Below are positions 1-36,032 of a DNA stretch of 36,032 nt, piece after piece (positions within the stretch are counted from its first letter, which is position 1; the number at the start of each line of letters is the position of its first letter). The notes under the pieces are model-generated. The model searched no databases. It saw nothing but the letters and a program-made list of their open reading frames with translations, and was not told the DNA's origin. The DNA is taken from positions 1 to 36,032 of the forward strand of contig CACYQQ010000052.1 of NCBI GenBank assembly GCA_902776605.1, in the 5' to 3' direction. The DNA comes from an uncultured Bacteroidales bacterium. Lineage in GTDB: Bacteria > Bacteroidota > Bacteroidia > Bacteroidales > UBA3663. Both the position numbers and the translations under genes were made by a program.

Positions 1-150
1 TTGAAAGACGACCATTATGTCTATGACGAGAAGAATTTCTGCCTCATCGGTCGTCGCACCCACAAGCGTTACACCCTGGGCGATGCCTTGAAGGTACAGG
101 TGGCAGCGGTTAACATGGACCGCCGGACGATAGACTTTACGCTGGCGTAA
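1..150 (+). CDS. rnr: Ribonuclease R, C-terminal end (5' partial)
   Basis: The window opens inside a reading frame of 49 codons ending in TAA at 148-150. The tail reads like the end of the C-terminal S1 RNA-binding domain of the RNase II/RNase R family: a YDEKNF...GRRTHKRYTLGD segment, then a final beta strand of the form VQVAAVNMDRRTIDF. RNase R is a processive 3'-5' exoribonuclease that degrades structured RNA and takes part in RNA quality control. Only the last strands of the S1 domain are present, so the catalytic RNB domain cannot be checked. The match rests on my recognition of the family's C-terminal pattern; another S1-domain protein is possible but less likely. Confidence 0.72.
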   Translation: MKDDHYVYDEKNFCLIGRRTHKRYTLGDALKVQVAAVNMDRRTIDFTLA

Positions 151-156
151 GGGGAA

Positions 157-237
157 ATCGGAGTAATCGGAGAACTCCGAGTCATCAGAATAATCGGAAT
201 ACTCTGAGTATTCTGAGTAATCCGAGTACTCCGAATC
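157..237. repeat. 9-bp degenerate tandem array after rnr
   Basis: Nine consecutive 9-base units run without a gap: ATCGGAGTA, ATCGGAGAA, CTCCGAGTC, ATCAGAATA, ATCGGAATA, CTCTGAGTA, TTCTGAGTA, ATCCGAGTA, CTCCGAATC. The consensus is about NTCNGAGTA. Because units of the GGAG and CTCC type alternate, the array is partly self-complementary; for example TCGGAG and CTCCGA at 167-180 form a perfect six-pair stem around AA. It starts seven bases after the rnr stop codon and may double as its transcript 3' end, but there is no T-run. Confidence 0.85.
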
Positions 238-263
238 ATCCTAGCCCTCCGGCAACTTTACTA

Positions 264-304
264 TAGCCCCTCCAAAATGTCTTCTTCGACTTTTGGAGGG
301 GCTA
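264..304. terminator. 14-bp perfect inverted repeat downstream of rnr
   Basis: TAGCCCCTCCAAAA at 264-277 is the exact reverse complement of TTTTGGAGGGGCTA at 291-304, with a 13-base loop. It is the strongest dyad between rnr and the pectate lyase gene and is placed where an rnr terminator would be. It is not followed by a clean T-tract on either strand, so it may be an atypical terminator, an RNA 3'-end stabiliser or a protein-binding dyad. Confidence 0.5.
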
Positions 305-385
305 AAATCGTTGCTTTTTAGGGATAATTTTGTTTCAAGCCGAGAAAAGTTGGCTTCGATATTTCGCCAATCCGACATTATTATA

Positions 386-393
386 TATCTTTG
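386..393 (+). promoter_or_regulatory. Candidate -7 promoter box upstream of the pectate lyase gene
   Basis: TATCTTTG fits the Bacteroidetes -7 consensus TAnnTTTG and lies in an AT-rich stretch. I see no clear TTTG -33 element at the usual spacing of about 20 bases. If used, it would give the pectate lyase transcript a leader of about 250 bases that contains the inverted-repeat element at 442-625. Confidence 0.35.
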
Positions 394-441
394 TGCCCAG
401 AAAATGGCACTCTGGAACCTTGAATTAAAGTGCGACACGAC

Positions 442-625
442 TAAGTAGTTGTTCAAAATTAATTTTATGTTTCCTTAGATATTCTTTTTACTATCTTTTT
501 CACTCTTGGGCGCATCTATTTGCCTTGCCCTCAGGCACAATGGCTACATTGCGCCATCGGCCAAAACAAATATCTGCATCCCAATAGAAGAAAAATATAG
601 TTAATTATTTTTGACCAACTACTTA
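442..625. repeat. Inverted-repeat element, MITE-like, with AAGTAGTTG ends
   Basis: The left end at 442-462 begins TAAGTAGTTGTTCAAAA and the right end at 601-625 is its inverse, reading TAAGTAGTTGGTCAAAA on the minus strand. The first 17 bases differ at one position and both arms then run into TTAA. The ends enclose about 138 bases without a reading frame worth calling. A further copy of the arm lies at 16292-16308 just before the minus-strand guanylyltransferase gene. No target-site duplication is apparent. In both arms the outward direction contains a TAnnTTTG box. It could be a miniature transposable element or a folded leader structure. Confidence 0.5.
606..613 (+). promoter_or_regulatory. 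Candidate -7 box inside the right arm of the inverted repeat
   Basis: TATTTTTG matches TAnnTTTG and lies 39 bases before the pectate lyase start codon. There is no recognisable TTTG about 20 bases upstream. It competes with the box at 386 as the promoter of the gene. Confidence 0.3.
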
Positions 626-651
626 ACTTAGAATCTTGTACTGACCGTAAT

Positions 652-2652
652 ATGAGAAACGTGAAAGACTCTTGGTATTCTCTCGGACGTAAGGCATTGT
701 GTCTTACGGCATTTTCTGTATGCCTGACCGCCAGTCGGGCCGATACCGATGCAAAGGATTACTTCGATGGCAACCCGTGGGGGTGGGGCGTGTGCGCCGA
801 CGAGGCAGGAACTGCCTATACCCTGAATGGCGGAATGGGAGCCACGCAACCGAAGACGATTGTGTTGACGACCAACGGCGCCGACAACAGCGTCGCCATC
901 CGCAATGCCATAGCGCAATATGACATCATCGTGCTGGATGGTTCGAAAGGCACCTTCCGCATCAACGAGCAGATGGCCATCTCCAATGCCAAGAACAAGA
1001 CCATCGTGGGACGCAACGGTGCTACGTTGTCGACGCAGTTCTACTTGACGCCCAGCGACATAGAGTATCTCAAGAGTCAGAACCTGGAGGGGTTGAGCAG
1101 CACCGACCAATATACCGGTACGTTGCCCGACGGCACGACCTTGACCTGCGACCGTCGTGCTTTCTTCACCAAGAAGGCGATGATGGAACTCCAGTACCAG
1201 AAGACCGGGGTCTATTCCTTGCCCAACAAGGCAGGTATCTTCCAGTTCGATGGCACTTGCGAGAACGTCATCGTACGTAACCTCGTGTTGCAAGGTCCTG
1301 GTGCTGTGGACATTGACGGCGTGGACCTGATCTACGATGCCTATGCCAACCACCTTTGGGTGGACCATTGCACCTTCATCGACTCGCAGGACGGTGCTTT
1401 GGACACCCGTGGCAACTATAATACCTATACGTGGAACCATTTCTACTATACCGACCGCAGTTATTCGCACGCCTATACCTGTGGTTTGGGTTGGGTGAGC
1501 AACCATAGCACCGTGCTGCATGTAACATGGGGTTACAACTTGTGGGGCGCTGGTTGTCAACGCCGTCTGCCACAAGCCGATGATGCCTTTCTGCACTTGG
1601 TCAACAACTACCACAACTGCCCGGGCAATTCGGTGGGTATGACGTTGAATGCCTATACCACCGCCCTGGTGGAGGGCAATTATGCCGCTTCGGGAGTGAA
1701 AGACCCCCTCACGGGCAGCGGCGAGAAACGGTATATCCTGGCGCGCAACAACAATTTCTCGTACACCTCGACCACCCAGAGCGTGACGTTGCCATACACC
1801 TATCCGACGCCCATCAGTTATGTGCTTGTGCCACAGGTCTTGACCGCACAGCACGGTGCGGGCGCTACGTTGGACGAACTGTATATGCCATTGGGTTACA
1901 ATACGTTGAGTGCTGAGACCTTCGGCTTCTACGAGTCGAAGTTTGAGGCCTTGAAGGGTACCACCATTCTCCTGCCTATACGCAACTGGGCAGGCGTGAA
2001 CTATACGTTGGAGAGTAGCAACACCGCTGTCGTCACTGTCGATAACGCGACTGGCAAGGTACGTGCCGCCGGCGTGGGTACTGCCGTCATCAAGGCCGTG
2101 GTCGATGACCCGCAGTTTGGTACCTATTCGGCCGAAGCGACTGTCGTGGTCAACCAACCAAGTGCGTTCGAGACCCTCCGGAAGTGGGACTTTTCGAGCT
2201 TCTCGGCCGAGACGAAGAGTGACTTGGCTGCCGATGCAACCCTCTGGAGTACAGACGGTTCGTCGTACACCAACAAGTCCGCCCTCAGTCATGCCGCTTT
2301 GACCGCCAACGGCAACGTCATGCTTGTCACCTGGAAATCGGCCAATTCGTCAGCACAGCGCGGATTCAGCATCACCAACCTCTCGGTGGCATCGATGTTG
2401 ACCGACGGCACGCAGGTGACCAAACAGGGTCTGGTGTTGGCCGACGGAACTGTCGCGCTGTCCGTGTCGGGAGGAGGTATCTACGTGAGCACCATCGAAG
2501 TGCAACGTCAACAAGGCAGCAGTGCCTTGGAGAATTTGCGCTCCGAAAAGACCTTGCCCGACCGACAAACTTATGACCTGCAGGGTAGGCCGATGCCGTC
2601 GGAAAACCGAGGTCTTCAGTTGCGTCAAGGGCGTGTCGTGTTGGTCCGTTGA
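652..2652 (+). CDS. Secreted pectate lyase (PL1-like) with Big2-like domain and T9SS-type tail
   Basis: This 666-residue protein should cleave polygalacturonate by beta-elimination outside the cell. The N terminus is basic and then hydrophobic (signal peptide, likely ending near SRA at residue 30). Residues 50 to about 410 have the pectate lyase parallel beta-helix pattern: a segment ENVIVRNLVLQGP, then LWVDHCTFIDSQDGALD, TWNHFYYTDRS and LVNNYHNC. In the family the catalytic Arg sits in an R-x-P-R-like motif before the NNYH strand; here RRLP at 304-307 fits. Residues about 430-500 resemble a bacterial Ig-like (Big2) domain. The tail from Tyr641 (YDLQGRP, ending VVLVR) resembles the type IX secretion sorting tails of Prevotella. 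It lies upstream of susC/susD and probably supplies oligogalacturonides to them. Family subtype is inference. Confidence 0.85.
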   Translation: MRNVKDSWYSLGRKALCLTAFSVCLTASRADTDAKDYFDGNPWGWGVCADEAGTAYTLNGGMGATQPKTIVLTTNGADNSVAIRNAIAQYDIIVLDGSKGTFRINEQMAISNAKNKTIVGRNGATLSTQFYLTPSDIEYLKSQNLEGLSSTDQYTGTLPDGTTLTCDRRAFFTKKAMMELQYQKTGVYSLPNKAGIFQFDGTCENVIVRNLVLQGPGAVDIDGVDLIYDAYANHLWVDHCTFIDSQDGALDTRGNYNTYTWNHFYYTDRSYSHAYTCGLGWVSNHSTVLHVTWGYNLWGAGCQRRLPQADDAFLHLVNNYHNCPGNSVGMTLNAYTTALVEGNYAASGVKDPLTGSGEKRYILARNNNFSYTSTTQSVTLPYTYPTPISYVLVPQVLTAQHGAGATLDELYMPLGYNTLSAETFGFYESKFEALKGTTILLPIRNWAGVNYTLESSNTAVVTVDNATGKVRAAGVGTAVIKAVVDDPQFGTYSAEATVVVNQPSAFETLRKWDFSSFSAETKSDLAADATLWSTDGSSYTNKSALSHAALTANGNVMLVTWKSANSSAQRGFSITNLSVASMLTDGTQVTKQGLVLADGTVALSVSGGGIYVSTIEVQRQQGSSALENLRSEKTLPDRQTYDLQGRPMPSENRGLQLRQGRVVLVR

Positions 2653-2657
2653 CCTCC

Positions 2658-2703
2658 GTTTGGGCTCAAATAGAGGGTAAAAAAGCGCTGTTTGAGCCCA
2701 AAC
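2658..2703 (+). terminator. 13-bp inverted repeat after the pectate lyase gene
   Basis: GTTTGGGCTCAAA at 2658-2670 is perfectly complementary to TTTGAGCCCAAAC at 2691-2703, with a 20-base loop. It begins six bases after the stop codon and precedes a new promoter, which is where a terminator would be expected. No T-run follows, so efficiency is uncertain. Confidence 0.5.
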
Positions 2704-2769
2704 AAGACAAAATTATCCAGATTTGGGCAGATAATTGCGTCTTGTGGCATTTAATCCAGAAAAAAATAC

Positions 2770-2777
2770 TATATTTG
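2770..2777 (+). promoter_or_regulatory. Promoter -7 box for susC/susD
   Basis: TATATTTG fits TAnnTTTG and is followed by CATCG, giving a predicted start near 2783 and a leader of about 120 bases before susC. A TTG at 2742-2744 is 25 bases upstream, slightly too far for a canonical -33 box. The regulator of the locus is not in the window. Confidence 0.5.
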
Positions 2778-2903
2778 CATCGATATAGAGGCGTTTCTAA
2801 AATTTCCCTGAGAAACATTTAGAACATTCCTAATAATCGACCATGGGCATAGATGCTTACCATGATTAGAAAAATACTAACTTTATACTCTTAATCAATC
2901 TCT

Positions 2904-5900
2904 ATGAAAGTGTCATTCACATTTCGTCGGAGTTTCCTGCTGATATTGATGGCAGTGCTGTCGTGGTCTGCGGCTTATGCTCAGTCCACCGTGACAGGTA
3001 CGGTCGTCGATAATTTCGGTGATCCTATCCCGGGAGCCTCCGTCGTAGAAAAAGGTACCAGCAATGGTATCATGACCGACTTTGATGGAAACTTCTCACT
3101 GAAACTCACCAGTGACAAGAACAAGATTACCATCTCGTATGTCGGTATGGCAACCAAGGAATTAACACCCACACCAGGCAAGAAGATGAGCGTCATGCTC
3201 GAAGAGAACAATGCCGTGTTGGAAGATGTCGTCGTCTTGGGCTACACCAGCAAGGCGCGTAAGGACTTGACCGGTTCGGTCGGTTCCATTACTGGTGGCA
3301 AGCTGGAAGTGGTGCCAGCCACGTCGGCAGCCGTTGCCTTGCAGGGTAAGATCTCGGGCGTACAGGTCACGACCGTCGATGGTCAGCCGGGTGCCGATGT
3401 CAATATCCGTGTGCGTGGCGGTTCTTCCATCTCGCAGGACAATACGCCACTCTACATCGTGGATGGTTTCATTCAGTCCAACATCAACGATATCCCACCA
3501 TCGGACATTCTCTCAATTGACGTCTTGAAGGATGCTTCCCTTACCGCTATCTATGGTGCCAAGGGTAGTAACGGTGTCGTAGTCGTCTCGACCAAGTCGG
3601 CTCAGGTGGGCAAGGTACAGGTGAACCTCAATGCCAATATGTCGGTGAGCCACCTCTCCAAGAAACTGGACCTGATGAATGCCTTCGACTTTGCTAAATA
3701 TCAGTATCAGTGGCACTCTTGTAATGGTGCCCGTTCGGACAATGCCAAGAAATACAAGTCGTACTTCGGCAATGCCTACGACCTCGATATGTATTCTACT
3801 TTGCCATCGCATGACTGGCAGGACGAGGTGATGGGTGAGACGCCAATCAACTATTCGACCAACCTTTCCATTTCGGGTGGTAGCGAAAAGGCGCGTTTCT
3901 ATCTCTCATTGACCCAAAGTGACGATAAGGGTATCATTCAGGGTTCGGGTGTGCGTCGTACCAACTTGAACCTCAAGACCGATTTCGAGATTTCCAAGCA
4001 CCTCTCGCTCAAGGTGAACCCAAAGTTCAACTTCCGTCGTGATGAGGGCGCGGGTGGTGACAATGTCGGTACCGGTGGTATCATCGACGTGCTCCGTTAC
4101 CGTCCAACCAACGGTTTCCGTGAGTACGGTTATATTGACCCCGCTTATGCCGACCCCGATGAAGAGAACCTCTTTACCTTCACGAACCCAAAGAGCGATA
4201 TCGACATTAACCAGTTGATTAAGCATACGTATAACTTTTCTACCTCAGCCTCATTGGATTGGCATCCTATCAAGGGCCTTTCCATTCGTTCCGATGCCAA
4301 TATCGGTATGATGTGGATGGACCAGAGTCGCTTTTGGGGAGCGCTTACCAAAGAGGGTATGAAGACCATTCATGAGAAGTTGCCATTGGCAGAGTTGCAG
4401 AACGCCAAGAAGTTTTTCTATTTGGTGACCAATACGGTCAATTACAACATTACGTTGCAAGATGACCACAATTTGAGTTTCCTGGTGGGTCAGGAAATCC
4501 ATCACCAACAAAAGAGTTCGTCGAAGGTCATCAACCACAAGTTCGACCGAGACTATACAGCGCGTCGTGCTTGGAATAATATGCAAGCTGGTGAAAAGTT
4601 CAAGACCGAAACTGAGTTGGAGACACCAGAACGTACTGCCTCTTTCTTTGGACAAGCCAATTATAATTATAACCACAAGTACCTCTTCTCACTTTCGTTC
4701 CGAGGTGATGCTTCTACCAATTTTGCGCACAATAACCAGTGGGGTTATTTCCCTTCGGTGGCAGGTGCCTGGGTGATGTCAGAGGAGAGCTTCATGAACA
4801 ATCTGGATTGGATTGACCAGTTGAAACTCCGTGCTTCCTATGGCATTACTGGTAATGACAATGTCGGAAAAGACATGTGGCGATCGCAATATGCTACTGC
4901 AAACGAAGGTGGACCGGGTTTTGGTGAAAAGAATCCATTAGGTGATACCTATTATAAGAATTCTGGTGACAAGACAATGTTTAACCCATTGATTCAGTGG
5001 GAGACCGATTACAAGCGTAATGTCGCTATTGACTTCACGGCTTTGGGTGGTCGTTTGACGGTAACTCCTGAGTTCTACTGGAATACCTCGAAGGAATGTA
5101 TTTACAGTGCAGACATTCCTCAACTTGGTTATACCAAGCAAATGCAGAATATTGCAGAACTTTCGGTCCGAGGTATCGAGTTGTCTGTCAGTGGCGACAT
5201 TCTCCGTGGTAAGGACTATGTCCTGTCGGGCATGTTTACCATGGGCTGGAACAAGAGCAAAATTGATAAGTTGAATGGTACGAAGGAGGAATTCTGGGAT
5301 CATCATGACCGTTGGGAACCTGCATACAATGATTATTGCCTCCAAGAGGGAGGTGAAGTGGGTCTGATTTACGGTTTCGTTTATGACGGACTTTATGATT
5401 TTGATGAGTTCTACTTTGACCCAACTAACAAGTTCAAGGCCGTACCTTGGGGTTCAAGCGCAGCCGACAACGGCACCTCGAATAACTGCCGTCCTCGTGA
5501 CGACGGTTATGTCACGGTCATTAATGACGTTTTGAAGGAATCAAATTCTGGTAAGGCAACTTTGCCAGGCAAGCCTAAGTTCAAGGATTTGGATGGCGAT
5601 GGCCGTATCACAGAGAATGACCGAACTGTGATTGGCAACACCAATCCTCGATTCCAAGGTGGTTTCGGTTTCAATGGTCAGTACAAGCAGTGGGATTTTG
5701 CCATCAACTTCTCGTACATGTTGGACTTCGATATCAACAATGCTACCGCCTATATGCTTTCTTCTTCGATAGACAATAAAGACAAGTTCTATAATGTCTT
5801 GTCTAAGTATAGTAATGGTTGGCAGTACAACGACATAGATGGTTCATTGTCAGGTACCAAGGGCGAGGCACTGTATGGACAGGATCACTTGGATGGTCTC

Positions 5901-6233
5901 TTGGATATGTACAAGAGTCTCAATGCCAATCGCACCTTGTGGAACCCGACAGATGTCTGCAACAAGATTACCCAATCCTACTTCATTGAGGATGGTTCCT
6001 TCTTGCGTTGCAATGACTTGACTATCGGTTATACCTTACCCAAGGCGTGGACCTTCAAGGTTGGTATTACTCGTGCCCGTTTCTATGCTTCAGCTTCTAA
6101 CTTGTTCATCATCACCAACTATTCAGGTTATGACCCCGAAGTGGATATTCAGACAGGCATGAAATGCGGTTTGGATTACAACCGCTATCCACGTAGCCGC
6201 AGTTTCGTTTTGGGTACTAACATAACTTTCTAA
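2904..6233 (+). CDS. susC: SusC/RagA-family TonB-dependent outer membrane transporter
   Basis: This 1109-residue protein imports oligosaccharides across the outer membrane using TonB energy. The start at 2904 gives a good signal peptide ending AAYA before QSTVTG (about residue 26). Residues about 28-110 form the carboxypeptidase-regulatory-like domain that marks SusC proteins (TGTVVDNFGDPIPGASVVEKGT). Next come the TonB-box-like LEDVVVLGY and the plug, with TSAAVALQGKISGVQV and IRVRGGSSIS. The remainder is a long beta-barrel ending in LGTNITF with the terminal Phe typical of outer membrane proteins. The length is usual for the family. The susD gene follows 13 bases later, so the two are co-transcribed and should form a SusCD complex. 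A pectin-derived substrate is inferred from the neighbouring lyase. Confidence 0.95.
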   Translation: MKVSFTFRRSFLLILMAVLSWSAAYAQSTVTGTVVDNFGDPIPGASVVEKGTSNGIMTDFDGNFSLKLTSDKNKITISYVGMATKELTPTPGKKMSVMLEENNAVLEDVVVLGYTSKARKDLTGSVGSITGGKLEVVPATSAAVALQGKISGVQVTTVDGQPGADVNIRVRGGSSISQDNTPLYIVDGFIQSNINDIPPSDILSIDVLKDASLTAIYGAKGSNGVVVVSTKSAQVGKVQVNLNANMSVSHLSKKLDLMNAFDFAKYQYQWHSCNGARSDNAKKYKSYFGNAYDLDMYSTLPSHDWQDEVMGETPINYSTNLSISGGSEKARFYLSLTQSDDKGIIQGSGVRRTNLNLKTDFEISKHLSLKVNPKFNFRRDEGAGGDNVGTGGIIDVLRYRPTNGFREYGYIDPAYADPDEENLFTFTNPKSDIDINQLIKHTYNFSTSASLDWHPIKGLSIRSDANIGMMWMDQSRFWGALTKEGMKTIHEKLPLAELQNAKKFFYLVTNTVNYNITLQDDHNLSFLVGQEIHHQQKSSSKVINHKFDRDYTARRAWNNMQAGEKFKTETELETPERTASFFGQANYNYNHKYLFSLSFRGDASTNFAHNNQWGYFPSVAGAWVMSEESFMNNLDWIDQLKLRASYGITGNDNVGKDMWRSQYATANEGGPGFGEKNPLGDTYYKNSGDKTMFNPLIQWETDYKRNVAIDFTALGGRLTVTPEFYWNTSKECIYSADIPQLGYTKQMQNIAELSVRGIELSVSGDILRGKDYVLSGMFTMGWNKSKIDKLNGTKEEFWDHHDRWEPAYNDYCLQEGGEVGLIYGFVYDGLYDFDEFYFDPTNKFKAVPWGSSAADNGTSNNCRPRDDGYVTVINDVLKESNSGKATLPGKPKFKDLDGDGRITENDRTVIGNTNPRFQGGFGFNGQYKQWDFAINFSYMLDFDINNATAYMLSSSIDNKDKFYNVLSKYSNGWQYNDIDGSLSGTKGEALYGQDHLDGLLDMYKSLNANRTLWNPTDVCNKITQSYFIEDGSFLRCNDLTIGYTLPKAWTFKVGITRARFYASASNLFIITNYSGYDPEVDIQTGMKCGLDYNRYPRSRSFVLGTNITF

Positions 6234-6246
6234 TTCATTCGCGACC

Positions 6247-8340
6247 ATGAATATTAAGAATATAGTATTATTTGGATTGGCATGTGCTACATTGACATCG
6301 TGCAATGACTTTCTGGATGTTGATGCACCTTCAAAGGATACCGATGAATTCGTTTTCAGTTCGGAGAGCGGAATCAAAAATGCTTTAAATGGTGTTTATG
6401 CGTTGGCCCTTGTCGAAGACCTGTACGGCAAAGCTTATCAGGGTACTTTCATTTTGAATAGTGATGTTGATATCAGCATCAGCAAGAACAGTGCTCATGC
6501 CAATAATACATACTCCCGCTTCGATTGTGACGCCTTGGGTGGAGATATTGAGAAATTCTGGACAGCAGCATACGCTCTTGTTGAGATAAGTAACCGATTC
6601 GTTTATAATTTGCAGCATAGTGAATTGTACGATACCAACAACACGACTTTGATGCAGTATATGGGTGAAGCTAAGTGCTTGCGCGCCATGGCTTACCACG
6701 ATTTGGTGGTTATGTTTGGCGATGTGCCTTTCACTTTCGTGCCAGCAAAGGAACGTGAGGAGTATATCTTCCCAATCTTGGACCGTCAGGCTATTCAGGA
6801 CTCCTTGATAGCTGATTTGCAAGGCATTGCTCCCTATATGTCGTATTCGCGTGCGGTGACTGTAGAGCATTGTTCCAAGGAGTTTGCTCAGGGTCTTATA
6901 GCCCGTATCGCCTTGACGGCAGGTGGTTATTCCCTCCGTCCTGACCAGTCGAACCCACGTAGTTACGGCAAAATGGAGCGCCCTGCCAACTATCTGGAAT
7001 ACTATCAGATAGCTCGTGATTATGCCGATTCGGTCATCTCCAGCAACACGCACCGCCTCAAGGCTGAGTACCAGGATGTCTTTGTCAACGAGTGCAACTA
7101 CACGGTTGTGAATGACGATGATCCTATCTTCGAGATACCTTTTGCCAGAAATTCAACTGGTAATACCGGTTATCTGCAAGGTCCAGAATACAAGCCCTAT
7201 GAGGGTGCTACCATGGGTGATTGGGGAGAATGTAAAGGCTCTGCCCGATTGAATGCCTTCTATCGTTACCTCTTCCGCGACAACGACAAGCGTCGAGAGT
7301 TCGTCAACGGTATGTGGTATTATTCGTATGTGTCGATGAACAACACTATGTACGATAGTGTCTATATCCGCAACGACTACTACTTGCACAATAACAAGTG
7401 GTCGAAGCTTTGGACCAATTCGATGACATTGGGCGCAACCTCTACTGGTGCCACGGGTATCAACTATCCCTACATGCGTTATGCCGATATCCTCTTGATG
7501 TTTGCCGAGGCAGATAACGAGTTGACTACCAGTCCATCGGCTAAGGCTATCGACTGCTTGACGCAAGTACATAACCGCGCTTTTGCAGATGGTGATCCAA
7601 CTTATATGGCTGCTGTCGTTTCCGATAAGGCTACTTTCAAGAAAGCCGTCTTGGATGAGCGTAAGTGGGAGTTCGCAGGTGAGAATAGCCGTTGGCGTGA
7701 CCTGGTGCGCAATAACCTCTATGCCGAGGAGATTGTCTATTCCTTCTTGCGCTACTATTCCGCTGGTATTCAGAACTTAGGCAGTACCACAGGATATGAG
7801 GATGCCATCAATGCCCACGACGGACGTGAGTATATTGACCGCCTGCCCAGCAAGATATATTACCATACCTACAATGCCAGCGAGGAGATCAAACCAACGT
7901 TCTTCCTCTTTGCTGCTCAACGTGCACAGTTGTATGGTTGTCAGATTGATGCAACAACTCGTCAGTTCACTAAGACTTATCCAAACTCGAACTTGCAGAG
8001 CTTGCGTATCTTGAATCCTTATAAAGCAGCAACGCAACCAACCAAGTCTCAGATAACCAATTATGGATTTGCTGCTACGGAATGGTATACGACTGAGTTC
8101 TATCAGTGGGGCAATGATGCTACCGGTTCGGTCAAGGACGAGTGCAAGTATTCATTCTTTGGTTATGTTCGTTGTGACGCTAATGGTAACCTCTGGTTGG
8201 TGGATAATGGTTCATTGACCTTGTTGCCACTTTCCATTCCAAGTTCCGAGGAGTTGCCAGTGGTACGTTACATCTTGCCATATCCTAATTCCCTCATCCA
8301 GCGTTCTGGTGGGGCCTATAAGAATCAGTATGGATATTAA
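6247..8340 (+). CDS. susD: SusD/RagB-family outer membrane lipoprotein
   Basis: This is the surface glycan-binding lid of the SusC transporter. The N terminus is a lipoprotein signal, with LTSC placing the lipidated Cys at residue 19, followed by NDFLDVD. The first half has SusD features: YALVEISNRF, then GEAKCLRAMAYHDLVVMFGDVPF, the TPR-like region that contacts SusC. Later IRNDYYLHNN and INYPYMRYADILLMFAEADN match the conserved SusD C-terminal core, and VLDERKWEFAGENSRWRDLVR is the classic family signature. At 697 residues it is longer than many SusD proteins, with the extra length near the C terminus. It follows susC directly. The bound glycan is probably pectic, by context only. Confidence 0.94.
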   Translation: MNIKNIVLFGLACATLTSCNDFLDVDAPSKDTDEFVFSSESGIKNALNGVYALALVEDLYGKAYQGTFILNSDVDISISKNSAHANNTYSRFDCDALGGDIEKFWTAAYALVEISNRFVYNLQHSELYDTNNTTLMQYMGEAKCLRAMAYHDLVVMFGDVPFTFVPAKEREEYIFPILDRQAIQDSLIADLQGIAPYMSYSRAVTVEHCSKEFAQGLIARIALTAGGYSLRPDQSNPRSYGKMERPANYLEYYQIARDYADSVISSNTHRLKAEYQDVFVNECNYTVVNDDDPIFEIPFARNSTGNTGYLQGPEYKPYEGATMGDWGECKGSARLNAFYRYLFRDNDKRREFVNGMWYYSYVSMNNTMYDSVYIRNDYYLHNNKWSKLWTNSMTLGATSTGATGINYPYMRYADILLMFAEADNELTTSPSAKAIDCLTQVHNRAFADGDPTYMAAVVSDKATFKKAVLDERKWEFAGENSRWRDLVRNNLYAEEIVYSFLRYYSAGIQNLGSTTGYEDAINAHDGREYIDRLPSKIYYHTYNASEEIKPTFFLFAAQRAQLYGCQIDATTRQFTKTYPNSNLQSLRILNPYKAATQPTKSQITNYGFAATEWYTTEFYQWGNDATGSVKDECKYSFFGYVRCDANGNLWLVDNGSLTLLPLSIPSSEELPVVRYILPYPNSLIQRSGGAYKNQYGY

Positions 8341-8342
8341 TT

Positions 8343-8377
8343 AGTGAGTAGAGTGTAGAGAGTAAAGAGTAGTGTAG
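8343..8377. repeat. 7-bp purine-rich tandem array
   Basis: Five successive 7-base units follow the susD stop codon: AGTGAGT, AGAGTGT, AGAGAGT, AAAGAGT, AGTGTAG. The strand is almost pyrimidine-free except for T. It is the first half of a gap whose second half is pyrimidine-rich. Confidence 0.65.
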
Positions 8378-8425
8378 TTTGAAAAAGACTTTGTAGAAAT
8401 TCCTTTTAGCAGTTTCTATTGTCCC

Positions 8426-8458
8426 TGTCACTTCTCTTTCACTTCCTTGTCACTTCCA
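8426..8458. repeat. 11-bp pyrimidine-rich tandem array (TGTCACTTCCT type)
   Basis: Three 11-base units, TGTCACTTCTC, TTTCACTTCCT and TGTCACTTCCA, are followed by a weaker one, TTAAATTCCTT. The same unit is repeated upstream of sufC at 25935-25978, so this is a dispersed family. It ends 30 bases before the lipoprotein start codon at 8489 and must lie in its leader if that gene is transcribed from susD. Confidence 0.7.
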
Positions 8459-8488
8459 TTAAATTCCTTTCCAAAATTAATATTGACT

Positions 8489-9850
8489 ATGAAAAATAAT
8501 ATAGGATACATGTTGCTCACCCTTTCGATGGGTTCTGCGATGTTCGTTGCCTGCAAGGACGACGACAATGGCGGATCGGCCTCCACGGACCGAGAGTTTA
8601 TGACCATGTTCATCTGTGACAATACCCGTGGTAAAGGTGCCGACTACCCTTATAACTGTGGTCGCGATGCTGCCTATCCACACGGAAACACCATCCACCT
8701 CTACTGGTATGGCGTAAAGGATTGTGCTGGTTATCAGATACAAATGGCCATCCAGAACAAAGTCGCTTTGGGTCCATCGGCCTGGGAGGCAGTGCAAGGT
8801 ACCAGTGACCTGTTGCTGGATACCATCGTCGGTCCAAACGTCTTGGATTTGGTCATCAAGGACCAGATGTACTCGACTGATTTCCGTTTTGCCATCCGTG
8901 CCCTTTCGACCAAGGATGATAACATCACCGACTTCTCGCATGCCTCCAACTGGTATGGTCACGGTGGCGGCCGTCAGTGGCAAGAGTATTTGGGAATCAG
9001 TACGTTGGACCGTTACGAGACCCCTTATGCCGTCTATGTAGATCAGTCGCAGACCACCGAAACGACCATGCACGTCTGCATCAACAGCAATGTGCTCGAC
9101 TTCGTGAAGGGTTTTGAGAACATGAACGATGACATCTTTAACTCTATCCAGTCGTTAGGTACATTCACCAAAGAGGATATTTTGGCCAAGTTCGGCACCA
9201 TCACCTCGAGCGACAAGGACAAGTTGGAGAGTTACTATGAGAACTTCAACATTGCCCCAGACGGAACGTTCGGCTACAAGTATCTGCAAGTGGCTCCATC
9301 GCCCAACAATCCAAATTCGACTGTGGGTGAGAAGTGGAAATATTATGAGATTACCGATGCCGACCGTGCTCGTGGATACATCGACATTGATGGACTTACG
9401 GCCAACTCGGTCTATGTCATCGACGTGATTGACCCCGCGGTAACGGTGCCTGTCGATGCCAAGTACAACACCTGTACCACCCGTTCCGACGGTAAACCAG
9501 GTGAGCCTATCCTCTTGAAGCACGATGAGTTGATGGCTAAGTATGGCACCAGCCGTTCCGACACATTTGCCGCCGCCGCCGACTATGATGCAGCTCCTAT
9601 CAGTCCGACGTTGTACGACTTCATCTCCAACACCAACTATGCCGAGGGTCAGGCCTTCTATCTGGAGGGCGGCAAGACCTACTATCTGGATGGTAACGAC
9701 GTGACTTGCAAGGGCTTCGTCTTGGCTACCGATCCCGCCGATGTGAAGCAAGGCAAGCGTGCCCGCGTCATCTGCGGTCTGGGCAAGAATGCTATGTACA
9801 ACCAAGGCCAGAATGGCGAACAGTGGAACGGTTGTCCTTATTCGATGTAG
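8489..9850 (+). CDS. DUF4957/DUF5123-like surface lipoprotein, N-terminal part, cut by TAG
   Basis: The best start is the ATG at 8489, giving a lipoprotein signal with FVAC (lipidated Cys22) followed by KDDDNGG, an acidic stretch like the Bacteroidetes surface-export signal. An upstream ATG at 8447 would bury this signal. Residues about 45-340 look like fibronectin-type or similar beta domains, with repeated short strands, and are followed by LYDFISNTNYAEGQAFYLEGGKTYYL-like beta-helix entry. The frame ends at a TAG (9848-9850) after GCPYSM, but the same frame continues without another stop to 10849. Together they would make a 786-residue protein of the kind often encoded beside pectinase-linked susC/susD. 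The role is probably glycan binding or processing at the cell surface. Domain names are by recollection of the family. Confidence 0.7.
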   Translation: MKNNIGYMLLTLSMGSAMFVACKDDDNGGSASTDREFMTMFICDNTRGKGADYPYNCGRDAAYPHGNTIHLYWYGVKDCAGYQIQMAIQNKVALGPSAWEAVQGTSDLLLDTIVGPNVLDLVIKDQMYSTDFRFAIRALSTKDDNITDFSHASNWYGHGGGRQWQEYLGISTLDRYETPYAVYVDQSQTTETTMHVCINSNVLDFVKGFENMNDDIFNSIQSLGTFTKEDILAKFGTITSSDKDKLESYYENFNIAPDGTFGYKYLQVAPSPNNPNSTVGEKWKYYEITDADRARGYIDIDGLTANSVYVIDVIDPAVTVPVDAKYNTCTTRSDGKPGEPILLKHDELMAKYGTSRSDTFAAAADYDAAPISPTLYDFISNTNYAEGQAFYLEGGKTYYLDGNDVTCKGFVLATDPADVKQGKRARVICGLGKNAMYNQGQNGEQWNGCPYSM

Positions 9851-9853
9851 AAG

Positions 9854-10849
9854 TTGGCCTTCTACGACATCGACTTCGACAACCCCAAGTGTTTCAACTA
9901 TGGCGACAACGCTGCCGGCTTGGGTGGTGCATCGGGCAACTATTTCTTCAATATGTTCTCCAACGGTATGGCCGTTACCCTGGACAGCTTGGTCATCGAA
10001 AATTGCACCTTCAAGCGTCTGGTTCGCGGTTTCATTCGTGAGCAGGGTCCAAATTACAAGGTCTGGAACCATGTGCTCATCAAGAACAACCTCTTCTACG
10101 ACTGCGGTTACTATACCAATGGCGCAGGTGGTTACGCTTGGGTGGCTGGAGCAGGTACCAACAATGCCACCAACCTCTTCAAGGACTTCAAGTTTGTGGA
10201 GAACACCATCTTCGATTGTCCATTCCCATCGCTGTTCAACCAATCGACCGATGGTATGCAATGGACCGCCGGACCATGGAATATCACTTTCGAGAACAAC
10301 ACGTTGGTGAACTTCAATACCCGTGCCAGTGGCGTCATCTTCAACTTGCGCGTCCTGCCAGACGGATCTGTATTCAACGTCAAAAACAACCTCATCTCGC
10401 TTTGCAAGCAGGAGGGCGACGAGCGTGTGCTCAATTCGTATGGTGCTGACATCCGCGAGACGATGATCCTCTCCGACGGTAGCGCTGCACACGTGACCTT
10501 GAACTTCGACAACAACTGGTCCACCAACAACGACTTGACCAATGGTTCCATCTTCAGCGAGAAGGCTTGGAGTTCGTCAAGCAACAGTTTCGGCACCTTG
10601 GTGAAGGATGGCACCGCAACGTTGAATGGTTCGCTGGACGTCAATGTGGCTAACATTTCAGCCCAGGAACTCTTCACCAGTCCTTGTCCACCACACAAGG
10701 CTGCCAGTGCCAACGACCAGAACATGCACCGTGCTGATGCTCTGGATGGTACTGCCACCACGCAGTACAACGTCAACCTCTACTTCAAGAACTTCGACAA
10801 TGACATTGTAAGTCATGGAGTAGGTGCACAACGTTGGAACAAGAAATAA
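9854..10849 (+). pseudogene. Continuation of the DUF4957/DUF5123-like protein after the in-frame TAG
   Basis: This 331-codon stretch is in the same frame as the lipoprotein upstream and begins two codons after its TAG. It has no signal peptide and no convincing start of its own; the only nearby options are TTG 9854 or internal ATGs. It reads as a right-handed beta-helix of the pectate-lyase-like type, with repeated strands such as VIENCTFKRLVRGFI, VLIKNNLFYDCGYYT, FVENTIFDCPFPSLF, ITFENNTLVNFN and NVKNNLISLCKQ. The tail (NVNLYFKNFDNDIVSHGVGAQRWNKK) looks like an intact end. A CAG-to-TAG change would account for the break. It could also be made by stop-codon readthrough, or be an assembly error. 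Confidence 0.6.
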
Positions 10850-10861
10850 TAATTGGGAGTA

Positions 10862-11074
10862 GTTAAAGAAGTAAAAGAAGATATCGCTTCGCTTAGAAGT
10901 TAACGGACGTTACTACGGAAGGACAAAAGTGTGTTGATTAGCTTCAACAATCGTCCGTTAACTCCATAGCCGCAGGCTGTTAACTCCTGCTAACTACCTC
11001 AATTAACTACTTTATCTCCTTTATCTTCTCGCTGAACGATTATCAATCGTTCTATTCGCTGCGAGGACTTTAAC
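10862..11074. other. Structured intergenic region with stems and one hairpin-family copy
   Basis: No gene is visible. GTTAACGGACG at 10899-10909 pairs perfectly with CGTCCGTTAAC at 10952-10962, and inside that loop GTTGA and TCAAC can pair again. GTTAACTCC then occurs twice around a small AGCC-GC-AGGCT-like stem. The last part (11025-11074) is a copy of the ATC-loop hairpin family described separately. The region may carry regulatory RNA for the small lipoprotein downstream. Confidence 0.5.
11025..11074. repeat. ATC-loop hairpin element, copy C
   Basis: The copy starts CTTCTCGCTGAA, has the stem GAACGATT / AATCGTTC closed by the loop ATC, and ends CTGCGAGGAC. Copies at 16523-16594 and 21940-22035 share the flanks and the ATC loop but have GGTT/AACC stems instead. 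Confidence 0.75.
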
Positions 11075-11095
11075 TTCCTAAAAAAAATGTCTGCT

Positions 11096-11629
11096 ATGAA
11101 AAAGAACAATATATTTTTGTGTTTGGCATCTGCTTTGGCCTTGACGTTTGCCACGGCTTGCTCCGATGCGTGTGAGTATCTGGATACCGATACCGACAAT
11201 CCGTCATTCGTCAAGGGGTATGAGGAGGGCTCCGAAGTGGGCCATCCCGAGTCGTTGGCTGCCACCAAGTGGGTGCGTGGCAATGGCTTGAAATACAATG
11301 CCTATGGTGAAGAGATACAGGGCTTTGTCGAGAGCATGGACTTCTTCAGCACCGACTCGGTTCGTGTGGTCATGAGCCAAGGTTGCACCGAAGGAACCTG
11401 GACCGACGACTCCAACACCGCCAAGGTGCCCAGCTACGTCTATACCTACTCTTCGGCCACTGGAACGGTGGAAATCAAGAAAGCCGTACAGAAGACCGAT
11501 GCCAATGGTCGTACTTCCACCTCGTTGGAGAAGGTCTTCATTGCCGTTGTGACCCAAGGCAAGAAAGAGGTGCTCACGGTGTGCCATTATGGTGACACGC
11601 CTACCCAAACCTATTTGATTAGACAATAA
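11096..11629 (+). CDS. Small lipoprotein of the pectin locus, possibly lipocalin-like
   Basis: The ATG at 11096 gives a standard lipoprotein signal (MKKNNIFLCLASALALTFATAC, lipidated Cys22, then SDACEYLD); an in-frame ATG nine bases earlier would only add three residues. The mature part of about 155 residues has a WVRGNGLKYNAYGEEIQ start and alternating short beta strands (FFSTDSVRVVMS, YVYTYSSATGTVEIKK, VFIAVVTQGKKEVLTV). This pattern resembles the small Bacteroidetes lipocalin-like or beta-barrel lipoproteins, where a W lies in the first strand, but I do not recognise a specific family. The gene lies in the same direction as the susCD group, and its function is probably at the cell surface. 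The stop codon overlaps a spurious upstream ATG of the next gene by one base. Confidence 0.7.
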   Translation: MKKNNIFLCLASALALTFATACSDACEYLDTDTDNPSFVKGYEEGSEVGHPESLAATKWVRGNGLKYNAYGEEIQGFVESMDFFSTDSVRVVMSQGCTEGTWTDDSNTAKVPSYVYTYSSATGTVEIKKAVQKTDANGRTSTSLEKVFIAVVTQGKKEVLTVCHYGDTPTQTYLIRQ

Positions 11630-11703
11630 TGAATTATAAATGGTTCATTCAGGGCTTCGTGCCTTGGATGAACCGCAATATTAACTACTTAATCTATATT
11701 ATT

Positions 11704-13497
11704 ATGAAAAAAATCTTTACTCTTTTATGCGGACTTTTCTGTCTCGCAGGTGCTGTGAAGGCTGCCTCCACTATTGATGATGTGCAGGTATGTAAGCACA
11801 GCTATGTATTGGTTGGCGATGATTACACGAACAATGGAACTGAAAAGGTTGCCAAAGGTGCTGTTTACGGTGATGGTTATTTCTTCACTCCAACAGGTCA
11901 TGATAAAGCAACCAACAAGGGTAGTGTTGATTTGTCAACGGCAGATGAACTTGGTATTGTAACTCCTGAAATTGTTGCTAAATACAGCGAGTATGGTACT
12001 CATCTTAATTCTTTGCGTTTGAAGGCCGCACAAGATGTCTTGGGAATGAAGGTAACTGCTGGTTCCAAGATTATTATTTTTTATGAGAAAAACAAAGATA
12101 CGGATGTACGTTATCCAGTTGTGGCTAAAGATGAGAAGATAACAGAAAAACTTTCTTCGGAAGAGAATAATGTTATTATCAAGGGTGCATACGGCGGCAA
12201 GCAGATGGGTCGTTTCGAGTGGACTTCTGATGATGACCGTACTATTTACATTGGTGCCGAGAACCAGATTTTTGTTAGTTATTTGATTGTCGAGGCTAAC
12301 GAGGCTCCTGGTACACCTTCTGTTAAGGTAGGTCCTCAGACTTACGACAATGGTCTCTGGTTCCGTGAGGTAACTTGCAAGCCAGTTATAGTGGATGTTG
12401 AAGGTGAGCAGATTGGTACCGTAGTTACTTATACTACCGATGGTTCTGCACCTACCGCTGAATCTTCCGTTTATTCCGAGCCAATCAAGTGCTACAAGGA
12501 TATGGTAGTGAAGTTCCAGGCTTTCTACAACACGGGCGATGGTACTGCTTCAGCAGAGATGATTTGTCCAAATGCTGACAATGAGGCTCCTGTATCGTTC
12601 ATCTTCGATGCTCCATCCTTGGAGGTCAATGGTGCAGCCTTCACTGTTACTTCTCCATACGAGGGTGCTAAGAATTACTATGTAATGGCAGGTGATACCA
12701 TCGAGGGCAATGGTGCTACTCTTACCGAGTCGGCTACTGTAACTGCTTATTCTCAGATTGTCAATGGTACCTACACAACCTTCACTACCAAGAGCGTTAG
12801 TGCAGACGTTTATGTCCTGAACGACATCAAGGAGGAGAAGAACATCACCGTCAGCGGTGCTGCTGTTGTTGATGAGGAGGCTACTGCAAACTCTACCGAT
12901 GGTACTACTGTTTACAAGATTGAGAATGGTGCTATCACCGCCGACAAGATGGACTTCTTCGTCAAGAATCTGACCTTCGGTGCATTGGCTAATGTAGATG
13001 CTGCCAAGGCTAAGTATCAAGTTCCTGCTGGTCAGGAGGCTTACATCCAGATGAGCAACACCAACATCTCATTCAGCGTGGCTGAGGGTGACTCCGTTGA
13101 GATTACTGTAGTATGCTCAAAGAACTCTTGCAAGAACATTGACGAAGAGATTACTCAGGGTAAGGTAAGTGGTCAGGATACCATCAGTGCTAACCGTCAG
13201 TGCTTCGTCAACGTGGATGGTACGAACTACGGTGGTGAGGACTTGGCTCTCAACCCAGAGGGCAATGTCATCACCTTCCGCGTCGGTCTTGGCATCCACA
13301 CCTTCCAGAAGTACTCTGGCACTGGCAACATCTTGATTTCTTCTATCAAGTTCGTGCCAATGATTGGCGCTGCTGGTGTTCAGAACCTTGCTGCTGCTGA
13401 GCAGAAGGTGGCTGCCAAGAAGGTCTTCCGCAACGGTCGTCTCGTCATCGAGACTGCTAACGGCACCTTCAACGCTGCTGGCGTTCGCGTGAAGTAA
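11704..13497 (+). CDS. Secreted multidomain protein with chitobiase-C-like domain and T9SS-type tail
   Basis: The start at 11704 gives a clean signal peptide (MKKIFTLLCGLFCLAGAVKA, cleavage near residue 20); the upstream in-frame ATG at 11629 would put 25 odd residues before it. The 597-residue protein is rich in Thr, Ser and Val. Residues about 205-290 contain YTTDGSAPTAESSVYSEPI followed by VVKFQAF, typical of the chitobiase/beta-hexosaminidase C-terminal domain. The last residues (KKVFRNGRLVIETANGTFNAAGVRVK, from about 572) match the NGRLVIE...YNxxGxxVK tails attached to type IX secretion substrates in Prevotella. No catalytic domain is recognisable, so it may be a glycan-binding or structural surface protein. 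Its first half is more AT-rich than the upstream genes. It is the last gene before a strong terminator. Confidence 0.75.
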   Translation: MKKIFTLLCGLFCLAGAVKAASTIDDVQVCKHSYVLVGDDYTNNGTEKVAKGAVYGDGYFFTPTGHDKATNKGSVDLSTADELGIVTPEIVAKYSEYGTHLNSLRLKAAQDVLGMKVTAGSKIIIFYEKNKDTDVRYPVVAKDEKITEKLSSEENNVIIKGAYGGKQMGRFEWTSDDDRTIYIGAENQIFVSYLIVEANEAPGTPSVKVGPQTYDNGLWFREVTCKPVIVDVEGEQIGTVVTYTTDGSAPTAESSVYSEPIKCYKDMVVKFQAFYNTGDGTASAEMICPNADNEAPVSFIFDAPSLEVNGAAFTVTSPYEGAKNYYVMAGDTIEGNGATLTESATVTAYSQIVNGTYTTFTTKSVSADVYVLNDIKEEKNITVSGAAVVDEEATANSTDGTTVYKIENGAITADKMDFFVKNLTFGALANVDAAKAKYQVPAGQEAYIQMSNTNISFSVAEGDSVEITVVCSKNSCKNIDEEITQGKVSGQDTISANRQCFVNVDGTNYGGEDLALNPEGNVITFRVGLGIHTFQKYSGTGNILISSIKFVPMIGAAGVQNLAAAEQKVAAKKVFRNGRLVIETANGTFNAAGVRVK

Positions 13498-13578
13498 TTC
13501 GGCCTCTACAAAGTGACTCAAGTTTCACAAGTATTGCAACTTGTTCACTTGAAGGTAGTAAATTGAGTAATATAATTT

Positions 13579-13617
13579 CCCCCTGCAACTCGTACCTGGG
13601 TTGCAGGGGGATTTTTT
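13579..13617 (+). terminator. Strong intrinsic terminator of the pectin locus
   Basis: CCCCCTGCAAC at 13579-13589 pairs perfectly with GTTGCAGGGGG at 13600-13610 around a 10-base loop. It is followed by A and six T. This is the textbook form of a factor-independent terminator. Confidence 0.92.
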
Positions 13618-13660
13618 GTTCGACGTAAGTGGATGGGCGGAAGAACCAAAGTCCTTGTTG

Positions 13661-13709
13661 CCTATTTACTATTTTTGCGTAAATACGCATTTTTCGACAG
13701 TAGAGAATG
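13661..13709. repeat. Palindrome copy 1, downstream of the ATPase gene
   Basis: The core TGCGTAAATACGCA (13676-13689) is a dyad with arms TGCGTA and TACGCA around AA. To its left CCTATTTACTATTTT matches copy 2 at 14969; to its right TTTTTCGACAGTAGAG matches copy 3 at 15071. It therefore looks like a composite of the two copies on the other side of the gene. Confidence 0.8.
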
Positions 13710-13713
13710 AACC

Positions 13714-14967
13714 TTATAATTTCAAACTGTTTCTATCCAAGAGGAATTCGTAAATGTTCATATAGATGATTCCGTCGTCATCTTGATGTCGGCTGATGAG
13801 GTCTTCGGTGATTACAAATTTGCGAAAACTATCGTTTATATTCTTTAGACTTCGAATTTCCTGTTGTCGTTTCTCTTCGGAAGGCAATCTCAGAGCCGAT
13901 TGTATATAGTATCTCTGGCTGCCTTTGTTGCAGACGAAATCCACTTCCAATTGCTTTCGGACACTTACGCCCTTGTCATCTTTTTCGTTTTTTACGACCA
14001 CTCCCACGTCCACACTCATTCCGCGTTGTCTCAGTTCGTTATAAATGAGGTTTTCCATCATGTGAGTTTCTTCGTATTGACGGAAGTTGATACGTGCATT
14101 ACGGAGCCCCAAATCGGTGAAATAGTATTTTGCAGGGGTGTCAATATAGCGACGGCCTTTGATGTCGTATCGGACGGCTTTTTCGATGAGAAAGGCGTCT
14201 TGCAGAAAGTCCAAATATAATTTGATGGTGGTATGGGATATGTTGCTGTGCTTTACCGTCTGAAACGTATTTTCCAGTTTGGTTGGATTGGTCAATCCTC
14301 CAATGGAGGAGGCAATGACGTCAATCAATTCTTCCAGATCCTCGTCGTTCTTAATGTTGTATCTTTCCTTGATGTCGGTCAGATAGGTGGTCGAGAATAG
14401 GCTTTTTAAGTATTCTTCTTTTTTTTCGGCAGTGGGGAACGCGAGTATCTTTGGAAGTCCGCCATACAGAAGGTAAGCCTCCAACGCTTGTTCGCGACTA
14501 CCCTCGAATGCGGAGAAGAATTCACTGAAAGATAGTGGAGTAATGTGTATTTCGTCACCGCGGCCACGGAACTCGGTGATGACATCTTTCGAAAGGAATT
14601 TGGAATTGCTGCCAGTCACATAGACATCGGCATTATCAATTTTCAGATAGCTGTTCAAGACATCTTCAAAGTCACGGACGTGCTGTACTTCATCCAGCAG
14701 GATGTAGTACATCTTTTGGTCCTTCATTTGATTGTCAATATGGGCGAGAAGTTTGTCTGGGTCACGTAACTCTGCATGACGTCTATCTTCCAGGTCAATC
14801 TTGATGATGTGGTCGTCCGATATCCCTTCTTGCTTTAAGTGTTGGCAGAAAAGGTTGAACAACAGATACGACTTGCCGCAACGGCGCATGCCGGTCACCA
14901 CTTTGATCATCCCATTGTGCTTGCTATCAATGAGTTTCTGTAGATGATAGTCTCGATTAATCTCCAT
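13714..14967 (-). CDS. AAA-family ATPase with C-terminal DUF4143
   Basis: This 417-residue protein belongs to the common bacterial group of stand-alone ATPases (AAA_14 plus DUF4143). The Walker A motif is GMRRCGKS at residues 26-33 and the Walker B motif is YYILLDEVQ with Asp92-Glu93. An arginine-rich segment and the TGSNSKFLSKD sensor-like motif follow. The second half contains YGGLPKIL, LYLDFLQDAFLIEKA, RYIDTPAKYYFTDLGLRNAR and LENLIYNEL-like DUF4143 features, then VDFVCNKGSQRYYIQ, a possible nuclease-like fold remnant. The cellular role of the family is unknown; it resembles archaeal ATPases and is often found singly near mobile or accessory DNA. The gene is complete. It is bracketed by three copies of a 14-bp palindrome, two of them around its promoter. 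Confidence 0.88.
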   Translation of the reverse strand: MEINRDYHLQKLIDSKHNGMIKVVTGMRRCGKSYLLFNLFCQHLKQEGISDDHIIKIDLEDRRHAELRDPDKLLAHIDNQMKDQKMYYILLDEVQHVRDFEDVLNSYLKIDNADVYVTGSNSKFLSKDVITEFRGRGDEIHITPLSFSEFFSAFEGSREQALEAYLLYGGLPKILAFPTAEKKEEYLKSLFSTTYLTDIKERYNIKNDEDLEELIDVIASSIGGLTNPTKLENTFQTVKHSNISHTTIKLYLDFLQDAFLIEKAVRYDIKGRRYIDTPAKYYFTDLGLRNARINFRQYEETHMMENLIYNELRQRGMSVDVGVVVKNEKDDKGVSVRKQLEVDFVCNKGSQRYYIQSALRLPSEEKRQQEIRSLKNINDSFRKFVITEDLISRHQDDDGIIYMNIYEFLLDRNSLKL

Positions 14968-14968
14968 A

Positions 14969-15004
14969 CCTATTTACTTTTTTTGCGTAAATACGCATTT
15001 TTTG
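14969..15004. repeat. Palindrome copy 2, between promoter and start of the ATPase gene
   Basis: The core TGCGTAAATACGCA is at 14984-14997. The left flank CCTATTTACTTTTTT is nearly identical to that of copy 1. It begins one base from the start codon of the minus-strand ATPase and lies just downstream of its predicted transcription start, a natural place for an operator. Confidence 0.8.
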
Positions 15005-15008
15005 TTTG

Positions 15009-15040
15009 CAAAAATAGTGAGTTTATCGGATTTAACCAAA
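15009..15040 (-). promoter_or_regulatory. Promoter of the ATPase gene
   Basis: On the minus strand TTTG (complement of 15037-15040) is followed after exactly 20 bases by TATTTTTG (complement of 15009-15016). This matches the Bacteroidetes -33/-7 consensus and spacing. Palindrome copies 2 and 3 lie about 10 bases downstream and about 20 bases upstream of it. Confidence 0.7.
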
Positions 15041-15050
15041 TTCTTAGCTG

Positions 15051-15090
15051 CAATTTTTGCGTAAATACGCATTTTTCGCCAGTAGAGGGT
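15051..15090. repeat. Palindrome copy 3, upstream of the ATPase promoter
   Basis: The core TGCGTAAATACGCA is at 15058-15071, preceded by CAATTTT and followed by TTTTTCGCCAGTAGAG. The right flank matches that of copy 1 with one difference, so copies 1 and 3 form direct repeats around the gene. Confidence 0.8.
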
Positions 15091-15147
15091 GCGTTTTTAC
15101 TGTTCGCGAGGGGATTTTTTTCCTGTTAGTGCAGTTTGGCGAGATAC

Positions 15148-15185
15148 AAAAAAGACTCAAGAAGGAAGGGAAATCCTCTTGAGTC
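15148..15185 (-). terminator. manC: Intrinsic terminator of the guanylyltransferase gene
   Basis: Read on the minus strand, GACTCAAGA (complement of 15177-15185) pairs with TCTTGAGTC (complement of 15154-15162) and is followed by six T. The stem is extended by further partial pairing in the loop. It is 44 bases after the stop codon. Confidence 0.85.
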
Positions 15186-15220
15186 CTAATAGTTTAAGGA
15201 GAGTCCTAAGGGTTTAAGAA
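15181..15220. repeat. 20-bp direct repeat, two copies
   Basis: The 20 bases at 15181-15200 and at 15201-15220 both start GAGTCCTAA and continue GTTTAAG; they differ at three positions. The pair lies between the guanylyltransferase stop codon and its terminator, and the first copy shares GAGTC with the terminator stem. Confidence 0.7.
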
Positions 15221-15228
15221 AGGAGGGC

Positions 15229-16290
15229 TTAGTCGTGCCACTCCTTGATGCGCTGTTCGTCGCTCAACTTACAGATGAGGAGGACGCCGTTGTGCTCCGA
15301 GACGATGACGTCGTTGAGGCCCTGGATGACTACCTGCTTGCCGTTGGGGACACGGACCATGCACCCGGTGCTCTCGATGACCTTGACCTGGTCGCCCACG
15401 ACAGCGTTGCCGGCAGCATCCTGTGGCAGGAGGGTGTGGAGCGAACCCCAGGTGCCGAGGTCACTCCAGCCGAACTCGGAAGGCATGACGTAGGCCGACT
15501 GCGTCTTCTCCATGACGGCATAGTCGATGGAGATTTTGGGGAAGGTGGAATAGAGTTCATCGACCTTGGCCTGTTCCTGAGGGGTGAAGAGAGTAGGAGC
15601 AATCTGGTCCATGACGGCAGCAATCTCGGGGGCATGTTGACGGAGTTCGCTGACGATGGTCTTGACCGACCAGAGGAACATGCCGCTGTTCCAGGTGTAG
15701 CGACCTGTGGCGAGATATTGCTGAGCCGTGGCGAGGTCGGGTTTCTCGCGGAAAGCGGCTAACTTGCAGATAGGCAAGGAGCCACGGGCATCGTCGGCCG
15801 AGAGACTTTCGCCCTGTTCGATGTAGCCGTAGCCCGTCTCGGGACGGGTGGGTTGCATGCCGAGGGTGAGGATGCGGTTGCCCTGCTGGACGAACTCAAT
15901 GCCCTGAGCGACACAGCGTTGGAAGGCGGCGGTGTCGGTGACCAGATGGTCGGATGCAGCCACGAAGATGTTGGCTTCGGGATCCTCTTTCTCGATCTTC
16001 CAGCTCACGTAGGCGAGACAGGGAGCGGTATTGCGCATGCAGGGTTCCAAAAGAATGTGCTGAGGATTGATGCCATGCAATTGTTCGGAGACCAGCGACT
16101 GGAAATTCTTCGACGTGACGACCCAGACATGTTCCAGGTCGATGAGACTGCCGAAGCGGTCGAAGGTCTGTTGTATCATCGTACGGCCACAGCCCATGAT
16201 GTCGAGAAACTGCTTGGGACACTGAGGTGTGGACATTGGCCAAAAGCGACTACCAATGCCGCCTGCCATGATTACAAGATGGTTTGCCAT
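15229..16290 (-). CDS. manC: Mannose-1-phosphate guanylyltransferase
   Basis: The enzyme makes GDP-mannose from mannose 1-phosphate and GTP in the cytoplasm, for O-antigen, capsule or fucose-containing glycans. The N terminus has the nucleotidyltransferase signature: AGGIGSRFWP at residues 9-18, followed by PKQFL at 25-29. SDHLVTD is the metal-binding region, and FREKPD, WNSGMFLW and EFGWSDLGTW are conserved landmarks of the GDP-mannose pyrophosphorylase family. The 353-residue length suits the single-domain enzyme without the isomerase half found in ManC/AlgA fusions of other phyla. It stands alone on the minus strand, divergent from rimP. Confidence 0.92.
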   Translation of the reverse strand: MANHLVIMAGGIGSRFWPMSTPQCPKQFLDIMGCGRTMIQQTFDRFGSLIDLEHVWVVTSKNFQSLVSEQLHGINPQHILLEPCMRNTAPCLAYVSWKIEKEDPEANIFVAASDHLVTDTAAFQRCVAQGIEFVQQGNRILTLGMQPTRPETGYGYIEQGESLSADDARGSLPICKLAAFREKPDLATAQQYLATGRYTWNSGMFLWSVKTIVSELRQHAPEIAAVMDQIAPTLFTPQEQAKVDELYSTFPKISIDYAVMEKTQSAYVMPSEFGWSDLGTWGSLHTLLPQDAAGNAVVGDQVKVIESTGCMVRVPNGKQVVIQGLNDVIVSEHNGVLLICKLSDEQRIKEWHD

Positions 16291-16291
16291 A

Positions 16292-16308
16292 TAAGTAGTT
16301 GTTCAAAA
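16292..16308 (-). repeat. Solo copy of the AAGTAGTTG arm at the manC start
   Basis: TAAGTAGTTGTTCAAAA is identical to the first 17 bases of the left arm at 442-458. Read in the direction of manC it ends two bases before the ATG. No partner arm is evident nearby. Confidence 0.65.
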
Positions 16309-16374
16309 AATATCGTCTGTAGGTGGTTCCAAATTCTGGACACCTACTTTTATTGTGTTGTGCAATTTTGTGTG

Positions 16375-16382
16375 CAAAGATA
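16375..16382 (-). promoter_or_regulatory. manC: -7 promoter box of manC
   Basis: The complement reads TATCTTTG followed by CAC, a good TAnnTTTG box, giving a leader of about 75-80 bases. The -33 element is not exact. Together with the box at 16456 it forms a divergent promoter pair. Confidence 0.55.
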
Positions 16383-16432
16383 GCGAAAAATGACTAAAAA
16401 CGTGCTAAAATTGAAAAAAATATGATTTTTTC

Positions 16433-16463
16433 TTGTCAGTTTCATTTAAAATATGTATCTTTG
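16433..16463 (+). promoter_or_regulatory. Promoter of the rimP-nusA-infB operon
   Basis: TTG at 16433-16435 is followed after 20 bases by TATCTTTG at 16456-16463 and then CATCGG. This fits the Bacteroidetes consensus. Transcription would start near 16470, giving a leader of almost 290 bases before rimP. Confidence 0.72.
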
Positions 16464-16477
16464 CATCGGAAATGAGT

Positions 16478-16516
16478 GAAGAGAGGCGCTACTTACAGCG
16501 TTTCTCTTCAGTTTTT
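16478..16516 (+). promoter_or_regulatory. Attenuator-like hairpin at the start of the rimP leader
   Basis: GAAGAGAGGCGCT (16478-16490) pairs with AGCGTTTCTCTTC (16497-16509) over 12 to 13 positions with minor mismatches, and AGTTTTT follows directly. It has the form of an intrinsic terminator placed some ten bases after the predicted transcript start, so it may attenuate the operon. Confidence 0.55.
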
Positions 16517-16522
16517 AATAAA

Positions 16523-16594
16523 GGACCCTCTCCCCGTTCTTCTCGCAGAAGGTTATCAACCTTCCGCTGCGAGGACCCCCATAATGGGGAGGAG
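16523..16594. repeat. ATC-loop hairpin element, copy A
   Basis: The element has nested stems. The outer one pairs CCTCTCCCC near 16526-16534 with GGGGAGGAG near 16587-16595, allowing small mismatches. The middle one pairs CTCGCAG with CTGCGAG, and the inner one pairs AAGGTT with AACCTT around ATC. It is the best-preserved copy of the three. Confidence 0.78.
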
Positions 16595-16609
16595 ATTATA
16601 ATGAAACAA

Positions 16610-16745
16610 TTAGCGCGGTTTGCTAAGTGAAAATTATAGTGGGGAATAGCTTTAGTGCCGAAGGCCATTAGCGTGCGAAGCACTTTTAGCGACTCGAAGA
16701 GTCATTTAGCGATTCTTCAAAAGGAGAGTCTTTTAGCGAATCCTG
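16610..16745 (+). promoter_or_regulatory. TTAGYG mini-hairpin row in the rimP leader
   Basis: A row of short stems follows one another, each introduced by TTAGT or TTAGC: TTAGC/GCTAA (16610-16626), GCC-GAA-GGC (16657-16665), GTGC-GAA-GCAC (16673-16683), GACTC-GAA-GAGTC (16691-16703) and GATTCTTC-AAAA-GGAGAGTC (16711-16730), ending with TTAGCGAATCC. The three central hairpins all have a GAA loop with different stems. The row ends just before the rimP start codon. A nine-codon frame (ATG 16601 to TGA 16630) overlaps its beginning but I would not call it a gene. Confidence 0.7.
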
Positions 16746-16757
16746 AAATAAATTCGT

Positions 16758-17246
16758 ATGATTAACAAGCAAGACATAATTGATTTGGTGGACCAGTTCC
16801 TGCTGGAGACCGAAAGTGAGAGTTTCCTGGTGGACGTCACGGTGAGCCGCGACAACCAGATTGTGGTCGAGATTGACAACGACGAGGCCGTCGATATAGA
16901 CGAGTGCGCCGCCATTAGCCAGTACATCGACCAACACATGGACCGCGACAAGGAGGACTTCGAACTGGAGGTGGGCAGTGCCGGACTGACATCGCCCCTC
17001 AAGGTCTTGCGCCAATACGCCAAGTTCGAAGGCGAGGAGGTGGAGGTGCTCTTGCGCGACGGCCATAAGTTGACCGGCACCCTGGGCGCTGCCGACGAGG
17101 AGGGATTTGACCTGCACTGGGTGACTATGGAAAAGGTGGTCGATCCGGCTACAGGCAAGCCCAGCAAAAAGAAACAGGAGGTGCAGCACGATGAACATCT
17201 GAAGCACTCCGACGTGAATCAAGTAAAATATATTATTAATTTCTAA
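16758..17246 (+). CDS. rimP: Ribosome maturation factor RimP
   Basis: RimP helps assemble the 30S subunit. The 162-residue protein has the two expected domains: an N-terminal alpha/beta domain (residues about 1-80, with VDVTVSRDNQIVVEIDNDEAVDIDEC, and FELEVGSAGLTSPLK, the conserved SPG-like region in its Bacteroidetes form) and a C-terminal Sm-like barrel (FEGEEVEVLLRDGHKLTGTL). Its position directly before nusA and infB is conserved in most bacteria and confirms the call. The start is the ATG at 16758; no Shine-Dalgarno sequence is visible, which is normal for this phylum. Confidence 0.92.
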   Translation: MINKQDIIDLVDQFLLETESESFLVDVTVSRDNQIVVEIDNDEAVDIDECAAISQYIDQHMDRDKEDFELEVGSAGLTSPLKVLRQYAKFEGEEVEVLLRDGHKLTGTLGAADEEGFDLHWVTMEKVVDPATGKPSKKKQEVQHDEHLKHSDVNQVKYIINF

Positions 17247-17263
17247 ATACACATACATCAAAA

Positions 17264-18511
17264 ATGGCACCACGACAGAAAGAGGAGGTTATCTCTATGA
17301 TTGATACCTTCCAGGAGTTTAATGAGTTGAAGAATATCGACCGAGCTACCATGATCAGCGTACTCGAAGACTCATTCCGTTCGGTATTGGCAAAGATGTT
17401 CGAGACCGACGAGAACTTCGACATCATTATCAACCCAGACAAGGGCGACTTCGAAATCTGGAAGAACCGTACCGTTGTGGCTGATGACGAATTGCAGAAT
17501 GAGAACCTGGAGGTCAGCTTGAGCGAGGCTCGTAAGACCGTTGCCGACATCGAGGTGGGCGAGGACTTCACCGAGCAGGTACACTTCGAGGACTTCGGTC
17601 GTCGTACCATCCTGAACTTGCGCCAGACCTTGGCAGCCAAGATCTTGGAGCTCCAGAAGGATGTGCTCTACAACAAGTACAAGGACTTGATTGGCCGCAT
17701 CACTACCGCCGAGGTCTATCAGATCTGGAAGCGCGAGATGCTGATGGTCGATGAGGAGGGCAATGAATTGAGCCTGCCACGTCAGGAGCAGATCCCATCG
17801 GACAACTTCCGCAAGAACGATCAGGTACGCGCCGTGGTGCTCCGTGTGGACAACACAAACAACAATCCAAAGATCATCCTCTCTCGTACCTCACCTATCT
17901 TCTTGCAGCGCCTGATGGAGCGCGAGATTCCAGAGGTGGCCGACGGCACTATCCGCATCGTCAAGATTGTACGTCTGCCAGGTGAGCGTGCCAAGATTGC
18001 CGTCGAGACCAGCGATGACCGCATCGATCCAGTTGGTGCATGTGTCGGCGTGAAGGGTGGTCGTATCCACAGCATTGTCCGTGAGTTGCGCGGCGAGAAC
18101 CTCGACGTCATTCCTTACACCACCAACCCAAGCCTCTTCATCCAGCGTGCTTTGGCACCTGCCTCAATCTCGCAAATCCATGTGCGTGAGGAGAATAAGA
18201 CCGCCGAAGTCTTCATGCGTCCGGAGGAGGTTAGCTTGGCCATCGGTAAGAACGGTGCCAATATCAAGTTGGCTTCCCTCCTGACCGGTTATCAGATCGA
18301 CGTCTATCGTGAGGGCGATGGTGATGATATCTTCCTGGACGACTTTGCAGATGCTATCGAGCCATGGGTTATCCAGGCACTCAAGGGCATCGGTTTGGCT
18401 ACGGCCAAGGCTGTCTTGGAGGCCGATCCAAAGTTGGTGGCAGACAAAGCCGACTTGGAGGAGGAGACCGTCGAAGACGTACGCAACATTCTTTCTAAGG
18501 AGTTCGAATAA
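17264..18511 (+). CDS. nusA: Transcription termination/antitermination factor NusA
   Basis: NusA binds RNA polymerase and modulates pausing, termination and antitermination. Residues 1 to about 130 form the N-terminal polymerase-binding domain. An S1 domain follows, covering about 135-210 (KNDQVRAVVLRVDN, PKIILSRTSP). The KH region contains DPVGACVGVKGGRIHSIVREL and the second GxxG motif at residues 328-331 (IGKNGANIKLAS). The last 60 residues carry a short helix-hairpin-helix-like piece (LKGIGLATAKAVLEADPK). The length of 415 is usual for Bacteroidetes, which lack the longer acidic tails of proteobacteria. It begins 17 bases after rimP. Confidence 0.95.
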   Translation: MAPRQKEEVISMIDTFQEFNELKNIDRATMISVLEDSFRSVLAKMFETDENFDIIINPDKGDFEIWKNRTVVADDELQNENLEVSLSEARKTVADIEVGEDFTEQVHFEDFGRRTILNLRQTLAAKILELQKDVLYNKYKDLIGRITTAEVYQIWKREMLMVDEEGNELSLPRQEQIPSDNFRKNDQVRAVVLRVDNTNNNPKIILSRTSPIFLQRLMEREIPEVADGTIRIVKIVRLPGERAKIAVETSDDRIDPVGACVGVKGGRIHSIVRELRGENLDVIPYTTNPSLFIQRALAPASISQIHVREENKTAEVFMRPEEVSLAIGKNGANIKLASLLTGYQIDVYREGDGDDIFLDDFADAIEPWVIQALKGIGLATAKAVLEADPKLVADKADLEEETVEDVRNILSKEFE

Positions 18512-18554
18512 GAGGCTTCGGCCTCTCGCCCCATCTCTCGCAGAGGGCGGGAGG
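18511..18554 (+). promoter_or_regulatory. Mutually exclusive hairpins between nusA and infB
   Basis: AGAGGC-TTCG-GCCTCT (18511-18526) makes a six-pair stem with a UUCG tetraloop, starting on the last base of the nusA stop codon. CCTCTCGCCC (18522-18531) can instead pair with GGGCGGGAGG (18545-18554), including one G-T pair. Both use the same CCTCT bases, so only one can form. There is no T-run. The second stem contains TCTCGCAGA in its loop and recalls the ATC-loop hairpin family. Confidence 0.55.
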
Positions 18555-18600
18555 TAGGTGACCAAACTTTTTTGAACATACCTATAATAAATTACGAAGC

Positions 18601-18675
18601 ATGAGATTAAATAAGATAGCAAAAGATTTTAATGTCGGAATACAGACGTTGGTGGAATTCTTGGAAAAGCCATGA
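18601..18675 (+). CDS. 24-codon frame encoding the displaced N terminus of IF-2
   Basis: The frame starts with ATG at 18601 and encodes [13 protein letters not shown], then [11 protein letters not shown] and TGA. This is the expected beginning of Bacteroidetes IF-2 (the helix that starts the N-terminal domain, usually of the form RLNKxxRDLNVG...VEFL). Its stop TGA at 18673-18675 overlaps the ATG of the main infB frame as ATGA. Either it is a separate leader peptide coupled to infB by termination-reinitiation, or an indel has split the true gene. Confidence 0.5.
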
Positions 18676-21425
18676 CGAATGTAACCGACGAGCAATACGA
18701 GTTGTTGCGTAAGGAGTTCAACAAGGACAAGTCCGTCAAGGAGGAGTCTGAGCGTGAACGCCAGGAGCGTCAGCAGACTCGTGACAAGATTAAAGAAGAG
18801 ACTCGGGCTGCCGCAGTACAGACTCCTGAGAAGGCTCATACGCCTGGTGAGGAGGAACTGGCACGTCGCCCGAAAGTGGTCGGAACCATCGACCTTAACC
18901 CCAAGAAGGCTGAACCCGAAGCCGAGGAGAAGCCTGCTGAACCTGTGGCAGAGACCCCGGCTCCAGCTCCGGTGGAGGAACAGCCAAAACCTGCTCCAGC
19001 CCCTGTTCAGGCTCCAGCTCCCGTGAAGGAAGAGAAGGTGAAAGCCCCTGTGGCTCAGCAACCTAAGCCTCAGGAGAAGAAACCTCAGGAAAAGAAACCT
19101 GAGCAGCAACCTGCCAAGAAGCCGAACCAAACGGCTATGGGGGAGCGCAGTCGTGACCGTATCAACAATGACCCATTGCCTGAATCGGCCCGTAACGGCG
19201 AGGTGTTCCGCACCGAGACAGCTCCATTGCCAAAGATTAACGTCGTGGCTACCATCGACTTGGACTCTATCAACCAGTCCACCCGTCCGAAGAAGAAGTC
19301 GAAGGAGGAGCGCAAGAAAGAGCGTGAGCAGAAAAATGCTGCCCAGCAGGAGGCACGCAACCGTCACCACGGTGCCCAGAAGGTCGATATCAACGAAGAG
19401 ATCAAGAAGGGCAACAACGGCGGCGGTCGTGACAAGAAGAGTCATGGCGATGCTCGTCGTCAGGATCGTGACGAGTTGCGTCAGCACGGCAACAACAAGG
19501 GTAAGAAGAACCAGAAGTACGAGGTATCGGAAGAGGATATCCAACGTTCGGTTCGTGACACCTTGGCCCGTCTGTCGAACAAGCGTGACAAGAAAGATGT
19601 CAAGTACCGTAAGGACAAGCGTAATGCTGCTGCCGAACGTGCCGCCGAGGCCGAAGAGCAGGAAGCAGCACAGAGCAAGATCTTGAAACTCACCGAGTTC
19701 GTGACAGCCAACGACCTCGCTACGATGATGAACGTGCCTGTAGTCAAGGTCATCTCGACCTGTATGACTTTGGGATTGATGGTTTCTATCAACCAGCGTC
19801 TGGATGCCGACACCATCAACCTGGTGGCCGAGGAGTTCGGCTTCGAGACTCAGTACATGAACGAGGAGGTTGAACAGGAACTGGAGCAGGAGGCCGATAC
19901 CGAAGATCAGTTGGTGACCCGTCCACCTGTCATCACCGTCATGGGTCACGTCGATCACGGTAAGACCAAGTTGCTTGACTATATCCGCAATACCAACGTC
20001 ATTGCCGGTGAGGCCGGTGGTATCACCCAGCACATTGGTGCCTACTCGGTGAAGTTGAACGACGGCCGTCGAGTCACCTTCCTCGATACTCCTGGTCACG
20101 AGGCATTTACTGCCATGCGTGCCCGTGGTGCCAAGATGACTGATATCGCTATTATCATCGTCGCTGCCGACGACGGCGTGATGCCTCAGACCAAGGAGGC
20201 CATCAACCACGCTGCGGCTGCCGGTGTGCCTATCGTCTTTGCTATCAACAAGATTGATAAGCCAACCGCCAACCCCATGAAGGTGCGCGAGCAACTCTCG
20301 GCCATGAACTATCTGGTGGAGAGCTGGGGTGGTAAATATCAGGATCAGGATATCTCGGCACGCGACGGTCTGAACGTCGATCTGTTGTTGGAGAAGGTAC
20401 TCTTGGAGGCCGATATGTTGGACCTCAAGGCCAATCCAAACCGCGAGGCCAGTGGTTCGGTCATTGAATCGACCCTCGACAAGGGACGTGGTTTCACAGC
20501 CACTATCCTGGTACAGAACGGTACCCTCCATGTGGGTGACGTCATGTTGTGCGGTAAGTATTATGGTCGATGCAAGGCCATCTTCAACGAACGTGGTCAG
20601 AAAGTCGATGAGGCCGGTCCCGCCACTCCAGTACAGGTGCTCGGTCTGAACGGTTCGCCTTCAGCCGGTGACCAGTTGCGCGTATTGCCTACCGAACAGG
20701 AGGCACGCGACATTGCCCAGAAGCGCGACCGCCTCTATCGTGAGCAGCAGTTGCGTACCACGAAGATCCTTACGCTCGACGAGATTGGTCGCCGCTTGAA
20801 ACTTGGTGATTTCCAGGAACTCAACCTCATCGTCAAGGGCGATGTGGATGGTTCGGTGGAGGCATTGACCGACTCACTCATCAAGCTCAGCACCGAGAAC
20901 ATTCAGATCAACGTCATCCACAAGGCGGTGGGTCAGATCTCGGAGAGCGATGTGGTGTTGGCTGCCGCTTCGAAGGCCATTATCATTGGCTTCAACGTCC
21001 GTCCTTCTTCTTCAGCCCGCAAGTTGGCCGACCAGGATGGTGTCGATATCCGTACCTATTCCATTATCTATGACGCCATTGAGGAGGTCAAGGAGGCTAT
21101 GGAAGGTATGCTCAAGCCTGTTGTCAAGGAGGAGATTACGGGTACCGCCGAAGTCAAGTCTGTCTTCAAGATCTCGAAGGTCGGCGCTGTTGCCGGCTGT
21201 CTGGTCAAGGAGGGCAAGATCCACCGCACCGACAAGGCTCGCGTCATCCGCGACGGTATTGTCATCTTCACTGGCGAACTTGCTGGTTTGAAGCGCTTTA
21301 AGGACGACGTCAAGGAGGTGGGCACCAACTTCGAGTGTGGTCTGTCGTTGGTGAACTACGATAATCTGCAAGAGGGTGACCTTATCGAAGCATTCGCTGA
21401 GGTCGAGGTGAAAGCGAAACTGTGA
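18672..21425 (+). CDS. infB: Translation initiation factor IF-2
   Basis: IF-2 is the GTPase that places fMet-tRNA on the 30S subunit and promotes subunit joining. Residues 1 to about 310 form a long charged and proline-rich N-terminal region, with [14 protein letters not shown] and [15 protein letters not shown]. The GTPase domain has G1 GHVDHGKT at 425-432, DTPGH at 472-476 and NKID at 526-529. Elongation-factor-like domains II and III and the C-terminal tRNA-binding domain follow, ending [10 protein letters not shown]. Only the first 30 or so residues of the usual protein are missing from this frame; they appear in another frame just upstream (18601-18672). The functional core is complete. 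It overlaps cvpA by four bases (GTGA). Confidence 0.95.
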
Positions 21426-21937
21426 ACATCTTTGACATCCTCATACTTGCCTTCCTCGTGATAGGCGTATCGGTCGGACTGTACCGCGGCTTCTTTAAGG
21501 AGTTGGTCGGTACAGTCGGACTGCTGTTATCGGCTATTGTCGCCAACCTCGTTTCGCCCTATGCCAAACCCTGGTTGGGCGACATGATTACCGACGAACT
21601 GGTGGCTTCTGTCGTGGTTTGGATAGTGACCTTCCTTTTGGTGCTCTTTGTTATGAACCGACTGGCCTGGTTGTTTGGCAAACTCTTTTCGTCGCTGAGC
21701 ATCGGTTGGGTCAATCGCCTGGCAGGAGGATTCTTCGGATTGGTCAAATATGCCCTGATTGCCGCTCTGGTCATCTCGGCCTTGGAATTTGCGGCAGCGC
21801 ATGTGGAGGGTCTGAAGTTTGCCGAACCGTTGCGCGAGAGTCGTATTGTCCCGATGCTCCATCACATCGTGGAGGTCATCATGCCGTGGGCTTCGGAACA
21901 TATCCTGGGGCCGGCGATGGAAATGTTTAAACAATAG
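21422..21937 (+). CDS. cvpA: CvpA-family inner membrane protein
   Basis: The family was named for a role in colicin V production; in most bacteria it is an inner membrane protein linked to envelope or purine stress, and its biochemical role is unclear. The 171-residue sequence has four hydrophobic segments (residues about 4-20, 27-45, 63-85 and 100-122) and the family features [27 protein letters not shown] and [15 protein letters not shown]. The start is GTG at 21422, overlapping the infB stop as GTGA, which indicates translational coupling. It ends with TAG, the one clearly genuine TAG stop in the window. Confidence 0.85.
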
Positions 21938-21939
21938 CA

Positions 21940-22035
21940 GACCCTCTCCCCAGTTTCTCCCCTCGGCTGAAGCCTCGTCTTCTCGCTGAAGGTTATCAAC
22001 CTTCAACTGTGAGGACCCCCGTAATGGGGAGGGAG
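21940..22035. repeat. ATC-loop hairpin element, copy B
   Basis: This copy has the outer CCCTCTCCCC / GGGGAGGGAG stem, an extra segment with CTCGGCTGAAGCCTCG, and the inner GAAGGTT / AACCTTC stem with the ATC loop. From TCTCGCTGAAGG to CCCCCGTAATGGGGAGG it is nearly identical to copy A. It occupies almost the entire gap between cvpA and rnhB. Confidence 0.78.
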
Positions 22036-22067
22036 TAGGATGTTGAAATTTTCCCATCTATTCCAAA

Positions 22068-22650
22068 ATGTTGTTATCCTATTTAAATAAAGGTGTCGTC
22101 GAGGCTGGATGTGATGAAGCGGGTCGCGGTTGTCTGGCTGGCCCGGTTTTTGCAGCAGCAGTGATACTGCCACCAGACTTCAAGAACGAGCTGTTGAACG
22201 ACTCGAAGAAACTCACTGAGAAACAGCGTTATGCCTTGCGTCCCATCATCGAGAAGGAGGCCATCGCCTGGGCAGTGGGGGTGTGTGACAACAAGGAGAT
22301 TGACAAAATGAACATCCTGAAGTGCAGCATTGAGGCCATGCATCGTGCCGTGCGTGCTTTGAAAGTGCGTCCCGAGTCCCTGCTCATTGACGGAAACAGG
22401 TTCTATCCTTTCGAGGATATCCCGCACAAGCGATATCTTCTCCTCGAACATAGCCGATGTATAGCGGCGGTGCATCGCCTTGAGGATGCGCGTCGAGCCG
22501 TTCCCGGCTTACAACTGGCGTGTCAACAAAGGTTATCCCACCAAGGATCATCGAGCAGCCATTGCCAAAGAGGGACCTTGCAAGTATCACCGCATGACGT
22601 TCCGGCTGCTGGCAGTCGAAGATAAAACTAACAACATATTCTCTGAATGA
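22068..22650 (+). pseudogene. rnhB: Ribonuclease HII, damaged in the middle
   Basis: RNase HII cuts the RNA strand of RNA-DNA hybrids and removes single ribonucleotides. The first 117 codons are normal: [23 protein letters not shown] with catalytic Asp and Glu, [11 protein letters not shown], and LLIDGNRF with the third acidic residue, then EDIPHK. The expected KGDGKY...IAAASxLAKTxRD segment is not readable between about 22432 and 22500 in any plus-strand frame. From 22501 the family sequence resumes one frame later ([34 protein letters not shown]) and ends at TGA 22648-22650, overlapping sufB as ATGA. Read straight on, the first frame stops at 22625 with a nonsense tail. The segment is about 18-19 bases shorter than expected. 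The enzyme should be inactive unless this is an assembly error. Confidence 0.8.
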
Positions 22651-24119
22651 GTGAAGAAAAGAAATCCGAGGAGGTCCTCCGTGATTTGACCTCGGGCGAA
22701 TATAAATATGGATTTACCACCGATGTCGAGACAGAGGTCATTCCGACGGGTCTGAACGAAGAGGTGGTTCGCCTCATCTCGCAGAAGAAGGGGGAGCCCG
22801 ACTGGTTGTTGGAGTTCCGCCTGGAGGCTTACCGTTGGTGGCGGGAACAACCTCGTCCCGAATGGGGGCATGTCAAGTTGGAGGAGGTGGACTATGACAA
22901 AATCTCGTTCTACGCTGCCCCGAAGAAGAAGTCGGAGAACAAAGAGGTCGATCCTGAAATCCTGAAGACGTTCGACAAACTGGGAATCCCGTTGCACGAA
23001 CGTGACATGCTGTTGGGTAACGGCGCTGCCACCGAAGGATCGAACATGGCGGTGGATGCCATTGTCGATTCGGAGTCGCAGACAACGACGTACCGTGACA
23101 AATTGGCCGAACTGGGCATCATCTTCTGCTCCTTTGGTGAGGCGGTGCGCGAGTATCCTGACTTGGTGCGTAAGTACTTAGGTAAAGTAGTACCCGTGCG
23201 CGATAATTATTATTCGGCGCTCAACTCGGCAGTGTTCAGCGACGGTTCGTTTGTCTATATTCCTAAGGGAGTGCGTTGCCCGATGGAGTTGGCCTCCTAT
23301 TTCCGCATCAACAGTAGCGGTACGGGTCAGTTTGAACGCACGTTGATCATCGCAGACGATGAGTCGTATGTCTCTTATCTGGAGGGTTGTACCGCTCCGA
23401 TGCGCGACGAGAATCAGTTGCATGCTGCCGTGGTGGAGATATATGTGCACGACCATGCCGAGGTCAAGTACTCGACCGTGCAGAACTGGTATCCGGGTGA
23501 CAAGAACGGCAAGGGCGGTGTCTATAACCTCGTGACGAAACGAGCACTCTGTGCCGGTGATTTCTCCAAGATTTCGTGGACGCAGGTGGAGACAGGTTCC
23601 GCCATTACTTGGAAGTACCCCAGTTGCGTCTTGAAGGGCGACAACAGTCAGGGTGAGTTCTACTCGGTAGCTGTGACCAACAACTATCAGGAGGCCGACA
23701 CGGGTACCAAGATGATTCATATTGGCAAGAATAGCCGCTCCCGAATCATCTCGAAGGGTATTTCGGCAGGTCATAGTCACAACTCCTACCGTGGTTTGGT
23801 CAAGGTGTTGCCGACGGCGGACGGAGTTCGTAACTACACGCAGTGTGACTCGCTCCTGTTGAGCAAGACCTGCGGCGCGCACACGTTCCCCATCATGGAT
23901 ATCCAGAATCCGACTGCCGTCGTCGAACATGAGGCTACGACCTCAAAGATCAACGAAGAGCAGCTCTTCTATTGCCAGCAACGTGGTATCAAAGAGGAGG
24001 ATGCGGTCGGTCTCATTGTAGGTGGTTATGCCAAGGAGGTTGTCTCGAAACTACCTATGGAGTTTGCCGTCGAGGCGCAGAAGTTGTTGAGCCTGAGTAT
24101 TGAAAATTCAGTGGGGTGA
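22647..24119 (+). CDS. sufB: Fe-S cluster assembly protein SufB
   Basis: SufB is the scaffold of the SufBCD complex, on which iron-sulfur clusters are built using ATP hydrolysis by SufC. The 490-residue sequence is complete and strongly conserved: [31 protein letters not shown] near the start, then [28 protein letters not shown]-type residues, [23 protein letters not shown], and the C-terminal [25 protein letters not shown] and [21 protein letters not shown] with the conserved Cys. It starts four bases inside the former rnhB end (ATGA). Unusually, lemA and htpX separate it from sufC and sufD. Confidence 0.96.
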
Positions 24120-24185
24120 TTCCACTCTGACTCCCTCGCGGGGAGAAAGTATCATCAAAATCTATTAACTTAAACATTTATTATT

Positions 24186-24749
24186 ATGTCAGTAGGATTA
24201 ATCGCATTAGTTGTTGTCGCAGTATGCGTCCTCTTTATCGTTGGAATCTATAACAACTTGGTTAAGTTGCGCAATAATCGTGAGAATGCTTTTTCCAATA
24301 TCGACGTGCAACTCAAGCAGCGTTACGACTTGATTCCTAACTTGGTCAACTCTGTCAAGGGCTATGCTGCCCACGAGAAGGAGTTGTTGGAGAATATCAC
24401 CAAGGCGCGCACGGCAGCTATCTCGGCTACCGACATCAACCAGAAGATTGCTGCCGACAATCAGCTCTCGGCTGCTTTGTCCGGTTTGCGTGTTTCGGTC
24501 GAGGCTTATCCCGACCTCAAGGCCAACCAGAATTTCCAGCAGTTGATGGCCGAACTGGCTGACATCGAGAACAAACTGGCAGCCAGCCGTCGTTTCTTCA
24601 ACTCTTCGACCAAGGAGTTGAACAATGCTGTTCAGACCTTCCCAAGCAATATCTTAGCCGGTATGTTCGGCTTCAAGAAAGAGCCTATGTTCGAGGTCTC
24701 TAGCACCGAGCGTGCTACGATGGACAAGGCACCAGAGGTGAAATTTTAA
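24186..24749 (+). CDS. lemA: LemA family membrane protein
   Basis: The 187-residue protein has one N-terminal transmembrane helix (about residues 4-22) and a cytosolic helical bundle. The family hallmarks are NNLVKLRNNRENAFSNIDVQLKQRYDLIPNLVNSVKGYA and the later KLAASRRFFNSSTKELNNAVQTFPSNILAGMFGF. LemA proteins have no proven biochemical activity. They are frequently paired with a membrane protease of the M48 or HtpX type, as here with htpX 151 bases downstream. The tandem array at 24749 begins on the last base of the stop codon. Confidence 0.92.
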   Translation: MSVGLIALVVVAVCVLFIVGIYNNLVKLRNNRENAFSNIDVQLKQRYDLIPNLVNSVKGYAAHEKELLENITKARTAAISATDINQKIAADNQLSAALSGLRVSVEAYPDLKANQNFQQLMAELADIENKLAASRRFFNSSTKELNNAVQTFPSNILAGMFGFKKEPMFEVSSTERATMDKAPEVKF

Positions 24750-24804
24750 GGTTGTAAGGTTATTAGGTTGTAAGGTTGTGAGGTTATAAGGTTGTGAGGT
24801 GGGT
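24749..24804. repeat. 8-bp tandem array, first arm (AGGTTRTR)
   Basis: Seven units in register: AGGTTGTA, AGGTTATT, AGGTTGTA, AGGTTGTG, AGGTTATA, AGGTTGTG, AGGTGGGT. The array starts on the final A of the lemA stop codon. Its complement occurs as a second array at 24856-24895. Confidence 0.85.
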
Positions 24805-24855
24805 TACCTCGTGAGGTTAGAAGTTTAATCTCGAACGTCAATCATTTTGTATTTT

Positions 24856-24895
24856 ACCTTAAAACCTCAGAACCTAATAACCTCAAACCCCAATA
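24856..24895. repeat. 8-bp tandem array, second arm in opposite polarity
   Basis: Five units in register: ACCTTAAA, ACCTCAGA, ACCTAATA, ACCTCAAA, CCCCAATA. They are complementary in type to the first arm; AGGTTATTAGGTT (24757-24769) and AACCTAATAACCT (24871-24883) are exact complements. It ends five bases before the htpX start codon. Confidence 0.85.
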
Positions 24896-24900
24896 AAGAT

Positions 24901-25863
24901 ATGAAATACGTCGGAATCCATACTCAACAGGCCAGCAACAACATGAAGTCTATCCTTTTGTTGTTGTGTTTCCCCATGCTCGTGGTGGCGATGGTTTGGT
25001 TGTTCTGGATCATCCTTTCCTACAACGAAGAGACTGGTTGGGACTTGGATCTGGCCATCCAGTTGACGAAGGAGTCCTTGCCTATGGTCTTGGGAGTCGT
25101 GGCGGTGTGGTTTGTCATTGCCTATTTCATCAACGACATGACCATCCGACATGCCACGCAGGCGCATCCTTTGGAGCGACGGGACAATATGCGCGTATAT
25201 AATATTGTCGAGAACCTCTGTATTGCCGGTGGTATGAACATGCCGAAGGTCTATGTGGTCGAAGATGATCAGCTCAATGCCTATGCCTCCGGTATCAGTG
25301 AGAGTACCTACGCCGTCACGGTAACGCGCGGCCTGCTCAACCGATTGGACGATAGGGAGTTGGCGGGTGTCATTGGTCACGAATTGACTCACATCAAGAA
25401 CCGCGATACCCGACTGCTCATTGTGAGCATCGTCTTTGTAGGTATCTTCTCGATGATTGCGCAGATTGCATTCCGTATGTTCCTCTATAGTCCAAGTTCG
25501 TCGCGTCGCAGCAATAACAAAGACAACGGCGGTGGTATTGTGGTGATTGTTGTGGTCATGGTCTTGGCTGCCATCGCTTATTTCTTTGCCCTGTTGACCC
25601 GTTTCGCCATCAGTCGCAAGCGTGAGTATATGGCCGATGCAGGAGGCGCGGAACTTTGTGGCGACCCCTTGGCCCTGGCATCTGCCTTGCGCAAGATTTC
25701 CAAGGACCCAGGTTTGGACGATGTAGGTCGGTCGGACGTAGCGCAGCTTTTCATCTGCCGTCCCGACGAGATGCAGGAGAACTTCTTCGAGTCCACCTTC
25801 AACAATCTGTTCAGCACCCATCCAGATGTGAAAAAGCGCATCGCCTACTTGGAACAATTTTAA
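24901..25863 (+). CDS. htpX: M48-family membrane zinc metalloprotease (HtpX)
   Basis: HtpX degrades damaged inner membrane proteins. The ATG at 24901 gives MKYVGIHTQQASNN, typical of Bacteroidetes members; a further-upstream frame extension would run through the repeat array. Residues about 17-38 and 56-74 are hydrophobic helices. The zinc site HELTH is at 160-164 in VIGHELTHIKNRD, with the third ligand Glu242 in KREYMADAGG. Two more membrane segments lie between them (about 169-190 and 211-230). The 320-residue length is normal. With lemA it forms a membrane quality-control pair placed between sufB and sufC. Confidence 0.93.
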   Translation: MKYVGIHTQQASNNMKSILLLLCFPMLVVAMVWLFWIILSYNEETGWDLDLAIQLTKESLPMVLGVVAVWFVIAYFINDMTIRHATQAHPLERRDNMRVYNIVENLCIAGGMNMPKVYVVEDDQLNAYASGISESTYAVTVTRGLLNRLDDRELAGVIGHELTHIKNRDTRLLIVSIVFVGIFSMIAQIAFRMFLYSPSSSRRSNNKDNGGGIVVIVVVMVLAAIAYFFALLTRFAISRKREYMADAGGAELCGDPLALASALRKISKDPGLDDVGRSDVAQLFICRPDEMQENFFESTFNNLFSTHPDVKKRIAYLEQF

Positions 25864-25934
25864 TTGATAATGGACAATTTCTAATTGATAGGTTCCTGTG
25901 CCAACGTGATATTGACCAACCGTTGTATCGTTCC

Positions 25935-25978
25935 TGTCAATCCTTTGTCACATTCTTTTCAATTCCCTGTCACTTCCT
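25935..25978. repeat. 11-bp pyrimidine-rich tandem array before sufC
   Basis: Four units in register: TGTCAATCCTT, TGTCACATTCT, TTTCAATTCCC, TGTCACTTCCT, with a weaker unit TGTATCGTTCC just before at 25924. The consensus TGTCACTTCCT is that of the array at 8426-8458. It lies 18 bases before the sufC start codon. Confidence 0.7.
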
Positions 25979-25995
25979 TTGAAATATATTATTAT

Positions 25996-26754
25996 ATGTC
26001 ACTTTTAGAGATAAAGAACTTACACGCCTCCGTCGGAGGTAAAGAGATATTGAGAGGTATCGACCTGACTATCAACCCCGGAGAGGTGCATGCCGTGATG
26101 GGGCCAAACGGTGCAGGCAAATCTACCTTGTCGGCCATCCTGACAGGCAATCCACAGTACGAAGTGACTGAGGGACAAATCCTTTACAAGGGCAAGGACC
26201 TCTTGGCCATGAAGCCAGAACAGCGTGCTTGGGAGGGCATCTTCCTCTCTTTCCAATATCCTGTCGAGATACCGGGCGTATCTATGGTCAATTTCATGCG
26301 CGCTGCGGTCAATGCACAACGTGAGTATCGTGGCGAAGCCCCCTTGTCGGCCACCGATTTCCTCAAACTGATGCGCGAGAAACGTGCTGTCGTTCAGTTG
26401 GATAACAAGTTGGCCAACCGTTCGGTGAACGAAGGTTTCTCGGGCGGCGAAAAGAAGCGCAACGAAATCTTCCAAATGGCTATGTTGGAGCCGACCCTTT
26501 CTATCTTGGACGAGACCGATTCCGGCTTGGACGTGGATGCCTTACGCATTGTGAGCGATGGTGTGAACCGACTCAAGAGTGCCGAGCGCAGTTCCATTGT
26601 CATCACGCACTATCAGAAGTTACTGGAGTATGTCCAACCTCAGTTTGTGCACATCGTCTATAAGGGTCGCATCGTCAAGAACGGCGGTCCCGAACTCTCG
26701 GATCGCATCTTTGCTGAGGGTTTTGATTGGATTAAGCAGGAGTTGGGCGAATAA
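25996..26754 (+). CDS. sufC: Fe-S cluster assembly ATPase SufC
   Basis: SufC is the ABC-type ATPase that drives conformational change in the SufBCD complex. The ATG at 25996 (MSLLEIKNLHASVGGKEIL) is the family's usual start; an in-frame extension upstream would encode the repeat array. Walker A is GPNGAGKS at residues 36-43, the ABC signature is FSGGEKKRNE beginning at residue 148, and Walker B is LSILDETDSGLDVDAL, with the SufC-typical Glu-Thr-Asp. VITHYQKLLEYVQP holds the switch His. The 252-residue length is standard. sufD follows 12 bases later. Confidence 0.96.
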   Translation: MSLLEIKNLHASVGGKEILRGIDLTINPGEVHAVMGPNGAGKSTLSAILTGNPQYEVTEGQILYKGKDLLAMKPEQRAWEGIFLSFQYPVEIPGVSMVNFMRAAVNAQREYRGEAPLSATDFLKLMREKRAVVQLDNKLANRSVNEGFSGGEKKRNEIFQMAMLEPTLSILDETDSGLDVDALRIVSDGVNRLKSAERSSIVITHYQKLLEYVQPQFVHIVYKGRIVKNGGPELSDRIFAEGFDWIKQELGE

Positions 26755-26766
26755 TTGTAAGTAAGT

Positions 26767-28173
26767 ATGTCAGCTGAAAAGCAATATATAGAACTGTATC
26801 ACAGTCAGAAAGCTCTGATTGACGCTCATGCTGCGCCCGTGCTCAATGCCTGCCGCGAGGAGGCAGCCCGAGTGCTTGCCGAGGTGGGTTTGCAACGGGC
26901 TAAAGACAGTACGCATGTCGATCCCGAGGCCGTTTTGTCGCTCGACTATGCCTTGAACCTGGCTCGACATGAGGTACCTACGTCGCGCGAGGACCTCTTC
27001 ACTTGCGCCGTTCCGGAGTTGAGCACCCATGTGCATTTCTTGGTCAACGAGCAGTACGTGTCACTCAAGGAGCGTCCCGTAGCGAAGTCGGGCGATGACT
27101 CCACTTCCTACTATTGTGGTTCGTTGCGCGAGTTCGCCAACCTCTATCCATCTGTTGCTGCCCAATACTATAACCAATTGGCTTCCAAGCGAACAGATAC
27201 CGGCAATGTCCGTTCCAAGCGCTACGAAGCCTGTTCCTTGGGCGAGAGTGCGCTCAACACCATGCTCTGTCAAGACGGTTTTGTACTCTATGTTCCTAAA
27301 GGTCAACACCTGGACAAGCCCGTCCAACTCATCAGTCTGCTCCGCGCGGTCGATGACTTGATGGCTGTGCAGCGTCTGCTCATCATCCTGGAGGCCGATG
27401 CCCAGGCCAGTCTCTTGGTCTGCGAACATGCCTCCCAGCTCCGCGACAACGTCCAACTGCTTAGTCTTCAGACCACCGAGGTCTTTGTGGGCAAACGTGC
27501 CATGCTCGACCTCTATTGCCTCGAAGAGCATCATGCACAGGTGACCCGTTTGGGCCAACTCTATGTGCATCAGGAAGCCGACTCCAACGTCGCCATTGGT
27601 CAGTATGCACTGACGACGGGACGTACCCGTAACCGTATCCAGGTGCAGTTGGCCGAACCAGGAGCTCAGTTGTCGCTCTACGGCATGGCCACGCTCGATG
27701 CTGCCCAGCAGTTGGACAGCTTGACATTCATCGACCATCAGGCGCCTCAGTGCACCAGCAACGAGCTGTTCAAATATGTGTTGGACGACCAGGCACGCGG
27801 CTCCTTCCTGGGTCGAATCTTGGTTCGTGAGGGCAGCGACAAGACCGATGCCCATCAGACCGACCGCAACCTCTGCCTCACCCCCGAGGCTCGCATGGTG
27901 GCCCGCCCCGAATTGGAAATCTACGCCGACGACGTCAAGTGTTCGCATGGCGCCACGGTGGGTCAGTTGGACCAACAAGCCATGTTCTATATGCGCACAC
28001 GCGGCATTCCAGAGTCCGAAGCTCGCCTGCTTCTGATGTTTGCCTTCATGGCCGACGTCATTGACGGCATCCGCATCGAGCCCGTCCGCGACCGTTTGCG
28101 CCACCTTGTCGAGAAGCGTTTCCGTGGCGAACTCACCCAATGCAAGGGTTGTTCCGTCACCGCTGCACGCTGA
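26767..28173 (+). CDS. sufD: Fe-S cluster assembly protein SufD
   Basis: SufD pairs with SufB in the SufBC2D complex and is required for iron acquisition during cluster assembly. The 468-residue protein is less conserved than SufB, as usual. The C-terminal half has the right-handed beta-helix of the family with FIDHQAPQCTSNELFKYVLDDQARGSFLGRILV, QTDRNLCLTPEARMVARPELEIYADDVKCSHGATVGQLD, and the ending GIPESEARLLLMFAFMADVI, which matches SufD closely. It is co-transcribed with sufC. The SufS cysteine desulfurase usually found next is not in the window. Confidence 0.95.
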   Translation: MSAEKQYIELYHSQKALIDAHAAPVLNACREEAARVLAEVGLQRAKDSTHVDPEAVLSLDYALNLARHEVPTSREDLFTCAVPELSTHVHFLVNEQYVSLKERPVAKSGDDSTSYYCGSLREFANLYPSVAAQYYNQLASKRTDTGNVRSKRYEACSLGESALNTMLCQDGFVLYVPKGQHLDKPVQLISLLRAVDDLMAVQRLLIILEADAQASLLVCEHASQLRDNVQLLSLQTTEVFVGKRAMLDLYCLEEHHAQVTRLGQLYVHQEADSNVAIGQYALTTGRTRNRIQVQLAEPGAQLSLYGMATLDAAQQLDSLTFIDHQAPQCTSNELFKYVLDDQARGSFLGRILVREGSDKTDAHQTDRNLCLTPEARMVARPELEIYADDVKCSHGATVGQLDQQAMFYMRTRGIPESEARLLLMFAFMADVIDGIRIEPVRDRLRHLVEKRFRGELTQCKGCSVTAAR

Positions 28174-28186
28174 TCCGTTCCCATAT

Positions 28187-28236
28187 AAACTATAGTGGCT
28201 ATACCTCACGGATAGTATAGTTACTATAGTTTTTAT
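28187..28236 (+). terminator. Dyad after sufD, weak terminator candidate
   Basis: AAACTATAGT (28187-28196) pairs with ACTATAGTTT (28223-28232), followed by TTATTG. The 26-base loop holds further CTATA and TATAG pieces that can pair. The stem is AT-rich, so termination efficiency is doubtful. Confidence 0.45.
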
Positions 28237-28303
28237 TGTTACTATTATCCTGATCGGATATACCTTTCCCGAATAGTCTTTTACCACAATAACCCTATAT
28301 TTT

Positions 28304-30994
28304 ATGAAGAAACTGGAATTATTATCGTTTGTAGTAGCACTGCTGACTTGGGTGGGATGCTCCGGTACGGCTGTGGTACAAGTGCCCGAACAACCCAGCA
28401 AGCGAATGACCTTTGCTGCCCAACGTCTGGAGCAGGCATTGTCGCAAGCCAAAGTCCCTGCCGGAGAGTGGCAGATTGTGTTGCAGGAAGAAAACAAGTC
28501 GCCCAAGGAGGGCTTCACCATCGCTCGCGACGACCATCGCATCACCATCACCGGCAACGATGGCACGGGCGTCATCTATGGCGTGCAGGAATTTATTGAC
28601 CAATCGCTGCAACCCTCGTCCGAAGGTGGTTATTGGACCCGTACTCAACCCTTCTCCGATGCCCCCGAGATGGTCTTGCGCGGCAGTTGCATCGGTCAGC
28701 AGAAGCCCTATTTGCTGGAGGGTCGCATGGTCTATGAGTACCCCCTGACCCCCGAACTCTTTCCTTGGTTCTACGACAAGCAGCAATGGATAGAGTATCT
28801 CGACATGTTGGTCGAGAACCGTATGAACTCGCTCTACCTGTGGAACGGACATCCTTTTGCCTCGTTGGTCCGACTGGACGACTATCCTTTTGCCGTCGAG
28901 GTCGATAGTGCCACCTTTGCCAAGAACGAGGAGATCTATGCTTTCCTCACCGAAGAGGCCGACAAGCGAGGCATCTTTGTCATCCAGATGTTCTACAATA
29001 TCATTGTGTCTCAACCCTTTGCCGAGCACTATGGCATCAAGACGCAGGACCGCCATCGTCCCATCACGCCGTTGTTGAGCGACTATACCCGTAAGTCCAT
29101 CTCCGCCTTCGTCCAGAAATATCCGAACGTCGGACTGCTGGTCTGCCTCGGAGAAGCTATGGACACGTACGAGGACGATGTCCAATGGATGTGCGAGACC
29201 ATCATCCCCGGTATGCGCGACGGCCTCGATGCCTTGGCAGCGCGCGACCCCAAGTATGTCGGTTACGAACCGCCGCTCCTGCTCCGTGCTCACGATACCG
29301 ACTGCAAGATGGTGATGGATGCCGCCCTGCCGCTCTACAAGAACCTCTACACGATGCACAAGTACAATGGCGAGAGCCTGACCACCTATCAGCCTCGTGG
29401 ACCGTGGGCCGAGATACATCGTGGTCTGTCCAGCCTGGGCAGCACCCATATCGAGAACGTGCATATCCTGGCCAACCTCGAACCCTGGCGTTGGTCGTCG
29501 CCACTCTTTGTGCGCCGTACCGTCGGGGCGATGCACAGCGTGCATGGTGCCAATGCCCTTCACCTCTATCCGCAAGCCTCCTATTGGGACTATCCCTATA
29601 CGGCCGATATGTTGCCTAACGGTCAGCGCCTCAAGCAGATAGACCGCGACTGGATGTGGTATAAGGCTTGGGGCCGATATGCCTGGCACCAGCAACGCGA
29701 CAGCGTCGGCGAGGACCAGTATTGGGACACGCAGTTAGCCAACCGTTTCGGCACTTCGCTCGACAATGCCGCCCATATCCGTCAGGCCTACGACGAGAGT
29801 GGCGAGATTGCACCCAAGCTGTTGCGCCGCTTCGGCATCACCGAGGGCAACCGCCAGACGTTGCTCCTCGGTATGCTCTGTGCGCAGTTGGTCAACCCCT
29901 ACAAATATACTGTCTATCCTGGGTTCTACGAGAGTTGTGGTCCCGAGGGAGAGAAGCTCATCGAATGGGCGGAGCGCGAGTGGAAACACGAACCCCACGT
30001 CGGTGAGTTGCCGCTCGACATCGTGGCACAATGTGTGGAGCATGGCGAGAAGGCGGTGGCCGCTATCGAGTCGGTCAAACCTTCGCAAATCGCTGCTGCA
30101 CAGCGCGATGAGTTCATGCGCCTGCGCAACGATATGTATTGCTACCGCGCCTTCGCCTACGCTTTCCAGTACAAGGTCTTGGCGTGCCGCAAGGTGCTCG
30201 ATTACCAATGGAGCCACGACCTCAAGTATCTGGACGACGTTGCTCCGCTCTTGCAGCAGTCTATCGACTGGTGGAAGAAGTTGTGCGACTTGACCAAGGA
30301 CACTTACCTTTATGCCAACTCCATGCAGACGGCACAGCGACGCATCCCTGTGGGTGGCGACGACGGCCTGAACAAACACTGGTCGGAGATGCTGCCTTAC
30401 TACGAGAGCGAACTGGCCTGCTTCGAGCGTAACCTGTTGACCCTCAAGGAGCAGGCCGCTGGCGGTACGGTGGCCGAAAAGGCTGCCATCCAGCCGCTGC
30501 GCCCCGCCCCGGTCAAACTGATTGGCAACTATGTGCGCGGCACCCTTCGCGAGGGGTCGGTCCTCATCACCGACAAGCCGCAGAATGCCGTCGAGGCCCT
30601 TGCCGACGAACTGCGTGACCTGGTGCCCATCCTGTACGACAATGCTCAACAGCGCAAGCAGACCTGCATCATTGAGTTCGAATCGGCCGAGCCTGTCCAA
30701 CTCCTGATAGGTTATTATCGTGACGATCAGCGCAAGTTCGCACCGGCTCCGAAGTTGGAGATCGATGCCTCGGCCAACGATTACGGCCAGGCCGAACCGG
30801 TCTTGGTGGCAGCTCTGCACATGACGGGTATGCCGTTGGTCAATGTCCATGCCTACCATTTCCCAGCCGGACATCACAGTCTCACCTTGCCCAAGGGTCT
30901 GACCCTGGTGCTCGGATTCACCTCCGACACCATCCAGCCCCGCAACGTCGGTCTGGCAGGCAATGCCGACACGATGGAGTGGTTGTTCAATTGA
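28304..30994 (+). CDS. Lipoprotein glycoside hydrolase, GH67/GH115-like uronidase candidate
   Basis: The protein has 896 residues. The N terminus is a lipoprotein signal (MKKLELLSFVVALLTWVGC, lipidated Cys19). Residues about 30-105 resemble the N-terminal domain of alpha-glucuronidases (AAQRLEQALSQ, FTIARDDHRITITGNDGTGVIYGVQEFID). A large TIM-barrel-like region follows, with WIEYLDMLVENRMNSLYLWNGHPF, GIFVIQMFYNIIVSQPFAEHYG and VGLLVCLGEAMDTYEDD, then LLRAHDTDCKMVMDAA and LEPWRWSSPLFVR. The region after 480 is helical. This layout fits exo-acting uronidases, probably on glucuronic or galacturonic acid, which suits a pectin-using organism, but I cannot name the GH family or assign catalytic residues. 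It is not adjacent to the pectin locus and appears to be a single-gene unit. Confidence 0.72.
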   Translation: MKKLELLSFVVALLTWVGCSGTAVVQVPEQPSKRMTFAAQRLEQALSQAKVPAGEWQIVLQEENKSPKEGFTIARDDHRITITGNDGTGVIYGVQEFIDQSLQPSSEGGYWTRTQPFSDAPEMVLRGSCIGQQKPYLLEGRMVYEYPLTPELFPWFYDKQQWIEYLDMLVENRMNSLYLWNGHPFASLVRLDDYPFAVEVDSATFAKNEEIYAFLTEEADKRGIFVIQMFYNIIVSQPFAEHYGIKTQDRHRPITPLLSDYTRKSISAFVQKYPNVGLLVCLGEAMDTYEDDVQWMCETIIPGMRDGLDALAARDPKYVGYEPPLLLRAHDTDCKMVMDAALPLYKNLYTMHKYNGESLTTYQPRGPWAEIHRGLSSLGSTHIENVHILANLEPWRWSSPLFVRRTVGAMHSVHGANALHLYPQASYWDYPYTADMLPNGQRLKQIDRDWMWYKAWGRYAWHQQRDSVGEDQYWDTQLANRFGTSLDNAAHIRQAYDESGEIAPKLLRRFGITEGNRQTLLLGMLCAQLVNPYKYTVYPGFYESCGPEGEKLIEWAEREWKHEPHVGELPLDIVAQCVEHGEKAVAAIESVKPSQIAAAQRDEFMRLRNDMYCYRAFAYAFQYKVLACRKVLDYQWSHDLKYLDDVAPLLQQSIDWWKKLCDLTKDTYLYANSMQTAQRRIPVGGDDGLNKHWSEMLPYYESELACFERNLLTLKEQAAGGTVAEKAAIQPLRPAPVKLIGNYVRGTLREGSVLITDKPQNAVEALADELRDLVPILYDNAQQRKQTCIIEFESAEPVQLLIGYYRDDQRKFAPAPKLEIDASANDYGQAEPVLVAALHMTGMPLVNVHAYHFPAGHHSLTLPKGLTLVLGFTSDTIQPRNVGLAGNADTMEWLFN

Positions 30995-31050
30995 TTCAGA
31001 TTCTTTTTTGCCCCCCTTAAGACCTACCTCTGACAGTCTCTTGCGGTATT

Positions 31051-31105
31051 GATCGGGTAACTATCGGGTATCGATTGGGTAACGATTGGCGTTCGATTGA
31101 ATCGA
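31051..31105. repeat. 11-bp tandem array (GATTGGGTAAC type)
   Basis: Five units in register: GATCGGGTAAC, TATCGGGTATC, GATTGGGTAAC, GATTGGCGTTC, GATTGAATCGA. The array lies 57 bases after the uronidase-like gene. Apart from it, 30995-31240 holds a T-rich stretch near 31006 and a possible promoter-like CTTTG near 31207, but nothing I can call. Confidence 0.75.
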
Positions 31106-31240
31106 CTGAAATCAATCACCGAATTAAGACCAAATATTGCCCCTTTTTTTACCATTGCATGACCGCGAGGGTGGATGGTGGGTAGGTCTGGATACCGGCA
31201 AATTTCTTTGCGCCTCATGAACTAAACACATTATGTTCTT

Positions 31241-31669
31241 ATGAAACGATACTTTTTGTTCCTTGCTCTTTTGCTGTCGATGCCGTTGGCGTCGGCACGA
31301 AGTCTGGTGCTGCACCTGACAGACGGCACGCAGGTTTATTATGTCATAACCAGCAGCGACTATCCCCACATGGTGCTGCAAGCCGATGGTTCGTTGACCT
31401 GTAACGGCGAACGTTACGCCGTGGCCGATGTCAAGTCGTTCCGCTTGAGCACGACCGACTACGCGGGTGCCGACGGTACGCGACAAGGCGCCTCGGATAT
31501 CCTTGTGCTTCAGTCGGATAACCTCTTGGGGCAAGGCGAGGTTCGCGTGTGCGACTTGGAGGGTCGTGTCGTGGCCGAGGGCAGGGGCGAGGCATGTCTG
31601 GCGGCTCTGCCGGCCGGCGTCTATGTGGTAAGTCAGGGAAGTAAAACTGTGAAAATCTGTAAGCGATGA
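31241..31669 (+). CDS. Small exported protein with T9SS-type C-terminal domain
   Basis: The 142-residue product has a signal peptide (MKRYFLFLALLLSMPLASA, cleavage near residue 19). Residues about 20-75 form a short beta domain (LVLHLTDGTQVYYVI, LTCNGERYAVADVKSFRLS), a pattern seen at the end of many Prevotella surface proteins. Residues about 100-142 (VRVCDLEGRVVAEGRGEACLAALPAGVYVVSQGSKTVKICKR) resemble the type A sorting domain of type IX secretion. The protein thus looks like a secretion tail with almost no cargo. Its TGA overlaps the ATG of the next gene (ATGA), so the two are translationally coupled. Function is unknown. Confidence 0.75.
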   Translation: MKRYFLFLALLLSMPLASARSLVLHLTDGTQVYYVITSSDYPHMVLQADGSLTCNGERYAVADVKSFRLSTTDYAGADGTRQGASDILVLQSDNLLGQGEVRVCDLEGRVVAEGRGEACLAALPAGVYVVSQGSKTVKICKR

Positions 31670-33696
31670 GAAATCTTAGTGTGTTGTCGGTCAAGACGTT
31701 ATTGTCTGGGTTATTGTGTGTTTCGGCTCCGTCGTCGTGGGCGCAGCATCCCGACACGTTGTGGTTCAAGTACGATAACCGCTTCCTGCCCAACAAGTGT
31801 TGGCGAGTGGCGGACTACGATACATTGTTGTTCCAGACCTCCATGGCGCGTGGTGTTTCGGCGCAGGAGGGCAAGGCGCCGTTGCTCATCTCTTACCCCA
31901 AGAATACGGAGCCGGGGCAGTTCATGTTCACCCGTCCGGGGCGTTATCTCTATCGGCCATCGAGCATGAACTGCGACTTCACCAACAGCAATAGTCAGTG
32001 GTGCTTTGAGCGCTCGAAGGAGAGCGAGCACTTCGTCGTCTTCTGGGAGAAGGGAGTCAACTTCGACCAGAACTACATCCTGGAACGTGCCGAGCGCGCT
32101 TGGGATGTGTATGTCAATCAGTTAGGGTTTCTCACCCCGGGCCAGAGCAAGGGAACAGACAACTACAAGATTGTGATGCGCATGTACAATAGCGGTGACT
32201 GGATTGCCAGCGGAAGCGGTGAGGACAAGGCCGTCGGCACACTCAACCTCTCGCCATCGGCCTATCAGGCACGCGGTGGACATACCGTAGCACACGAGGT
32301 GGGTCACACCTTCCAGTATCTCACCGACGTCGATAACGGAGCCAATGGCCGACACGGTTTCGGCTGGGGTTTTGCTGCCGACGGGTCGGGCGACAACTGC
32401 TTCTGGGAGGATTGCGCTAACTGGCAGGGCTACAAAGTCTATCCCGAACGGCAGTTCTCGGACGGCGAATATTTCGAGGCCTATATGCGTACGTGCCACC
32501 TCAACCTGCTGCACGAGGATGCCCGATACAACAACTGTTACTATCAGGATTACCTATGTCAGCTCTACGGGCAGGACTTCATCGGCCGACTGTGGCGAGA
32601 GAGTAACTTCCCCGAAGACCCTGTCGATGCCATCCGGCGCATCCAGGGACTCAGTCAGGACGACTTCTCGAAAGTGATGTACGACTGCTTTGCTCACATG
32701 TGCACCTGGGACATCGACGTTGTCCGGACGTATGCCAAGCATCGCGTCGGCGCTCATCCGTTGCGCCTCCAGGCCGTCACGGTGGAGGGTGAAGAGTGGT
32801 ACCAGCCATCGGCAGAATACTGTCCTCAGAACTATGGTTACAACATTACGGAACTGAAACTGCCCGTTGCCGGTACGACCTTGAAGATTGATTTCGAGGG
32901 CTTGGTCAACCAGTCGGGTTATAAGACCGTCTATGCCGACCGCGCTGGTTGGCGTTGGGGATTGGTCACCCTGATGGCTGACGGCACGACGCAGTACGGC
33001 GAGATGCAGTCGGCCAAGTCGGGCAGCATCGAATATACCGTTCCTGCCGATGCCAGCCGCCTCTGGTTGGTCGTCATGGGTGCGCCTACGCAATGGTGGC
33101 ACCATGAATGGAGCCGTTGGGCAGATGCTCCCGCCACCAACGACGAGCAGTGGCCGTATCGTGTACGCACCCAGGGAACGAGTCCCGTCGGGTTGCAACA
33201 CACCTACACGGATGCCGATTTCCCCGCCGATTACCAACGTCATGACACCACCATCGTGGTCCATGCCAACCTGGCAGCCAGCAGTACCAGTTACAGCAGC
33301 GTCCGTGTGCAATATGACATGGATGCCATCAGCGAGGCGTTGGGCGTGACAACGTCGCAGTTGCACACCATCATGGTCGGCAGCAACTATAACCCCCGTT
33401 TCGCCGGCGCCAATCCGTCGGGCACGTTGACCAATTCGACCACCACCACTACGAGCAGTGCCACCTGCTACGGCCACTGGTTCACCACGGCAGGACTGGT
33501 CACCAACTATGGCAGCAGCTCTGCCATCTTTGCCGAGATGTACCCTGCCTCGTATGAATGCAATGTCGGCCAATACCCAGGTCGCCTCACGGCGGGCAAG
33601 ACCTACACGGTTCGCCAGGTCGTCCTGTACCGTCCCGCTGGCGGCAAGACCTACCGTGCCACCATTGAGGTGCACCTCCATGTGCTGGCGGAATAA
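31666..33696 (+). CDS. Secreted DUF6055-like putative zinc peptidase with DUF4859-like C terminus
   Basis: The 676-residue protein has a signal peptide (cleavage near SSWA-QHPD, residue 26). The central part, about residues 110-360, has the order seen in DUF6055 proteins: SEHFVVFWEKG, LERAERAWDVYVNQLGF, then a zinc motif HEVGH at 210-214, and FGWGFAADGSGDNCFWEDCANWQGY. The HExxH motif and surrounding helix suggest a peptidase, although activity of the family is unproven as far as I know. Residues about 550-676 (ISEALGVTTSQLHTIMVG, TYRATIEVHLHVL) look like DUF4859. It may act on host or plant proteins or glycoproteins. Expression is coupled with the small protein upstream. Confidence 0.78.
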   Translation: MRNLSVLSVKTLLSGLLCVSAPSSWAQHPDTLWFKYDNRFLPNKCWRVADYDTLLFQTSMARGVSAQEGKAPLLISYPKNTEPGQFMFTRPGRYLYRPSSMNCDFTNSNSQWCFERSKESEHFVVFWEKGVNFDQNYILERAERAWDVYVNQLGFLTPGQSKGTDNYKIVMRMYNSGDWIASGSGEDKAVGTLNLSPSAYQARGGHTVAHEVGHTFQYLTDVDNGANGRHGFGWGFAADGSGDNCFWEDCANWQGYKVYPERQFSDGEYFEAYMRTCHLNLLHEDARYNNCYYQDYLCQLYGQDFIGRLWRESNFPEDPVDAIRRIQGLSQDDFSKVMYDCFAHMCTWDIDVVRTYAKHRVGAHPLRLQAVTVEGEEWYQPSAEYCPQNYGYNITELKLPVAGTTLKIDFEGLVNQSGYKTVYADRAGWRWGLVTLMADGTTQYGEMQSAKSGSIEYTVPADASRLWLVVMGAPTQWWHHEWSRWADAPATNDEQWPYRVRTQGTSPVGLQHTYTDADFPADYQRHDTTIVVHANLAASSTSYSSVRVQYDMDAISEALGVTTSQLHTIMVGSNYNPRFAGANPSGTLTNSTTTTTSSATCYGHWFTTAGLVTNYGSSSAIFAEMYPASYECNVGQYPGRLTAGKTYTVRQVVLYRPAGGKTYRATIEVHLHVLAE

Positions 33697-33730
33697 TCTA
33701 GTGGATTAATCATAATAAAAGGGTTTAGAC

Positions 33731-33757
33731 CACGAAATGCACGAAAGGAATGAAAAA
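33731..33757. repeat. Short 9-bp tandem array
   Basis: CACGAAATG, CACGAAAGG and AATGAAAAA follow one another in register. It is the weakest of the arrays; the rest of 33697-33843 shows no clear promoter or terminator. Confidence 0.5.
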
Positions 33758-33843
33758 TGCCTATTCGGTCAAGTAGTTCCTATACCAACATTATAGCTTA
33801 AATATATGGTCAACCCACCTGCGTTCCTCTAACCGTTAATGCC

Positions 33844-34890
33844 ATGTCGACAAATAAGAACGCGCAATTGCGATACCAAATATTAGATAGATGTTTCAGC
33901 AATTTCTACGAACACTATGGAATCGAGGATTTGCTGAATGCTGTTAATGAACAATTGTTCGATTTATATGGTACAAGAGTAAGTCTCCGTCAGATAAAGG
34001 AAGATATTCGGTTCATGCGAGACCGTATGTCTTTCAACGCTCCGATTGAGACTTATCCTTTGGAGGGTAAAAAATGTTACTATCGTTACTCTGACAAGCA
34101 TTATTCTATATATAATAATGAATTGTCCGTTTCGGATTTGACCAAGCTTCAATCCACTATTGACATGTTGTCTCGCTTTAGGGGAAGTGCCGCAAATGTC
34201 TGGTTGGAGGAGGTCATCTCTAATCTGGAGTATCGTTTTGGCTTGAAATCCAATGCGGAACATCTAGTATCGTTCGAACAGAATGAAAAACTAAAGGGTT
34301 TGGAGCATTTGGCTAATATCATTGACGCGACTGTCAATCATCAAACGCTACATATACACTATCTCACTTTTGAGAAAAGAGAACTAGTCATGACTCTTCA
34401 CCCTTATTACATTAAACAGTATAACGGACGTTGGTTTCTCTATGGCTTGAATGATGAAATGGATAGATTAAGTAATTTGGCATTAGACAGAATACAAAGT
34501 TTTGAGCTATCAGAAAAATCATTCAAGAAGAATGAACAATATGATTTCTCCACATACTTTGATGATGTAGTCGGAGCTACAGTTCCAAGGGAAGAGGTAA
34601 AGAAAGAGACTATAGGTTTGCGGTTCACGGAAAAACGCTTCCCTTATGTATTGTCCAAACCTATCCATAAATCCCAGCAAGTAGTAGATGAGAGCGGTTG
34701 CGTGATTGAAATTCAAGTCCGTCCAACAAGGGAACTCGACCAACAGCTTTTTTCATTCATTCCTGACGTTGAAGTGCTCTATCCTGAGTGGTATAGACAG
34801 CATATTCAGGAAAAAATTGAAGAAAACTTAAAAAAATATTTATCAGGGAAGAATGGCTGCACAGATGATGCCTACCTTTGCACTCGATAA
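33844..34890 (+). CDS. WYL-domain transcriptional regulator
   Basis: The 348-residue protein has an N-terminal winged-helix-like DNA-binding segment (residues about 5-75, with RYQILDRCFSNFY, and VSLRQIKEDIRFMRDR as the likely recognition helix). The WYL ligand-sensing domain is at about 165-230 (LHIHYLTFEKRELVMTLHPYYIKQYNGRWFLYGLN). A C-terminal WCX-like extension runs to about 335 (GLRFTEKRFPYVLSKPIH, PEWYRQHIQEKIEENL). WYL regulators of this type often control phage-defence loci. Base composition is clearly more AT-rich than upstream genes, which suggests acquired DNA. It probably regulates the genes that follow. Confidence 0.87.
   Translation: MSTNKNAQLRYQILDRCFSNFYEHYGIEDLLNAVNEQLFDLYGTRVSLRQIKEDIRFMRDRMSFNAPIETYPLEGKKCYYRYSDKHYSIYNNELSVSDLTKLQSTIDMLSRFRGSAANVWLEEVISNLEYRFGLKSNAEHLVSFEQNEKLKGLEHLANIIDATVNHQTLHIHYLTFEKRELVMTLHPYYIKQYNGRWFLYGLNDEMDRLSNLALDRIQSFELSEKSFKKNEQYDFSTYFDDVVGATVPREEVKKETIGLRFTEKRFPYVLSKPIHKSQQVVDESGCVIEIQVRPTRELDQQLFSFIPDVEVLYPEWYRQHIQEKIEENLKKYLSGKNGCTDDAYLCTR
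34873..34880 (+). promoter_or_regulatory. Candidate -7 box for the methylase-like gene, inside the WYL gene end
   Basis: TACCTTTG followed by CAC fits TAnnTTTG and would start transcription near 34887, within the end of the WYL gene. There is no clear -33 TTTG at 20 bases spacing. Confidence 0.35.
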
Positions 34891-34922
34891 TGGTTATTGT
34901 TTAATCTAAATTTGTTTGTATC

Positions 34923-35930
34923 ATGAACAAGATGAACAAAGAAGTGTTGGAACAGTTGTTGAAGAATTTGGCAGCAAATGTGGGTTATGACTTGATTTCT
35001 AATCCATTTGAAATACCCTTTGCAGAGAGTAGTATAGAGACTTTGCCTGATGCGGAAAGATTATTCTGGCCAGTTCCTGCCTCTGTACTGAATGACAAGG
35101 AACATTTGGAGTTCAGAAAGTTATGTGTAAAAGCCGATGTCATTGATACGGTTTGTGTCACCCAATATGCATGGCCTACAGAAGACGAAGATAAATTGGC
35201 AATTCTTTTGATAGATATGTCTCGTCGTCGTAGAGGCAGTATTAAGTTCGTTGATGCTGCCAAGTGGAATATTTCTGAAGATAATGGCATGGCTGCTGTC
35301 TGCAACTTGCTGATTCACGATTTGTTCCCAGGGGAGGATTTGCTCGCTTTCCAGATGGGTGAAGATTGTATGGATGTGGAGTTAGACCAGGCTTGGAATG
35401 AACAAGTGTGTATCTGTGCTGCTTGTGATGTGGAAAATGAACTTGAGTCTTTGCATCCCAATGACTATTTATATAACCTCTATTCAAGTGTGGACGGAGA
35501 ATCTTGTCGTGTTTGTGATGTTTTTGGCATAGAATACCCCGTAGTTAGAGAGCAAGTTTCACAATTAACAAGACCTGCTATTCTACTTTCTGTAATAGGG
35601 AAGCTATCTCCTCAAATTATTGAACCAGGGATGGACGTAAAAGCCATAGATTTCGAAAATAAAATGCTTCTTGCCGATGAACCTTTTGAACATTTTAATA
35701 TTTTTTCTAGTTTGGTCGATTCGGAAATAGATTACAAATGTGCTTTACAGCAATTGGAGTCTGAAGAAGTATTGCGCCAGCTGCCAATCACTCGTCGGAT
35801 TACATATTGGAATATGTGTCGAGTCCTTCTAAATACGAATGGTCTATATGTGAAGAACAATTCAAAGGAAGGGTCAAATAGTACTCAGAAGGAGAGCGAT
35901 GAAAGCGAGAAAACGTCTGAGAAGTCATAA
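34923..35930 (+). CDS. N6-adenine methylase-like protein lacking the catalytic motif
   Basis: The 335-residue protein has no signal peptide. Residues about 40-120 read like the part of type I methylases (HsdM) after the catalytic NPPF/Y loop: ERLFWPVPASVLNDKEHLEFRKLCVKADVIDTVC, then LAILLIDMSRRRRGSIKFVDAAKW. The S-adenosylmethionine-binding and NPPF/Y motifs are absent. A later segment ENELESLHPNDYLYNL recalls the LxPxxYL motif found at the junction to specificity domains. Between them is a Cys cluster (VCICAACD, then CRVCD). The C terminus is a charged, Ser/Glu/Lys-rich tail. It may be a specificity or regulatory partner in a defence-type system. The family match is my own pattern reading and is tentative. 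Confidence 0.5.
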   Translation: MNKMNKEVLEQLLKNLAANVGYDLISNPFEIPFAESSIETLPDAERLFWPVPASVLNDKEHLEFRKLCVKADVIDTVCVTQYAWPTEDEDKLAILLIDMSRRRRGSIKFVDAAKWNISEDNGMAAVCNLLIHDLFPGEDLLAFQMGEDCMDVELDQAWNEQVCICAACDVENELESLHPNDYLYNLYSSVDGESCRVCDVFGIEYPVVREQVSQLTRPAILLSVIGKLSPQIIEPGMDVKAIDFENKMLLADEPFEHFNIFSSLVDSEIDYKCALQQLESEEVLRQLPITRRITYWNMCRVLLNTNGLYVKNNSKEGSNSTQKESDESEKTSEKS

Positions 35931-36032
35931 TGAGAGGAGGTAAAGCTATGGGAAATATTAAAGTACTATGGATGAATAATGGGGAAGAACGACTCCAAAG
36001 TTATGTGAATGAGGCTTCCTTGAATGGAATTG
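35930..36032 (+). CDS. Start of a receiver-like protein (3' partial)
   Basis: The frame opens with ATG at 35930, overlapping the previous stop as TAATG, and is open to the end of the window. The internal ATG at 35948 is an equally good start; AGGAGG lies five to six bases before it, a Shine-Dalgarno-like sequence that is rare in this window. From there the product begins MGNIKVLWMNNGEERLQSYVN. The pattern of a hydrophobic strand followed by two polar residues recalls response-regulator receiver domains (VLWIDD), with Asn where the acidic pair would be. Too little is present to be sure. Confidence 0.55.
   Translation, partial: MRGGKAMGNIKVLWMNNGEERLQSYVNEASLNGI

Follow-up and report, generated by a model that had tools for sequence, protein, structure and literature searches.

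Does the row of short hairpins in front of rimP in this uncultured Bacteroidales bacterium act on its own operon as a leader RNA, or did it reach that position as a copy of something more widespread? The original prediction, made from the letters of the window alone (the whole 36,032-nt stretch of DNA analysed here), favoured a regulatory element of the rimP-nusA-infB leader and named a mobile or expanding repeat as the alternative. Our comparisons showed that the row is a copy of a dispersed non-coding DNA repeat, present at the rimP leader in one species alone.

The hairpin row and its dispersed copies

Direct reading of the window sequence located five hairpins introduced by TTAGYG at 16651-16756 (this and the other features of the window described here lie on the + strand), with a GAA loop in three of the five. 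The first three, TTTAGT-GCC-GAA-GGC (16657-16665), TTAGC-GTGC-GAA-GCAC (16673-16683) and TTTTAGC-GACTC-GAA-GAGTC (16691-16703), have perfect stems, each different from the others. The fourth (16711-16730; TTTAGC-GATTCTTC-AAAA-GGAGAGTC) includes two T-G pairs, and the fifth, which is weaker (16737-16756; TTTTAG-CGAAT-N10-ATTCG), abuts the start codon, stopping one base short of the rimP ATG at 16758. An additional inverted repeat, TTAGC-GCGGTTT-GCTAA, was read at 16610-16626, and downstream of the row come rimP (NCBIfam PRK02001), nusA and infB. The row with its three GAA loops was therefore present as originally predicted and, in its first three hairpins, so were the fully different, perfectly paired stems. 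The folding energy of the row was unremarkable (z = -0.62 as RNA and -0.93 as DNA); as these scores are uninformative, the case for the row was built on its repeat family and on covariation.

Two repeat families were recognized at this site. Family B is represented by a three-hairpin unit at 16651-16709, with GAA loops and the linkers TTTAGT, CATTAGC, TTTTAGC and ATTTAG, of which the own genome (G000) carries tens of copies. Family A is a nested palindrome at 16520-16592 (CTCCCC..CTCGCAG-AAGGTT-atc-AACCTT-..CTGCGAG..GGGGAG); some ten further copies, all partial, were found in the own genome, with stems that vary yet remain paired. Another copy occupies the gap after a CvpA-like gene at 21978-22032 (E = 2.5e-15). 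Downstream of the three-hairpin unit, several loci (L121, L122, L168 and others) also contain TTAACTCC-ACAGCC-GCA-GGCTGT-TAACTCC, in which the linker is constant and both stem and loop vary. The hairpin units in some gaps of the own genome (e.g., L123, L176, L187) have AT-rich strings resembling a satellite (ATTGATAATTGACAATTGATA) and blocks of ATTCCGAGTTTTCCGATTACTCC beside them.

A 242-nt query found 48 further matches in the own genome, mainly to its part 135-195 (window 16650-16710) and in some cases to part 5-84, with a best non-self DNA match of E = 6e-20. Similarly, the pattern TTAGYGN{6,24}TTTAGYG matched 71 times in this genome, compared with nine matches for the reversed pattern, and the closest relative, a sister species (G009), had 35 TTAGYG pairs against two in the reversed control. 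Among the 15 genomes covered, all of this genus, to which the comparison within the GTDB family was confined, only these two exceeded the control. Some of the 393 genomes of the order also did so; the matches listed looked like other repeats, and none of them resembled variable hairpin arrays. An unrelated dispersed repeat, TTTAGCG-N9-12-TTTTTAGCG, was observed in other Bacteroidales families (G198, G259, G313, G326 and others). A search of viral contigs with two exact array patterns returned no match.

None of the 61 arrays (50 from the own genome and 11 from the sister species) fell within a gene as predicted by a simple codon-usage script. In the own genome, most copies consist of the three-hairpin unit within varying flanking blocks. 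In the arrays of the sister species, several hairpins that differ from one another are spaced by [AT]TTTAGC or TTTATC/TTTAAC; these arrays face outward on both sides of a centre and end near the neighbouring stop or start codons. The gap between the DUF1846 gene and purC is short and hairpin-free in five relatives (G002, G004, G008, G010 and G012) and holds arrays in both sister species, where linkers (ATTAAC-A..T vs TTTTAGC-G..C) and stems differ between the two. The genome search for TTAGYG modules that had been proposed as a check yielded scattered arrays in the two sister species, and no leader-bound set in the relatives with a readable leader.

Paired variation, loops and strand

Over 49 distinct copies from the own genome, the third hairpin kept 229 of 245 base pairs, compared with 190.6 ± 3.7 when its arms were shuffled (maximum of 207 in 5000 shuffles); this comparison serves as a guide rather than a probability, because the copies are related and the hairpin end was picked by best pairing. 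Six fully paired stems were found, with the GACTC/GAGTC stem of the window representing a double change from GGCTC/GAGCC. The idea that structure rather than sequence is maintained was borne out. Mismatches in this hairpin comprised five G-T and eight A-C, and since G-T was not favoured over A-C, the pairing appears to be maintained at the level of DNA, with no RNA wobble preference. In a further module with tandem G-A/A-G mismatches in a Y-GA-R context, the mismatches were retained while the flanking pairs changed in step (GTGAAC/GTGAAC, GTGAGC/GCGAAC, ACGAAC/GTGAGT and ATGAGC/GCGAAT).

With regard to the loops, distinct triloops in the arrays of the sister species, read on the linker strand, were GNA in 8/18 cases, TNC in none (0/18) and otherwise non-GNA in 10/18. 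According to the passage of PMC6479982 that cites Hirao 1994 and Yoshizawa 1997, GNA loops give exceptionally stable mini-hairpins in single-stranded DNA (ssDNA), d(GCGAAGC) being one example; the second hairpin of the row contains exactly GCGAAGC, and GNA loops are frequent in the repeat. That passage treats d(GNA) mini-hairpins as a chemical motif, and a role for them in the TTAGYG repeat is what we would propose.

The repeat is dispersed and modular, is confined to two sister species and has no counterpart at the equivalent site in relatives, and its stems show covariation. We consider it the best explanation, with a probability of roughly 0.6, that it is a non-coding, intergenic, REP/BIME-like mosaic repeat, which was inserted or expanded in this species' rimP leader and is recognized as folded ssDNA. 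Its active form would be a folded single strand reading TTTTAGC-hairpin, recognized by a constant foot (the TTARC linker) together with a small loop, often GNA, whereas the stem would need only to stay paired. Stems could then drift in matched pairs, and a putative single-strand-specific nuclease or transposase of the HUH Y1 kind may spread or recombine the copies. The row itself would be dispensable for rimP regulation, but it does lengthen the leader, and the start codon now directly follows a weak hairpin.

An element acting at the level of RNA, in which the hairpins are weak mRNA terminators or stabilisers and selection for RNA pairing gives the covariation, would account for the TTT that follows each hairpin on the linker strand, in a hairpin-TTTT order. 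It would also fit the position of the arrays, as 32 of 46 in the own genome follow a co-oriented gene (p = 0.011, on copies that are not independent), which a role at mRNA 3' ends would produce likewise. However, some arrays have the opposite orientation, and both orientations are found within one gap, an arrangement that fits a folded ssDNA substrate better than an mRNA, while the outward-facing arrays of the sister species are unsuited to any one mRNA. Moreover, arrays precede start codons, that of rimP among them, and a terminator in such a place would do harm; neither the mismatch counts nor the folding, which is no more stable than that of shuffled sequences, favours RNA. We consequently judged this explanation unlikely.

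Neutral expansion, in which slippage duplicates units and template switching erases arm mismatches (quasi-palindrome correction) with no recognizer involved, would generate tandem arrays, mosaic flanks and strongly paired yet variable stems. Nevertheless, such correction should remove the tandem G-A mismatches, which persist while the surrounding pairs change in step, and it leaves both the one-sided GNA loops and the constant linker unexplained; we placed it next in order, as a further improbable account.

The insertion in the rimP leader and the hairpin upstream of it

By aligning window positions 16373-16517, and those from 16758 onward, to the locus of the sister species (L002 2144-2000, and 1986 downward), we defined an insertion at 16518-16757, where local alignment leaves 240 nt in the window vs 14 nt in the sister species. 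The insertion separates a conserved hairpin of the leader from the start of rimP, is partly filled by the row, and is composed of families A and B, which have dozens of further copies in the own genome. Neither an exact insertion boundary nor a target duplication was found. No listed ORF lies wholly within the insertion, which merely overlaps ORF ends, and in this it differs from an IS200/IS605 or TnpA_Y1 element, which encodes a Y1 HUH transposase.

Besides the own genome, 14 genomes of the genus were compared, and 13 of them gave a RimP match. Twelve of these 13 have the promoter and the leader hairpin but no row; neither a promoter nor a leader hairpin of this kind was seen in the remaining one, G002. 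The proposal of an element belonging to the rimP-nusA-infB leader was not sustained by this distribution, with dozens of copies in other gaps. The original prediction had itself associated modules missing from related leaders and scattered over other gaps with a repeat without regulatory role; this is the pattern that we observed, and the alternative of a mobile or expanding repeat matches the data.

The conserved part of the leader lies upstream and outside the repeat. It comprises a promoter-like site of the Bacteroidetes type (TAtcTTTG; 16433-16463), with TAnnTTTG preceding rimP in 13 of 14 genus leaders, and a terminator-like hairpin at 16477-16510, followed by GTTTTTAATA, which has a folding z-score of -5.79 and was found in 13 genus leaders. 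Parabacteroides relatives have a G-rich/C-rich hairpin with a T-rich tail at a similar position. The rimP-leader attenuator (PMC2965389) likewise precedes this operon, and the hairpin agrees with it in position and in its T-run form, the conserved T-run terminator being a feature of the hairpin and not of the TTAGYG row, which is absent in relatives. The stem differs: the GGGc(...)gCCC motif of the attenuator has a near-match in the Parabacteroides group (GGGGGC...GTCCCC) and is changed in this genus, where the stem of the window reads GAGAGGCGC/GCGTTTCTC. Rfam gave no match anywhere in the window at gathering level, and none to the leader even with E values of up to 1. The hairpin at 16477-16510 is apparently a divergent rimP-leader attenuator and the likely regulatory element here. 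Autoregulation, as originally suggested, is therefore plausible for the operon by way of this upstream hairpin, but not through the row.

A regulatory RNA specific to the operon and formed by the row, for which its location between promoter and rimP and the repression of this operon by its own product NusA in E. coli (work cited in PMC2965389) could speak, is very improbable, given that the row is missing in every relative with a readable leader and present in dozens of unrelated gaps, with the conserved attenuator-like hairpin upstream of it.

Relation to REP elements and Y1 transposases

Like REP/BIME elements, the TTAGYG repeat consists of short, intergenic, high-copy palindromes with a constant foot and a strand-specific loop, in inverted or mosaic composites, here the outward-facing arrays and mosaic flanks. 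TnpA_REP enzymes (RAYTs) of the perfect-palindrome group require a foot motif, specific bases in the loop and a stem free of mismatches, and changes in stem sequence have moderate effects (PMC8266576); the constant foot, restricted loop and free but paired stems of the arrays follow this same pattern. In contrast to REP/BIME elements, the foot is of the TTARC type (TTAGC/TTAAC/TTATC) instead of GTAG/GGAG or CGTC, stems are hypervariable among neighbouring units, and no cognate TnpA_REP gene bordered by these repeats was found beside the family. Nor did we find a transposase gene whose ends carry the TTTTAGC linker.

The own genome does encode, at G000:C2:30444-30896, a 151-aa protein of the Y1 subclass 1.2 type (Y-x3-Q-x2-HH). 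On both sides of this gene lie inverted hairpins that are unlike one another, pair perfectly and have GNA/AAC loops. Inverted sets of this kind flanked all 30 such Bacteroidales loci (L202-L231), with two or more triloop hairpins within 250 nt in every one and the Y-x3-Q-x2-HH signature in 28. Hairpin density was 11.7 per kb near the gene vs 1.7 per kb far from it, and orientation was 54:8 upstream and 17:44 downstream, over 49 distinct stems. Loops were GNA/AAC or their complements in 123/138 cases near the gene vs 25/41 beyond 500 nt, where this class is also enriched, perhaps owing to further hairpins. Similar clusters with no Y1 gene on the same stretch occurred in the two sister species and were absent from about 630 kb sampled from eight further genomes of the genus.

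In PMC6006769, subclass 1.2 is described as generally lacking typical terminal IS200 structures, and no REPs are listed for it; the own gene, by contrast, has hairpin flanks, in which linkers differ from those of the TTAGYG arrays and spacers are longer. Three relatives (G003, G004 and G006) have a Y1 gene and no TTAGYG arrays, and no such arrays adjoin the PF01797 genes of the genus (the own assembly being about 80% complete). The genus's own Y1 genes were rejected as a direct source of the arrays on this ground.

More tentatively, the arrays and the Y1 flanks might belong to a single class of ssDNA hairpin repeats, recognized by an unchanging foot and a triloop of the GNA/AAC type while stems drift as pairs, with Y1 subclass 1.2 as the enzymes and the TTAGYG arrays as a satellite family; we regard this as possible, though doubtful. 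Because repeat finders seek conserved sequence, they can easily overlook a repeat in which just linker, loop and pairing are kept, and this may be why no flanking hairpins were reported for subclass 1.2. For leader analyses, the locus calls for caution, as paired variation in a leader alone is no proof of an RNA regulator. Y1 subclass 1.2 is neglected and widespread in Bacteroidales, and if the foot-and-loop rule holds, it would give this orphan nuclease family a recognition code that can be tested.
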